From Asaia platycodi JCM 25414 (lineage in GTDB: Bacteria > Pseudomonadota > Alphaproteobacteria > Acetobacterales > Acetobacteraceae): a stretch of DNA of 64,000 nt. The DNA lies in contig NZ_BAKW01000001.1 of the NCBI RefSeq assembly GCF_000614545.1, positions 248,001 to 312,000 of the forward strand, written 5' to 3'. Made by a program: the position numbers and the translations under genes. The notes beneath the pieces were generated by a model that saw only the letters and a list, made by a program, of their open reading frames with translations, did not search any database and had not been told where the DNA came from. Below are positions 1-64,000 of this stretch, piece after piece (positions within the stretch are counted from its first letter, which is position 1; each line of letters starts with the position of its first letter).

Positions 1-483
1 GGTACGTTGGTGGCGGTGGCGGCACGGCTGAACGGGGCCAGAGACGTGATCGTCACCGACCTCCTTTCCGAGCCTCTGGTCATTGCTCTCAAGGCCGGAG
101 CCGATCGAGTGATCAACTCGCGTGACACCCCTGAGGCGCTGGCGGCTCTTGGGCGCTCTGTCGATGTGCTGATCGAGTGTTCGGGCAATGAGCAGGCCCT
201 GCGCAGGGGGCTCGATTTGATGGCGCCCTGTGGCACCATCGTGCAACTTGGTCTGGGTGATGATGTCACTCTGCCGCAGAGCCGCATCGTGACAGGCGAA
301 CTGAACTGGGTCGGTTCTTTCCGCTTCCGCGAGGAGTTCGCCCTGGCTGTCGATCTGATCGATTCAGGCAAGGCGGATCTGGCCGCGCTGGTCACGCAGC
401 GTTTTGCATTGCAAGACGCAGGCAAGGCGTTCGATCTGGCCTCGAACCGTCGCGAGGCCATGAAAGTACTGCTCGAATTCTGA
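1..483 (+). CDS. Zinc-type MDR alcohol/polyol dehydrogenase, C-terminal part (5' end outside window)
   Basis: The reading frame is open from base 1, so the gene begins upstream of the window and only about the last 160 residues are visible. They correspond to the Rossmann and C-terminal half of a medium-chain dehydrogenase. The coenzyme fold is entered after the glycine loop (GTLVAVAARLNGA), followed by an acidic residue at the end of strand 2 (VIVTDLLSEP), which suggests NAD rather than NADP. The stretch with VDVLIECSGNEQAL and GTIVQLGLGDDV is typical of L-idonate 5-dehydrogenase, sorbitol dehydrogenase and xylitol dehydrogenase relatives. The zinc ligands lie in the missing N-terminal half, so substrate cannot be assigned. 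The stop is followed by about 90 bases and then the convergent cbiD gene. Confidence 0.8.
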   Translation, partial: GTLVAVAARLNGARDVIVTDLLSEPLVIALKAGADRVINSRDTPEALAALGRSVDVLIECSGNEQALRRGLDLMAPCGTIVQLGLGDDVTLPQSRIVTGELNWVGSFRFREEFALAVDLIDSGKADLAALVTQRFALQDAGKAFDLASNRREAMKVLLEF

Positions 484-574
484 TGGACGCCTCGTCTGTG
501 GTCAGAACTGCGCTTAGACCGAGCCGATGGGCTCACGCGGCGAACCAGGGAAAGAACGCCGTGATTGCTGTTGG

Positions 575-1645
575 TCACGATAAGCTGCTTCGCCCAATCA
601 GGGTGCCCTGACGGTCGAAAATGACCACATCGAGCTGGCACGCAGGATCACCGAGGGCGTTTCTGGCAATCTCAGCCGCACGCTGCGCGATAAGCTCTCC
701 GAGCCTGTCATCGTCTATTGCCGCATACCCCTGAGCGATCGTCTGGGCGCGTTGCAGCCGGTCGATTTGAGCTTCACTGAGTCCCAGAGGGGCGGCAAGC
801 AGCGCAAGAGCCTGTGGGTCGGCCAGCGTGCGGCTGGAATGCAGATCGAGATGGCCTTGGGCAAGTTTGGTCATTTTCGCGAGCCCGCCCGCTATCGTCA
901 GGCGCGGCACAGGGTGACGGTGCAGATATTTGAGAAACCCACCCGCGAAATCTCCCATCTCGATCAGGGCCGGATCAGACAGAGTGTAAAGAGAACGTAC
1001 CGAATTTTCCGAAGTCGCTCCTGTACTGCCCGCTATATGGGGCAAGCCGAGCGCGCGCGCGACATCAACACCGCGATGGATCGAATGAATCCAGGCCGAG
1101 CAGGAATAGGGAATGACGATCCCGGTTGTCCCGAGCACCGACAATCCGCCCAGAATACCGAGCCGTGCATTCAGGGTGCGTTCAGCCAGCTTCTCGCCAT
1201 TGGCGATGGAGATTGTGACGCAGGCGTCGACAGGACCGGGCGTGATCTGCCCCAGTGCCGTGCAGATCATGGCGCGCGGCACTGGGTTGATCGCGGGCTC
1301 ACCGGGCGGAAGCGGCAGGCCCGGCTGGGTGATGGTGCCGACGCCGTCTCCTGCCCGGAACAGGACCCCGCTTCCTGCCGGGGCAGCTTCGACATGCACC
1401 GTGATCAGCGCCCCATGGGTGACGTCCGGGTCGTCTCCGGCATCCTTGATCACGCGCGCCCAAGCGCGCCCGCCTTCACGGCCTGACCCGTCGAGCGCGA
1501 AAGTGACCTCCTTGCCATTTGGCAACGTGATGCTGACAGGGTTGGGGTAGTCTCCGGTCGTGAGCAGCGACCATGCGGCCTTGGCGGCTGCCGTGGCACA
1601 GCTTCCTGTCGTCCATCCCCGACGCAGGGCCGTGGCTTGCGTCAT
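575..1645 (-). CDS. cbiD: Cobalt-precorrin-5B (C1)-methyltransferase CbiD
   Basis: CbiD is the SAM-dependent enzyme that methylates C1 of the corrin ring in anaerobic-type cobalamin synthesis. The 356-residue length matches the family. The N-terminus carries the hallmark LRRGWTTGSCATAAAKAA immediately after the start, followed by the glycine-rich GDGVGTITQPGLPLPPGEPAINPVPR stretch (near residues 99-124, given here in its family form) and the internal GLSVLGTTGIV and TGATSE segments. The frame is uninterrupted, in contrast to many neighbours. No other cob/cbi gene lies in the window, so cbiD appears detached from the rest of the pathway, or the cluster continues outside it. It is convergent with the preceding dehydrogenase and divergent from the slipin gene, with about 140 bases between the two start regions. 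Confidence 0.93.
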   Translation of the reverse strand: MTQATALRRGWTTGSCATAAAKAAWSLLTTGDYPNPVSITLPNGKEVTFALDGSGREGGRAWARVIKDAGDDPDVTHGALITVHVEAAPAGSGVLFRAGDGVGTITQPGLPLPPGEPAINPVPRAMICTALGQITPGPVDACVTISIANGEKLAERTLNARLGILGGLSVLGTTGIVIPYSCSAWIHSIHRGVDVARALGLPHIAGSTGATSENSVRSLYTLSDPALIEMGDFAGGFLKYLHRHPVPRLTIAGGLAKMTKLAQGHLDLHSSRTLADPQALALLAAPLGLSEAQIDRLQRAQTIAQGYAAIDDDRLGELIAQRAAEIARNALGDPACQLDVVIFDRQGTLIGRSSLS

Positions 1646-1786
1646 ATCGGCTCTGCCTCCCTGCCATCCGGGCGGCCAGAGGCCGCGTCATTCTGCGCAC
1701 GCGTTCTTCATCGCATTTCAGACCGGATCCCGCCAGAGCTTCGGAGGCGACATCAGGCATCGCACATCGCGCGGAAGTCTCAGAAT

Positions 1787-2787
1787 ATGGACATGTTGGC
1801 TGTTTTTGATGCGAGTAGCAGGAGAGCTTCTGATAGATTCCATCTCGAAATAGAAAAGAAAAAGGAGACCCAGACAATTCCCGAGCCTGTTTTAGCGATA
1901 CTTGTTATCGCGGTCATAGCCTTTCTGGCTGTTTTCTTCTTACTCGGGGGTGTGCTGATCGTTCCCGGACGGATGGTCTATGTCACGGAGTTTCTGGGCA
2001 AGCCGCAGCGGAACCTGCTGGAAAGCGGGCTGCATTTTCGTATCCCGATTCTGAACCGCGTTGCTTACAAAGTGTCGTTGCAACAGATGCAGGTCGAGAC
2101 GTCATCGGAGGTGAAGACGCTTGATGACGTGTTTATCGAGATCCGTTGGGTGCTGCTTTACAGCGTGCGCGATGACCGAGAGGCTGTATTCAGCTACGCC
2201 TATAAGGTCTCGCAGCCTGTCAAAAGGCTCGTCTTTCGTGTTGAGAATGAGATCAGGCAGATCGCTTCGACAATGACACTGGCCGAGCTCTATTCGCAGC
2301 GTAACGAGATTGCCCGGCGCGTGATTGACGATCAGGTGGCCGACGCGCTTGAATCAGGGCTGGATATTCACGCGTAACCATCGAGCAACCCATGCCCCCG
2401 CCCGAAATTCAGGAAGCGATGAATAACAAGCTGGCCGCGATTGCCCGCAAGGATGCCGCCCAGGCTGAAGCCGAGGCCGAGATGGTCCGCCGTGTGGGGA
2501 TCGCCCGAGCCGAAGCAGAAAGCAAAAAGCTGCAAGGTGAGGGTATTGCCAATGAGCGCAAGGCCATTGCGGCCGGGTTTGCCGAAGCGGCCGAGTTGTT
2601 TCGAAAGAGCATCCCCGATGTCAGCGAAGATGCCATTCTCACGCTGATGCAGAACGTGAATCAGGCTGATATGGTTGTGACTGCCAGCCGCTCAGGCAAG
2701 GCGACGGTGATCTTCGTGCCAATCGACATGAATAGCGGCCAGATTGCCGCAGCGGCCTCGGGGCAGTTCATTCCCACCGCCAAGTGA
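1787..2787 (+). CDS. Slipin / SPFH-domain membrane protein (frameshifted)
   Basis: This is a stomatin-like (slipin) protein: one N-terminal membrane helix (PVLAILVIAVIAFLAVFFLL), then the SPFH domain (VPGRMVYVTEFLGKPQRNL through LAELYSQRNEIARRVI), then an Ala/Glu-rich coiled coil (AAQAEAEAEMVRRVGIARAE) and a short tail. Such proteins form membrane-anchored oligomers and scaffold microdomains; no catalytic role is implied. The frame breaks once near 2374: expected LDIHAVTIEQPMPPPE is split after LDIHA by what looks like a missing G. The start is uncertain. ATG 1787 has no good ribosome site, while a strong AAAGGAG at 1861-1867 sits 9 bases before an in-frame ATT at 1877, right before the membrane helix. 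Transcription probably ends at the hairpin at 2913-2936. Confidence 0.8.
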
Positions 2788-2841
2788 TTCCTGTGTGTTC
2801 CCGCCTTCGTGTCGCTCACCAAGCGAGACGAGGGCAGAAAA

Positions 2842-2910
2842 TTCCTATGACTTTCCTATAAAGCTACGGGCTGCGCCTTCTGTCATTCCTATGGGGCGCG
2901 GATCGATAAT
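2842..2910 (+). promoter_or_regulatory. Putative kdp promoter with phased TTCCTAT repeats (candidate KdpE operator)
   Basis: The heptamer TTCCTAT occurs three times on the + strand, at 2842-2848, 2853-2859 and 2886-2892. The spacings are 11 and 33 bases, that is one and three helical turns, so all three face the same side of the DNA. A good -10 (GATAAT, 2905-2910) lies downstream with a weak -35 (GTCATT, 2882-2887) at 17-bp spacing. The predicted transcript start is near 2917. The paired repeats then lie at about -75 to -58, which from memory is close to where KdpE binds at the E. coli kdp promoter. The assignment to KdpE is inference from position next to kdpDE. Confidence 0.45.
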
Positions 2911-2912
2911 CA

Positions 2913-2936
2913 GGCTCTCTTCTGGGAGCCTTTTTT
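2913..2936 (+). terminator. Intrinsic terminator hairpin whose 3' arm carries a Shine-Dalgarno sequence
   Basis: A 7-bp stem (GGCTCTC 2913-2919 with GGGAGCC 2924-2930, one G-T pair) has a four-base TTCT loop and is followed directly by six T residues (2931-2936). It fits a rho-independent terminator for the slipin transcript. The GGGAG in the 3' arm (2924-2928) is also spaced 9 bases from the ATG at 2938. A transcript starting upstream would therefore hide this ribosome site, and one starting near 2917 would leave it free. Confidence 0.7.
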
Positions 2937-2937
2937 C

Positions 2938-3021
2938 ATGCTTGATGCTCTTTACGGCGCGCTCGGGCTTTTGGGCTTTATGCTCTGCCTGGGCTTCATC
3001 TCGGTCTGCAAAAGGATCTGA
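2938..3021 (+). CDS. 27-residue hydrophobic ORF preceding kdpF
   Basis: An ATG follows the terminator T-run and opens a 27-codon frame, MLDALYGALGLLGFMLCLGF followed by ISVCKRI, ending in TGA one base before the kdpF ATG. It is essentially one transmembrane helix with a short basic end. The ribosome site is the GGGAG at 2924-2928. I recall similar single-helix ORFs ending in C-x-R-L/I before kdpF in other proteobacteria, usually unannotated, but cannot verify that here. Its tight spacing with kdpF and KdpF-like size suggest an accessory subunit or regulatory peptide of the Kdp complex. It is too short for routine gene calling. Confidence 0.55.
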   Translation: MLDALYGALGLLGFMLCLGFISVCKRI

Positions 3022-3022
3022 C

Positions 3023-3112
3023 ATGACGCCCGATCTCGTTTTTGGCGGCATCGTGACGCTTGGCCTTCTGGCCTATGTCACGGCTGTCCTTCTCCGTCCT
3101 GAAAGGTTCTGA
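3023..3112 (+). CDS. kdpF: Potassium-transporting ATPase small subunit KdpF
   Basis: This 29-residue peptide, [20 protein letters not shown] continuing to AVLLRPERF, is a single transmembrane helix ending in the LLRPERF motif typical of KdpF. KdpF stabilises the KdpABC complex in the inner membrane and is not strictly essential in E. coli. The length equals that of E. coli KdpF. It begins one base after the stop of the preceding 27-codon ORF and ends two bases before the kdpA ATG, so the three frames are very likely translated together. Confidence 0.9.
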
Positions 3113-3114
3113 CC

Positions 3115-4819
3115 ATGAGCCTTTCAGGATGGATCACCATTGCGGTGTTCTTTCTCTGCGTGGTCGCGCTGACACGACCGCTCGGAGGTTTTCTCAAACG
3201 CGTGCTTGAAGGGGAGCGCCATTTTCCGGGGCGTATGCTCGGGAAGCTGGAGCGGGGGCTTTATCGCCTTGCGGGCGTCGATCCGGCACGCGAGCAATCA
3301 TGGTCGCATTACTCGCTCGCCGTGATCCTGTTCAAGATATTCTGCTTTATCGCCGTTTATGCGCTGCTGCGTCTTCAGGGCGTGCTGCCGCTCAATCCGG
3401 CAGGTCTCGCGGCGGTAGCGCCTGACCTTGCCTATAATACGGCCATCAGCTTTCTGACCAATACCAACTGGCAGAGCTATAGTGGCGAGACCACACTCAG
3501 CCCGCTCAGCCAGATGCTGGCTCTGACGGTGCAGAATTTCGTTTCCGCCGCTGCAGGCATCGCTATCGCCGCCGCGATCATGCGTGGCTTCGTGCGGCGT
3601 AGTGCCACGACCATCGGCAATTTCTGGGTCGATCTGGTGCGCGTCACGCTCTACGTGCTGCTTCCCGCCTGCGTATTGCTAACCCTGTTTTTCGTGCTTC
3701 AGGGGGTGCCGCAGACATTATGGGGCAGTGTTACGGCTTTCACGCTTGAAGGGCGTCATCAGACTATCGCACTCGGCCCTGTTGCCTCCCAGGAGGCGAT
3801 CAAGATGCTGGGCACGAATGGCGGCGGGTTCTTCGATACCAACTCGGCCCATCCGTTCGAGAATCCCAACGCCCTCACCAATTTTGTGCAGATGCTTTGT
3901 ATCTTCGCCCTCGGCGCAGGGCTGACGAACATGTTCGGCCGCATGATCGGACAGGAGAAGCAGGGCTGGGCCATTTTCTCGGCTATGGCAGCGCTGTTCC
4001 TGATCGGGGTAGGGGTGCTCTACTGGTCCGAAGCCCATGCCAACCCGCTTTTCGCCTCGCTCGGTCTTGATGGCACGCTCGGTAATATGGAAGGCAAGGA
4101 GACACGCTTTGGCGTGGTCGCATCGGCACTCTTTGCCACGGTCACGACCGATGCCTCATGCGGTGCGGTCAATGCGATGCATGAGAGCTTTCTGCCGCTC
4201 GGTGGCATGGTGCCCCTCATCAACATGATGCTCGGTGAGGTGATTTTCGGCGGGGTAGGCTCCGGGCTTTATGGCTTCCTGCTCTTCGCTCTGATTGCCG
4301 TCTTCATGGCCGGTCTGATGGTCGGGCGCACGCCGGAATATCTGGGCAAGAAAATCGAGGCACGCGAAATCAAGATGACCATGCTGGCCGTGCTCTGCCT
4401 GCCGCTGGTCATGCTCGGCTTTACGGCGCTTGCCGTCGTTATTCCCGCAGCTGTCGGCCCTGTCCGCCGGCGGCCCGCACGGGTTCACCGAGGCGCTCTA
4501 TGCCTATACCTCTGCCGCCGCCAATAACGGCAGCGCTTTTGCCGGGCTGACCGCCAACAGCTTCTGGAACGTCACTCTGGGCATAGGCATGATGATCGGC
4601 CGGTTCTTCGTGATCATTCCGGCACTTGCCATTGCGGGGTCTATGGCTGCCAAGAAGGTCGCAGCCCCCACGCCCGGCACTTTCCCGACCGATAACGGGC
4701 TGTTCATCGCGCTTGTGGCCGGTGTGATCGTGATTGTCGGTGGTCTGACCTTTCTTCCCGCTCTCGCTCTCGGTCCGATTGTCGAGCATCTCGCGATGCT
4801 CCACGGCACCACCTATTAA
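3115..4819 (+). CDS. kdpA: Potassium-transporting ATPase potassium-binding subunit KdpA (frameshifted)
   Basis: KdpA is the channel-like subunit that selects and carries potassium in the KdpFABC P-type pump. About 567 residues are reconstructed, against 557 in E. coli. The selectivity-loop motifs are present in order: [46 protein letters not shown] and NNGSAFAGL. The frame moves +1 near 4444-4446, where an extra C in CCC would explain the break: upstream reads ...ALAVVIP and the continuation is [20 protein letters not shown]. This is one of the few breaks in the window that looks like an insertion. Both parts are well conserved, so the gene is probably intact in the organism. Confidence 0.93.
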
Positions 4820-4833
4820 GAGGCGCTTGTCTC

Positions 4834-6937
4834 ATGATTTCCTTTCCTTCTCCCGCGCCCCGGTCTGACGGGGTGCGCAAAGAGCCGCGCGCCCGTGCGG
4901 GTGTGCTGAGCAGCGCGCTGGTCCTGCCCGCAATGGCAGAAAGCCTGCGCAAGCTCGACCCGCGCGTGATGATACGCAACCCGGTCATGTTCGTGGTCGA
5001 GGTTGTAACCGTGCTGACCACCATTCTGCTGCTTCGTGACGTCATCAAAGGGGCGCCCCATACGGGTTTTGCGCTTCAGATCACGCTCTGGCTTTGGTTC
5101 ACCTTGCTTTTCGCCAATTTTGCCGAAGCCATTGCCGAAGGGCGCGGCAAGGCTCAGGCAGATTCACTGCGCCGCACCCGCACCGAAACGCGCGGCAAGC
5201 GTCTGATCCCCACCGATACCGGGCTTTACTCTCCCGCCGGGCTTTATGAGGAAGTCGCGGCGCCAGAGCTTGCGGTGGGTGATGTGGTTCTGGTGGAGCC
5301 GGGCGATTTCATCCCGAGCGATGGCGAGGTGATCGAGGGCATCGCGTCTGTCGATGAATCCGCCATTACGGGTGAATCCGCCCCCGTCATACGCGAGAGC
5401 GGCGGCGACCGGTCTGCCGTGACGGGCGGCACGCGTGTTCTGTCAGACTGGGTGATCGTGCGGATTACGGCAGCACAGGGCTCGACCTTTCTCGATCGCA
5501 TGATCTCGCTGGTCGAAGGGGCGCAGCGTCAGAAAACACCCAATGAAATTGCGCTGACGATCCTGCTTGCCGGCATGACGCTGATTTTCATCATCGCGGT
5601 CGCGACCATTCCTTCCTTCGCCCATTACGCTGGGGGTAGCATCTCGGTGCTGGTGCTCGTGGCGCTTTTCGTCACGCTCATCCCGACGACGATTGGCGCA
5701 CTGCTTTCGGCCATAGGTATTGCGGGCATGGATCGCCTCATACGCTTCAATGTGCTGGCCATGTCGGGGCGTGCGGTCGAGGCGGCGGGCGATGTCGATA
5801 CGCTTCTGCTCGACAAGACGGGCACCATCACGATCGGTGACCGTCAGGCCTGCGCCTTTATGCCTGTGCCGGTGTGACCGAGCAGCAGCTTGGTGATGCC
5901 GCCCAGCTTGCCTCGCTGGCGGATGAGACACCTGAAGGCCGCTCCATCGTGGTGCTAGCCAAGACGCGTTTTGCCTGCGCGGGCGCGAACTCATCGCCAC
6001 CGGGGCGCATTTCGTGCCCTTCACCGCGCAGACACGCATGAGTGGCGTCGATATCGGGGCGCGTCAGATACGCAAAGGCGCGGTCGAGAGCGTGATTGCC
6101 GCCACTGGCGAGAGCGCGGCCTCGGTGGCGCAGATACGCAGCATTGCCGATGGCATTGCGCGACAGGGCGGCACGCCGCTGGCCGTGCTGGATGACGGGC
6201 GTCTTCTGGGCGTGGTGCATCTCAAAGACGTGGTGAAAGGCGGCATACGCGAGCGTTTTGCCGAATTGCGCCGCATGGGTATTCGTACGGTCATGATCAC
6301 GGGTGACAACCCGCTGACTGCAGCCGCCATTGCTGCCGAGAGTGGTGTGGACGATTTTCTGGCCCAGGCGACACCCGAAGCCAAGCTGGCGCTGATCCGC
6401 AGCGAGCAGGAATCCGGCAAGCTGGTCGCCATGTGCGGCGACGGCACGAATGACGCCCCCGCCCTTGCCCAGGCCGATGTCGGTGTTGCCATGAATACCG
6501 GCACCGTAGCTGCGAGAGAGGCCGGGAACATGGTCGATCTCGACAGTGACCCGACAAAGCTGATCGAGATCGTGGGTATCGGCAAGCAATTGCTGATGAC
6601 ACGCGGCGCGCTCACGACCTTCTCGATTGCCAATGACGTGGCCAAGTATTTTGCCATCATTCCGGCGATGTTCGTCGGATTCTATCCCGCGCTGTCAGGG
6701 TTGAACATCATGCATCTGGCTACGCCGGAAAGTGCGGTTCTGTCTGCCATCATTTTCAACGCGCTGATCATCATCGCCCTTATTCCGCTTGCTTTGCGTG
6801 GCGTGCGCTATCGCCCGGTCGGTGCTGCCGCCCTGCTGCGCCGCAATCTGCTCGTCTATGGCGTGGGCGGTCTGATCGTGCCGTTTATCGGCATCAAGCT
6901 GATCGACCTTGTCGTCACCCATATCGGTCTGGTCTGA
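4834..6937 (+). CDS. kdpB: Potassium-transporting P-type ATPase KdpB (frameshifted twice)
   Basis: KdpB is the P-type ATPase subunit that energises potassium uptake. The reconstructed protein has about 700 residues. It shows the actuator motif TGESAPV, the phosphorylation site DKTGTIT (around residue 326) and the hinge motif [16 protein letters not shown] with MNTGTVAA after it, then the C-terminal membrane helices. Two one-base deletions break the frame, near 5867 (after CAFMPV) and near 5973, where TTTT GCC should read TTTGGCC-like. Between them the reading frame still encodes [20 protein letters not shown], as expected for the nucleotide-binding domain. It starts 14 bases after kdpA and is followed by kdpC after 10 bases. 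Confidence 0.93.
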
Positions 6938-6947
6938 GGAAATACTC

Positions 6948-7568
6948 ATGGTCCTCTCTCAACTGCGCCCGGCGCTCGTCCTGTTCCTCCTGCTCTCAGC
7001 CCTGACCGGTCTGGCCTATCCTCTGGGCATGACGGCGCTCGCAAACCTGCTCCTGCCTGAGAAAGCGACGGGCAGCCTCATCCACGCCAAGGGCTGGGTG
7101 ATCGGTTCGAGCCTGATCGGGCAGGATTTTACCGCGCCGCGTTATTTCCACGGGCGCCCTTCGGCCACGATGGGGCCTGACCCCAGCGATGCGTCGAAAT
7201 CGATCGCCATGCCCTATAACGCCGCTGCCTCTCTCGCCTCTAATGCCGGACCGACCTCAAAGGCGCTGCTCGATCAGGTAACGGCGCGTACATCTGAGCT
7301 TCGTGCCGAAAACCCCGATGCGATGGCACAGGGCTGGCGTATTCCGGTCGAACTCGTAACCAGCTCTGCCAGCGGGCTCGACCCCGATATCTCGCCCGAC
7401 GCCGCTTTTTTCCAAATTGCCCGTGTCGCGAAGGCACGGGGGTTGTCGCCTGACCGCGTGCGTCATCTCGTGCAGAGCCAGACAGAAGCGCCGATCCTCG
7501 GTTTTCTGGGGGAGCCGCATGTCAATGTGCTGGCGCTCAATCAGGCGCTCGATAGACTGGGCCAATGA
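6948..7568 (+). CDS. kdpC: Potassium-transporting ATPase subunit KdpC
   Basis: KdpC is the single-span subunit that assists assembly and ATP affinity of KdpB. The intact 206-residue frame begins at the ATG at 6948, preceded by GAGGAAAT, and has an N-terminal helix (LRPALVLFLLLSALTGLAYP) with a periplasmic domain containing IGQDFTAPRYFHGRPSA, a KdpC signature. The C-terminal part, SPDRVRHLVQSQTEAPILGF with LGEPHVNVLALNQAL, is typical. Its stop overlaps the kdpD start by four bases (ATGA), which couples structural and regulatory genes. Confidence 0.95.
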   Translation: MVLSQLRPALVLFLLLSALTGLAYPLGMTALANLLLPEKATGSLIHAKGWVIGSSLIGQDFTAPRYFHGRPSATMGPDPSDASKSIAMPYNAAASLASNAGPTSKALLDQVTARTSELRAENPDAMAQGWRIPVELVTSSASGLDPDISPDAAFFQIARVAKARGLSPDRVRHLVQSQTEAPILGFLGEPHVNVLALNQALDRLGQ

Positions 7569-10234
7569 CCCCACGCGATTACGACCGCCCGGACCCTGAC
7601 GCACTGCTTCGCCAGAATGGCGGTTCTTCACGTCGGGGAAGGCTGAAGATCTTTCTCGGCGCGGCGCCGGGTGTCGGCAAGACATTCGAGATGCTTAGCG
7701 CGGCCCATCAGCAGCAGCGTGAAGGGGTGGCGGTACTGATCGGCGTGGTCGAGACCCATGGCAGAAGCGAGACCGCTGCCCTTGTGGAAGGGCTGGCCGC
7801 GCAGGGGACGCGGCCTGTCGCCTATCGCGGACAGATGCTGCAGGAGATGGATCTCGATGCCCTGCTGGAAAGTCGCCCCGCGCTCGCCCTTGTTGACGAA
7901 CTGGCCCATAGCAACGCGCCCGGCTCGCGACACCCCAAGCGCTGGATGGATGTCGAAGACCTGCTTGCTGCGGGCATAGACGTCTATACCACGGTCAATA
8001 TCCAGCATCTCGAAAGCCTGAACGACGTCATCGCCTCCATCACCCGCGTGCGTGTGCGCGAAACGGTGCCGGACCGGGTGGTAGAGCAGGCCGATGAAGT
8101 GGAACTGATCGACCTCACCCCGAACGATCTGTTGCAGCGCATGCGCGATGGCAAGATCTACGGCCCGCACACGGCGGGTCGCGCCATGCTGCATTATTTC
8201 TCGCCCGGCAATCTGACCGCCCTGCGCGAACTGGCCCTGCGCCAGACGGCGCAGCAGGTCGATGCGCAGCTTGTTGACCACATGAAGGCCAATGCCATTG
8301 CTGGCCCCTGGGCAGCGGGCGAGCGCGTGATGGTATGCCTGACCCTGCAGGATGGCGATGCCAGCCTGCTGCGCTATGGCAAGCGTCTGGCGGACAGGCT
8401 GCACGCGCCATGGATCGTGCTGCATGTCGAGACCAGTCGCGATCTGACCGACGATGCCCGCGCCCGCATGGCGTCGCAGATGCATCTGGCGCAGTCGCTT
8501 GGGGCCGAGACCGTGACCATTCCGGGGCATGATGTGGTGCTCGATGCGCTCTCTTTTGCCCGCGCCCAGAACGTCACGCAGATTGTGGCGGCGCATCCTG
8601 CCGGATCGGGCTGGGTCGGGCGGTTGCGGCAGATTCTGGGGCGTAGCGCGACCGAGCGGCTGATCCAGCGCTCCGACGGCTTTCCGGTGCATGTCGTGCC
8701 GCGCTCTGGCGAGGCGGTAACGGGGCGTCTGCGCGAGAAGATCAAACCAAGCCTGAGCCTTATCTGGGCAGCACGGCCATTGTGCTGGCGGCGCTGGGTC
8801 TGGCGCTGCTGCTGCGTCAGGGTTTTGAAGTAAGCAATGTCTCGCTCGCCTTCCTGACCGCCATTCTGGGCGTGGCGGTGGCCTATGGGCTCTGGCCGTC
8901 TCTCTGGGCCTCGCTGCTCGGGATGCTTTGCTTCAATTTCTTCTTTCTGCCGCCGCTTTATACCCTGACCATTGCGGCGCCCGATAATGTGGTGGCGCTG
9001 TTCTTCTTTTTCGCCACGGCCCTGATTGCGAGCAATCTGGGCGCGCGCGTGCGCAGTCAGGCGGTGGTGGCGCGGCATCGGGCTGAAATCACGCAATCGC
9101 TCTATCATTTCAGCCGCACCATTACCGGCATGATCAAGCTGGATGATCTGCTCTGGTCGGTCAGCCACCAGATGGCGACCCTGCTCAATTGCCGCGTCGT
9201 GCTGTTGATGCCCGAAAACGGGGTGCTTCGCGTGCAGACCTCTTATGATTCCGGCCATCCAATCGGGGAAGACGGTTTTGCCGCAGCAAGCTGGGCCTGG
9301 AAAAACAACCGCGTGGCCGGGCGTGGCTCCGATAATCTTCCCGGCGTGCGCTGGCTCTTCATGCCGCTGCGCACGGGGCGCGGGCCAGTGGCCCTGCTCG
9401 GGATCGACCGCGACCGCGGCGGGGCCTTGCTGGATGCCGAGCAGCAGGGCTTGCTTGACGCGCTGGGCGAGCAGACAGCGACCGCGATTGAAAGCATTCT
9501 TCTGGCGCGCGATCTCGACCGTGTGCGCCTAGACGCCGAGACCGACCGCCTGCGCGGGGCGCTCCTGACCTCGATCTCCCATGACCTACGCACACCGCTC
9601 GCCTCGATATTGGGCGCAGCCTCCAGCCTGCGCGACTATGGCGAGGCTTTGGGGGAGGAGGGGCGTCACGACTTGCTCACGACACTGACCGACGAGGCCG
9701 AGCGGCTGAACCGCTTTGTCGGCAATCTGCTCGACATGACACGGCTGGAGGCTGGCGCCCTGCCGCTGCGTCACGAACCGGTCGATTGCGCCGAGGTGGC
9801 GGCCTCAGCTCTTTCACGCGCCGCGAACCTGCTGGATGCGCATTCTGTAGCCCTGGAGGTCGCACCCGATCTGCCGATCGTACCGCTCGATGACGTGCTG
9901 CTTGAGCAGGCGCTGTTCAATATTCTCGATAATGCCGCCAAATACACCGCGCCCGGCACGCTTATTACGGTCAGGCTGTCGGTGGAGGCGGCGTGTCTTG
10001 TCATCGCCATTCTGGACGAGGGGCTGGGCTTTGGCGCGCGCGACCCGGCGGTGCTTTTTGCCAAATTCACCCGCTTCGCCGCTGCCGACACGGCGCGGGC
10101 GGGCACCGGCTGGGGCTTGCCATTGCGCGCGGTTTCGTTGAAGCGATGGGGGAGAGATAACGGCGGCAAACCGACCCGACCGGCAGGGGGCCATGTTCAC
10201 CCTGCGCTTTCCTCTGGCAGAAAAGGCATCCTGA
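7565..10234 (+). CDS. kdpD: Osmosensitive potassium-sensor histidine kinase KdpD (frameshifted three times)
   Basis: KdpD senses potassium limitation and phosphorylates KdpE. About 890 residues are reconstructed. In order: KdpD domain with Walker A GAAPGVGKT (about residues 32-40), a universal-stress-protein-like domain, four transmembrane helices (from about residue 400), a GAF-like domain, the H-box SISHDLRTPLAS, and the ATPase N-box ALFNILDNAAKYTAPG. One-base deletions lie near 8749, 10109 and 10151. With the last two restored, the G-box GLGLAIARGFVEAMGGEI and the tail MFTLRFPLAEKAS reappear and the stop is at 10232-10234, overlapping the kdpE ATG by one base. Left uncorrected, the sequence shows an artefactual kinase-regulator fusion. 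Confidence 0.92.
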
Positions 10235-10926
10235 TGAGCGACCCGACCCTTCTGGTTGTCGATGACGAACCCGCCATCAGGCGTTTGCTGCGCACCACGC
10301 TCGCGAGCCAGTCATGGCGCATTCTCGAAGCCGGGTCAGGCGAGCAGGCCCTGCAACGCGCCAGTGAAACCCCGCCCGATCTCGTTCTGCTCGATCTGGG
10401 TCTGCCGGATATGGACGGGGTAGAGGTGCTGCGCCAGCTACGCCGCGACCGGCCCAATCTGCCCGTGGTCATTCTTTCAGTGCGTGACGACGAGCGCGGC
10501 AAGGTTGCGGCCCTCGAAGCCGGGGCGGATGACTACGTGACCAAACCCTTCAGCATGGCCGAACTCATCGCCCGCCTGCGCAACGCCCTGCGCCACGGCC
10601 TGCAACAGGAAGGCACGGTGCCACTCTTCACCTCGGGCGATCTGACCATAGACCTCGTCCGCCGCCAGATTTTTCGCAGTGGCGAAGAACTCCGCCTCTC
10701 GCCCCGCGAATGGGACATCCTGCGCATGCTGGTGCGCTACGCAGGCCGCGTGCTGACCCATCAGACCATCATGAAACAACTCTGGGGCCCGACAGGCGAT
10801 GTGCAGCAGCTGCGGGTCTATATCCGCCAGATCAGACAGAAGATCGAGCCAGACCCGGAGAGGCCGAGGCATATTTTGACCGAGACGGGGGTAGGGTATC
10901 GTCTAAGGAAGTGCGATGACCTGTGA
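10234..10926 (+). CDS. kdpE: KDP operon transcriptional response regulator KdpE
   Basis: This OmpR/PhoB-type response regulator has 230 residues. The receiver domain shows the acidic pair VVDDEP, the phosphoacceptor aspartate in LVLLDLGLPDMDG (about residue 52), the conserved threonine/serine in VVILSVRD and the lysine in DDYVTKPFS. The winged-helix DNA-binding domain follows, with LSPREWDILRMLVRYAGRVL and VYIRQIRQKIEPDPERPRHI. The frame is intact. It activates kdpFABC in known systems, and the phased repeats at 2842-2892 are the obvious candidate target. It is the last gene of the kdp operon and converges on the beta-propeller gene. Confidence 0.95.
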   Translation: MSDPTLLVVDDEPAIRRLLRTTLASQSWRILEAGSGEQALQRASETPPDLVLLDLGLPDMDGVEVLRQLRRDRPNLPVVILSVRDDERGKVAALEAGADDYVTKPFSMAELIARLRNALRHGLQQEGTVPLFTSGDLTIDLVRRQIFRSGEELRLSPREWDILRMLVRYAGRVLTHQTIMKQLWGPTGDVQQLRVYIRQIRQKIEPDPERPRHILTETGVGYRLRKCDDL

Positions 10927-10968
10927 GGCGGAGGGTTCCGCGATAAGAAACTATCCAAGCGGCTCGTT

Positions 10969-11920
10969 TCAGATATCGTTGATATCGGAATTGGGCGGTG
11001 GTGCTACTAATAACTCGGAGATACTTGAGAAAGTTGTTCGTTGCCGATCACCAAAAACTACTGTGTCTCCATCGTTTAAAATGGTAGTGCAAGCCGGGTA
11101 TTGGGAGGGTATCTCACGAATACGCTGCATCGCCTCAGTATCTAACAATAAAAACCTTCTCTCAGCTACGGCGATAATGTGGCGACAATCATCCGTCCAA
11201 GCAATATGGCGACCTGCACCGCCAGTTTTTACTGCACCACTGCGTATAAGAATTTGGCCATTCTCTGCGAGGCAATATAGAGTCGTTGTATCGCATCGTC
11301 AGCGTAATCTGTACCGTAAAATGCTATTCTGCTGCCGTCTGGTGATAAACGGGCATGAGATATTGTCATTCCAAAGCTGAATATCTGGGGTTTGGAAACG
11401 TGTAATGGCCATGTTCGTACAGACACGTAGCCTTTAGAATGAGGATGATTGTAGTTGGAAGCTTTTGGGTTGTGAAATATTCCCCATATGCGTCTTTCGC
11501 GGTCATGGGAGATGACAGATATCTGTTCGTCCCAGTACTCTTCTCGATAGGTCGGGTTGAGTTTGGATATGCTGCGGATGGTCAGTACGCCGCCCCAAGA
11601 TCCATCCACGATATACTGCCCATCAGATGAAAAGCAGAGATTGCTTCCTTCGCCCTCTTTTTTGTTATTGAAATCCGTTGTTGTTGCACCAGTTTTTGGT
11701 CTATAATTACAATATGTCCACTTGTGGATTTTATTGCGAGATGGCTACCATCGGTTGAAAAATCATAGGAAGATGGATGTGATAGCGGGTGGCTAACCGA
11801 TAGTCTTTTTCTGTTTTCTGTGTTCATAACAGAAACGTTGCGCCGAATCAGTGCAGTAAGCCCATGACTGGTGTGGCGGGATAGAAAAGACGTTCCAGGC
11901 CACGAAGAATTTTTTTTCAT
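10969..11920 (-). CDS. WD40/YVTN-like beta-propeller protein, orphan, AT-rich (frameshifted twice)
   Basis: About 318 residues are reconstructed. Repeated blade-like elements are visible: YDFSTDGSHLAIKSTSGHIV, LCFSSDGQYIVDGSWGGVLT, ARLSPDGSRIAFYGTD, and a final blade with HIAWTDDCRHIIAVAERRFL. These fit a WD40/lactonase-type propeller that binds partners rather than one with a known catalytic site. There is no clear signal peptide. The ATG at 11920 has a good GAGGGA eight bases upstream. Deletions lie near 11660 (six A where seven are needed on the coding strand) and near 11283. The gene and its flanks are clearly richer in A and T than the neighbourhood, which suggests horizontal acquisition. 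The product and role are unknown. Confidence 0.6.
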
Positions 11921-12097
11921 GATTTTCCCTCATTATTTTATTTTTGGTATCATATAGAACAACTATCTTCTCAGCATGAAAATTTGGGAATATGTAAATC
12001 GATTTTCTAAGAACGATGGTTCATATTCACCTATTTTCGTTTGATATGAAATGGTTTGAAAAAGGTTGCTATCAGTATTCTGTTTGGAAAAATAGAA

Positions 12098-13448
12098 TTA
12101 GCGATCGTTGAGTGTGCGAAGGAATATAACGATCCGATTGCGCTCACTAATGTTCAAGGCAGGCATTTTGCGCAGATTGAAAGGAGCGTCAGTCTTGTCG
12201 ATATTTTGCCAATATTTTTGTTTCAAGTCATCGTACAAGGCCAAAGTTTTGTCCGCGTGGCGCGGATAAAACCGCTCTGGCTCAATATCCCGTAGCACAT
12301 AAAAATCCATCACCTGACGCAGCGAGGTGAAGACGCCGTTATGGAAGAACACCTTACGTGTGGCGCTGTTGCGCAGCGATGGGGTGCGGAAGAAGCCACA
12401 ATAGGCATCGTTGTGGCCGATATCCGTGCGACCCGCCGCGCAGAGGCCGAGATCGTAGGTACTTTTGGGGGCAAGGGGATTACGCGGGGCGGCGAGGGCT
12501 TCGTACTGATGGTCGGTGAAGAGAGGGGGGCGGCCTTCCTCATCCACCGCGCTCAGATGACAGGCGGCGCAATTGCCTTTCGCCGGGTCGTTGAAAAGCC
12601 GCAGCCTTCGGCTTCGCCTCGTGTCAGGCGGGTTTTCCCTTCCAGCCAGGCATCATAACGGCTCGAATAAGGATGAAATGACAACGCTTCGATCTGGTAG
12701 CGCGCTAGCGCGAAGAGCGCTTCGGCAATCAGCATATCGTCAGAAGCATGGGCGCCGATCAGGCGAAACAGATCGGCGCTATAGGGCGCATGGCGCAGGC
12801 GGGCCGCGACACCTTCGTGGGTCGCCGCCATCTCGCGCGCATCGAATAGCGGCCCGGCGGCCTGGCTTTGCAGCGTGTCGGCCCGGCCGTCCCAGAACAA
12901 GCCGCCCTGCGGCACCATGGCCTGCGCCGAGGCGCCGGTATTACTGGCCGATTTGGCGCTTTTTACGCCGGGCGGCGGTGGGGGAGGCGGCGCTGTTTCG
13001 CTGGTGGCATTATCAGGGCCAACGCTGAAAGGTGGCTGGCGCTCGCGATAGGTGAGCGAAGGCACGGCGCGCACGCCGAACTTGTCCATTGCCACACCGC
13101 CCTTGGCGAAAGCCAGCGCGTTGTCTGGCGCGTAATGCGCGCTCGGTACATGGCACGAGGCGCAGGAAAGCTGGCCAGAGCCGGAGAGCGCCTTGTCGAA
13201 AAACAGTGTCTCGCCGAGCTTTGCATGGCAGAAAGCGGGGAAACAGGGGGGCGCACCAGCGTGACAGGGCAGGGGTTGCTGCCATCGCTGGCAGGGGAAC
13301 AATCCCTGGCCAGTGCGGCGGGAGCGCTCGCTATCAGCGTTCCAAGCAGAAACGCCTTCGTCAGAAAGCTGCGGAAGCTGGCGCTCTGCCCGCCAGCACT
13401 TCCCAAGCGTTCTCCCCTTCCGACGAAATCAGAAAACCTTTGGCGCAT
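12098..13448 (-). CDS. Secreted di-haem cytochrome c peroxidase (MauG/CcpA family, frameshifted twice)
   Basis: A periplasmic peroxidase with two c-type haem sites, CASCH (LSCASCHVPSAHYA) and CAACH (GNCAACHLSAVDE). The latter appears only after restoring a base near 12602. A second deletion near 13225 separates the signal-peptide region (FLTKAFLLGTLIASAPAALA) from KLGETLFFDKALSGSGQLSC. Distal ligand and calcium regions typical of the family (SLRNSATRKVFFHNGVF and LRQVMDFY) follow. A run of seven prolines lies between the haem sites. The start could be ATG 13448, which overlaps the upstream gene, or TTG at 13406, which has AGGGGAG five bases upstream and puts the signal peptide at the very N-terminus. 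It follows the phosphatase gene directly, as in an operon. Confidence 0.85.
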
Positions 13449-15077
13449 CACGCAGCACCGATCCGTCTTTCGGCGCGAGATAGAGCGGTGTGGCGTCGGG
13501 CTGACTCTTGAAGTCGAACAGCCCGTCCATATCCTGCGCATCCTGATCAAAAGACCCGCCGCCAAGACGTGCGCCTTCAAGGAAGTTGTTCTCGATAAAG
13601 CGCAGAACCGAGCTTTGCGTCAGCAGGGTATGATCGATCGCATTCGGGCGTGCCCAGGGTGAAAGAACCAGAAGCGGTGTGCGCGTACCGGGGCCGCAGC
13701 GTCCGTTTACCGGGGCGTTCTTCACCCCAGCCGACGGGGCTCCCTTGCCACACTGGCCGGGCGCGTTGAGCTGGTCGGCCTGCATGTCATGCGAGCTGTG
13801 CTGCACAGGCGTATAGGCGTGGTCATACCAGCCATCGGAATCATCATAGGCAATGATGATGGCCGTATCCTTCCATTCCGGTCGCGACTGGATGAAATTG
13901 ACCACACGCACCATGCCTTCCTGCTCGTCCAGCGGGTCGGAATAGCCGGCATGGGCATCCTGAAAGGCCGGGAGCTTCAGGAACGACACCGCCGGCATAT
14001 GGCCCGCATTGGTAGCGGCGATGAAATCATCCAGATCATATTCATGGTTGGCAGGGTCTTTTGTCTTGCCATCCACACCCATGGTCTGACCGATGGCCGC
14101 CACACCTGAGGGGCGCAGATGCTTCGGGTTGGACGTGCTGGGGTAATACTGAAACCAGTTGTGATGCGGGATGTAGTCAACCACTGTCTGCGCCACGACG
14201 GTCGAATAGGTGGCGCGCTGGCAGCCGCTCGTGCCATTGCGGTTATGCTGCGAGAGATCGAACCCCGCCATGAACCCGCCCCAGCTTACGCCCTTGGCGT
14301 TCAGCAGATCGCCGATATTGCGGCCTTCCATCCAGACCTGCTCACCCGGCACCGAACAGACATCGCCCGTCGGGTCGATATCGTTGATCATGGTCATGCC
14401 GCCTTGCCCGTCATTGATGAAAGGCGAGACCGCATCACGCGTCGAGGCTTCTGCGAAGAGGCCGTGATATGCAGCCCGTTGGTCTGACCGGAAACGATCT
14501 CAAGCGCGCCGGGCGTCGAGGGGCCATAGGTGTCGGTATAGGCGTTGTCGCTCATGGCAAAACGCTGCGCGTAGCGCCAGAGCGCGGTCACGGTGTTGCC
14601 GTCGAAATATCCCATGACCTGCCCGCGCGTGGCAAAAGCCCCGACGCCACCGGGCGAGCCCCGGCCTGTATGCAATGGAAAGAGATCGGCCTTGCCATTG
14701 TGATAGGCCATCTGCTCGGCTGTGTAGCCGTGATTCTGGTCTGCCGTGCTGGCCTGCGTCCGGTCGAGGCGGAAAGGAAGCGCCGCATCGGCCCCATTGG
14801 CCGGATTGGTATTGGGGTTGGTCACCAGCAAATTCGATCGCAGCAGCGTATTGGCTGGCGGCGTACCAAGTCTGGGTAGAAATACCGGCTCGCCTTCAGG
14901 ATTGGCGGCCTGCGGATAGGTGGCAAAGTAGTGATCGAACGAGACGTTCTCGTCAAAGATCACCACCACATGCTTGATCGGCGTTTTCGTCTGCGTCTCG
15001 GCCCGGGCCTGGAGGGGGGCGCTCAGGCAGGTGAGGGCGAGAAGGGCGGAGGCGAAAGAACGGATCGGAAAACTCAT
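13429..15077 (-). CDS. Secreted phosphoesterase, acid phosphatase AcpA / phospholipase C type (frameshifted)
   Basis: A member of the PF04185 phosphoesterase family of about 549 residues. The chosen ATG at 15077 gives a classical signal peptide (MSFPIRSFASALLALTCLSA, cleavage after QARA). The metal-binding N-terminal motif HVVVIFDENVSFDHYFATYP is directly after it. Further conserved segments are NDIDPTGDVCS, the DDSDGWYDHAYTP active-site region and RTPLLVLSPWARPN. One deletion near 14445 splits the frame at SSQKP/STRDAVSPFINDG. It releases phosphate from phosphomonoesters or phospholipids outside the cytoplasm; which substrate cannot be told. The following di-haem peroxidase overlaps its end, and I recall this pairing from other proteobacteria. 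Confidence 0.88.
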
Positions 15078-15174
15078 GGGAAAATACGACAACACCTGTT
15101 CAGAGAAGATAAAGCGCCGGTCTCTCCAAGCACCGAAAAGGCACCGGATAGGTGAGAGACCAGCCGCTTGTGGC

Positions 15175-15345
15175 TCAGGTGCGATCATCGTCGCGCAGTG
15201 TCTCTTCGTCCAGAGCCATCAGCGCGCCACGACGCGATTGCAGCGAAATGGCAGTCAGACGATGCTCGCGCCACGCCGCGACGAGCGTCTGGCGCCAGCG
15301 ATCCGAGGGAGCCGTAGGGGTTTGATGCTGAAGCTGATAGTCCAT
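15175..15345 (-). CDS. Small DUF1127-like basic protein (56 residues)
   Basis: The ATG at 15345 has a strong AAGGAG eight bases upstream. The peptide contains an Arg/Trp-rich centre (RWRQTLVAAWREHRLTAISL) and an acidic C-terminal end (LMALDEETLRDDDRT). The order 'R/W-rich helix, then ALD-x-x-x-LRD' resembles DUF1127 proteins, which have been linked to phosphate metabolism and RNA turnover in alphaproteobacteria, although the usual terminal LRDIG motif is altered here. It lies about 100 bases upstream of, and in the same direction as, the phosphoesterase gene, so co-expression is possible. I am confident it is a gene and less so of its family. Confidence 0.6.
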   Translation of the reverse strand: MDYQLQHQTPTAPSDRWRQTLVAAWREHRLTAISLQSRRGALMALDEETLRDDDRT

Positions 15346-15582
15346 TGACCTGCTCCTTTTCCAGAAGGCCGTCGGGTTACGGCGCCTCGATAGAGGATTC
15401 GCTGGCGATGGTGTGTGACCATTCCATGAATTTGCCGGGCCAGAGCGTTTCGCGCCTCTGATTGTTCCAAAAAACATAACCGAGATACGCCGCTCTCCAT
15501 GAGGCGAGCCGAGTAAATGCGCTTCAGGAAGTTGTTTTTTTGAAAAAGCGCAGTCGGAGGAACACTTCTTGAGGAGGTTCGC

Positions 15583-15615
15583 ATGCATCGTCTGTTCAGG
15601 TGGATCGCTCTTTAG
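15583..15615 (+). other. 10-codon ORF with very strong Shine-Dalgarno, or broken 5' end of the next gene
   Basis: GAGGAGG at 15571-15577 lies five bases before an ATG that opens MHRLFRWIAL and then stops (TAG 15613-15615). If one base were missing near 15609, the frame would run on as ...LASLFPDIRPAPQEKNR into the DUF1963 protein, adding an N-terminal hydrophobic segment. Given the deletion density in this window, an extended gene start is as likely as a leader peptide. The rest of 15346-15582 holds no recognisable gene. Confidence 0.35.
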
Positions 15616-15662
15616 CTAGCCTTTTCCCGGACATACGCCCTGCCCCTCAGGAGAAGAATAGA

Positions 15663-16964
15663 ATGAGCCTGCCCTGTTATAAGAGGTTACCGCCGGCGAG
15701 TCCGGTTTGTGCTTCTGATCTGGGATTTGCGTGGGATCTGCCTGAAGAGGGCGTCGGCATTATCAGAGGGCCGAAAGCAAAGGAATATCTTGAGGAGCGG
15801 GGGATAAAAGCCGATCTGGGCACTAGAACCCAACTCGAACGAGAGCGGTCGAAGTCTCCTTTACGCTTATATCATGCCGACCTTGAACTGCCGGGAAAGC
15901 TGCTTGGACCGGACGAGAATATGCCGCCGCAGCGTCGTTATCGCTTGATGGGAACCGCTGACGAGAAAAGGGCCGTTGAAGCGGAAAAGCGTTTCAAGAT
16001 AGCCGCTCTCGCTGTGGAAACAAAAGCTGATCGGGTGCTGGCCGAGGCTTATCTTGCAATGACGGGCAAGACGATTCCGCTTATTGACGCCCATAGTCTT
16101 GGTCTGACTGCGCAGATTGCAAAGGCACGTCAGGTTACTCTTGCGCTTCTCTCCCAAGATTTGACCAAGGATGCTTATATCCCAAGGTTCCGGTTAGAAG
16201 AAATTCCGGACGAGGGTGCGACGGGTTATTTCGGCGCGCCGCTGATGCCTGAGGCGATGAAGTGGCCATTTTGGAACAGCGAAGGAAAAAGCGGCCCTTA
16301 TTTGTTCCATAGTCAGTATCGCGCAGAAGATCTACCGGGCGCCGTGAAAGCGTATCTACCATCAGACGTTGAAGCCTTCTTGGTGTTTGTCAATCCGATT
16401 ATCGAAGACTGGCCGAGACTTCCGGATCATCCTCCTTTCGTCGTCCGTTTCATACGCAAAGGGGAGGCGTGCGCGGTGCAAATCATGCCGCCTGGTAAAG
16501 AAACACCGCCCCCAGCCAGAGCCCTGACCGATTTCTGCCAGACGCGTGATACCGGGGTGCTCAGCGAATATAATGATCGTCCCGATGCTGACCCTGCGCT
16601 GTTCGAGCAGGTGGCTGCGGTCAGCTCTTTAGGCAGCGAGCCCCTCATGGAGGATGACGAGGCGCGTGAATTCCTTTTCGGTTCACAGGAAAATCAGGCA
16701 CCTCTTGATCGGCCATTGCTGGTCTGGACGGGCGACAAGTTTCTGGGTGAGCCATATTGGCTTCAGGGGGCAGAATACCAGTCTGACCTTGACGGTAATC
16801 CCATGACTGCATTCTTGCATATCGCCTATGACGGTGTGCCGGAACTCGCTTTGCCTGAGGGCGATCTGATGCGCTACGGGGCGGGCATCATCTGGTTGCC
16901 CACACGCTGGGCAACCGAGCATCCATATGAATCCCAGATCAAAATGACCTGGGATATTGGGTGA
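15663..16964 (+). CDS. DUF1963 (YwqG-like) domain protein
   Basis: An intact 433-residue soluble protein from the ATG at 15663, which has AGGAG nine bases upstream. The C-terminal two thirds fit DUF1963: FGAPLMPEAMKWPFWNSEG, PYLFHSQYRAEDLPGAVKAY and VEAFLVFVNP, then the late GDKFLGEPYWLQGAE and FLHIAYDGV segments. These correspond to the family's 'GG-x-P-x-LP-x-x-x-x-WP ... FLAQI' and 'LGG-x-P' signatures in diverged form. DUF1963 proteins have no firmly established biochemical activity. The N-terminal 170 residues show no domain I recognise. The gene is convergent with the TonB receptor, only 16 bases away. An alternative upstream start is discussed under 15583. Confidence 0.75.
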   Translation: MSLPCYKRLPPASPVCASDLGFAWDLPEEGVGIIRGPKAKEYLEERGIKADLGTRTQLERERSKSPLRLYHADLELPGKLLGPDENMPPQRRYRLMGTADEKRAVEAEKRFKIAALAVETKADRVLAEAYLAMTGKTIPLIDAHSLGLTAQIAKARQVTLALLSQDLTKDAYIPRFRLEEIPDEGATGYFGAPLMPEAMKWPFWNSEGKSGPYLFHSQYRAEDLPGAVKAYLPSDVEAFLVFVNPIIEDWPRLPDHPPFVVRFIRKGEACAVQIMPPGKETPPPARALTDFCQTRDTGVLSEYNDRPDADPALFEQVAAVSSLGSEPLMEDDEAREFLFGSQENQAPLDRPLLVWTGDKFLGEPYWLQGAEYQSDLDGNPMTAFLHIAYDGVPELALPEGDLMRYGAGIIWLPTRWATEHPYESQIKMTWDIG

Positions 16965-16980
16965 GCCCGCTTGATCCGTG

Positions 16981-19216
16981 TCAGTTAAACCCCGCCGATA
17001 TCCCTGCGAAAACACCAAACCCATCCCCGGGCTGGAAAGCTGCGAGCTGTTTGCCTGCGGCAATATAGCCCGGCACGACGATGGAGGCGTAATGAGTGTT
17101 TGCGAGATTGTTGAACGACAGGAAAACCTGCCGGTGCTTGTGCGGCCAGTCATAGCCTATTGTCGTGTTGAAGATATGATAAGACGGCGCAAAATACGTG
17201 TCGTCATATGAGCCCGAGACCTTCGACGACACCTGCGTATTGAAATTGGCATAGAGCCCGTTCTTTAGATCGAGCGTATCTCGCCTGATAGAAATGGGCC
17301 GGAATGCCGGGCAGCGCGTTGCGGCCAAAGACGGCGTCGTGTTTGAAATGGAAATCCTGCCAGGTATAGGACTGTCTCAGCCCGAGCTTGCCGCCCGACC
17401 ACTTGATGAGATCGGTTTCGAGCGAAGCCTCGACCCCCTGGTGTGTCGTCGGGCTGGCGTTGGAGTAGGTGGTGGCGCCGTAAAGCTGTGAGAGCGGTGT
17501 CATAACCGTCAGCAGCTCATTACGCACGTCGGAATAGTAATAGGAAACGCTCCAGCGATTGTTCTTCCACTCGCCGCGCGTACCGACTTCATAGGTCGTG
17601 GCTGTCTGGTTATCCAGCTTCACACCCGAAGCATTAAGCCCCTGCGCCGGGCCGGAGGTGTAAAGTGCGCCAGAGAGAAGCTGCCAGTCATTGGGTGGCT
17701 GAAAGCTGCGGCTCACATTGCCGTAAATCGATACATGCGGCGAAATAACATAGCGAAAGCCGCCGCGCGGGGTGAAGCCAAGCCCGGATGTGCTGACCGA
17801 ACTCGTCGTCGGATAGGCGACATCCATCGATCGCTGCACGAAATCGAGCGCACCCGCGGCGGTGAGCCAGAAATTATGGAAGAGCTCGAAATTGTTCCGG
17901 ATGTGGAAGTAGTTATCAGTGCCGCCGTAATCCGAATGGCGCAGAACAGTGCCGAAGGGGATCTTGCATAAATGCCGGTTGTGGTGCGTGAGCGGTTGGT
18001 CTGCCAGGCTTCGAGATCGGTATAGGTGTCGATGCCGAAAAGCGTCTCGCTCTTATGACCCCAAAGCTTGTCGTTACGGATGTAGCGCACCACGCCTGCA
18101 ACGGTCTTGTAGCCCCAGCGCTGGGCGGTTGCCGTGTTCTGGATATCGATTGGCGCATCCTGATAGTCGAAACCGAGTTCCAGTTTTGATTTGTCATCAA
18201 TGCGTATGGTCGTCATGTCGCCATAGAATTTGCTGCCGGGCTGAATGCGATGGCCGTGCAGCGTGGCGTAGAGCGCCTGCGCCTGTTTCGGATTGGTCTC
18301 GATCTGGTCTCGCGTCAGATAGCCGGGATAGCCATTCTGCGTCTGGCGATAACGAAAGAACAGACGGGTCGAGACATTGTCGTTGAAGCGATAGCCGTAA
18401 TTGGCGTTCACGCCAAAGCTGCTTGCCGCTGTCTGGGCCTGATAACCACCACGATAGGATTTGGTGACGCTGATATAATAATCGGATTTTCCGATGACCG
18501 CACCAGAGCTGATCTGTTGCTTGTTGTAATTGAAGCTGCCCGCCTCGACACGGGCCTGAAAATGATCGGCCGTATAACCTGTCGGAGTGACGTAATTGAT
18601 GGCGCCACCCAACTGCACGCCACCGTAATCGAAGGCATTCGCGCCACGAAGCACTTCGGTATATTGAATGCCCAGCGTCTCGAAAAGCTCATAGGGCGTG
18701 CCTGCCGGGGTCGTAACCGGTAGACCGTCGAACATCATCAATATGCCCGAGCGGAAATAATTCGTGCCGGTCTGGATGCCCGAGCCGCGAATGGAAAGGC
18801 GCAACCCATCGCCGCCGCCAGAGCTTTGGGCGAAAACACCTGGCTGGAATGCCAGAATATCGGCATTGGTCAGATTGCGGCTGCGCAGCACTTCCTTGGA
18901 ATTGATGACCGATACCCCGCCCGGCACCGTATCGAGCTGGCGTGTGGCTGCAGCAGCAGGGGAGAGGCGCTGTTGCGAAACGGTGATGGATTCAGTCGAG
19001 GGTTTAAGGGCCGGATTTCTACCTGCCGGTTTGGCGGGAGCCGTCGCTGCGCGGGTCGATGCGGCATGGCGCGTCTTGCTGCTGTCTTTCGCCGCAAGTT
19101 CGGCTGCAAACGCGCTTCATGGGGGAGCAGGCTCATGCCGGTGAGAAGCACCAGCGAATTGGCGCCAAGAAGAGCGCGTCGGGAGAGAGAAAATCAGATC
19201 GGTGGCGGCGTTTCAT
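16981..19216 (-). CDS. TonB-dependent outer-membrane receptor (frameshifted at least four times)
   Basis: About 745 residues are reconstructed from ATG 19216 (MKRRHRSDFLS...). A signal-like segment (LLGANSLVLLTGMSLLP) is followed by a linker and a likely TonB box (ESITVSQQRL). The plug domain carries TVPGGVSVINSKEVL, ILAFQPGVFAQSSGGGDGLR, LSIRGSG and YGGVQLGGAINYVTPTG, and the beta-barrel ends in IPAHFYQARYA, NFNTQVSSKVSGSYDDTYF and GVFAGISAGFN with a C-terminal aromatic-poor strand. Breaks lie near 19183, 19114, 17957 and 17283. The plug is of the FecA/siderophore class, but position downstream of the sulfur operon leaves open a sulfonate- or sulfate-ester-related substrate. It is the last gene in that direction, after a hairpin at 19359-19388. 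Confidence 0.87.
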
Positions 19217-19358
19217 TGGGTCGATGTCCGTTCGAGCGATGAGTAAAAACCAGGTAAAAAGGCGCGGACGAACATCGTGATTGGGCAGCGAAAAGCGGTG
19301 AGGTGCAGTTTTTCATTATGTCAGCCCTTTCCGGTTGGGATCTGTTTGAGGGGGAGAG

Positions 19359-19388
19359 GGCGCAGCCAGTCTATGGAGAGGCTGCGCC
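19359..19388 (-). terminator. Perfect 9-bp inverted repeat after the MFS gene
   Basis: GGCGCAGCC (19359-19367) and GGCTGCGCC (19380-19388) form a perfect nine-base stem with a 12-base loop, starting 12 bases past the MFS stop codon. There is no T-run on the coding strand, so it may be a weak or factor-dependent terminator, or an mRNA-stabilising hairpin that sets different levels of transporter and receptor mRNA. The rest of the 183-base gap before the TonB receptor start shows no gene. Confidence 0.5.
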
Positions 19389-19399
19389 ACCGGGAGGAC

Positions 19400-20885
19400 T
19401 CACACGCCGCGTCCTGAGGGGCAGAGCGTTTCATGCGGCAGGGAACGACGAGAGGTGTCGAGCGCGCGTTCCAACGCCTTGTCGCTATCGGCGTCGTAGC
19501 CGAAGACCTCCCAGCGCAGGACGAGATGCAGCGCGATACCGACGACAGGGGCGATCAGAATGACCCAGAAGATCGTCGTGCCCATTGAGGTGAAGGCCGA
19601 GGGCAGCGCCCACATGCTCAATGTCCCGGCAAACCCGGCGACGAAATTGGTGAAGCCAATGCCCGTGCCACGCAGTTCGGTCGGGTAGCTGAGCGTCGGA
19701 TACACCATTTGCTGGCAGCCAGGGCCGAAACCCTGAGCAAACAGAAAGGCGGCAAATCCTGTCATGACCAGCACGATACCGAGCGTAGAATGCGGCGTGC
19801 CGATAAGCGCGAGGAGCAGAATGCCGACGCATTGCAGCGCGTAACCGGCCAGCGTGATCGGACGAGAGCCGAAAGAGCGGGTTAGGCGTACACCCAGCAA
19901 GCCGCCACTCAGCGCGAAAACCAGATTGAGCGCGATCGAGACGACCAACACCTGCGTGCGGTTGAGATGCAGCATGGTGCTCAGCAGGCTCGGCGCACCG
20001 AAAGCAATAGCGGCGTAAGACGTGGCGCTGACGATCTTCATACCAATCACCAAAATCGTGCGGCGCAGCAACGGCGCGCGCAGCAGAGCCAGAAGACCGG
20101 GAGAGGGGGCACGCGGGGGCGTGACCGTGATCTGGAGTATCGGGTCGATTCCATGCGTCTTGCGCAGGATAATGGCGGCTTTTTCCAGATCGCCGTGACG
20201 TGCCGCCCAGATCGGCGATTCACTCATATAGCGGCTGCGCACCAGAATGATGATCAGCGCGGGCACGGCGCCGAAGCCAGAGAGGCACGCCACAACCAGT
20301 CGGGATGGCTGGCGGGCACGACCGCGTTGAGTGCAAAGACGATCAGAAAGCAGGCAGAAGACGCCGCATACCAGGTGGGGCACCACGCTGCAGCGCGTCC
20401 GGCCTTGCTGCCCTTGCCGGAGAGCCTGGAGAATTCAGAAAGAAAAGCCATGGCGACAGGCAGATCCATCCCGACGCCGAACCCCATGGCAAAGCGCGCC
20501 AGAATGAGAATGCTGGCCGTCGGAGCCGCCGCGGCGACCAGAGCGGCGATTACGAAGCAGGCCATATCGGCCATGAAAACGGCATAGCGCCCGATACGGT
20601 CGGTCAACCACCCGCCCGACAGGCTGCCGATAATCGTGCCTGCGCTCATGGCTGCCGCGACCATGCCGGTTTCGGACCCCGAAAGGCCGAAATATTTCTG
20701 CACGTCGCCAATACTATAAGAGAGAGTCGTCAGATCATAGGCATCGAGAAACACACCGCCGAGCGCGAGCATGACGATGATATTCGCATGTCCCTGCCTG
20801 TCGGCCCCTGATTGACGAGGGCGGCGATGTCATCGGCCGTGCGGATGACAGGGCGGGCGGTATGATGAGGGGGCAGGGCACTCAT
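19400..20885 (-). CDS. MFS transporter, sugar-porter type (frameshifted twice)
   Basis: About 495 residues with twelve predicted membrane helices. The signature between helices 2 and 3, GGWLTDRIGRY, and the helix-4/5 region RFAMGFGVGMDLPVAMAFLS identify the major facilitator superfamily. The cytoplasmic loop between helices 6 and 7 includes SRYMSESPIWAARHGDLEKA, as in sugar-porter-like carriers of organic anions. Deletions lie near 20800 (after NQGPTGR) and near 20275. The ATG at 20885 overlaps the stop of the preceding FAD/NAD(P) gene in an ATGA, so it is the fifth gene of the sulfur operon. By context the substrate may be a sulfonate or other organosulfur compound. Export of a desulfonated product is an alternative. 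Confidence 0.82.
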
Positions 20886-22303
20886 GAGCGCACCTCGTCT
20901 GAGAAAACATACCGGCTTTGCGGCACCAGGGCTGCGAGGGTGCCCGCCACTGACTGGGCGTTCTCTGTTACTTCGGGCAGTCCCATCAATTCGCCGAACT
21001 GGCCACGTGACAGCGGCCCGGCAATCAGCAGATCGGGGATGCTCCGTGTGCCGACACGCGCATGATGATCCGCCCCGGTATGAATGCCGAGCCCGACAGG
21101 ATCAGCTTCGAGAAGGCCTGCCTCGGCAAGAGCCCGCAGATAGGGCGTATGACGGACGATTCCGGCATGGTTGGGGCCAGTCGTGTTGATCACATGATCG
21201 ACAAACCGTGTTTCCTCAAGGCCTCCCCTGTTTTTGAGAGTCAGGAGGACCCCCTCAGGCCTGATCTCTGCTGACAGGAGTCTGGCAGCCTTGAGGGTGA
21301 GATGTCCTTCCCTCAGACGCGATTCAAGAATGCGATCCAGTTGTGGCGCAATGCGAAAGCGGTGCACGTCCCAGAAGGGCCTGAGATGGCGGATCAGCCT
21401 GCGGCGTTCGACATTGTTCAGCGCCCCCCAGAGCCCACGTCCCTGTCTGCGCACCGCATCGATGATTTCGTGCCATGAGAGATCTCTATGGTCCCGCAGA
21501 GCAGAGCGGATGCGTCGCAGCAACAAGCGCCGTTGGGGAAGGAATGAGCCTTAATATGTCCGACAGCGCCGAAGCCTGCGGAGCATGGGCACGCGGGCGC
21601 AGGCCCCGTCTGGAGAAAGCCAGAATCTCGCCCTTGTGGCCACGCGCCGTCAGGCTTGCCACGATATCGGCCATGGTGAGTCCCGTGCCGATGATGGCAA
21701 CACGGTCGTGAGGGGCAACGCGCGAGAGGGCGTCATCACGCCAGGGATTGCCAATGATCTGTGGCTTCTGAGCCAATAGCGCCAACGGGGTGGGGAGTGA
21801 GGGGCTGGATGGGTGGTGGCGAGCACCAACCTTTGCGCCACAAGAGACGTGCCATCACTGGCGACGATTTTCCAGTTCTGCCCTTCGCGCGTTACGTTTT
21901 CTGCTGTGCCGTGCAGATGCCGCAGCCTCCCTGTCTCCAGATAGGGTGCAAGACGCGCTGCCAGATAGAGACCGAACAGCGCCCGGGAAGGATAGAGATC
22001 GCCCGATGGCAGAAAAGCATCGGGGTCGATCGCGGCCAGGGCATCGAGGTCGAGCCAGTCGCGGAAATCACCTGGCTTTTCGGTCTGCAGGCTCATGCGC
22101 GAGGCAGGTACGTTGATACGATGCTGCGGGTCGTTCGTGCCATAGGCCTGCCCTGCGCCAAGCCTCTCACGCGGCTCGATGATGGTCACACCATGGCGGC
22201 CCAGATCGGGGCGGTGACGCAGCACATGCCAGGCCACCATCGCGCCGGTCGCGCCGCCGCCGATGATCACGATCGGGATTGGGGTGTCTGAGGGCGCCGT
22301 CAT
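20882..22303 (-). CDS. FAD/NAD(P)-binding oxidoreductase, YdhS-like (frameshifted twice)
   Basis: About 473 residues. The N-terminus has a dinucleotide-binding fold ([20 protein letters not shown], GxGxxG form GGGATG) and a second nucleotide motif [20 protein letters not shown] in the middle, as in the 'FAD-NAD(P)-binding' family that includes E. coli Ydh[20 protein letters not shown] is the typical conserved segment of this family. The frame breaks near 21790 and near 21535. It overlaps ssuD upstream (22300-22303) and the MFS gene downstream by four bases each. Two flavin monooxygenases are in the same operon but no SsuE-type flavin reductase is present. A role in supplying reducing power to them is a plausible guess, not shown by the sequence. 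Confidence 0.8.
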
Positions 22304-23526
22304 GAGGAAGAGACCCGGCCCGGTCGGTGGCTACCTGCAATGGTTTCGCCAAACGGTCCCATATTGCTGCTGGCCTGTGCCGCACGCACGGGGTGGGAGG
22401 TCGGCAGGAGCGGCAGAACCAGTTCGCCAAAGCGATAGGCCTCTTCGAGATGCGGATAACCGGAGAGGATGAAACTGTCACATCCGGCGCGTCTGTATTC
22501 GTCCATACGCTCGGCGATGGTTGCCGGGTCGCCCACAAGTGCCGTGCCGGCCCCGCCGCGCACCAGCCCTACACCGGCCCAGAGATTGGGACTGATTTCG
22601 AGCTTGTCGCGACGGCCGCCATGCAGCGCGCTCATGCGCGCCTGCCCTACGGAATCGAGACGCGAGAAAACCGATTGCGCCTCGGCGATGGTCGAGTCAT
22701 CGAGCTTCGAGATCAGCCGATCCGCCTCGCGCCAGGCTTCTGCCGTGGTCTCGCGCGCGATGACATGAAAGCGTATGCCGAAACTGACGTCGCGCCCTGC
22801 TTTGGCCGCTTCCTCGCGCACGCGGCTGATCTTCTCGCGCACCAGTGCCGGGGGTTCGCCCCAGGTCAGATATTTCTGTACGCGTCGTGCGGCGATATCG
22901 ATCCCGACATCCGATGACCCGCCGAAATAGAGCGGCGGTCCATTTTCCTGATGCGGGGGAAAGAGCAGGCGGCCGTCTTCGATACGAAAATGCGGCCCCT
23001 CATGGGCAACGGTCTCTCCGCGCAGCAGGCGGGAATAGATGTCGAGAAATTCGTCCGTGATGGCGTAACGCGTGGCATGATCGTGGAACAGCCCATCGCC
23101 GCCATTCTCGCGCGGATCTCCGCCTGTGACGACATTGATCAACAGCCGCCCGCCCGAAAGCCGGTCGAGCGTTGCCGTCATGCGTGCGGCCAGTGTCGGC
23201 GATTGCAGGCCCGGACGCACGGCAACGAGAAACTTCAGACGCTCGGTGGAGGTGACGAGTGCCGAGGCCACGACCCAGCTATCTTCGCAGCTTCGGCCCG
23301 TTGGCAGCAGAACACCGTAATAGCCCAGTGAATCCGCAGCGCGAGCGATCTGTTGCAGATAGGGCAGATCGACCGCCCTTCCGCCTTCGCTGGTGCCGAG
23401 ATAGCGGCTATCGCCATGGGTCGGCAGAAACCAGAGCACATTGATCTTCTCCGGAGCGCTCTTCTCGCGGGTATTGTCACCCGAAACGGTCTTTTCAGAA
23501 ACAGCGTTGAACGGGATCGTGGTCAT
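22300..23526 (-). CDS. ssuD: FMNH2-dependent alkanesulfonate monooxygenase SsuD
   Basis: SsuD uses reduced FMN and oxygen to cleave alkanesulfonates into aldehyde and sulfite. The intact 408-residue protein is slightly longer than the 380 of E. coli, with an extra N-terminal ~27 residues. Family signatures include [51 protein letters not shown] with the active-site-adjacent [13 protein letters not shown], and [16 protein letters not shown]. The late [20 protein letters not shown] is strongly SsuD-like. It overlaps the genes on both sides by four bases. There is no ssuABC importer or ssuE reductase beside it, unlike the classical ssuEADCB operon. Confidence 0.92.
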
Positions 23527-25027
23527 GACAGGGCGCTCTCTTTCTGGGCGTTATGAATCGGGGTGCCATTGTTCCGCTTGGGCACAATGGGGGCTTCGGC
23601 GCGAAGGCCGCTTTCGGGCGCGGGTGTAGGGGCAAAGCCTCCGCGATGAGCCGCCGCAGGATGGCTGTCTGGCAAACGATCGCGTCCCGTCAGGCGATGA
23701 CGCAGTGTTTCACCAGCCTGTGCGGGTGCGGGCAGGCGGCCGCGGCGACGCAATTCCGGCGCGATGAGCGCCGCGTAATCATCGAGCGTTTCGAAGCTGT
23801 GATACTGGCGCAGATTGATGCCATCGATCCCGTCTTCATCGAGCCAGATCTCGAGTGCATCGGCGATCTGCTCCGGCGTGCCGACCGCAAAAAAACGACC
23901 CTCGTCAAAGCTGCCGATCTGTTCCAGCGCGGCGCCTATAGTCAGTTCGATGCCGAAGCGACGCCCCATATTGCCGAGGCTGCGCCCGCTCTGGGCCAGA
24001 GCCTGACCGATGGTGATCGACGGATCGAACTGGCGCAGATCGATCTCGGCCTGAGCATGAACAAGAGCGCCCTCAATGCTGTAATATTGCCGATAGCGCG
24101 CGAGTTTCGCCTGCGCCTCTGCTTCCGTACGTCCGGCGATCAACCCGGCCATCACATAGAATTTCAGCTCGGCAGGGTCGCGCCCCTGGGCGGCGGCTTC
24201 TGCCTCGTGCGGGCGATATGGGCACGCACTTCTTCCTGTGTGCGGCCGCCGATGAAAATCGCTTCGGCATGACGGGCAGCGGTCTTCAGGCCGCGCGCAG
24301 AACCGGTGGCCTGAAACAGCACAGGCGTGCGTTGCGGCGTCGGCTGGACCAGATGGGGCCCTTCCACACGAAAATGCGGCCCCTCATGATTTATGTGATG
24401 CACACGGGAAGGGTCGGCATAGCGGTCTGACGCGCGGTCCTGGATCACTGCGTCTTCCTGCCAACTCCCTTCCCAGAGCTTGTAGAGCACGTCGAGATAT
24501 TCGTCGGCACGGTCATAGCGGCTGTCATGCTCAAGCTCGCCATCAAGACCGAAATTGCGGGCAGCATTCGGCAGATAGGAGGTGACGACATTCCAGCCCA
24601 CCCGTCCATTGGTGAGCAGATCGAGCGTGCTCATGCGGCGTGCGAATGAGAAAGGCGGTTCGTAGGTGGTCGAGAATGTCGCGGCGAAGCCGAGCGTTTC
24701 GGTCACCGCAGCCATGGCCGGGATGAGCGAGAGCGGGTCGAGATTGGGGATCTGCAGCCCCAGACGCAAAGAGGCATCGAGCCCGCCGAACCGGTCATAG
24801 ATCCCGATCACATCGGCCAGAAAGATCGCATCCATTCCGGCAGCTTCGGCGCGTCTGGCTGTGTCCAGCCAATAGGCCATTTCGCCAAAGCGGTGGCGGT
24901 TATTACATTCCTCGCGCCACATGCCATGCACGATATGGCTCACACAGGCCATTTCGAAGAGATTGACGTGCAGGGTCTTGCGGGTGCCGGTTGATGAATG
25001 ATCCGGCTGGCGCGAGGAAAGTGTCAT
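23523..25027 (-). CDS. NtaA/SnaA/DszA-family FMN-dependent monooxygenase (frameshifted)
   Basis: A luciferase-like class C monooxygenase of about 500 residues. Conserved features are [70 protein letters not shown] and [20 protein letters not shown], all characteristic of the nitrilotriacetate/dibenzothiophene-sulfone/dimethylsulfide monooxygenase group. One deletion near 24185 separates ARTRQ from the continuation (...[19 protein letters not shown]). The C-terminal 60 residues (proline- and arginine-rich) look like an unstructured extension. It is coupled by ATGA overlaps to the SfnB-like gene before it and ssuD after it. A role in oxidising an organosulfur compound such as a sulfone or thioether is likely from context. 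Confidence 0.87.
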
Positions 25028-26259
25028 GCGGCTTCTCCTGTGCGACGGCTTTCGGCTAGTCGGCGCAAACCGTCGCGATAGGGTGTCCAGAGGCGCGTGC
25101 CGTTTAACGCCACGTCACCGAGTTCGCGCTGGCGCTGTGCTGCCGGGTTATGCGAGGCGAGGGTGCGGGCATTGCGCCAGTGGCGGTCTAGATCGAGTGT
25201 TTCGGAAGTGGCCGAGGCGCCCCCGACTTCGAAAAGCGTCGTGGCAGCTTCGAGTGTCTGCTGGGTGATGATCTGCTGCGCCTTGAAGATCTGCTCCTGC
25301 GCCTGCTCGATGGCATCGTCATCATGGGCGCCAGCAAGGAACAGCGGCTCGATGGTCTCGAGCGCCTTTGCGCCCTGATCGGCGAGAACGGCAGTGGAAT
25401 AGGCGAGGGAAGACAGGCGCCCGACCACGCTTTGCACGATCGGGTCATGCCTCTGGCTGACCTTGCCCGGCACGCCGAAAACGCGCTCGCGGGGGCGAAC
25501 GAAAGTCAGTGCATCCTGCAACACGGCCTGAGCGATGCCTGCCAGTGTGGTGTTGTGGAATTGCTGATAATAGGCGCCGAGAAAAGGCTGGCTGGGCGGT
25601 GTGTCGGCGGGCGCACGCTCGATGATCTGGTCAGGGGTGAGGGGCACCTGCTCGAACAGGGTCGTGCCGCTGCCTGTCAGGCGTTGGCCGAAACCGTCCC
25701 AGTCGTCCAGCCTCGTCACACCCGCGGCCGTGGCGGGCACCAGCACCCGCACCCTGTCACCGCCGAATGTTGCCCAGACGATAATCCAGTCGGCGTACAA
25801 CGTGCCTGTCGAATAATATTTGCGCCCGTTGAGCACCAGACCGTTCGGACCATGGGTCACCTCGGTCGTCACGCTGGTCTCATTGGCGCGTTCGGCCATG
25901 GCTGCGCCGAAGATCCTGTTGTCCCGGATTAGGCCTTGCCAGGTTTCTGCCTGAGGCAATCCTGCGCGGAGCGTTTCGACAAAAGCGAAATGAGCGCGGA
26001 AAATCTGTGGAAGATTCGAATCCGCTCGCGCCAGGTTGCGCAGCTGCACAAAGCTTTCCGACAGGCTCAGCCCGTAGCCGCCCTCATTCCTGCCGAGACG
26101 CAACCGACCGAAACCGGAAGCAGCAAGTGCAGAAACAACGGCATGAGGGCGGGTCCCCTTGCGGTCGCGATCTGCCGCACCCTTTCCTATATCATCAAAA
26201 ATCTCTGTGAAACTCAACGGACGGATTCCTTGTGAAATATGGTCAATAGACGATTCCAC
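25024..26259 (-). CDS. SfnB/DszC-like acyl-CoA-dehydrogenase-fold flavin oxidoreductase
   Basis: An intact 411-residue protein with the acyl-CoA dehydrogenase fold but with features of the monooxygenase branch (DszC, SfnB). These include GFGRLRLGRNEGGYGLSLSE, ARADSNLPQIFRAHFAFVE, LNGRKYYSTGTLYADWIIVW and the late FEVGGASATSETLDLDRHWR and RNARTLASHNPAAQR. The catalytic glutamate of true acyl-CoA dehydrogenases is not evident, which supports a flavin monooxygenase or sulfur-acquisition role. The likely start is GTG at 26259; no in-frame ATG with a better ribosome site is visible. It is the first gene of the sulfur operon, directly downstream of the regulatory region shared with the divergent MocR gene. 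Confidence 0.87.
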   Translation of the reverse strand: MESSIDHISQGIRPLSFTEIFDDIGKGAADRDRKGTRPHAVVSALAASGFGRLRLGRNEGGYGLSLSESFVQLRNLARADSNLPQIFRAHFAFVETLRAGLPQAETWQGLIRDNRIFGAAMAERANETSVTTEVTHGPNGLVLNGRKYYSTGTLYADWIIVWATFGGDRVRVLVPATAAGVTRLDDWDGFGQRLTGSGTTLFEQVPLTPDQIIERAPADTPPSQPFLGAYYQQFHNTTLAGIAQAVLQDALTFVRPRERVFGVPGKVSQRHDPIVQSVVGRLSSLAYSTAVLADQGAKALETIEPLFLAGAHDDDAIEQAQEQIFKAQQIITQQTLEAATTLFEVGGASATSETLDLDRHWRNARTLASHNPAAQRQRELGDVALNGTRLWTPYRDGLRRLAESRRTGEAA

Positions 26260-26356
26260 ATCGTCTGAACGTTATTACCATATTATAACAGGTCAATATG
26301 TGGGCATATGTCAACGCGAAATATGTTGATTTAGAAAACAACGATTATTAATCGTT
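26249..26356. promoter_or_regulatory. Divergent control region with two inverted repeats (sulfur operon / MocR)
   Basis: The AT-rich intergenic region contains AACGATTA-T-TAATCGTT, a perfect 8-bp inverted repeat with a one-base centre at 26340-26356. It also has GACGAT-TCCAC-ATCGTC at 26249-26265, which overlaps the GTG start of the SfnB-like gene. On the minus strand TTGACA and TATAAT hexamers are present, but their 21-base spacing is not ideal. The arrangement fits a regulator, perhaps the adjacent MocR protein, controlling both directions. Confidence 0.4.
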
Positions 26357-26487
26357 TTATTGACTGCTGCGCTGTTCGTGTCTCGCGGCAGGCTGGGTCC
26401 GGCGGCGTATCTGGAAACGGGGCCATTTCAGGCAGCGCCTAGGGGCGTTAGAAGAGCTGGGTACGCGCTGAGGGAGAGGAAAGCAGC

Positions 26488-27890
26488 ATGGCGGCCGAGG
26501 CCTGTCTCGAAGGATGGAAAATTGCTATCAGCCGCGATACGGGAGCGCTTTATCTCGCAATCGTCGAGGCCATTGCACATTCCATTCGCAAGGGAGAGTT
26601 GCAGGAAGGGAGAAGCTTCCCCCACAGCGTGTGATCGCAGCCCGTCTTGGCACCAATCTCAGCACCGTCACACGCGCAATTGCCGAAGCGCAGAAGCGCG
26701 GCTTGCTCGACGCCACCATAGGTCGCGGCACCTTTGTCAAGATCAATGCAGGCGGAGGCTCATGGCGCGCGGGCGCCGGGAGCGTCCTCGATCTGAGCAT
26801 GAACTCACCGCCTTTGCCTCGGGACCCAGGTATCCAGGCCATGATTCAGGGCGAGATCGGCGCAATTTTCAGGCAGCAGGATGCGCAGTCGCTCATGTCG
26901 TACCGCGTGACGGGCGGCACGCTGCAGGACCGTCAACTGGGCATGCAGTGGCTGTTGCCAGTTCTGGGCAGGCGACGCGCCAGCGAGATGCTGATCGTCC
27001 CCGGCGCACAGGTCGCCCTTTCGGCCATCATGAGTTCGCTCGTGAAAGCGGGCGAGACCATCGTGACCGATCTCCTGACCTATCCCGGGATGCGTTCGAT
27101 CGCCGCCCAGTTCGGCTATGTGCTGCTTGGGGTAGAGCAGGATGGAGAGGGGATGATTCCCGAGGCGCTCGAAGAGCTCTGCGCCCGTCACCGACCCCGT
27201 GTGCTCTACTGTACGCCGACGCTGCAAAACCCGACGACGGCCACATGGTCGCTGCCCCGTCGCGAGGCCATACTGGCCATTGCCCGACGCTACCAGATCA
27301 CTGTTGTCGAAGACGACCCATACAGCCTTCTGCTCAAGGCACCGCCGCCAACGCTGGCCATGCTCGACCCGACACGCGTCATTTATGTGGCCACCATGTC
27401 GAAAGTTCTGAGCCCGGGCCTGCGCACGGCCTATATCGTGCTGCCCGGCGCGGAAATGACCCGACGCATTACTTCGGGGGTGAGGGCAATCTGTCTTGCC
27501 AAGGCGGGTATTCTCGACGCGATCGTTTCACGATGGATCGAGACCGGTCTCGCACAGCACTGCCTGCGGAGTGTTCGTGAGGAGCTGACGCAGCGTCATG
27601 CGGTCATGCGTCAGATTCTGGGTGCGCGGGCGCCGGACAAGGCGCCGAGTCCGCATGTCTGGCTATCCCTCCCGGAATGGTGGAGCAGCGCTGATTTCGT
27701 GGCATTTGCTCGCCGTCAGGGGCTGGCGCTCGTGCCCAGTTCGGTCTTTACCGTCAGTGGCGATCCGCCCGCTGCCGTGCGTGTGGCTCTGGGAAGCGCG
27801 TCCGACCTTTCCGAGCTGCGAGACTCTCTGACCAGTCTGCGCTCCGTACTGGAATATCGCCCGGCAGAGGGGTTTTCGGATGTCGTCTGA
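26488..27890 (+). CDS. MocR-type regulator: GntR winged helix fused to class I aminotransferase domain (frameshifted)
   Basis: About 468 residues from ATG 26488, preceded by AGGGAGAGG. The N-terminal GntR helix-turn-helix reads LYLAIVEAIAHSIRKGELQE, then LPPQRVIAARLGTNLSTVTR. The fold-type-I aminotransferase domain follows, with the PLP lysine in ATMSKVLSPGLRTAYIVLP and the phosphate-binding region of the fold. One deletion near 26610 (GGGAG where GGGGAG is expected) splits the HTH. MocR proteins use PLP or an amino compound as ligand and often control a divergent operon. Here that is the sulfur operon, so taurine or a related amino-sulfonate is an attractive but unproven effector. Confidence 0.87.
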
Positions 27891-28289
27891 GGGGCAGTGA
27901 GTGGCGTAACAGCACCCGGAAAGCGTTACTTACCACGAATTCATGTGGAACACCCGAGTGGAGCCATCACGAAAAAGAGAGAATATATTTGTTTGAAAAC
28001 AGAAGCTTAGGGAATATCAAGTAAATTGAATTCCAAGATAATTTCTATTGTATGCATATGTATGGGTTGAATTCCTGAAGAATGCATAAAAGATGCTATT
28101 GTGTGGTTTATCCTATCCATACAATTTCTTGCGTTATCGGTCAGAACTTCCCATAAAGTAAGGCAACAGCCGCTTTTGCCCCGGTCGGATGTCCTTAAGT
28201 CGGACACGCAGGGCAGGCGGCGTTGCTTATCAAGCAGGGCGCCGCGGACGCACCATCCACCGCAGACGCCTCTCTTACGGAGAGTCAGG
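27891..28289. other. AT-rich noncoding stretch
   Basis: About 400 bases with lower G+C than the flanks and no convincing frame on either strand. An imperfect repeat around GTCGGATGTCC and AAGTCGGACAC (28183-28207) could form a small hairpin. The last ~40 bases probably hold the leader of the small membrane protein. A promoter is likely here, but I cannot place its hexamers with confidence. Confidence 0.4.
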
Positions 28290-28525
28290 ATGAACGCAGA
28301 ACTCGCCAATCCCTCGCTGGCTGCACAGGAAGAATCCGCTCAGCGGCGCCTGCGCTATCGCATGATCGCCATGGTTGTAGGTGTGCTCATGTTCATGTCT
28401 GCCTGGCCTGGGCCGTTGCGGGAACATCGGTCGATATGGAGGACCATTTCCATACCAACTACTGGGCATTGGGTGGCACACTCTTCTGGGCCATGTTCGC
28501 CGTCTACAATATGAGCGTTTCCTGA
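28290..28525 (+). CDS. Small two-helix membrane protein of unknown function (frameshifted)
   Basis: From ATG 28290, with GGAGAG a few bases upstream, about 78 residues can be read after restoring one G near 28403. An Ala/Glu/Arg-rich N-terminus (LAAQEESAQRRLRYR) leads into helix 1 (MIAMVVGVLMFMSAWAWAVA), a short loop with acidic and histidine residues (VDMEDHFHTNYW) and helix 2 (ALGGTLFWAMFAVYNMSVS). I do not recognise the family. The histidines in the loop could suggest a respiratory accessory peptide, but that is speculation. It is isolated between MocR and the convergent glycosyltransferase operon. Confidence 0.5.
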
Positions 28526-28569
28526 GCGCAGCGGACGCCTGTTGTGTTCCGAAGTTGTGAATACAATGG

Positions 28570-29659
28570 TCAAATAGCAGCGTGTTCCGTGGCGCGACAC
28601 GCGATGACCTTCTCGTAAATCGCTTCATACTGATCGAGCATGCGTGAAAGGCTGAAATGCTCTTCAACGCGATGCCGGGGGACGATCCGGTCCACCTTCA
28701 AGGCCGCTAGGGTGGCAGCAGCCAGGGCAGCGCTGTCATCGGGAGGCGCGAAACGGCCAGCTTCTTCACCGATGATTTCGCGTGCTGCCCCCCTGTCGAA
28801 AGCTGCGACAGGCAGGCCGCTGGCCATGGCTTCTATTGCGACCAACCCAAATGGCTCATCCCAGCACGGTGTGAAGAGCAACAGGCCAGCCTCGCGCATC
28901 TGTTTTGCCAGTCCTGCGCCGTCGAGTACGCCTCCATAGATGATCTTTCCGTCCAGTAGCGGGGCAATTTCCCTGTCGAAATAGGCATCATCTTCCTTGA
29001 CGCCAAAAAGCCGCAGGCCAATGCCGGATTGGCGTGCGGCCCTTATGGCGTGGTGCGGACCCTTATTCGGCGTCAGCCGACCGCACCAGAGGGCATGATC
29101 ACCGCGTTCTCCTGACCAGGGCCACAGCGCAAGATCAATGCCGTTATGAACGATGTCGACCGTGTCGGGCGTTCCCTCCGGCCACCAGCACAGCGTCTGA
29201 CGCTGAGAGGTGACCGTGGCACGGTGGGTGGGGCAAAGACTGTCACGCACCACGCCGTGAATAGCCTCGAAAGGAGGCACATGAAGGGATGTGACGCAGG
29301 GAAGCCCGCTCTCCTTTGCGGCCTGCATGACAAAACGATGGAGAGAGTTATTGTGCACGACATCGAAGGCACCGCTGAAAATGCGCGGGCATGCTGAGGC
29401 GAAGGCCCTGTCGAGAACAGGATAGAGTCTGGGGTCTGGTCGGGCATTTTCCCAAGGGTAATCACGATCGTAATGGACATCCAGAACAGGGTCGATCGTA
29501 AAACCCGCATCGCTGTCACCTGCCGCGAACAGGGTGACATCATGCCCCCGTGCGATCAGCCTTTGGCGAGATGAAAACTATGAGCTCCATCCCGCCTTTG
29601 AAGGGTTCTGCGATCGGGTGGCGGGGATGCGCGACAAGGGCAATGCGCAAAGGGGTCAT
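28570..29659 (-). CDS. Glycosyltransferase family 4 (frameshifted twice near the N-terminus)
   Basis: A GT-B fold retaining glycosyltransferase of about 364 residues. The start ATG 29659 overlaps the stop of the preceding GT2 gene (ATGA). The N-terminal MTPLRIALVAHPRHPIAEPF and KGGMELIVFHLAK-like motif bind acceptor. The C-terminal donor-binding domain shows LWCGRLTPNKGPHHAIRAAR, the E-x7-E motif in DEPFGLVAIEAMASGLPVAA, and RGAAREIIGEEAGR. Two one-base deletions near 29575 and 29560 break the frame just after GMELIVF; downstream it continues as ...RGHDVTLFAAGDSDAGF. Last gene of a four-glycosyltransferase operon. Donor and acceptor unknown. Confidence 0.85.
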
Positions 29660-30585
29660 TCTGCCGCGAGGCTCTGGGGGAGGGGTGCGACGCGCTGCTC
29701 GAGGATGCGGATGACGGAAGCTGTGTTCGCATAGGGTTGATGGCTCTGCTGCCCGGTCAGGGCCAGATCTGCCCCGGTAGGTTGACGCAGAATGCGAATA
29801 GGGCGGCCTGCGGTATCGTCGATCAGGCCCATAAGACGAAATGCATGCAGCCAATGGCCCATCGTGCGATAGCCCCATTTGCCCTCGAAGCGCTCTGCAT
29901 TGCTGACCACCGTTTCGAGATGATGCACAGGGGGCATGTGATGGGCATGATGCTGATGATAGACGAGAGCGCCCTTCAGCCAGCCCAGTATCCCGCCGGA
30001 GAGTGTGAAGCCTTTGGCGTAATCGGTGTCTTCCCCACCATAGCCGACATAGGCTTCATCGAAGCCGCCCGACGCATGAAGCGGTCGCGTCGTATGGCGA
30101 AATTCAACGACCAGAAACAGCGATAATCCGAGCAGATCTCTACGCCTTCTGCCGGTGGCCCACGTCTGTCGGAGTGCCGGGCACAGTTCTGTTCGAATCC
30201 GGCATATGTCCAGCCCGATTTCGATGCGCCTGCCGGAAGGTACATGACCTCACCCATCAAAAGCCCGTCACAGTCGTCAAGGCCCTTCTGATAGTCACGC
30301 AGGCAATCAGGCGCTGGGATGCAGTCGATATCCAGAAAAACCAGCGCCTCGCCGCTGGCGACAGCTGCGGCCCGGTTTCGGGCGGCCGAAAGACGCAGGG
30401 CAAGGGGATCGACCTTCACCTGACGCACCGGAAAAGGCATCTCGCAGATCATCGTAGAGTGAGTCCTGCATGACCGCGATGATAAGCTCGTGTGGCAGAA
30501 TGCTCTGCCTGGCGAGCCCGAGCATCATATTGACCAGATGAGCAGGCCGCCCTTTTGCAAGGGTGAGAACCGACAGGGTGTTCAT
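29656..30585 (-). CDS. Glycosyltransferase family 2 with galactosyltransferase-C-like domain (frameshifted twice)
   Basis: About 310 residues. The N-terminal GT-A domain reads MNTLSVLTLAKGRPAHLVNM, and the metal-binding DxD-type motif is in ALVFLDIDCIPAPDCL. Restoring a base near 30075 reveals GGFDEAYVGYGGEDTDY, the hallmark of the Glyco_transf_7C domain, followed by VYHQHHAHHMPP. The other break is near 30445. The C-terminal 60 residues end in ILEQRVAPLPQSLAAE and are not recognised. The gene overlaps its neighbours by four bases at both ends. This family transfers a sugar from an activated nucleotide donor, here to an unknown acceptor. Confidence 0.83.
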
Positions 30586-31715
30586 GGCAGCAAAGTCTCA
30601 CGGACAGGGGTGGGATGGTCGTTCCAGAACCGGGCGATCAGGCCCTCGATCCAGAGTGCGGTGCGCTCTGCAGGTTGGTCGTCAATGGCCGCGCGCTGAA
30701 GTTCCGGGGCGTGGTGGCTATAGGTTTCGGTCAGTGCGCGCGACCAGGCCAGCGCAGAGCCGGGCAGATGGGGGCGAATGGTCGCCATCCCGGCGGCGGC
30801 GAGGCATTCGGCCTTGCGATGCTGCTCGTCGAAATAGCGCCATTCCGGCACCGCGAGCCAGGGTTTGCCGGCCGCTAGGATCTGCTGGCAGGTCGTGTTG
30901 CCTGTGCTGGCAATGATGCAGTCCGCTGCCGCAATATAGTCTGCGGCCTGTTCGACCCAGCCATGATGTACCAGATTGCCTGCTTCTGTGGCATGCCAGT
31001 CGCGCGCCAAGGGACCGATCGTTATCCAGAGTGCAGCGGGTCTGGCGCGTGCGCCAACTGCAATCGGGGCTACGGTAAAGCCGGTGCCACCGCCCCCTGC
31101 CATTACGAGAATGATTTCGCGCGTGTCATCAAGCCCGAGGCGCCGACGCGCTACCTCCCGTTCTGGAAGGCCGTCAGCCTTGCCAAGACCGCCTGCAAAA
31201 AAGAGCCGACTGCGCAGAGCGCTACTCCATTCAGGCTGAGCCAGCTTCTCGGAAAACGGGGCCAGTACGCCAATGGCGCCGTCATACGCCGCCTGATGAC
31301 CCTCATCATCGCGATCACCGTGCTGGAGTATCTTGATATGAGGCACGCTGCATAATCGGCTGAGTTGGGCGATTTCAGCCGAAACATCGCATATCATCAG
31401 GGCAGGATCGGCTGTGACAAACCAGGCGACGATCCGCCCCATGGCTTTGCGTATGCCTGGCCAGCCCAAAGGCGCGCAATGAACGGTGCGCGGGGTTGGG
31501 ATGTCCGCCAGCGCAGCGTTCTCGTGCCCGTCGGCCTCGAAAAGCGATGGGATGCGTATCAGGCTGGCATGCGCAGGCAGCGCGGAAAAAAGATCATCGC
31601 GAGCACAGAATATGGTGACCGGACGTGTCGGCGGCAGAGCGTTGACGATCGACAGGCATCTCTCGGCATGCCCACGCCCCTGATGATGGACGAAATAACC
31701 GATGGGTCTGGTCAT
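30582..31715 (-). CDS. GT-B glycosyltransferase, MurG/GT28-like
   Basis: An intact 377-residue protein. The N-terminus (MTRPIGYFVHHQGRGHAERC) has the glycine/histidine loop typical of the MurG- and UGT-like clan (GxGHxxR form GRGHAER). The C-terminal domain has the donor-site sequence VMAGGGGTGFTV and ADCIIASTGNTTCQQILAAG followed by KPWLAVPEWRYFDEQHRKAE, matching the Glyco_tran_28_C pattern with GN-T and the E-Q-x-x-K/R signature. It is probably a soluble or peripheral inverting transferase. It lies between the sucrose-synthase-like and GT2 genes with ATGA overlaps on both sides. Confidence 0.82.
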   Translation of the reverse strand: MTRPIGYFVHHQGRGHAERCLSIVNALPPTRPVTIFCARDDLFSALPAHASLIRIPSLFEADGHENAALADIPTPRTVHCAPLGWPGIRKAMGRIVAWFVTADPALMICDVSAEIAQLSRLCSVPHIKILQHGDRDDEGHQAAYDGAIGVLAPFSEKLAQPEWSSALRSRLFFAGGLGKADGLPEREVARRRLGLDDTREIILVMAGGGGTGFTVAPIAVGARARPAALWITIGPLARDWHATEAGNLVHHGWVEQAADYIAAADCIIASTGNTTCQQILAAGKPWLAVPEWRYFDEQHRKAECLAAAGMATIRPHLPGSALAWSRALTETYSHHAPELQRAAIDDQPAERTALWIEGLIARFWNDHPTPVRETLLP

Positions 31716-33087
31716 GTGGTGGCTCCTGAAAGCGCGGCGTGACCCGGTCCGATGAGGGGAGGAGCAGAAGCGGTTGCAAAGCCGAGAGGCGAGACGCGAT
31801 GTTTCTTCCGCGCCACCGAGCGATAGACTGCAATCGAAGCGCGAGCATAACCCTCCCAGTCAAGCAGAGGGGCGGCCTGTATCGCTGCGGCAGCGAGGCG
31901 CTGTCGGAGTTCCGGCCTGTCCAGAAGACGATGCAGCGCCAGTTTCAAAGCCTCTGGCGAGTCAGGTGAAACAAGAAGGCCGTGGCCAAGCCGGTTGAGA
32001 ATGTCCACCGGTCCGCCCTGATTTGTCGCTATGACAGGCAGACCTGCCGCAGCAGCCTCCAGAAGAGTCAGACCGAAAGGTTCGTGACGTGCGGGATTGA
32101 CGAAAACACCCCCCAATGCGGCAGCCTGCCGATAGAGCCCGCGACGTCATCTGGGCTATGGTTGGGGGGAAGCATGAAGCAGCCTTCGAGCATGTGCTGC
32201 GTACGGATCTGCTTGAGGCTCGCCACTACCCCGGCTTCTTCCGTTCCCGGATGAAGAAGCGTGTGTTGTCCACTGAGAATGACGAGATTGGCCTTGCGTT
32301 GAAGTGCCTTATCCTGCGCGTATAGCGTGGCGAGAACAGCAAGATTTTTCTTCTCGACCGGGCGCGCAATGGCAAGGATCAGGGGCCGCTCCGGATGTGC
32401 CAGCCTGTCCTGCACGAACTGTGCGCCGTGCTCGGCATCCACGTCACTCAAAGAGGGAACCCCAGGGGGGACGATATGCGTTCTTTCCCTCGCCGTTGAA
32501 ACGCCATAGCGGGTTATCTGGCAATCAGCCTCGTCGCGTGTCGAGACAATCAAGGCGTCGGCGTCACGAATGGCGCATGTCTCAAGGGCAATCCTGTCGT
32601 ACAACGCTTGGGACGCAGCCCCGCCAGAGTGAAGCTTATCAATCCCTAGCGCATGGGGCGTATAAACGACGGGAAGACGCTCTCCTTCAGACATCGAGAG
32701 TGCAAGAGAGGCAGCATCGGCGAAATGCACGTGAACGACATCGGCACGGCAGTCCGGCCGGGCGAGGAAACGCCTTAAGGCGTGGGCAAGTGCAGGAAGT
32801 TCAGCAGAAAGCGCCTCCTTTTCGCAATAAGGTAAATCCGGCGCGCCTAATCTGACAATCGTGATCTTGTCGGAGACAGGCTCGATTTCCTGATCATGGA
32901 TCGCGCCGAAATGTTCATTGTTGAATCGTCTCGTTACGATTGTAATTCTATTGACCTCTGGGCAACGGCCTTGAGCTAGAGCTGCCCCCAGCACATAAGC
33001 AATATGGCCGCCGGTATCGGGTGTGATGCCATAGGTGATAGGAGGGGCGCGGAGGCAGCCGCCAAGCGCAATATGAATAATATGCAC
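31712..33087 (-). CDS. Glycosyltransferase family 4, sucrose-phosphate-synthase-like (frameshifted)
   Basis: About 458 residues. The N-terminus MHIIHIALGGCLRAPPITYG and PDTGGHIAYVLGAALAQ match the glycine-rich acceptor loop of sucrose and sucrose-phosphate synthases (DTGGQ/H-x-x-Y). The domain with VVYTPHALGIDKLHSGG and ILAIARPVEKKNLAVLATLY (R/K pair of donor site) and the E-x7-E motif in HEPFGLTLLEAAAAGLPVIA complete the GT-B fold. One deletion near 32130 breaks the frame at DDVAG. No sucrose-phosphatase HAD domain follows in the protein. It is the first gene of the four-gene operon, 221 bases downstream of treY. The product could be a sucrose-like disaccharide or a mannosyl/glucosyl conjugate. 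Confidence 0.82.
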
Positions 33088-33308
33088 GCGTCACCTCATC
33101 TATGGGGCGATAGAACGCCGCCCGGCGAGAGGCAGTTGCTAATCCGGAAGACTGAAAACTGGATTGATGCAGAATGATGCCGAAATGGAACAGATGGGCG
33201 ATCTGGCGCCACTATTCACCCGACTTCGGGAACCGGGCCGAGCTATCCGGAAAACGAGGATAGGGTTGCCCCCATCCCCCCAATTGCTTCTTGGCCGCGA
33301 CCGTTTAT

Positions 33309-35941
33309 CTATTTTCTGACGAGAATATCAATCGGTACGGCTCGATCGAGATACGCGAGAGAAAGTGTTTCTTCCCTCGCGCTCGTGTGGCGGTGGAGCA
33401 GACTTTGCCACTCTCCCTTGATCGCAAGGCGGGTATCCGCCCAGCCAGTGTGGACTGTGCTGAGATCATTATTGGGAGAGAGCGCCATGGTCAGTCGCGG
33501 GGCGATCACAAGACAGGCGCCTGACGTGCCCTCACGTTCGAAAGCGACGATATGATCTGCCAGCGGGCCACTGACGGTCAAGGGCGTATAACGCCCGGTT
33601 TCAAACAGGTCGGTCTTCGTCAGGCGCAGGGCCAGAACGGACTCGATAAGCGCCTGCTTGACGCGTCCTGTCCGCCATTCACGACAACTATCAGCAAAGC
33701 TCTGGCCTCGCTCCATCATCTGCTCACGGCGCGCATAATCGACGGGTCGGCGATTATCTGGGTCGACAAGGCTGAAATCCCAGCCCTCGCGCCCCTGATA
33801 GAGATCGGGCACGCCCGGACTTGTCATGCGCAGGAGCGTCTGGGACAGGCTGTTGAGGGCAGCGCTGTTTTCGAGCCGGTTGAGGTAGGTGGTGATATCG
33901 GTGTGAAAATCGCCCGTTACGCACGTAGTCGCAAAGGTCAGACAAGCTCTTTCATAGGCTTCGTCCGGGTTGCTCCACCCTGTGCGCTCGCCAGCTTCGC
34001 GTAGCGCCTTGGTGAGATAGGCCTGCAGCCGTTCCGGATAGGCCGCCATCTCGCTCTTTTCCAGCGGCCAGGACGAGATCAGTGTCTGGAAAATAAAATA
34101 GGCATCTGCTGGGACCGGCGATAACCCGTGAGAGGTTCTCTCGAGCAAAGGCTGTGTCTGCGACAGCCAGTGTCGGGCCGTATGCGGCCACTCGGCCTCT
34201 GGCTCGCTCAACACCATCAGCCTTGCGCGACCATCTTCGCCGCGTTTGTGGTCATGGGTTGCTGTTGTCAGCAAGGCCTGAGGATGTGTAGCGAGGCGCT
34301 CTTTGTTCAGTTTGTGAAACTGCAGCACCGAGGCAGCAAAGCGGTCCGGGCTGCATCCAACATCATTGCGTGAAAGCAGACGGGCATAGCGATAAAATGC
34401 GGTGTCTTCACCCGCTTTGGCTGTAAGGGGTGCCGTCAGATGCTCAAAGCGCTCGAGAATGTCCTGACGTTCTGCTGTGTCGATACGCGCATCCGCCAGA
34501 TATTGGCATAGTCGGTCGAGAATATCGTGCTGATAGACAGGCAGCATGTGTTGCGCGGCCAGACGCGCCCGATCAATCGCCCGAAAATCTGCACCTGAAT
34601 CACCCCCATCGGCAAAATAGCTGCGATAGACGGGAAACGCTGTCAGCAAAGCCCGCATGGCGGTGCCCAGAGCATGGGCTGTCAGATCGCTTTCTTGCGG
34701 AAACTCTTTTGCCAGCAACGTCACCAGTGTTTCGAACTCACCGACGAAAGAGGTGTCCAGCTTTTCGTGGCGGGCGACCTGCTCAACCTCTTCAAAATCG
34801 GCCGGACCAAAGGTCGACCAGAGGTCGCTGATCGGCGCTTCGCCCTCGGGGTGATGCAGCACGAGATCGACCTGTTCGAGAAAATCATAGCCAGTTGTGC
34901 CTGTGACGGGCCATTCGAGGGGTAGAATCTCGTTTTGCTGCAATATCTTCTCGATGAAGAACGGGGCCTGGTCCTGCAGGGGCACAGGGCGTTCGCGGCG
35001 CAGGGCATCGAGTCGACCGCGCAGGCGCGAGCAATATTCCGCAGGACGCGCAAGACCATCGACATGGTCGACACGTAAACCGTCGATCAGCCCCTCGCGA
35101 TAGAGATCGAAGACCAGGCGGTGAGCGTCGTCAAACACGGCGCGTCGATCCATACGAAGCGCGACCAGAGACGTCACATCAAAAAAGCGCCGCCAGTTGA
35201 TGAGATCGCCAGCGACACGCCACCAGGCGAGACGATAGTGTTGCTCTTCGAGCAGAATGCGCAGGCGTGTCCGACCAGACTTGGTGTGGTGGTCAAATAA
35301 TGTCCCAAGCCGCCCTTTGACGGCCTTACCCTGCGGGGATTCGAGAAAAGCGTCGTCGACAGGCTGAGCGCTGTCATGCCCCGCCTCTTCGAGAAGCGTT
35401 TTCGTGCTCTCCGGCGAGAGCGGAAAACGCTGCTCACCGTAGAGAAGCACCACGTCACTGCCGGTTACATCGAAACCGAGCGTCAGTTCGCCGGAGTCGA
35501 TGACGTCCCCCAGAGGCGCGCCGAGAAAAGGCAGGAGTACCTTGTGATGCAGGCTTCGATCTGCAGGACGCCAGTCGATGTCGAAATGCTGCGCATAGGG
35601 CTACGCTCGCCGAGGCGCAGAACATCCATCCACCAGATGTTGTCCGGACCGACGCCCATATGATTGGGCACGATGTCGAGAATCAGTCCCATGCCTTCCT
35701 GACGCAATCTGGTCACCAGACGGCGCAGTCCTTCTATCCCGCCACGCTCAGGGTCGATGCGATGGCAATCGATCGTGTCATAGCCGTGCATCGAGCCGGG
35801 TGTGGAAGCGAGAAGCGGTGACGCATAAAGATGGCTTATCCCCAGTTTTCTGAAATAGGGAACAAGGGGGATGGCCTGATCGAACGTGAACTCACGATGG
35901 AATTGCAGTCGAAGCGTAGCCGTAAAAGGAAGGGGATTCAT
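33309..35941 (-). CDS. treY: Maltooligosyl trehalose synthase TreY (frameshifted)
   Basis: TreY (GH13) rearranges the reducing-end alpha-1,4 bond of a maltooligosaccharide into an alpha-1,1 bond. About 877 residues. The N-terminal TATLRLQFHREFTFDQAIPL and YASPLLASTPGSMHGYDTID are hallmarks of TreY. The GH13 regions include DIVPNHMGVGPDNIWWMDVL (region I), GLRVDHVDGLARPAEYC (region II, nucleophile Asp), FIEKILQQNEILPLEW (region III, acid/base Glu) and LTTATHDHKRGEDGRARL (region IV). The break near 35602 separates GERSP from YAQHFDIDW. Start 35941 is five bases after the treZ stop, so the two trehalose genes are translated together. Confidence 0.93.
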
Positions 35942-35946
35942 GCGCG

Positions 35947-37699
35947 TTACTCCAGACCGGCGACGAGACTGCCAGGAGGAAGCTCTTCTACTGCCCGTCT
36001 GGTGGCAGAGCTATAGAGTAGCTTGCCCGGTTCGCTGATCCTGCATGTTTCGTGATCGGAGAAATTGAGGGCGATGGTCAGGATGGCACCGTTGTCCAGT
36101 TTCCATCGAGCCAGTACGGATTTGTCGCCAATTACGGTCGCATTCAGGCTATGCGCCTGCGCCAGATAGGGGGCGAGCCAGCGTTGACGCAGTGCCAGAA
36201 GGCTGCGCGTGCGGTCGAGCCAGATACGACCGTCGAGCGTGCTGCGTTCATCGCGATCGGGCCGCGACCTGTCGTAAGTCGAGAGTGCATTGGGGTCTGG
36301 GATGGTCTTGCGCTTTTCCGGGTCCTGAAATGCCGAAAATTTTGCGAATTCCTTGCGTCTGCCTTCGCGAACGGCATCGGCGAGTTCATCATGAAAATCA
36401 CAGAAGAAAAGAAAGGGCGAGCGGCATCCCCATTCCTCTCCCATGAACAGCATCGGCACCATGGGACTGAGGAGCAGAAGCGCGTAGCAGCGTGAAGCGC
36501 CTCGGGCGAGGCGAGCGTGATCAGACGCTCACCCAAAGCGCGGTTGCCGGTCTGGTCATGATTCTGCAGAAAGAGAATGAATTTCGAAGCGGGCAGATCG
36601 CCGCTTGGCATGCCGCGCTTCTTGCCGGAGTAGGGATTGACCTCCCCCTGATAGGCAAAGCCCTCATGCAGGACGCGAGCCAGTATCCGTGTCGGCTGCT
36701 CGGCGAACATCTCGTAATAGCCTCGGTCTCGCCTGTGAGCATGACATGCAGCACGTTATGCCCGTCATCGTTCCACTGGGCAGTGAAGCCATCGCGTAGC
36801 AGGCCGGCATCGTTATTCTCGTTTTCGAGTATCAGATGCACATGACGCCCTTTTTCGACGTACTCGCCGACACGCTGGCGCAGCTTGCCAAACCAGGCAT
36901 GATCCGTGATGGCCGATGCAGCGTCGATACGCACACCGTCAAAGCGGAATTCCATCAACCAGTAGAGCACGTTGTCGATGAAGAAATCGGCCACTTGCGG
37001 CTTGGCGAACGCGATGCCGGTGCCCCAGGTAGAGTTGTTGTCGTGGTCGAAAAAGGCTTCGGCGTATTCGTGGAGGAAATTACCGTCCGGGCCAAAGTGA
37101 TTATAGACCACGTCCAGAATGACCATCAGCCCTTTCTGATGCGCCGTATCGATGAGCCGCTTGAGGCTGTCGGGTTCGCCATAGGCATTGGTCGGGGCGT
37201 AGGGCAGAACACCATCATAACCCCAGTTCCGCGTGCCGCCGAAGCTGTTGATCGGCATGATCTCGATAGCAGTGATTCCGAGTGTCTTGAGTTCGTCCAG
37301 GCGGCTACAGACGCCCTCAAAGCCACCAAGTAGTCCGGCGTGAAGCTCGTAGATGACGGCTTCGCACCAGGGACGTCCCTGCCATTGTGGGGTCTGCCAG
37401 ACGTAGTTTTCGGGGTCGCAGACAACACTTGGGCCGTGGACGCCGTCGGGCTGGTTTCGGCTGGCGGGGTCAGGTACTGCCAGATCGTCGCGCACGCGAT
37501 AACGATAGTGCGCCCCTGCCGGACAATCCGTTACAAGGGTAAAAACACCCTCTTCGTCTCGCGCCATGGCACGAGGCGTCTCGGCTTCGATTTCGAGAGA
37601 AACAGCCTGACACGAGGGCGCCCAGATCGAGAAACGTGTTGTTCCGTCTTTCTGGAGATTGGCACCGAAACGGGTCTGGTAGAGAGGATGTTGCTGCAT
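35947..37699 (-). CDS. treZ: Maltooligosyl trehalose trehalohydrolase TreZ (frameshifted twice)
   Basis: TreZ (GH13) releases trehalose from the maltooligosyltrehalose made by TreY. About 585 residues. The N-terminal carbohydrate-binding fold includes FSIWAPSCQAVSLEIE. Catalytic motifs: VILDVVYNHFGPDGNF, FRFDGVRIDAASAI (nucleophile Asp), HLILENENNDAGLL (acid/base Glu) and LFLQNHDQTGNRALGERL (transition-state Asp). The C-terminal part has MVPMLFMGEEWGCRSPFLFF. Breaks near 36718 (after GETEA) and 36480 (after HAATR) are one-base deletions. It lies 24 bases after glgB. Confidence 0.93.
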
Positions 37700-37723
37700 C
37701 GGTGCCTCCTTGATGAGGAAAAC

Positions 37724-39954
37724 TCAGCGTCGCTTCGGGGTGAGATAGAGCACGGCGAGAGGAGGAAGTGTTAGGACGATGGAATGTTCCATCCCGTGAG
37801 CAGATTCTTGTCTGGCGGGGACAGGTTTTTCATTCACGATGCCGGACCCGCCGAAAACGGTGCGATCCGTATTGAGGCGTTCTTCCCACTCTCCGCCCAA
37901 TGGCACGCCGACGCGATAATCATGATGCACCACAGGTGTCATGTTGCAGATGACGAGAACTGGCGTCACGCCGGGCGCCTGACGCAGCCACGCAAAGACG
38001 GTATTTTCCGTGTCATCGGCGATGACCCAGCGAAAACCCTCATTGTCGAAATCGCGGGCCGAGAGCGAGGGCTCCTGCCTGTACAGGGCATTGAGCGTGC
38101 ACACCGTGTCGAACATACCGCGCCCCAGGGTATCGTGCATTCTGTGCCAGGCCAGTTCGCGGTCATTATGCCATTCTTCCCACTGGGCGAATTCACCTCC
38201 CATAAAAAGAAGCTTTTTGCCTGGATAGGCCCACATGAGCGCGTAATAGGCGCGCAGATTGGCATGGCGACGCCAGTCGTCCCCCGGCATGCGTGACAGG
38301 AGGGACCCTTTGCCATGCACGACTTCGTCATGCGACAGGGGAAGCACGAAATGCTCGGAATAGGCGTAGACCATTCCGAACGTGATGTCCGAGCCATGAT
38401 GCGGCGCCAGAGCGGATCGTGCTGCATGTAACGCAGCGTGTCGTGCATCCAGCCCATGTTCCATTTGAAACGAAAGCCCAGCCCGCCTACCTCGGCAGGG
38501 GAAGTGACGCCCGGCCAGGCAGTCGACTCTTCCGCAATGAGTGCTGCATCGTGGCAGTAATCTCTGATGATGCCAGACAGCTCACGCATGAAGCTGACAG
38601 CTTCGAGATTTTCGCGCCCACCATAGATATTCGGGCACCACTCGCCATCCTTGCGGCTGTAATCACGATAGAGCATCGAAGCGACAGCATCGACACGCAG
38701 CCCGTCGAGATGGAAATTGCGCAGCCAGTAGAGAGCGCTACCAGTCAGGAAATTGCGTATTTCGGTACGACCGAAATTATAGATCAGGGTATGCCAGTCC
38801 TGATGATAGCCTTCCTTGGGATCGGAATGCTCGTAAAGATGCGTGCCGTCGAAAAGAGCCAGCCCATGGGCGTCAGCGGGGAAATGAGCGGGCACCCAGT
38901 CCATAATCACACCGATATTGGCCTGATGGCAGCGATCCACGAAATGGGCAAATTCGGCGGGCGTGCCGTGTCGCGAGGTAGGCGCATACATGCTGAGCGG
39001 CTGATAGCCCCACGACCCTGAAAAAGGATATTCGGTGATAGGCATCAGCTCGATATGAGTAAAACCCAGCTCGCTGACATAGGGTATCAGCTGATCGCCC
39101 AGGTCATTCCAGCTGATATAGCCAGTCGGACTGTTGCGTCGCTGCCATGACGGCACATGTAGCTCATAGATCGAGATCGGTGATCCCAGTGCTTGCCTCT
39201 CAGCCCGTTTCGCCATCCACTCCTGATCGTGCCAGTCATGCTCAAGCGGTGGCGCGACGATAGAGGCTGTTGCCGGAGGAAGCTCGGCATAGCGGGCATA
39301 AGGATCGGCCTTGGCAGGAAGGATGACACCACCCTGCGCCATAATCTCGAATTTATAGCGTTCGCCCGAGCCGATTCCGGGCACGAAAAGCTCCCAGATT
39401 CCGGCGCTGTGGCGCAGGCGCATCGGATGACGACGCCCGTCCCAGATATTGAAGTCGCCGATTACGGAAACGCGATGGGCATTCGGTGCCCAGACGGTAA
39501 ACCGCACTCCCGAAATTCCGTCGATTTCGCAGATATGCGCGCCCATGATCTGGTCGATATCGCGGTGGTTTCCTTCCGCGAAGAGATACAGATCGAGATC
39601 GCCGATCAGCGTTCCGAAGCTGTAGGGGTCATGTGTTTCCTGCCAGCCATCGGCCCAGAGAATACGCAGGCTGTAGCCTGTCGACTGGACACTTATCGAC
39701 GCAGCATAGATGCCCCGCTCGTCGATGCGATCCATCTTCTTTTCGAGAGAGGGCTTGTTTTTGCGCTCCGCAACGAGGCGCACTTCGACTGCATCGGGAT
39801 AAAAGACGCGCACGACGTTGCCGCGTCCTTCACGGTGGCGACCGAGATAGGCGAAGGGGTCATGGATACGCCCTTCGACGATTTCATCGATCAGGATCCT
39901 CTCCTGAGGTTTGAGAGATTTGGAGGGCAGTTCAGCCGTATCAGTTTCGGTCAT
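37724..39954 (-). CDS. glgB: 1,4-alpha-glucan branching enzyme GlgB (frameshifted)
   Basis: GlgB (GH13) introduces alpha-1,6 branches in glycogen. About 744 residues, close to the usual 730. It has the double N-terminal CBM48 modules (DPFAYLGRHREGRGNVVRVF and the second with GVRFTVWAPNAHRVSVIGDF). Catalytic motifs: DWVPAHFPADAHGLALFDGT, LDGLRVDAVASMLYRDYS (nucleophile), LIAEESTAWPGVT (acid/base) and LPLSHDEVVHGKGSLLSRMP (third acidic residue), the last seen only after restoring a base near 38398. The C-terminus ends at TPKRR. It lies 37 bases after glgA in the same operon. Confidence 0.94.
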
Positions 39955-39991
39955 GGAAAGCAGTATCTCGCCTCAGGAGAAAGAGATCGTC

Positions 39992-41633
39992 TCAGGATGT
40001 CGTGCCGAAACGGGGTAGGTCTGTCCTGCCCAGTCCCGGATTGCGCGGGCGGCTTTGAGGCATTCTGGCCGTCCGGGTGAAAGAGGCATTGGGAGAGAGC
40101 GGCATGCCGAGATCGCTAAGCCTCGGGGCGATCTCGTTCTCGCCAATGGTTCGCGCGGGTGCCCGTCCGGCCATCTCGAGCAGTAGACGCGCGTAGTGGG
40201 CTGCCTTGCCGTGCCAGGACACGTCGTGCAGCGAGCCATTACGCTGCAACCGCGCCCATACGGATTTTTGCTTGAACAGCTTTCTGCCATGCTTGATGGC
40301 GCGATAAAGTGCATCGGCCTGAGTAGGCGCGAAAAGGATGCCGTTAGCCACACCTTCTTCGATTGCCGCCGCGTTGGCGTCGACGATTGTATCGGTCAGC
40401 CCCCCAACGCGCGCGGCGATAGGCACGGAACCATAACGAAGTGCGTGAAGCTGGGTCAGGCCGCAGGGCTCGAACCGCGATGGGATGAGCGACGCATCAA
40501 CGGCCGAATGCAGGCGATGCCCGAGAACCTCGTCATAGCGCAGATGACAGACAAGGTTGCGCGGATAAGCGAGCTGCAAGGCGCGGAAAGACTGCATGAT
40601 ATCGGCATCCCCCACCCCCACCACGGCAAGCTGGATATTGGCCTTGAAAAGGCGAGGCGCGATCTCGGCCAGCACATCCACGCCCTTTTGGCGCGTCAGG
40701 CGGCTGACAATGCCCAGCAGCATGGCATTGGGGTCTTGGGGCAGGCCGAATTCGGCCTGAAAAACCCTCTTGTTTGCGCGTCTTCCTGCGATATCGCCAA
40801 TGGCATAGGGGAATATGACGGCCGGGTCAGTCAGCGAGTTCCAGTCATGTAGATCGATCCCATTAAGAATGCCACTAAGATCGGACGAGCGGGCGCTCAA
40901 CAGCCCCTCCAGACCCATGCCGTTCTCTGCGGTTTGAATCTCTTCGGCATAGGTTGCGAGACGGTGATCAAACGATCGGCGATCTGAAGCCCGGCCTTGA
41001 GATAGCCAACCTTGCCGTAGAACTCGACGCCATCGAAAGTAAAGGCGTGCTCTGGTAACCCGATGCGGGGCAGGAGGTCGCGTGGGAACAACCCCTGAAA
41101 CGCCATGTTGTGAATAACATGAGCGACCGGCGGGGCCGGGCGCTCATCATAACGGAGATATGCCGCCACTAGGCCTGCCTGCCAGTCATGGGTCATCACC
41201 ACATCGGGGCGCCACTGGGCAAGACAGCCTGAGCGACGCAGGCCGCCACTCGCGAAAGCACAGCGAAGCGCATGTCGTTGTCGACCCAGTCACGACCGTC
41301 CGGGCCGAGATAAGGTCCGCCAGCACGATCATAGAGTTCGGGAACATCGACGACATACAGGTGATGACCGTGGGCGGTGCCTTCCCACAAGGTGGCGCGA
41401 TAACCGAGCATATCGAGAAAGATATAGGCTTCGTTCTTGTGGGTCAGAGCGCTCATGACCGAGGGGTAGCCGGGTAGTATTGTGCGGGTACGAACGCCGT
41501 GATGACGCAGTGCGGTCGGGAGGGAGCCTGCGACATCCCCCAATCCGCCCGTCTTCACGAACGGAAACATTTCCGCCGTGACAGAAAGAAGCTGCAGATC
41601 GGTTGGAAGCGCAACGATCTGGTCTGTCGGCAT
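39992..41633 (-). CDS. glgA: Glycogen synthase GlgA (frameshifted twice)
   Basis: GlgA (GT5) elongates alpha-1,4-glucan from ADP-glucose. About 547 residues with the chosen ATG 41633 (GAGG six bases upstream); a GTG at 41672 would add 13 residues. The ADP-glucose loop is [75 protein letters not shown] and [20 protein letters not shown] are all typical. Breaks lie near 41225 and 40958, each a one-base deletion. The C-terminal tail after [10 protein letters not shown] is longer than usual and low in conservation. It heads the glgA-glgB-treZ-treY operon. There is no glgC (ADP-glucose source) in the window. Confidence 0.93.
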
Positions 41634-41680
41634 GGCGGGCCTCGTCTTTTTTGGGGGGCCGAAAGAATTCACGGCTCTTT

Positions 41681-41696
41681 AAGTATGCTAATACTT
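41681..41696. promoter_or_regulatory. AAGTAT-GCTA-ATACTT operator-like palindrome between glgA and glgX
   Basis: A perfect 6-bp inverted repeat with a four-base centre lies at 41681-41696 in the divergent intergenic region of glgA and glgX, just upstream of the glgA start. It has the form of a small repressor operator. An AT-rich sequence on the same strand could serve as the glgA promoter. The regulator is not identifiable. Confidence 0.4.
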
Positions 41697-41836
41697 GTGA
41701 AACGCCGGACACCTAAAATCGTTATGACCTCGCGTTTATGTTATCGCCTCTTTCCTCGCTCTGAGCGTTAGGCGTCTCGCTACCCCAGTCCGAAATGCAG
41801 AAAACTGGGATACCGGGTCAGGATGGAAAGAAACCT

Positions 41837-43969
41837 ATGAGCGATTCTTTTGGAAAACGCCTGAAAGAGGGAAGTCCTGCGGAGCGAGGCGCGGTCTATG
41901 ATGGCAAGGGCGTCAACTTCGCGGTTTTCTCTGCCAATGCCGAGGCGGTCGAGATTTGTTTGTTCGATCAGAACGGCGAGAAAGAGACCGATAGGATCAA
42001 GCTCCCGGAATACACGGATCAGGTGTTCCATGGCTGGGTTCCCGATCTGCGCCCTGGCCAGCTTTACGGTTATCGGGTGCACGGCCCGTACGAACCGAAG
42101 GAGGGGCATCGCTTCAACCCAAACAAGCTTTTGCTCGATCCGTATGCCCGTGAGCATTTTGGCGAAATAACCTGGAATCCGGCCCTTTTCGGCTACCAGC
42201 TCGGTCACGCAGACAAGGATCTGAGCTTTGACGAGCGAGACAGCGCCGCCTTCATGCCCAAATGCGTCATCACCGACCCCGCGGCGCAGAACCTCCGTCC
42301 CCTGAAGACCCGTTGGACGGATACAGTCGTCTATGAGACTCATGTCAGGGGCTATACGCTCAATCATCCGCGTGTGCCTCGTCGCCTCCGAGGTACCTAT
42401 GCAGGACTCGGTAATCGTCACGTCATCGAGCATCTGAAGTCGCTCGGCATCACCACCATCGAGCTGCTGCCAATCCAGAGCTTCGTCGCCGACGAATATC
42501 TCGTGGATAAGGGCCTTACGAATTACTGGGGATATAACACGATCGGCTTCTTTTCGCCCGATACGCGTTATGCAGCCGATCAGGATGACGCCCTCTCGGA
42601 GGTTCGTCGCATGGTAGCTGCCTATCATGAAGCGGGCATCGAAGTGATTATGGACGTGGTCTATAATCATACTGCCGAGGGCAACGAGCTTGGCCCGACC
42701 TTGTCGTTCAAGGGGCTCGATAATGCGTCCTATTACCGTCTCATGCCGGATGACAAACGATTCTACATTAACGACACCGGGACAGGTAATACGTTTAACC
42801 TGACCAAGCAGGCGCCAATACAATTTGTGACTGACAGTCTTCGTTACTGGGCAAATGAGATTGGCGTCGATGGCTTCCGATTCGATCTTGGTACGATTTT
42901 GGCCCGAGAGCTCGACGGTTTCGATAGTGAATCAGGCTTCCTGAGGGTTTGCCGCCAGGATCCGACCCTTACCCATCTGAAGATGATCGCAGAGCCATGG
43001 GATATCGGCCCGGGCGGCTATCAGGTGGGGCATTTCCCCCCCGGCTGGGCGGAGTGGAACGACAAGTTCCGTGATACGGTGCGCGATTTCTGGCGCGGTG
43101 AGGCGAAGGCCGATGTGCTGGCGCCGCGTCTGCTTGGCAGCCCGGACATGTTCAATCACTCGGGCCGTCAGGCCTGGGCGAGCGTGAACTTCATCACGGC
43201 CCATGACGGTTTCACCCTGCTCGATTGCGTCTCCTATAACGAGAAGCATAACGAGGCGAATGGTGAGGACAATAACGACGGCACCTCGGATAACCGTTCC
43301 AACAATTACGGTGTCGAAGGGCCCACGGATGACGAGACGATCAATGAGATCCGTTGGCGTCAGTGCCGCAACATGCTGGCCACACTGATTTTTTCCCAAG
43401 GCACACCGATGATTCTGGCGGGCGACGAGTTCGGTCGCACTCAGGGGGGCAATAACAATGCCTACTGCCAGAACAACGAAATATCCTGGGTCAATTGGAG
43501 CATCAGCGAAGAGGGGGCGCGGCTTTCCAAATTCACGACGCGCCTGCTGGCATTGCGCAGACGCTTCCCTATCCTGCGTCGTTCACGTTTCCTGACTGAG
43601 GCATACAACCCGGATCTTGATGTCAAGGAATTGAGCTGGGTGAGCGCGTCGGGCGGAGAAATGGAACAGGAAGAGTGGTCTCAGGCCCAGTGTTTCGGGC
43701 TTATGCTCGATGGACGCGCTCAGCCGAGCGGTATCATGCGTCGCGGGGCCGATGCGACGTTGCTGCTTATCCTCAATAGCTGGCACGATGTGGTCCAGTT
43801 CACCTTGCCCAAGGCGGAAGGCGAAGAATGGAAGCTCCTGCTTGACACCAATCGCCCCGACGACGGCGAGGCGCTTGAAGACGAGCATTTCGCACAGGAA
43901 CAGGTCTATACGGTGACAGGCCGCTCTGTCCTGCTGTTCGAGCTGATCACCAAGCCAGAAACAAACTGA
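41837..43969 (+). CDS. glgX: Glycogen debranching enzyme GlgX (isoamylase type)
   Basis: GlgX (GH13) hydrolyses alpha-1,6 branches of glycogen or limit dextrin. The intact 710-residue frame begins at ATG 41837, after GGAAAG. It has an N-terminal CBM48 (GVNFAVFSANAEAVEICLFD), then DVVYNHTAEGNELGPTLSF, GFRFDLGTILARELDGF (nucleophile), MIAEPWDIGPGGYQVGHFP (acid/base Glu) and FITAHDGFTLLDCVSYNEKH (third carboxylate). MILAGDEFGRTQGGNNNAYC follows. Linear glucan released by GlgX feeds TreY and TreZ, so its divergent position next to that operon makes functional sense. It is convergent with the Lrp gene. Confidence 0.95.
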   Translation: MSDSFGKRLKEGSPAERGAVYDGKGVNFAVFSANAEAVEICLFDQNGEKETDRIKLPEYTDQVFHGWVPDLRPGQLYGYRVHGPYEPKEGHRFNPNKLLLDPYAREHFGEITWNPALFGYQLGHADKDLSFDERDSAAFMPKCVITDPAAQNLRPLKTRWTDTVVYETHVRGYTLNHPRVPRRLRGTYAGLGNRHVIEHLKSLGITTIELLPIQSFVADEYLVDKGLTNYWGYNTIGFFSPDTRYAADQDDALSEVRRMVAAYHEAGIEVIMDVVYNHTAEGNELGPTLSFKGLDNASYYRLMPDDKRFYINDTGTGNTFNLTKQAPIQFVTDSLRYWANEIGVDGFRFDLGTILARELDGFDSESGFLRVCRQDPTLTHLKMIAEPWDIGPGGYQVGHFPPGWAEWNDKFRDTVRDFWRGEAKADVLAPRLLGSPDMFNHSGRQAWASVNFITAHDGFTLLDCVSYNEKHNEANGEDNNDGTSDNRSNNYGVEGPTDDETINEIRWRQCRNMLATLIFSQGTPMILAGDEFGRTQGGNNNAYCQNNEISWVNWSISEEGARLSKFTTRLLALRRRFPILRRSRFLTEAYNPDLDVKELSWVSASGGEMEQEEWSQAQCFGLMLDGRAQPSGIMRRGADATLLLILNSWHDVVQFTLPKAEGEEWKLLLDTNRPDDGEALEDEHFAQEQVYTVTGRSVLLFELITKPETN

Positions 43970-44009
43970 TCTGGGAAGGGCGGGGATATTGTGCCCCGGC
44001 CTTCAGAAA

Positions 44010-44459
44010 TCAGACCGGCATATCCCTGTTATTGGCGATGGCCTCCATCGAAAGATAGGAGGTCACCGTGTCGAGTTCGATCTTGCCTATCAGGGTTTGA
44101 TAGATTCCATCGAACGCATTCATATCCTTGGCGACGATCTTGAGCATATAATCGTAGTCGCCAGCAAGACGGTGAAAATCGACGATATGCGGGATTGAGA
44201 GCACAGCCTCGCGAAACTGGCCGAGCCATTCGCGGGAGTGATAGCGTGTGCGCACCATCACGAACACGGTGACGCCAAGACCGATCGCTTCGTGCGAAAG
44301 GCGTATGGTTTCTCCCTGAATGACCCCTTCACTACGTAGCAGGTTGAGGCGGCGCCAGCAGGCGTTTTGCGATAGCCCTACCTTGTCGGCCAGCTCGCGC
44401 TGCGAGAGCGAAGCGTCGCTCTGAAGCGCGCGTAGAATTGCCTTGTCGATTTGATCCAT
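44010..44459 (-). CDS. Lrp/AsnC-family transcriptional regulator
   Basis: An intact 149-residue regulator. The N-terminal winged helix reads LDQ-type MDQIDKAILRALQSDASLSQ and ELADKVGLSQNACWRRLNLL, and the C-terminal RAM ligand-binding domain shows REAVLSIPHIVDFHRLAGDY and LDTVTSYLSMEAI. It is divergent from the class V PLP enzyme, with 117 bases between starts, which suggests direct control of that gene in response to an amino acid. The A+T-rich intergenic stretch fits such a regulator. Confidence 0.93.
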   Translation of the reverse strand: MDQIDKAILRALQSDASLSQRELADKVGLSQNACWRRLNLLRSEGVIQGETIRLSHEAIGLGVTVFVMVRTRYHSREWLGQFREAVLSIPHIVDFHRLAGDYDYMLKIVAKDMNAFDGIYQTLIGKIELDTVTSYLSMEAIANNRDMPV

Positions 44460-44576
44460 AAAAATCCTGAAACAAGATCATTTGATAGAAAAATAGCGTA
44501 TATTGTGAGGAATTAGGAAGGGTTTTCTCGGTTGGGGCGCATTAAGTTTGCTGTGTCACCAGCCGGAGCCGTTCAC

Positions 44577-46034
44577 ATGTTCGATCCTGAAACCTGTCTT
44601 GCCGATTTCGCCCGCTCTCTGGGCACTTCTGATGGGCTTGCAGCTTTGCGCAAGGGCGTGATCGGTGAGGGCGTGCCGGTGCCTGGACCGTTCGGTGATC
44701 ATCCCCTGCTTTACGCCGATTATGTTGCGTCAGGCCGGGCCTTGCAGCAGGTCGAGAGCTTCATGCTCACCCAGGTGCTCCCCTACTACGCCAACAGCCA
44801 CACTCAGGCATCGTATTGCGGTCGCATGATGACCCGCCTGCGCGCCTCTGCCCGTGCCCATATCGCCCGGCTTTGCCAGGCCCCTGCGGGATTTAGCGTG
44901 GTTTTCACCGGTTCGGGAGCCACCTCTGGCATCAATCGTCTGGTGAGCCTGATGGGTATCGGGACAGCGCTTGCCGCAGGTGAAACGCCGCTCGTGCTGA
45001 TCGGTCCGTACGAGCATCACTCCAATATCCTGCCATGGCGTGAGAGCGGTGCCGAGATACTCGAGATTGAGGAGGGTGCGCAGGGTGGTCCCGATCTCGA
45101 CGCATTGGCGGCGGCTCTTGCAGCGGTGAAGCCGGGGCGTCTCATCGTCGGGGCGTTCTCTGCAGCCTCGAACGTGACCGGCATATTGACGGATGTCGAC
45201 GCGGTGACACGTCTGCTCAACGCTCACGGCGCCCGCTCGGTCTGGGACTATGCTGGTGGGGCTCCCTATCTTGCCATCGATATGAAAGCCGGAACAGACG
45301 CCCAAAAAGACGCGGTTGTCATCTCGCCTCACAAATTCGTCGGCGGGCCAGGGGCTAGCGGCGTGATGATCGTGCGGGACGCGGCAGTTGCCATCACGCG
45401 CCCCAGCCTGCCCGGTGGCGGTACGGTGCGTTTCGTGTCGCCTTGGGGGCATGATTATTCGGCTTGTATCAGCGATCGGGAGGAGGCTGGTACGCCTAAT
45501 GTCGTGGGCGACATTCGCGCCGCGCTGGCCTTTCTGGTGAAAGAGGCTATCGGTCAGGATTTCATGGATGCCCGGCATGCTGAACTCCGTCAGCGGGCCC
45601 TTGATGCCTGGCGTGATGTGCCTGAAATCGAACTGATCGGCACGGCGAAGCAGACTTCGGCCCTGCCGATTTTCTCGATGCGTATTCGCGATCGCCAGCG
45701 TGGAGGTTATGTGCATCAGCAGCTCTTCACGCGGCTTTTGTCCGATTGCTACGGCATTCAGGCGCGAGGCGGCTGCGCCTGTGCCGGGCCGTATGCTCAT
45801 CGCCTGCTCTCGATCGATGCCCCTGCCTCCGCCTTGTTGCGTCAGGCCATTCTCTCGGGACAGGAGATCGAAAAGCCGGGATGGACGCGTCTGAATTTCA
45901 GTGTGCTGATGAGCGACGAGAAGGTCGATCGCCTTATCGATGCCGTCGCGACCCTCGCCCGCCGGCCTTATCCGATGGCCGATTTCTACCGTTGCGACGA
46001 ACAGACGGCGCGTTTCGAGGCGCTCTCGGCCTGA
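44577..46034 (+). CDS. Class V PLP-dependent aminotransferase / cysteine-desulfurase-like enzyme
   Basis: An intact 485-residue fold-type-I protein of the class V group from the ATG at 44577, with GGAG upstream. Cofactor signatures are FTGSGATSGINRLVSL (phosphate loop), GPYEHHSNILPWRESGAEIL, WDYAGGAPYLAIDM and the PLP lysine in VISPHKFVGGPGASGVM. The cysteine in RGGCACAGPYAHRL, near residue 410, sits at the place of the sulfur-carrying loop of SufS-like desulfurases. The sequence is longer than NifS/SufS, so the substrate is uncertain (cysteine/selenocysteine, kynurenine or another amino acid). Control by the divergent Lrp protein is likely. Confidence 0.8.
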   Translation: MFDPETCLADFARSLGTSDGLAALRKGVIGEGVPVPGPFGDHPLLYADYVASGRALQQVESFMLTQVLPYYANSHTQASYCGRMMTRLRASARAHIARLCQAPAGFSVVFTGSGATSGINRLVSLMGIGTALAAGETPLVLIGPYEHHSNILPWRESGAEILEIEEGAQGGPDLDALAAALAAVKPGRLIVGAFSAASNVTGILTDVDAVTRLLNAHGARSVWDYAGGAPYLAIDMKAGTDAQKDAVVISPHKFVGGPGASGVMIVRDAAVAITRPSLPGGGTVRFVSPWGHDYSACISDREEAGTPNVVGDIRAALAFLVKEAIGQDFMDARHAELRQRALDAWRDVPEIELIGTAKQTSALPIFSMRIRDRQRGGYVHQQLFTRLLSDCYGIQARGGCACAGPYAHRLLSIDAPASALLRQAILSGQEIEKPGWTRLNFSVLMSDEKVDRLIDAVATLARRPYPMADFYRCDEQTARFEALSA

Positions 46035-46040
46035 GGGTGC

Positions 46041-46475
46041 TCAGGCGTCTTCCTCGGTTTCGTTCTGCGCGATCTGGAAGGCGCCCGCATTGAGCTTCGA
46101 AGCGGCCTGATGACCGAGCGAGACGGCACCGAGGCAGAGCAGGGCTGAAAGCGCGATATTGAGAAACGCACGCCCCCAGGCATCAGCGCGCAGCAGATCG
46201 AGAGTCTGCAGACTGAAAGACGAAAAAGTCGTATAGCCGCCGCAGAGACCGACCATGACGAACAGGCGCATGTTCTCCGAAACCGGAAAACGTCCATGCG
46301 TCAGGGTCAAGGTGCCGAAAAAACCGATGACGAAAGACCCGACCGTGTTGATGGCGAGGATCGTGCCCCAGGGCATGGCGCGGCTGTACGGAGCAGTCGC
46401 GAGCGTCACCAGATAACGTCCCAGCGTGCCCAGCGCACCGCCGAGCATGACGAAAAGGCAGGTCGTAAAGGACAT
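46041..46475 (-). CDS. crcB: Fluoride ion channel CrcB/Fluc
   Basis: An intact 144-residue membrane protein with four helices. The signature GGALGTLGRYLV lies at the N-terminus and GLCGGYTTFSSFSLQT carries the phenylalanine and threonine residues lining the fluoride pore. NTVGSFVIGFFGTL (asparagine) is also present. The dimer exports fluoride passively and protects against its toxicity. The C-terminal tail is polar (AGAFQIAQNETEEDA). No fluoride riboswitch sequence is apparent in the short upstream region. It is convergent with the class V PLP gene, six bases away. Confidence 0.93.
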   Translation of the reverse strand: MSFTTCLFVMLGGALGTLGRYLVTLATAPYSRAMPWGTILAINTVGSFVIGFFGTLTLTHGRFPVSENMRLFVMVGLCGGYTTFSSFSLQTLDLLRADAWGRAFLNIALSALLCLGAVSLGHQAASKLNAGAFQIAQNETEEDA

Positions 46476-46519
46476 CGGCTCAGGATACTCCGTTCATAAA
46501 CAACAGGATTGCGGCCTTA

Positions 46520-48224
46520 TCACAAGGCCGTCTCACGCGGCATGACTTTCTTGAGCCGGAAGAAGTCGAGAGTCTCGATGGTTGCCCCGGTCCCGGTTGC
46601 TTCGAGCTTGAGAAAGCTCAGAGGGTTGGCTGGAAAAAGCAGTGCCGTGCCGACGGACAGACCGCCATTGGCGAAGACTTCGAGCGTGCAGGCATCCAGC
46701 ACGATCCTGACATCGAAATGGCGATCATCGGGATTGAGTGCGGTCGAGAACTGCCCCGTAAAGAACGGCTGCTTGAACCCATTGAGATCGGCCCTGTCGA
46801 TCCAGAGCTGGCCGCTGAACGCATCGAACCCGATTGTCAGATTCTCACCGAGATCATTGCCGAACACGATCACGAAGCGCCCGGTGCGTCCCTTGTCGCC
46901 CAAGGCAGATCGGGCGTCATCTGATCGACCGTGACGCTCAGCGTCAATTCCAGTGCGGCACCGAGTGGTAGCGGCACCGATGCGCTCGCTCCTGCGGCCA
47001 GCTTCTGGCAGGCGAAAGGGATAGGGGCTTCGCGCAGCGTCTCGAGCCCTCGCGGTGACTGTGCGAGACGCAGCCAGCCTGCAGAGTCGTGACGCAGGGT
47101 CATAAGCCTTGGTAGCGTCATGCAGCCGCGCCAGCTCTGGGTTGGCAATTCCTGGCAGTATTGCCAGTTGCCCAGCCAGGCGATCGAGACGGCTTCATTG
47201 CCCGGCATGTTCTCGTAGCATTGCAGGGCATAGGCATCCTTGGCGAAATCGGTCAGGCCGATCACCGTATCATCTGGCGTAAAACGGCTGCCATCGAAAC
47301 TGCCGACGAAATACTGGGTAATGCTGCCGCCAGTCGGACCGCCCGGATTGACCGAAATGAACAGCACCCAGCGCGATCCGCCCCCCTCAATGGGAATTTC
47401 GATCAGATTGGGACATTCGTAATCGACACCGAACAGCCCCGATGGGCCGAAATCGCTCGTATGGGTCCAGTGTTGAAGGTCTATCGAGGCGTAGAATGCG
47501 ATCTGATGCAGACGCGCCTTGGCGACCACCATCACCCATTGACCGGTGGGCTTGTGAAAGATCACCTTTGGGTCGCGGAAGGAATTGCTGCCGATATCGA
47601 GCACCGGGTTATGCGCGATATCCTTGAAGCTCTTGCCCTGATCGTCGCTGATGGCCAGAAACTGTGTCTGTTTCTTGGGGGTCGCGCGTGTGTAAAGCGC
47701 CACAAGGCCGCCCTTGCCCGCAGGGAAGAGACTGGACGTGTTTTGCGCATCGAGCACCGCGCAGCCCGTAAAGGCCTCGCCCTCGGGCGTTTCGCTGAGT
47801 GCGATTGGCTGATCCTCCCAGCTCAGGAGATCGCCGCTTGTCGCATGCCCCCAGTGAACGCGCCCGGCATAAGGAGCGAAAGGGTCGTATTGATAATAGA
47901 GATGATAGACCGAGCCGTCATGAATCAGACCGTTCGGATCATTCATGAAGCCGTGCTCGGGCGTGTAATGGATGGTGGGCCGATAAAGCGCGTCAGCCTG
48001 CGTGCGAATGACCGGGTGCGAGGTCGCTCCGGGTTGATCGGCGGGTGAGGGATGAGAAGCGTTAGGCTCTGCCTTGCGCTCGCCCTCAGGGGCGCGGGGC
48101 GGGGCCTGCGGGCCGGGCTCTGCCGCCTGTGCGATAGAGAGGCCGACGACGCTCCCCCTGTTGCGAGCAGCGAGGCAAGCGCCGTGCGTCGGCTCAAACC
48201 GGGGGCAGTGGGGCGCTTGGCCAT
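46520..48224 (-). CDS. Tat-secreted levanase / fructan beta-fructosidase, GH32 (frameshifted twice)
   Basis: GH32 enzymes hydrolyse beta-fructosidic bonds in levan, inulin or sucrose. About 568 residues. From ATG 48224 the N-terminus reads SRRTALASLLATGGSVVG after one G is restored near 48165: a twin-arginine signal peptide. The three catalytic motifs are HGFMNDPNGLIHDG (nucleophile Asp), NSFRDPKVIFHKPTGQW (stabiliser Asp) and YECPNLIEIP (acid/base Glu). The C-terminal beta-sandwich (LWIDRADLNGFKQPFFTGQF, VRIVLDACTLEVFANGG) follows a break near 46890. Divergent from a TonB receptor, which suggests a fructan- or oligosaccharide-utilisation pair. Confidence 0.9.
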
Positions 48225-48400
48225 GCAGATCTTCCTCATCCCATTTCAAGAGGGGCAGCATAGGCTTGACATTGCTGCAGTGCCAAATCAGGCGTCGCTC
48301 CCTTTTGAAGTTCCGATGGCTGTATTCCGGTCACGGTTTGATTTCGGCTGAGACGCGCAAAGATTCTTGCATTCATGTTTTGTCACATTTAACGTAATGA

Positions 48401-48420
48401 TAACGATATGGCATTGTTCT
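48401..48420 (+). promoter_or_regulatory. Weak Fur-box-like sequence upstream of TonB receptor
   Basis: GATAACGATATGGCATTGTT at 48401-48420 matches the first ten positions of the classical GATAATGATAATCATTATC box with one change, but the second half is offset by a base. It lies 36 bases before the receptor ATG. It may mark iron control or be coincidence. Confidence 0.25.
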
Positions 48421-48455
48421 TATATCGGAATTAAATATTGGGAGATCAGCTCGAT

Positions 48456-50936
48456 ATGCGTCATGAATGCAAGGGGCGACGAACCCCATACGCAAAACAA
48501 ATCCTGATCTGTGCTTCTGCTCTTTGCTATGTTTCTTCGCTTGCCCTGTCGCAATCAGCAGCAGCTGAGGCGAGGCCAGTGGATAAGCAGAAGAGTTTTT
48601 CGGCAGCCACTGCGAAGAATGTGCGCCATCACGCCCCTCCTCGAGAAATGAGACAAGGTACGCGTCTGCGTCATGTGTCGAGGCGCGATGTCGAGGCGCG
48701 ATCTGGCGAGTCGATGGTGATTTCCGCGCATCGCATTGCGTCTCACGGTGCGACGGAAATGGTTACACGCCAGACAATGGATCATTTCACGGCTGGCACG
48801 AGCCCCATGCAGATTCTGGCGCTCACGACGCCGGGCGCCAATTTTGCTTCTGACGATGCGTTCGGCCTCGATACGGTCGCCAACACGCTCTATATTCGTG
48901 GCTTCAATCAGTCGCAGCTTGGCGTTTCCATGGACGGTATTCCCATGGGCACGCAGGGCTTTCACAATTGGAACGGCCTTGGCGTCGACCAGATGGCGAT
49001 TCAGGAAAACATTGCCGGCATGACGCTCACACAAGGCGCAGGCGCGGTGGAAATGCCCTCCGCCCAGACGCTTGGGGGCGCGATCACCTTCACTACGGAT
49101 GATCCGCAGGACAAGGCGGGCGGGCGGGTCAGCCAGACTTTCGGCAGTTTCGACCTGTTTCGTACTTTCGCGCGGGCCGATAGCGGTATCCTGAACCCGA
49201 CGGGTACGAAATTTTACGCCTCCTACGCGCGCACGGCGCAGGATCTGTGGAAAGGCTTCGGTGACCAGCAGGAGCATCAGGCCAATTTCAAGCTGGTACA
49301 GCCCGTTGGGGAGCATGGGAAAATCACGGCGATCTTCGATTATTCGAATTTTGATCAGTATAATTTCATGAGCCTGACCAAGAACATGTGGCGCCTTCTG
49401 GGGCGGAACACGACCTATCTGAAGCCGGATTACGAGAAGGCCAAGCAATACGCCTTTTACGCCCAGAATGGCGGCATCCCGCCCGGGTTACCTGCCGGCA
49501 TCACTAATGACGAGGTGGGTGATTTCGCCTATGACGGCACGCAGGAGCAGCGCAATTACCTCTCGGCGGTTCGGGGTGATTTCGATCTGGCTTCCAATAT
49601 CATTTCGCACACACTGGCCTATGGACATATTTCCAACGGCGTCTATCAGGGCACTAACCCCTTTCTGATTTCACCGAGTTCGGGCGTGTTGATGGCCGAT
49701 CAGGCGGGACATCCTGATGTGCGCCGACTGGGCATGACTCAGAGCTTCGACATCAAGCTGCGCCATCATACCATCCAGACCGGCCTATGGTATGAGAATG
49801 ACCGCTTCAATTATCCGATGCGTCTGTACGAGGAGGGGCAGGATGAGGCGCATAATTCAAAGAGCGATTATTATGCCTATCAGGCGACGACCTGGTATGC
49901 AGATTCATTCAACACCAATACTTTCCAGTTCTATATCCAGGACGTCTGGCACCTTACCAGAGGTATGACTCTTGCCGGCGGCTTCAAATCGCTCACCCAG
50001 ACGACTCATGGTGGGACGAGTTTCGATCAGACCGGTGCGCTCGCCGATAGCTGGGGCACCTATTACAGCCATCCGGCCTCGGGTAGCCTGACCGCTTCGA
50101 ATGCGTTCCTGCCGCATTTCAACTGGGACTGGCATTTCGGCAATCACCATGAACTTTATTGGGATATCGCCGAAAACATGCGCGCCTATGATTTCGGGGC
50201 ACAATCGGGGTCGGGCAATCCCTGGGGCGGGCTGGGCTCGTCAGCCAATCCGGCACAATCGGTGTTCGATGCCAGCAAGAAAACGCTCAAACCCGAGCGC
50301 ACCTGGAATTACGTGATCGGCTATCGCTTCAATTCGGAATTTTTCTCCGGTAGCGCCGATTTCTATCACACCGATTATATCAACCGTCTGGCCGCCATCA
50401 CCAGTGGCCCGACCAATAACGTCTATGCTGCCTTTCTCAATGTCGGGCATGAGACTATGAACGGGGCTGACGTGCTGGGCACGATCCGCCCCGTTAAAGG
50501 GCTGGAAATCACGAACAGCTTCAGCTGGAATGATGCAAATTACGAAGACTCAGCCCTGCTATAACGGGACGACAATCAGCATAAAGGGCAAGAACCAAGT
50601 CTATTATCCAAAATTTATGTACAAGGCGAATCTGACCTATACATGGCGTAGTGCCAGCTTTAACTTCAACACGACCTACACCAGCGTCGTGCCATGACCT
50701 ACACCAATGATGAGTATATTCCGTCCTACTGGACGTCCAATATCAATGCGAGCTACGATTTCGGCAGGGTTCTGTTCGCCCGCGGCATGAAGATGTCGAT
50801 TGGTGTCACCAATCTGTTCAACAGCGATTATATCGGTGGCGTCTATGGCGCAGCGTCCGTTTCGGGCGACGACAATGCCAACCTCTTTGTGGCGGCGCCG
50901 CGGGAATTCTTCGGCACGATTGCTGCGCAATTCTGA
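48456..50936 (+). CDS. TonB-dependent outer-membrane receptor (frameshifted in the C-terminal part)
   Basis: About 825 residues from ATG 48456, preceded by GGGAG. A signal peptide (ILICASALCYVSSLALSQSA) is followed by a basic linker and a TonB box-like segment (GESMVISAHRIASH). Plug motifs are SPMQILALTTPGANFASDDA, LYIRGFNQSQLGVSMDGIPM and PSAQTLGGAITFTTDDPQDK. The barrel has repeated aromatic strands and ends in APREFFGTIAAQF with the terminal phenylalanine of outer-membrane barrels. Breaks occur near 50565 and near 50690; between them NQVYYPKFMYKANLTYTWRS continues the barrel. Substrate unknown. The divergent levanase and the polyol genes downstream hint at a saccharide, while a weak Fur-like site hints at iron. 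Confidence 0.87.
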
Positions 50937-51127
50937 CGATTTCAGGCGGGGGAGTTTCCCTCGTCTGACAGTTCAGCCCGTCGTTCACACAGTGGTGTTC
51001 TTGTGTCGCAAAAAAACATCGTTTTTTGTTAAGAGCTGATCTATTTAATGGGATATGGTCGTTATATCTAACATGAGGCGGCAGAGGAAAGTACTCCCTG
51101 CGGCTCTCCTGAAAGGAAGACGACAAG

Positions 51128-52165
51128 ATGGCACAGGCCCTGGTTCTGGAAGAGCGTGGTGTTCTGTCATTGCGGGAAATCGCGCTTGATGAGGCACTTG
51201 GCCCCGATGATGTGCGTATTGCCATTCATACGGTCGGTATCTGCGGCAGCGATGTGCATTATTACACCCATGGCGCGATAGGCCCCTTCGTGGTGCGTGA
51301 GCCCATGGTGCTGGGTCATGAGGCCTCGGGCACGATCACTGCGATCGGGTCGGCTGTCACGGGTTTTAGCATTGGCGATCGCGTCTGCATGGAGCCGGGT
51401 ATTCCCGATCCGCAGTCTCGTGCCGCGCGTATCGGTCATTACAATATCGATCCTGCCGTGCGCTTCTGGGCGACGCCACCGGTGCATGGGTGTCTTACCC
51501 CGTCAGTCGTTCATCCGGCGGCTTACACGTTCAAGCTGCCTGATCAAGTGAGTTTTGCCGAAGGGGCGATGGTCGAGCCTCTTGCCGTTGGGGTTCATGC
51601 CTGCGTCAAGGCCCGTTTGCAGCCGGGCGATGTCTGTCTTGTCACCGGGGCAGGGCCGATCGGCATCATGACGGCGCTTGCCGCTCTGGCCTCCGGGGCA
51701 AGCCGCGTTTTCATCAGCGATTATTCCGCGCCCAAACTGGCCATAGCCGGGGCTTATGCCAATATCGTGCCGATCAATCTTGCCGAAACCAGGCCCGTCG
51801 AAATCGTCGGCGCGCATTGCGGGTCCGGCTGGGGTGTCGATGTCACATTCGAGGCGAGCGGCTTCGAAAGCGCCTATCAGGATGCGCTCGACTGCACCCG
51901 TCCCGGTGGGCGTTTGGTTCTGGTCGGTATGCCGCCAAAGAAGGTTGCGTTCGATATCGTGGCGGCCCAGGCCAAGGAATTGACCATCGAGACGATCTTT
52001 CGTTACGCCCATGTCTATGACCGGGCTATTGCGCTGATCGCCTCGGGCAGTATCGATCTCAAACCGCTTGTCTCGGCCAGTTTTCCTTTTCACGAGGGTG
52101 TGGCGGCATTCGAAAGAGCAGCCGAGGGGCGCCCTGACGATGTAAAACTCCAGATTACGCTCTGA
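51128..52165 (+). CDS. Xylitol/sorbitol dehydrogenase-type MDR enzyme
   Basis: An intact 345-residue zinc-dependent medium-chain dehydrogenase with a strong AAAGGAAG upstream. Catalytic zinc ligands are the cysteine in [16 protein letters not shown], the histidine-glutamate pair in MVLGHEASG and the glutamate in [11 protein letters not shown]. The nucleotide fold is [20 protein letters not shown], and an aspartate in [12 protein letters not shown] predicts NAD. The lobe that normally holds four structural-zinc cysteines (after MEPGIP) reads [20 protein letters not shown] and has none. As I recall, this matches Gluconobacter-type xylitol dehydrogenases. The AraC regulator follows after about 25 bases. 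Confidence 0.88.
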
Positions 52166-52190
52166 AGCCTTGCGGGAAGTGGCGGCATTC

Positions 52191-53180
52191 ATGGCGACCC
52201 GTGAAGACAGGGGAGACAGTCGGCGTGGCGGGCGCTTTCCTGCCATTCTGGAACTGTTTACCGACCAGAAGGTCGAGAGCTTTCGTTGGCATCGCCATGA
52301 TTATCCCGCGTCGATCGCCTGCTGGAATTACCACCCGGAATACGAACTGCACCTGATCACGCATGGTGCGGGCCGCGTCATGATTGGCGATCATATCGGC
52401 CCGTTTGCAGCGCGACAGCTCGTTCTCGTCGGGCCGGATCTGCCTCATGCCTGGTTCAGCCTGCTTGGTGAGGGAGAGGTCATGGCAGGCCGCGATGTTG
52501 TGCTGCAGTTCAGTCAGAGCTGGATCGACGGGTTGATCGGCCTTTGCCCGGAGCTGGTAGGGCTATCACGCCTTCTGGCAGCTTCCCGTCACGGTCTCGA
52601 ATTTTCGGGTGAGCAGGCATTACGCTGTGGCGACAGGCTGGAAGAGCTGGGCGAAAAAACCGGCGGAGCGCGCCTGGCCGGGGCGATTGCCCTCTTGGTT
52701 GATCTGACAAACTGCTCCTGGCGCCGTCTCGCCACCAGGCGCGATCTGGAGACGCCGGAATCGACAAAAGGAGGGCAGATCGCGTGTCTCGTGCGGCAAC
52801 TGCTTGCAATGGATCCAGCGGAGATCCGTCATGAAACAGTCGCCGCATCGCTCGGCATGACCGCATCGACCTTCTCGCGTCAGTTTCGTGCTCTCACGGG
52901 CGAGAGTTTCATGTGCTTTCTTCAGAAGCTGCGCATCGGACATGCCTGTCATTTGCTGACAACCACCCCTTTGGCTGTGACAGATATCTGCCGGGCATCC
53001 GGGTTCGGCAATCTCTCCAACTTCAACCGTACTTTTCTCAGCCTGCGTGGTTGCACGCCCCGTCAGTTCCGTCAGCAGGCCCAACAGATTGCGATGCTGA
53101 AACGCGCGCTGTTGTCGCCCCATCAGGAGGTTTGGTTCTCTCATGACCCGTCTTTCCGAACGCTTTTCCCTTTCTGGTAA
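52191..53180 (+). CDS. AraC-family regulator with cupin-like sensor domain
   Basis: About 329 residues. An N-terminal cupin-like sensor (HPEYELHLITHGAGRVMIGD with LVLVGPDLPHAWFS) precedes the C-terminal double helix-turn-helix: HETVAASLGMTASTFSRQFR and TDICRASGFGNLSNFNRTFL with CTPRQFRQ. It is probably the regulator of the xylitol-dehydrogenase and SDR genes, which lie on either side in the same direction. The C-terminal end runs about 38 bases into the SDR gene (LLSPHQEVWFSHDPSFRTLF), longer than usual for the family. A frame error near the end is possible given the local quality. The start at 52191 is the first ATG and lacks a strong ribosome site. Confidence 0.85.
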   Translation: MATREDRGDSRRGGRFPAILELFTDQKVESFRWHRHDYPASIACWNYHPEYELHLITHGAGRVMIGDHIGPFAARQLVLVGPDLPHAWFSLLGEGEVMAGRDVVLQFSQSWIDGLIGLCPELVGLSRLLAASRHGLEFSGEQALRCGDRLEELGEKTGGARLAGAIALLVDLTNCSWRRLATRRDLETPESTKGGQIACLVRQLLAMDPAEIRHETVAASLGMTASTFSRQFRALTGESFMCFLQKLRIGHACHLLTTTPLAVTDICRASGFGNLSNFNRTFLSLRGCTPRQFRQQAQQIAMLKRALLSPHQEVWFSHDPSFRTLFPFW

Positions 53181-53911
53181 AATCGCCGTCGTTACGGGTG
53201 CCTCGCGTGGCCTTGGCGTTACGCTGTGCGATGTCCTGAGTCAGGCTGGGGCGGACATCGTGGCTGTTGCACGCGATGAAGCCCTGTTGGCCGAGACGCA
53301 GGCAATCGTCTCGAAAAACGAGCGCCGCTGTCTGTCCATTGCCGCCGATCTGCTCGATGCCACCGCTGCCGACAGAGTAAAAGCGCGCATCGAGGCCGAG
53401 TTCGGCGCTGCGACCATTCTCGTCAATAATGCGGGGATGAGCATACCGAAAACCCTGATCGATCAGAGCGTCGAGGAATGGGATTCCATACTAGCCCTCA
53501 ATCTGCGGGCTCCCTGCTGATGGCTCGCGCCTGGCGCCGGGCATGATCGGGGCGGGTGGTGGCAAGATCATCAATATCAGTTCGATGGCCAGTTCTGTCG
53601 CCTTGACGGAACATGGCCCCTACGTCGCCTCGAAAGCCGGGTTGAACGGACTGACCAAGGTGATGACGGCAGAATGGGGCCCGCACAACATTCAGGCCAA
53701 TGCCGTCTGCCCTACCGTTGTCTGGACTCCCATGGGTGAGCGCGTCTGGGGTGTTGGCGACAAACTGGCCCGTTTTTTGGAGAAAATTCCCTCGGGTCGT
53801 GTCGCGACCCCCGAAGAAGTCGCCGATCTGGTGCTCTATCTCGCGTCTCCTGCCTCAGGAATGGTGAACGGGCAGGAGATCTTTGTCGATGGCGGGTATA
53901 CTGCGCTCTGA
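53143..53911 (+). CDS. Short-chain dehydrogenase/reductase (frameshifted)
   Basis: A classical SDR of about 255 residues. The cofactor motif is VTGASRGLGVTL, followed by VAVARDE (preference for NADP or NAD not clear), LVNNAGMS, and the catalytic serine with the YxxxK motif in INISSMASSVAL and GPYVASKAGL. The C-terminal AEEV-like region reads TPEEVADLVLYLASPASGMV and IFVDGGYTAL. The frame breaks near 53515 between LNLRAP and MIGAGGGK and needs a net one-base insertion or two deletions. It resembles gluconate 5-dehydrogenase and KduD relatives. It is co-directional with the xylitol-dehydrogenase gene and AraC, probably one polyol or sugar-acid operon. Confidence 0.85.
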
Positions 53912-53924
53912 GACCGCTGATTGA

Positions 53925-53946
53925 GCGCCCTCGTCAGGCGCGCTTT
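53925..53946 (+). terminator. Candidate terminator after the SDR gene
   Basis: GCGCC (53925-53929) pairs with GGCGC (53937-53941) around a seven-base loop and is followed by a short T-containing run (GCTTTAT). It begins 13 bases after the SDR stop, where the polyol genes end and the TPP gene converges. Confidence 0.35.
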
Positions 53947-54035
53947 ATCCACCCTAAAGCTGGCGACCGCCGATCCCGCCAATATGGGCATCATCGGCGG
54001 TTAGATGCTTCTACAGCGCGAAAAGAACGCCTAGA

Positions 54036-55829
54036 TCAGGATTTCTTCGAAGGCAGGAAAGTCGCGAGCATTTCCTTCGCCGATCCCCGGATCACATCAA
54101 GCAGTTCCGGCTCGTTGCGCAACGATGAGAGAAAAGCCTTCGCTTGTTGCAGGGTGATATGCGGCGGCAAAGGCGGGACATCGGGGTCGGTGCGTGCTTC
54201 CAGAATGACCGGGCGATCGGCACTGAGCGCTTCTTCCCACGCCGCGCCAATCTGGTCAGGATGATCGACCAGAATACCCTTCAGATCGAGCAGCTCGGCA
54301 TATTTGTGATACGGGAAATCAGGGATCGACTGCGTGGCCGTTGTCTTGCCTTCGCCTAATTGCACGCGCTCTTCCCACGTCACCTGATTCAGATCCTGAT
54401 TGTTCAGAACCAATACGATGAGCTTCGGATTTTCCCATTGTTTCCAGTATTTGGAGATGGTGATCATCACGTTCAGCCCGTTCATCTGCATCGCTCCGTC
54501 GCCCATACAGGCAATGACGGTGCGATCGGGAAAGGCCATCTTGGCGGCAACGGCATAAGGCGTGCCCGCACCTAGCGAGGCAAGCCCGCCGGAGAGCGAC
54601 GCCTTCATGCCGCGTCGGATCTTCAGATCGCGGGCAAACCAGTTGGCGACCGAACCTGAATCGGCGGTGATGATCGCCTTGTCCGGCAGGCGGGGGGACA
54701 GCTCCCAGAACACACGCTGCGGATTGACCGGGTTGGCGTCGGTCATGGCGCGGGCTTCGAGCACCTTCCACCAGGTTGCGACCTCCTTTTCGATTTTCTC
54801 GCGCCAGCTACGGTCCTCCTTGTGCTTGAGCAGGGGGAGGAGCGCGCGCAAGGTGGCCGCGCTATCGCCTTGGAGACAGAGCTCCATAGGATAACGCAGC
54901 GACAGATTGGCGGTGTTGATGTCGATCTGGACACCCCGCGCTTGACCAGGATCGGGCAGGAACTCGCTATAGGGATAGGCCGACCCGACCATCAGGAAGG
55001 TATCGCATTCCTTCATCAGATCCCACGAAGGCTTGGTGCCGAGCAGACCAAGCGATCCTGTGACGTAGGGCAGGTCGTCAGGCACAGCCGCCTTGCCCAG
55101 CAGGGCCTTGGCAATGCCCGCACCGAGCAGGTCGGCAATGGCGATCAGCTCATCCGTGGCGTCGAGTGCACCTGCCCCGGCGAGAATGGCGACTTTCCTG
55201 CCGGAATTGAGAATATCGGCTGCGGCCTGGAGCCCACGCATTTCCGGCACAGGGCTGATAATGGTCTCGCCGATACCGGTATGGGTATAGCCGTGTGCAA
55301 CCGGGCCGTCCTTGTAAGGCAGCTCCTGCAGATCGTTCGGCACAATCACGACCGTAGGCGCCCGCTTGTCTCTGGCAATGCGCACGGCGCGATCGATGGC
55401 GTGGCGCATCTGCGTAGGCTCGGTCACGGTCACGATATATTCCGACCCGACGTCCTTGCAGAGCGATTGCAGATCGACTTCCTGCTGATAGTTCGAGCCG
55501 AGGCAACTGCGCGCCTGCTGACCCATGATGGCAACCACACCCATATGGTCAAGCTTGGCGTCGTAGAGCCCGTTCAGCAGATGAATGGCGCCAGGGCCGG
55601 AGGTGGCAAAGCAAAGCCCGACCTGCCCGGTGAATTTCGCATGAGCCGATGCCATGAAGGCTGCCATCTCTTCATGACGCACCTGCACATACTCCATGCG
55701 CCCGTTATCTACCTCGCGCTGGAGTGCCACATCGATGCCGCCAGCCCCGTCGCCGGGGTAACCATAGGCCCGTTTCAGTCCCCATTCCTGCAGGCGTTTC
55801 CACATGAATTCACTGACATTCATGGACAT
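54036..55829 (-). CDS. Thiamine-pyrophosphate enzyme, pyruvate oxidase/quinone dehydrogenase (PoxB)-like
   Basis: An intact protein of 597 residues in the acetolactate-synthase superfamily. The N-terminal TPP pyrimidine domain has YGYPGDGAGGIDVAL and VRHEEMAAFMASAHAKFTGQ (conserved Glu). The central domain has ILAGAGALDATDELIAIADL, and the C-terminal diphosphate motif GDG-x26-NN is seen as CMGDGAMQMNGLN ... VLVLNNQDLNQVTWE. PoxB oxidises pyruvate to acetate and CO2 with electrons passed to quinone. The C-terminus lacks an obvious lipid-binding helix of E. coli PoxB, so oxygen or another acceptor remains possible. The start ATG 55829 (MSMNVSEFM) is preceded by GGAG. It is divergent from an FMN-dependent lactate dehydrogenase: together they could turn lactate to pyruvate and then acetate. 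Confidence 0.8.
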   Translation of the reverse strand: MSMNVSEFMWKRLQEWGLKRAYGYPGDGAGGIDVALQREVDNGRMEYVQVRHEEMAAFMASAHAKFTGQVGLCFATSGPGAIHLLNGLYDAKLDHMGVVAIMGQQARSCLGSNYQQEVDLQSLCKDVGSEYIVTVTEPTQMRHAIDRAVRIARDKRAPTVVIVPNDLQELPYKDGPVAHGYTHTGIGETIISPVPEMRGLQAAADILNSGRKVAILAGAGALDATDELIAIADLLGAGIAKALLGKAAVPDDLPYVTGSLGLLGTKPSWDLMKECDTFLMVGSAYPYSEFLPDPGQARGVQIDINTANLSLRYPMELCLQGDSAATLRALLPLLKHKEDRSWREKIEKEVATWWKVLEARAMTDANPVNPQRVFWELSPRLPDKAIITADSGSVANWFARDLKIRRGMKASLSGGLASLGAGTPYAVAAKMAFPDRTVIACMGDGAMQMNGLNVMITISKYWKQWENPKLIVLVLNNQDLNQVTWEERVQLGEGKTTATQSIPDFPYHKYAELLDLKGILVDHPDQIGAAWEEALSADRPVILEARTDPDVPPLPPHITLQQAKAFLSSLRNEPELLDVIRGSAKEMLATFLPSKKS

Positions 55830-56101
55830 GGCATCGATGCTCCGGCGATTGACTGTGTGCCGCAGCAACGTTGCGTCAGGCAGGTCTGTTCATTCTGTGT
55901 CGAGGTAAAATTATTTTATGTTCATCAATCGGAATGATTATTTCGCGATTTGGCGAGGCTTTTCAGTGGCCGATACACTGGTTTCCATAATCGGATCCGT
56001 TTCACATTAACGTGAATATCGAGTGCGCAGGAGAAAGCCTGTCTGGTTCGTTCTGTCACCGTCGGCTTCTGGCCTGCATTTTCACCCCTCGGAGTTTTTC
56101 G

Positions 56102-57303
56102 ATGTCCATGACGGCCAAGCGGCGTTTGCACGATATTTACCAGCTGAACGATTTCGAAAAAGCCGTGAAGCGCTATCTGCCCAAGGCAGTATATGAATAC
56201 GTGCGCAATGGCGCCGGGGCCGAACTGAGCTTGCGGCGCAACAGGGCAATCTTTCAGCGCTATCTCTGGCGTCCGTATCGACTGCGTAACGTATCGTCCG
56301 TGAACACGAAAATCACCCTGTTCGGCGAGGAATATGCCCAGCCTTTCGGTCTGGCTCCAACCGGGGGCGCGGCCATGACGCGCTATGATGCCGATCGCAT
56401 CGAGCAGCCGCGGCGCGACGGCATAATCTGTTTTATGCGCTTTCGGCCAATTCTCTCACGCCGCTTGAAGAGATCATTCGCATCAACCCGCGCACCTGGT
56501 TTGCCGCCTATCTGCCGAGCGACCTCGCGGTTATCGATGGCATGATCGACCGGGTGCAGAAAGCAGGTTACCCCGTCCTGCTGATCACCTGCGATGTGCC
56601 GGTGCCAGCCCAGCGTATCGCCGAAACGCGTGCGGGCTACTCAATGCCCATACGTCCGAACCTGCGTGCGACGATCGGCGGTATCCTCAACCCTGGCTGG
56701 ACATTCGGCACGCTCGGGCGAACCATCCTGCGCGATCGCAACCCAAAAATCGTGAATATCAGGCCGCAGGGCGGGCCGGGTCTTTTCTCGAACGAGATCG
56801 CAGCGGTCGGCGGCTCGCCCAACTTCACCTGGGATCATATCCGCCACATTCGCAAGCGCTGGAAAGGCAAGCTGATCCTCAAGGGTGTTCTGCGTCCGGA
56901 AGACGCAAAAGAGGCGGCGAAGATCGGTGCTGATGGTATCGTTATTTCCGACCATGGCGCACGTCTGCTCGACTCAACCGTGTCTCCTCTTGAAGTGCTG
57001 CCCGAGATCAGGAAAGCTGCGAAGGACATGAGTGTCGTGATCGATAGCGGTTTCCGCTGTGGCGGGGATGTGCTCAAGGCCATGGCGCTCGGAGCCGATG
57101 CCGTCATGCTCGGGCGGCCTTTTCTCCAGGCCTGTGCGCTGGCCGGCGGGGCAGGGCTCGACAAGGCCGTTTCCATCCTCAGCACTGAGGTAAATCGCGA
57201 TCTGGCTCTGCTCGGTGTGAACGATCTGGCATCGCTCGACGCCTCTCTGCTCAAGGACCTGGGAATGATGCCTTTCGTTGAGCATGCACCCGAAAATAGC
57301 TGA
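56102..57303 (+). CDS. FMN-dependent alpha-hydroxy acid (lactate/mandelate) dehydrogenase (frameshifted)
   Basis: About 400 residues in the LldD / glycolate-oxidase family. The start at 56102 has GGAG seven bases upstream. The N-terminal FEKAVKRYLPKAVYEYVRNG provides the usual tyrosine, and PFGLAPTGGAAMTRYDADR follows. A deletion near 56402 breaks the frame; restored it reads IEAAAARRHNLFYALSANSL. The FMN-site lysine is in KGKLILKGVLRPEDAKEAAK and the catalytic histidine in GIVISDHGARLLDSTVSPLE. The usual 'NHGGRQLD' is changed to DHGARLLD: histidine, arginine and leucine-aspartate are kept. FRCGGDVLKAMALGADAVML is typical. Electrons probably go to the respiratory chain. Confidence 0.85.
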
Positions 57304-57381
57304 CAAGACTTAATCTGACCGAAGAGAGGAAATTTTGTCTCTCTCCTCTCGGAGGCCGGGAGTACATGTGTCATGATCCTG

Positions 57382-57423
57382 AGAAATATGCCCATCTGTA
57401 GAAGAAATATGCCCATCTGTAGA
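57382..57423 (+). repeat. Perfect 21-bp tandem duplication upstream of the SIS gene
   Basis: AGAAATATGCCCATCTGTAG plus A occurs twice without change, at 57382-57402 and 57403-57423, ending directly in the ribosome-site region (AGAGGAAAG) of the following gene. Each copy carries an ATG that opens only a short frame. Confidence 0.9.
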
Positions 57424-57437
57424 GGAAAGTCAGGCTG

Positions 57438-58392
57438 ATGAATGCGACCGAACGAGGAATACGCGAGCAGTTTTCGTTCTGGAGGGCACTGACAAGTCCG
57501 CAATCCAGCCCGCAAAAAGGCCAGATGCACGCCATAATCGGGTGTGGCACTTCCGTTCATATCGCAGACAGCATTGCCTGCGCCCTGAACGAGGCGGGCT
57601 TTCTAGCTCGTGCCGTGCCCGGCAATGAATGGACGCGTCGTGCCTCGTCCTATGTGCCTGCGGGCATGAAGATCCAGCTTGTCGCACTCTCGCGCAGCGG
57701 GGAGTCGACCGAGACGGTCGCCGCCGCCGCCGCAGGCTTGAGGCCGGTCACGAGGTTCTGGGTGTTACCTGCGCGGCGGGAAGCGCGCTGACGCAGGTAT
57801 CTTCCGAAGTCTTCGAGGCGGAAACCCATCCCGAGGAAGGCATCGTGATGACGGCATCGGCGAGTCTGATGCTCATGGCCGGGCTGCGTTACGCCGGGCT
57901 ATCCATAGGTCCGACCAGCATCGCTGCCGCAGAGTCTTTGCTCGAAGAAGCAGACATGCATCTTGTGGCCCTCCTGCGCGGACGCTCGCATTTCGTCTTT
58001 CTGGGGGGCGGCACGCTTTACGGCGTAGCCGCGAAGGGGCGCTGAAGATGCAGGAAATGAGCCTGAGTCAGAGTGAGGCGCATCATCCGCTCGAATACCG
58101 CCACGGCCCGATCAGTCTGATCGATGAGCGCTCCTTCGTCGTCATGCTCTACCATCCTGACACGCGTGAGGAAGAAGCGCTCGTCGCGCGGGACGTTATG
58201 GAGAAGGGGGCCGTCGTGCTCGGGCTTGGCGGTCCCGGCACAGTCTCCCTGCCTGTCGAGGGCGATCATGGGGCAGAGCCTCTGGTCTGTCTGCCCGTGC
58301 TTCAACTGCTTGGCGAATATGTTGCCCGTGCCCATGGTCTCGATACGCTGGCTCCGCGTCATCTGACCAAAGTCGTGACGCTCAAGGGCTGA
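57438..58392 (+). CDS. SIS-domain sugar-phosphate isomerase/deaminase-like protein (frameshifted twice)
   Basis: About 318 residues with two SIS domains and no glutaminase domain. The first has IIGCGTSVHIADSIACALNE and LVALSRSGESTETVAAAAAG, the second FVFLGGGTLYGVAAEGALKM and HHPLEYRHGPISLIDERSF. The arrangement is like the isomerase half of GlmS and of AgaS/FrlB-type enzymes, which act on amino-sugar or fructosamine phosphates. Deletions near 57740 and 58034 (each a missing G) interrupt the frame. The catalytic glutamate and histidine regions are in the second domain. No sugar kinase or transporter lies beside it, so the substrate is open. Confidence 0.82.
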
Positions 58393-58464
58393 TCGGCAAC
58401 TCTCGAAGCGGCGACGGGTTGGAGGGGATCGAAATAATATCCTTCCCCTTCACGGAGCCGAGTG

Positions 58465-59549
58465 ATGCGCGCGCCTGTTGCTTATGATGACTCGCTTGAA
58501 AAGCTGCGTTCTGACGAAGAGGCCGTGAAGGCCGGGCTCAGAAAGAGCTTCCGCAAGATCGTCACTGCAACCCATCGCGATCTCGGTCATGCTTCCAGAG
58601 GCGTTCACGCAAAAAGTCACGCCCTGCTCGACGGCACGCTGCATGTCAGGTCCGGCCTGCCTCCCGAACTCGCTCAGGGGCTTTTTGCCAAGCCGGGTTC
58701 CTACCGCATAACGGCGCGTCTTTCTGCCATACCGGGCGATCCGCTGCGCGATGCTGTATCGGGGCCGCGCGGCTTCGCCCTCAAGATTCATGACGTGCCC
58801 GGTGAACTGCTTGAGGATGCGCAGGGTGTCGCAGTGCAGGATTTCCTGTTTGCGAATGGCACGGCCTTTGGCGCGCCTCACGCAGGCGTATTTCTGACAA
58901 TGCTGCGTCTGCTCGCCCTGACAACCGACAAGGCAGAAGGGGCCAAGGCGCTGCTCTCGCGTAGCCTTCGTCTGATACAACGTGGTTTGGCACGTTTTGC
59001 CCGACGCAGCGCGGCGCTGGATGCGCTAGGCGGCTTTGCGCCGACCCACCCATTGGGCGACCGTTTTCATTCCCAGGTGCCCTCGCGCTATGGCGATTAT
59101 GTTGCGAAATTCGATCTTGTTCCGGAATCGGAAAGTTTCCGGCGTCTGACAGGCCGCCATATCGATATAGATCATGACCCGATTGCCGTTCGGCGCGCTG
59201 TAGGACGCGTTCTGGCTCAGGAAGGTGGAAGCATAAGCCTGCGTGTTCAGCTGTGTCGCGATCTTGCCACTCAGCCCGTCGAGAATGCCCAGATCGCCTG
59301 GAGTGAAGAGATGAGCCTTTCCAGTGTGTGGCCAGTCTCGATTTCCCGCCGCAGATTGGCTGGAGCGAGGAGAAGTCACGCCAGATCGACGATAGCCTGT
59401 CTTTCTCTCCCTGGCATGGACTGGTGGCGCATCGCCCCTTGGGTAACATCATGCGCGCTCGTCGTATGGCTTATCCATTTTCCGCCCAGTTACGGGGTCG
59501 GTTGAATGGTTGTCCGATGCGGCTCCTTCCTGAGAGGAGCTCCTCGTAA
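58465..59549 (+). CDS. Catalase-family haem protein, single-domain (frameshifted)
   Basis: About 361 residues from ATG 58465 (GGAG upstream), much shorter than a full catalase. RDLGHASRGVHAKSHALLDG resembles the distal-histidine region (R-G-x-H-A-K). ARLSAIPGDPLRDAVSGPRG and FALKIHDVPGELLED match the catalase core with the usual asparagine region VQDFLFANG. After a deletion near 59310 the C-terminus continues LDFPPQIGWSEEKSRQIDDS and ends with IMRARRMAYPFSAQLR, where the R-x-x-x-Y spacing could supply the proximal tyrosine haem ligand. These mini-catalases are often peroxidase-like or of unknown physiological role. It is likely in one transcript with the SIS gene, about 70 bases after it. Confidence 0.75.
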
Positions 59550-59688
59550 AAACCGATGGGGTTGAGAGAATATGAGGCGAAAGGTCGTCATGCAGTCAGG
59601 GAGAAAACGATAGGGCAGTGAAGAAATTGGAAAGTAACCAATTTACCATGACAAAACATTTCTTTCGTATGATTACGAAAACCGATCA

Positions 59689-59706
59689 TTGTCATCAAAC
59701 TGTCAT
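59689..59706 (+). promoter_or_regulatory. Pho box (PhoB-binding site) upstream of phosphate porin
   Basis: TTGTCAT-CAAA-CTGTCAT at 59689-59706 shows two 7-bp repeats of the CTGTCAT type 11 bases apart (one base off in the first), which is the accepted PhoB-box layout. It lies 66 bases before the porin ATG. A TTTATA at 59727-59732 may serve as -10. Confidence 0.75.
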
Positions 59707-59772
59707 ATGATTGACTTGTCTTGTCGTTTATAGCAGCGCGCAGTTAGTCCAGATCAGAGTTTAGTCGAGCCC

Positions 59773-61598
59773 ATGCGCGTGCGCCATTTCACGACCATGC
59801 TGCTGCTTTGCGGCGCTACCATCCCCGCTTCGGCTCTGGCTGCCAGCCAGTCAGACGATATTGCTGCCTTGCGCCGTGAAATGCTTGAGATGCGTGCTCA
59901 GATGCAGGGCCAGATCACCGATCTGCGACATGAACTGGCCAAGGAGCGTGCGCTGCGTCATAAAACCGAGCTGGCACAGGCGCAGCCGCAGTCGCCACGT
60001 GGCGGCGCAGGAGTCGGAGCACGTACAAATCACGCGTCTCGCCATGCTGTCCCTGCTCCGTCGCCTGTGGAGCCGGTCCAGCCTGTGACTGCTCTGGAAA
60101 GCACCCGACCGAAGCTGGAAACAAAGCCCGTGCCTGGTGCAACGCCACCTCGCCAGCAAGATGGTGTCTCGACTTCGGGACAGGTCGAGTTGGCGTCAGT
60201 ATCGGGGAAGGGCGCTGGCAAACCGTCTGACCGCAAGTGGCCTATGACACTCATCTCATCCCACCGCCCGATCATGGTCTGAACATGTCTCTCGCCGATT
60301 TCCGCCGCGCCACGCGCACGGCAGAGACGGTCGATATCGGTGGCATACGCATCGGGTTTCCGGCAGGGCGCCCGACCATTGCGTCGAGCGACGGGCTCTA
60401 CGCTTTCTCGGTCGGTCTTGTGATGCATCTCGATATTGGCGGTTTTCCGTCTTCGGGCGGATCGGCGCAGGGGCAGACGGGGCGTTTCCCGAAAATGAAC
60501 GAAAATGCCCGTCGTCTGCGTCTGCCGCTGACATGGCGCTACGGCAATCTTCTGGCCAATCTGACACCCGAATGGGGGCGCACGGTCGATGGCACGGCCG
60601 GTCTCTACGAAGCCAATATGGTTTATAGCGGCATTCACAACTCACAGTTTACGGTGGGTTACTATCAGCCGCGCGTTACCATGCAGGATTCTGAATCGTC
60701 TAACGGCTTTATTCTGATGGAGCGCGCCTCGATTTCGGAAGTCGTGCGTCTGATCGCTGCGGGTGATACCAGACTGAGCATCGGCGGGCGCACCCATCAG
60801 AATCGCTGGTATCTTGGGGCCTATCTTACCGGGCAGACCTATGGCGACCGTACCAGTGACCCTACGGTCTCTGACAGCCAGATGGGCGGTTTGCTACGCG
60901 TAGCCGGGCGCCCGGTAGCGACGAAAAATGTCGATCTGCATCTCGGCATGTCGTCTACCATGTCGTTCAAGCGGAACCAGACATCCCAGGGACGCGTGTT
61001 GTCTCTGAGTGACCGGCCTGAGACGCGTCTGACCAATGAGCGGCTCGTATCGAGCGGCACGATCACCAATATCGGCAAGGTATGGGCTGTGGGGCCTGAG
61101 ATTGCCCTGCGTTATGACCGCGCCCTGCTTCAGGCTGAGTATTATCATATCGGTGTCGAGCGCGACGCCGATGCGCGTCAAAAAGGCCCGGCGCCCAGTC
61201 TCGGCTTCGACGGCTATTATGTGGCGGGCAGCTATACGCTGTTCGGGCAGCCGCGTCGTTACAGCCCCAAGGATGCCGCGTTTTCTGCACCGGCTCCTAA
61301 AGAGGATGTCGATTTCTGGAACAACCAGTGGGGCGCACTCGAACTGGTCGGGCGCTGGAGTGTGATGGATTTCAACAGCAACATCCTCAAGGATGTACCG
61401 GCCGCCGTGACAGGCGGGGTGCGTGGCGGCGTGCAGACCGTGTGGTCCGGTGGGTTGAACTGGTATCTGAACCGCCATTATCGCATTCAGCTGCAATACA
61501 GCCATATCAACGCTACGCGGTCACAGACGGCAGGAAGCGTCAACACCAAGGGGCGTTCGATCAATGCGATCGGCAGCCGTATTCAGGCTGCTTTCTGA
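59773..61598 (+). CDS. Phosphate-selective porin O/P family protein (frameshifted)
   Basis: About 608 residues. A signal peptide (MRVRHFTTMLLLCGATIPAS ending ALAAS) is followed by a coiled-coil periplasmic segment (DDIAALRREMLEMRAQMQGQ ... DLRHELAKERALRH), then a Pro-rich linker and the beta-barrel (PF07396) with FPAGRPTIASSDGLYAFSVG, EADANMVYSG-type strands and a C-terminal INAIGSRIQAAF that ends in phenylalanine. The break near 60240 is one missing base. The coiled coil plus OprP/OprO barrel is a common layout in acetic acid bacteria and relatives. The Pho box at 59689 predicts induction by phosphate starvation through PhoB. Confidence 0.87.
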
Positions 61599-61634
61599 CG
61601 TCGGGCGTCGCGGGGGTATCTCCGCAACGGGTTT

Positions 61635-62201
61635 TCAGCGTGAGACGAGGCTGGCGGCGATCTTGTCGGCCAGTTGTTCGAAAAGCTTTTGCAACAACGC
61701 GGCCTTGGCGGCGTCATCGGCAACACTGCCCTGAACGGTGACAGAGGCGCGACCCAGAAGCGGCGGACTGGCCTCGTTGAGCGGCAACTCGGTCCAGGAA
61801 GCGATCAGAGTAGCCCGACCCTGCTGGAGCATATCCATACGTTCGATGGTAATGCCGAGACGTGACTCAGGCGTGTCGATCGGTGGATAGGCGGTGATCA
61901 TGCGCTGGGGCCAATCCTGAGACAGGCGGGCCACGATGAGATCGGTCGCCGATTGCGACAGGCGGCTGGCCCAGCGCCCATTGCTGCTTCGGATCAGACG
62001 GCTGCCGTCGCGCACCAGAATATCCTGCGTATCGAGATAATCGGGCAGCGATACGCGTGGCACGTAAGTGACCGGCGCATTTTTCTGCGCAAGCGTGACG
62101 TCGCTGGCGGTCGGGGCAATCGTATAAAACTGGACGGGCGCTGAAGCGCAGCCCGAGAGCAGCCCCAGAGCGAGTGCGGAGAAAAGGGGGCGCAGGCTCA
62201 T
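61635..62201 (-). CDS. PqiC-like ABC-transport auxiliary lipoprotein
   Basis: An intact 188-residue lipoprotein. The signal ends with the lipobox LLSGC (MSLRPLFSALALGLLSGC), and the mature domain (VQFYTIAPTASDVTLAQKNA, PRVSLPDYLDTQDILVRDGS) fits the ABC_trans_aux (DUF330) family that includes PqiC. ...RSSNGRWASRLSQSATDLIV is the typical central part. It is anchored in the outer membrane in known systems and completes a lipid-transport bridge with the MCE protein. It overlaps mlaD by four bases. Confidence 0.85.
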   Translation of the reverse strand: MSLRPLFSALALGLLSGCASAPVQFYTIAPTASDVTLAQKNAPVTYVPRVSLPDYLDTQDILVRDGSRLIRSSNGRWASRLSQSATDLIVARLSQDWPQRMITAYPPIDTPESRLGITIERMDMLQQGRATLIASWTELPLNEASPPLLGRASVTVQGSVADDAAKAALLQKLFEQLADKIAASLVSR

Positions 62202-63160
62202 TGGCGGCGTCCTGTCAGCAGAAGTTGCGGGTTGCGTTCGACATCGTTGGCAAAGCCGCGCAGCGCGGCGGCGGCAGCAGCGATATCGCGGAGGCTCGAA
62301 TCCAGATTGGCGCGGTCGATCGAGCGCGGTGAGGTGATACCCTGGAGATTGGCCATGGTCTTGTTGGCCGTGGCCATCGTGTCACGGCTCGTCTGAAGGA
62401 GTGCGTGCAGTTCCTGACCGCGGGCCGAAAGCTGGTCGCTGCCTGTCGTCGTGAGACGGTCGACACTCTGTAACGTGCGCAGCAATTGTGGCTGCAAGGT
62501 CGTCAACATTTCATGGGCGGCATCGACCGTGGCGCGGCTATGATCCGATGTCTCTTGCAAGCTGTCTGCCAGTGCGGGAAGACGCTGGTCGAGTGTCTCG
62601 GCAAGGTGATGGATCACCGCAAGGGTCGAAGCGGCATCGTCGCTGATCTGACGCAGAGGCAGATGCGTCAGCGTGTTGGTTATGGCCTGGATAGAGGATT
62701 GCCGTGTCGGAATCTCGACTTCGCTTGTCAGTTCCGGGTGCAGGACAGCGGGCGTGCCGGGCGACACGTCGAGATCGATCTGCGAGGTGCCGGTCACAAA
62801 GCTCTTCAGATTGATCTCACCACGCAAGCCGTGTGCGACCAGTTCGCCCAACCCGGGCACATGGCCATGTTTTTCTCCGGCAACGAGAATATCGTTCTGG
62901 CGGATCGTGACATAGACTGGGATGAACGCTTCACGCGTTTTCGGGTCGTATTCGATGGCGATGCGATCGACCGCGCCGACCTGAACGCCCCGGAAGTTGA
63001 CTGGTGCTCCAACGGTCAGGCCGTTCGTCGACCCGCGGAAAATCAGGACAGCCCGCTCCGTATGGGTGAAGGGATGAAAATTACCGAAGAAGACGAAGGC
63101 ACTGACCATAAGGGCCATCCCTCCGAGAACGAACGCACCGACGAGCGCCTGTCTGTTCAT
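62198..63160 (-). CDS. mlaD: MlaD-type MCE-domain substrate-binding protein
   Basis: An intact 320-residue protein with one N-terminal membrane helix (LVGAFVLGGMALMVSAFVFF) and an MCE domain (FRGSTNGLTVGAPVNFRGVQ, VGAVDRIAIEYDPKTREAFI, GLRGEINLKSFVTGTSQIDL). The C-terminal 150 residues (helical, Ala/Leu-rich, LQETSDHSRATVDAAHEMLT) extend beyond E. coli MlaD, as in longer Mce/Pqi-like proteins. MCE hexamers form a tunnel for lipids across the periplasm. It lies between the ATPase and the lipoprotein, overlapping each by four bases. Confidence 0.9.
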   Translation of the reverse strand: MNRQALVGAFVLGGMALMVSAFVFFGNFHPFTHTERAVLIFRGSTNGLTVGAPVNFRGVQVGAVDRIAIEYDPKTREAFIPVYVTIRQNDILVAGEKHGHVPGLGELVAHGLRGEINLKSFVTGTSQIDLDVSPGTPAVLHPELTSEVEIPTRQSSIQAITNTLTHLPLRQISDDAASTLAVIHHLAETLDQRLPALADSLQETSDHSRATVDAAHEMLTTLQPQLLRTLQSVDRLTTTGSDQLSARGQELHALLQTSRDTMATANKTMANLQGITSPRSIDRANLDSSLRDIAAAAAALRGFANDVERNPQLLLTGRRQ

Positions 63161-63927
63161 GATGCGTTTCCTTCTTCGTTTCGTTGTCTGTTCATGAAGG
63201 CATGAACCTGAGGGTCGGTGCAGCGATCGCGCAGCTCGCGCGGAGAGCCGAAGGCGATGGGACGCTTGGTAATGGCATCGAGAAAAATCCCGTCATCTGC
63301 GATGCTGAACAGGCTAGGGAGTTCATGGCTCACGATCACGATGGTCGCGCCGAGCCCGTCACGCAGATTGAGGATCAGATCGTCCAGGCGTGCCGAGGTG
63401 ATGGGGTCGAGCCCTGCCGAAGGTTCGTCGAAAAACAGAATATCGGGGTCAAGTGCGAGCGCGCGGGCCAGCCCCGCACGCTTGCGCATGCCACCGCTGA
63501 TCTCGGCGGGGGCGAGGTCGATTGCGTCGAGCAGTCCGACCAGAGCGAGCTTGAGCTCGACCAGACGCCTGATGGCACGCGGGCCGAGACTGGTGAACAT
63601 CTGCAGCGGCAGGGCGACATTTTCGCCAACCGTCATGGAGCTCCAGAGCGCACCGCTCTGGAACAATACGCCAAAGCGGTGATTGATTTCGGTGCGCTGT
63701 GCATCGGTGCCCGCCCAGTAATTCTCGGTGCCGACGTGAAAACTACCCGTCGTGGGGCGCAGCAGGCCGATCATGCTTTTGAGAAGGGTCGATTTACCGC
63801 AACCCGATCCACCCATGACAGCAAAGATACTGCCACGTTTGACCGAGAGAGAGATGTCGGACTGGATCACTTTCGGGCCGAAAGCCAGGGTGACATCCTG
63901 CATGGTCATGATGGGTTCCTGCACCAT
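63157..63927 (-). CDS. mlaF: MlaF-type ABC transporter ATP-binding protein
   Basis: An intact 256-residue ATPase. Walker A is GGSGCGKST, the signature is EISGGMRKRAGLARALAL (the family form SGGMRKR), Walker B is ILFFDEPSAGLDP and the switch histidine is in IVIVSHELPSLF. This signature separates MlaF/Ttg2A-type lipid transporters from ordinary importers. It begins three bases after the permease stop and overlaps mlaD by four. Confidence 0.93.
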   Translation of the reverse strand: MVQEPIMTMQDVTLAFGPKVIQSDISLSVKRGSIFAVMGGSGCGKSTLLKSMIGLLRPTTGSFHVGTENYWAGTDAQRTEINHRFGVLFQSGALWSSMTVGENVALPLQMFTSLGPRAIRRLVELKLALVGLLDAIDLAPAEISGGMRKRAGLARALALDPDILFFDEPSAGLDPITSARLDDLILNLRDGLGATIVIVSHELPSLFSIADDGIFLDAITKRPIAFGSPRELRDRCTDPQVHAFMNRQRNEEGNAS

Positions 63928-63930
63928 GGC

Positions 63931-64000
63931 TCAGATCCCCACACTATTGGCAATGATGGCAAATATGGCATCAAGGGCGATGACGCCGACGATCCCGATC
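63931..64000 (-). CDS. mlaE: MlaE-type permease, C-terminal end (rest outside window)
   Basis: Only 22 codons are visible on the minus strand, reading IGIVGVIALDAIFAIIANSV then GI and a TGA at 63931-63933. This is the usual final helix of MlaE/YrbE permeases (...DA-x-F-A-x-x-x-N-x-x-G-I). The gene continues beyond the window in the direction opposite to transcription. It is immediately upstream of mlaF, giving the order mlaE-mlaF-mlaD-lipoprotein. Confidence 0.8.
   Translation of the reverse strand, partial: IGIVGVIALDAIFAIIANSVGI

Follow-up and report, generated by a model that had tools for sequence, protein, structure and literature searches.

The ssuEADCB operon of E. coli and Pseudomonas, whose E. 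coli SsuD is presumably the protein of PDB entries 1m41 and 1nqk, and the dsz 4S desulfurisation operon, which encodes the DszC and DszA enzymes and the DszB desulfinase, are among the described systems closest to the locus analysed here. The msuEDC/sfnFG genes and the A. baylyi DMS pathway form a further point of comparison, and PMC13352529 and PMC8234197 describe for them group D and group C oxygenases with an alkanesulfonate monooxygenase as the last enzyme, and one reductase serving several oxygenases, much as proposed below for Asaia. In A. baylyi, according to PMC13352529, every oxygenase of the DMS pathway draws on a single reductase, MsuE, and the sulfonate-binding residues of MsuD are given in PMC8234197 as W195, R225 and R296, together with an RGGA loop. 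A search by title and abstract in the open-licence literature found no publication on the Asaia operon, an absence that does not show it to be unpublished.

The window, a 64,000-nucleotide stretch of contig NZ_BAKW01000001.1 of Asaia platycodi JCM 25414, carries on its minus strand, in this order, genes for a DszC/MsuC-like oxygenase, a LadA/DmoA-like monooxygenase, SsuD, a FAD/NAD(P) protein, an MFS carrier and a TonB receptor (Table 1). Four-base ATGA overlaps mark four junctions (25024-25027, 23523-23526, 22300-22303 and 20882-20885), while the TonB gene, as placed by tblastn with the intact A. siamensis protein, begins 183 bases past the stop codon of the MFS gene and extends to about 16981. 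The ORF coordinates and the recurrence of this arrangement in other records bear out the order and overlaps given in a preliminary description of the window, which was also correct in stating that the operon itself holds neither an ABC importer nor a flavin reductase. Five flavin reductase queries gave no match anywhere in the window. The ABC genes at 62198-63927 were considered as an importer and rejected, as they encode MlaD and an ABC ATPase.

Table 1. Coordinates of the operon and adjoining features in the window.
Feature	Position	Strand	Remarks
DszC/MsuC-like group D oxygenase	25024..26259	-	GTG start; intact
NtaA/DmoA-family group C monooxygenase (LLM)	23523..25027	-	TIGR03860; frameshift near 24.2 kb splits gene
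SsuD, FMNH2-dependent alkanesulfonate monooxygenase	22300..23526	-	TIGR03565; intact
FAD/NAD(P)-binding protein	20882..22303	-	PF13454, two dinucleotide-binding motifs; frameshift-split
MFS carrier	19400..20885	-	Sugar_tr/MFS_1; weakly like aromatic acid:H+ symporter group; frameshift-split
TonB-dependent receptor	16981..19216	-	Plug and barrel; frameshift-split
Divergent MocR-type regulator	26514..27890	+	GntR and aminotransferase domains, EhuR-like
40-codon ORF	19194..19316	-	Overlaps TonB start, other frame

The operon shares with ssuEADCB an SsuD equivalog and the presumed product sulfite, but it lacks SsuE and SsuABC, the latter lying on another contig, and has in addition two more oxygenases, the FAD/NAD(P) protein, the MFS carrier and the TonB receptor. 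With the dsz operon it has in common adjacent DszC-like and DszA-family enzymes, whereas SsuD stands where dsz has the DszB desulfinase, which makes a sulfonate, and not a sulfinate, the probable end substrate. Compared with the msu, sfn and DMS systems, the group C partner in Asaia is of the NtaA/DmoA/LadA type instead of SfnG, the reductase is RutF/HpaC-like and unlinked, and the transport genes differ.

Frameshifts split four of the six operon genes, those for the LLM monooxygenase, the FAD/NAD(P) protein, the MFS carrier and the TonB receptor. Such damage might reflect an operon undergoing decay in this A. platycodi strain, a reading that we consider barely credible and that was rejected on a gene-wise split test: the window yielded counterparts of 37 A. 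siamensis genes, and 19 of these were split, 15 outside the operon and four within it, against 0 of 11 and 0 of 12 when two better-assembled Asaia genomes were tested in the same way. All six operon genes are intact in A. siamensis and, given this and the 15 split genes elsewhere in the window, the frameshifts are probably assembly errors. The gene-wise test was used in place of a weak one based on one-base gaps relative to A. siamensis, which numbered 79 deletions and 43 insertions in 61 kb of the window, 12 and four within the operon, and 10 and two in the 8.2 kb sulfite reductase locus. A control comparison of two better assemblies was similarly dense (18 one-base deletions and 22 insertions in 15.5 kb), so that gap density alone cannot separate error from divergence; the sole difference of the window from this control is a lean towards deletions.

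Conservation of the gene order, which the preliminary description had proposed surveying, was traced in 35 genomes other than A. platycodi, those whose SsuD matches scored highest (at least 368 bits) among 111 with any match. The five-gene order was found in seven distinct records beyond the window (L005, L007, L008, L010, L021, L022 and L024; L010 and L023, equal in length and with mirrored gene positions, are one contig and were counted once), and the contig of an eighth record (L009) begins inside the operon. Given this recurrence, the order is more than chance. A TonB gene lies downstream in all seven records whose contig extends further. Outside Asaia, the operon also occurs in Komagataeibacter, an Acetobacter and one further relative, and there it always includes a gene for a RutF/HpaC-like flavin reductase. 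A plasmid cluster of Pantoea agglomerans (NZ_CP113087) encodes the same five protein kinds, SsuD among them (other identities to Asaia: FAD/NAD(P) protein 43%, NtaA-type LLM 41%, MFS carrier 51%, DszC-like enzyme 40%), in a different order and preceded by genes for a sigma-54 regulator and an SsuA-like protein; the stretch viewed has no annotated TonB receptor and no reductase match.

The operon SsuD passes the equivalog cut-off (TIGR03565, 599 bits against 518.2) and has, as read off the alignment, counterparts of the three MsuD residues and of the RGGA loop given for MsuD in PMC8234197. It is the only SsuD match at E 1e-30 or better in the A. platycodi genome. The product of the first gene, earlier called SfnB-like, deserves that name only loosely: it scores 233 bits on TIGR04022, far under the cut-off of 430.9 (a Sinorhizobium SfnB reaches 601), and 109 bits against a cut-off of 850 on the DszC equivalog NF043015. 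Falling under both cut-offs counts against the sulfur-scavenging reading favoured here. The solved relatives of this group D enzyme, found by a PDB search with the A. siamensis orthologue, are 8cda, 6u76 (MsuC), 5xb8 and 4doy (DszC). The group C enzyme belongs to the NtaA/DmoA family (TIGR03860, cut-off 279.7): its N-terminal piece by itself reaches 346 bits and the intact LLM of A. siamensis 459. The latter misses the SfnG equivalog (TIGR04021, 89.5 bits against 382.95). Among solved structures, the group C enzyme comes closest to 3b9n, an alkane monooxygenase that we take to be LadA, and this too counts against the favoured reading.

That resemblance, the weak likeness of the MFS carrier to aromatic acid symporters and the adjoining MocR regulator would fit an operon for the breakdown of an alkane, aromatic acid or amine as carbon source, with SsuD incidental. 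We regard this as improbable: SsuD is a true equivalog that overlaps its neighbours by four bases, and Sinorhizobium and Pantoea have the same enzyme kinds in clusters annotated as sulfur-related. The organosulfur-to-sulfite role put forward earlier is instead supported by the SsuD equivalog, by two further oxygenases closest among solved structures to MsuC/DszC and to LadA/DmoA, and by a sulfite reductase encoded in the A. platycodi genome.

The preliminary description had suggested that the FAD/NAD(P) protein, there called YdhS-like, replaces the missing reductase. The protein carries two dinucleotide-binding motifs (GGGATG and GTGLT), its gene adjoins that for SsuD, ferredoxin reductases are among its profile matches, and no other reductase turned up in the clusters of Asaia, Pantoea and Phyllobacterium. 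Against a flavin reductase feeding the oxygenases, six clusters (L005, L010, L024, L028, L079 and L081) combine the FAD/NAD(P) protein and SsuD with a dedicated flavin reductase, and the best profile match in the PDB is 8cp2, an NADPH-dependent aspartate N-hydroxylase (3e-13), followed by another monooxygenase and a lysine N-hydroxylase. Co-occurrence with dedicated reductases led us to discard this candidate, and the A. platycodi genome holds a RutF/HpaC-like reductase gene of its own; a reductase function for the FAD/NAD(P) protein is thus very unlikely. Both motifs of the class B monooxygenases, for FAD and for NADPH, are present and the best solved relative is of that class, but the ferredoxin reductase matches make the assignment tentative; the likeliest role is that of an additional oxygenase that uses NAD(P)H and works on the substrate. 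An AlphaFold2 model built from three sequences (pLDDT 54) was too poor to compare. The protein occurs in several separate sulfonate clusters: among eight neighbourhoods opened of 40 FAD/NAD(P) rows listed (551 records), SsuD adjoined in three, SfnB lay nearby in two, and three had neither. Eleven of 14 further neighbourhoods, from 40 places, gave no SsuD, SfnB or SsuABC-type cluster with the queries used, although some had generic ABC matches, and the family at large is therefore not restricted to sulfur clusters.

Candidates for the supply of FMNH2 lie outside the window. All six Asaia genomes have a PF01613 RutF/HpaC-like gene divergent from the sulfite reductase genes DUF2849-CysI-DUF934; in A. 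platycodi this reductase gene is itself in pieces, which counts against the favoured reading. In the three non-Asaia records with full order (L005, L010 and L024), a PF01613 reductase gene follows the MFS gene in every case. Neither SsuE nor, in a further difference from the msu, sfn and DMS systems, MsuE was found among ten FMN_red places in the six Asaia genomes (the A. platycodi assembly being 85.9% complete): nine of the ten are azoreductase-, KefF/G- or ArsH-like, and one has no family, although the ORF read there (L106:1213-1797) is possibly not the frame that gave the match. A tree was built of 20 reductases; with A. platycodi represented by its first 90 residues and the frameshifted A. 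astilbis reductase (L062) left out, one branch (92/91) parts the CysI-linked group from the operon-linked rows. Seven others form a separate group (83/93). Two placements weigh against the favoured reading: L064, which is neither operon-linked nor CysI-linked, clusters with the operon-linked rows, and the branch leading to L057 is very long. Genome G022 weighs against it too, as it carries both operon-linked and CysI-linked copies, so the CysI-linked reductase is not simply the operon-linked copy relocated. The position of the CysI-linked gene suggests that its product may supply FMNH2 in trans.

Uptake by the MFS carrier and the TonB receptor without SsuABC, as first proposed, stands in part. 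An SsuA that exceeds the cut-off is encoded on another contig (C20) of the A. platycodi genome, along with SsuB- and SsuC-like genes, part of the circumstances named beforehand as speaking against the proposal; yet three of the six Asaia genomes, including one assembled as a single contig, have the operon and no SsuA over the cut-off, so SsuABC-free uptake is still plausible. Alternatively, the unlinked SsuABC could do the uptake, with the MFS carrier exporting the aldehyde or another product and the TonB receptor working for some other system. Both the SsuABC genes and the possibility of export count against the favoured reading. The operon's SsuD, as the genome's only match at E 1e-30 or better, and the many exporters among MFS families also speak for this division of roles. 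We nevertheless judge it unlikely, given the three genomes without SsuA over the cut-off and the association of TonB and MFS genes with the operon in both Asaia and Komagataeibacter. The Pantoea cluster likewise keeps its similar MFS gene, though with the SsuA-like gene nearby.

The MocR-type regulator, at 344 bits on the EhuR model (cut-off 480), possibly controls the operon, but it is no evidence of sulfur control. The 40-codon ORF at the TonB start is of equal length in all six Asaia genomes. It shows no excess of synonymous changes and no NCBIfam match, and its CGATGTYCG block is not enriched in the window (five matches with one mismatch allowed, 4.83 expected).

The operon is a variant of known ssu/msu/sfn/DMS-type sulfur assimilation, with candidates for a flavin reductase and for an ABC importer encoded at other sites of the genome. 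The explanation that we favour, with moderate confidence, is a sulfur-scavenging operon of acetic-acid bacteria in which substrate, order of steps and direction of transport are read from protein families. The TonB receptor would bring an organosulfur compound across the outer membrane, and the MFS carrier would take it across the inner one. The group D enzyme would oxidise the sulfur of a thioether or sulfinate, and the LadA/DmoA-like enzyme would oxidise the carbon next to it, breaking the C-S bond. In the firmest step, SsuD would cleave the alkanesulfonate so formed, yielding an aldehyde along with sulfite, which sulfite reductase would then take up. The FAD/NAD(P) protein would most likely act as an additional NAD(P)H-dependent oxygenase on the substrate, and FMNH2 would come in trans from the RutF/HpaC-like reductase encoded beside sulfite reductase, the role falling in relatives outside Asaia to the gene within the operon. 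A more tentative possibility is that the operon is self-contained: a compound too large or scarce for porins would be imported by the TonB receptor and the MFS carrier, the FAD/NAD(P) protein would carry out the first S-oxidation as a class B oxygenase, and the group D enzyme, the group C enzyme and SsuD would then release sulfite.

Were the self-contained route true, the FAD/NAD(P) protein that recurs beside SsuD would fill a gap in the set of enzymes by which alpha- and gammaproteobacteria assimilate organosulfur compounds. If the favoured explanation holds, several two-component oxygenases can depend on a reductase encoded beside sulfite reductase, and sulfonate uptake would be possible without SsuABC.

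ATGA overlaps at four junctions join the first five genes of the operon in the window and a TonB receptor gene follows, in the order given by the preliminary description. The source genome (3.15 Mb, 35 contigs) is an estimated 85.9% complete; a single 47 kb stretch of the window aligns to Asaia siamensis (84.5%), and the SsuD proteins of the two are 97% identical, so the genome is treated here as that of an Asaia. The LLM (group C monooxygenase), FAD/NAD(P), MFS and TonB genes each fall into at least two pieces in the window, and each is a single open frame in A. siamensis. The window yielded 37 A. siamensis genes of at least 200 codons, each matched across 85% of its length, and 19 of these were split, four within the operon and 15 outside it; run likewise on the operon regions in two better Asaia assemblies, the test found 0/11 and 0/12 genes split. 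Operon genes are also split in A. prunellae and A. astilbis. The breaks in the window operon are probably assembly errors, and many genes of this assembly will be miscalled as broken.

Coordinates of the operon genes, the neighboring regulator and the sulfite reductase-linked flavin reductase locus (L018, a fetched gene stretch; all others are window positions).
Feature	Position	Strand or orientation
DszC/MsuC-like group D oxygenase	25024-26259	minus
NtaA/DmoA-family LLM	23523-25027	minus
SsuD	22300-23526	minus
FAD/NAD(P) protein	20882-22303	minus
MFS carrier	19400-20885	minus
TonB receptor	16981-19216	minus
MocR-type regulator	26514-27890	divergent from operon
RutF/HpaC-like reductase gene with DUF2849-CysI-DUF934	L018 3801-6816	

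SsuD exceeds the TIGR03565 cut-off (599 versus 518.2 bits), and its closest solved structures are MsuD (7jv3) and E. coli SsuD. The group D protein falls under both the SfnB (233 versus 430.9 bits) and DszC cut-offs, its closest solved relatives being 8cda (a "probable monooxygenase"), MsuC and DszC. The LLM protein is over the TIGR03860 cut-off and is nearest to 3b9n (an alkane monooxygenase, 1e-126) and DmoA (2.5e-109). The MFS and TonB proteins passed no cut-off in the NCBIfam scan. Just four PF00296 matches occur in the whole genome, three of them inside the operon. Excerpts of the MsuD study assign sulfonate binding to W195, R225, R296 and an RGGA loop (PMC8234197), and alignment to MsuD reveals counterparts of all of these in the window SsuD.

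Some SsuD match is present in 111/150 genomes of the family. Neighborhoods were opened for the best 35 of these 111, besides the window genome, and four (L021-L024) contain the full five-gene order; another (L025) has the first four operon genes and a second LLM gene without an MFS match, and two more carry SsuD, FAD/NAD(P) and reductase genes (L028) or SsuD and reductase genes (L029). An SsuA relative lies within the fetched stretch in 23 of the 35, counting a 219-base fragment in L024. Besides the window, the five-gene order is found in seven distinct records, a count that adds Komagataeibacter saccharivorans, three Asaia and one Acetobacter, whose contig is also L023. The TonB gene comes next in all seven records with a continuing contig (L005, L007, L008, L009, L021, L022 and L024). 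Pantoea encodes the same five kinds of protein in a different order, with 40-51% identity for the four compared.

As the preliminary description stated, the operon has no flavin reductase gene: neither the window nor any of the five other Asaia has a PF01613 reductase gene there. A PF01613 sequence was nevertheless found in all six Asaia genomes, and in these and in genome G022 a RutF/HpaC-like PF01613 gene is divergent from DUF2849-CysI-DUF934; sulfite reductase is present in the window genome. In the three non-Asaia full-order records (K. saccharivorans L005, Acetobacter L010 and L024 of G022) a PF01613 gene follows the MFS gene; two of the three products were scanned and are RutF/HpaC-like, yet below the RutF and HpaC cut-offs. 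A 92/91 branch of the reductase tree splits the CysI-linked from the operon-linked rows, with seven other reductases grouping at 83/93, an outsider (L064) falling among the operon-linked rows and another branch (L057) too long to place. G022 carries both copies. A scan of all ten FMN_red places in these six Asaia genomes gave neither SsuE nor MsuE: nine are azoreductase-, KefF/G- or ArsH-like and one has no family. A. baylyi MsuE sets a precedent for a single reductase acting in trans, since it drives all oxygenases of the DMS pathway (PMC13352529).

The FAD/NAD(P) protein, once proposed to replace the reductase, does not look like such a stand-in, because it occurs beside SsuD together with a reductase in six clusters (L005, L010, L024, L028, Sinorhizobium fredii and Paracoccus yeei, the last with an MsuE-like reductase under cut-off at 204 versus 212.5 bits). 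The pair also lies alongside SsuACB in Paracoccus and genomes G319 and G415, and in Pantoea it is accompanied by MFS, LLM and DszC-like genes. PF13454 is the protein's sole strong Pfam match, and a solved-structure search gave no close relative. A 15-sequence profile matched 8cp2 best (3e-13), then a second monooxygenase, a lysine hydroxylase and ferredoxin reductases; sections of PMC10404684 describe 8cp2 as a class B, NADPH- and O2-dependent aspartate N-hydroxylase performing successive oxidations. Of 14 further neighborhoods of the family, 11 showed no such sulfur cluster, and the family is wider than sulfur metabolism.

Absence of an ABC importer, with MFS and TonB proteins serving uptake, had also been proposed. 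A candidate importer lies elsewhere in the window genome, on contig C20, where SsuA exceeds its cut-off (218 versus 163.5 bits) and has SsuB- and SsuC-like neighbors; the same trio occurs in A. siamensis and A. astilbis. Besides the operon SsuD, the six Asaia genomes have no SsuD match above 36% identity (E 1e-30), so the unlinked SsuABC would feed the operon's SsuD, and these three genomes need not rely on MFS/TonB uptake alone. G085, G149 (one contig) and G151 are Asaia genomes with the operon and no SsuA over cut-off, and in them the MFS/TonB route may be the only one. Extra SsuA- and LLM-like copies surround SsuABC in A. siamensis and A. astilbis (L071, L072). The SsuA fragment upstream of the G022 operon (L024 14684-14902), 73% identical to SsuA of the window genome, may be what is left of a classical ssu locus.

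A 40-codon ORF (window 19194-19316, minus strand) overlaps the TonB start in a different frame. Its length and 100-base offset to the TonB ATG are identical in all six Asaia, and its peptide has diverged except at an Arg-Cys pair and where it covers the TonB start; the absence of indels in diverged DNA suggests a constraint on length or frame, and the ORF may encode a leader peptide. The stretches from K. saccharivorans and G022 gave no match to its core motif. An inverted repeat with 9-base arms (19359-19388) follows the MFS stop. Compared by eye, A. siamensis retains the repeat, and the one pair that differs has changed in both arms, which hints that a stem forms between the MFS and TonB genes.

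Under sulfur starvation, the operon would make a sulfonate from a thioether, sulfone or sulfinate and go on to release sulfite from it. The SsuD reaction is the firmest step; we infer the substrate, the order of the other steps and the direction of transport. Similar oxidation to sulfonate and then sulfite occurs in the msu, sfn and DMS pathways, from which the Asaia operon differs in its transport genes and in having the reductase outside the operon. The operon is of moderate interest, chiefly through its FAD/NAD(P) protein.
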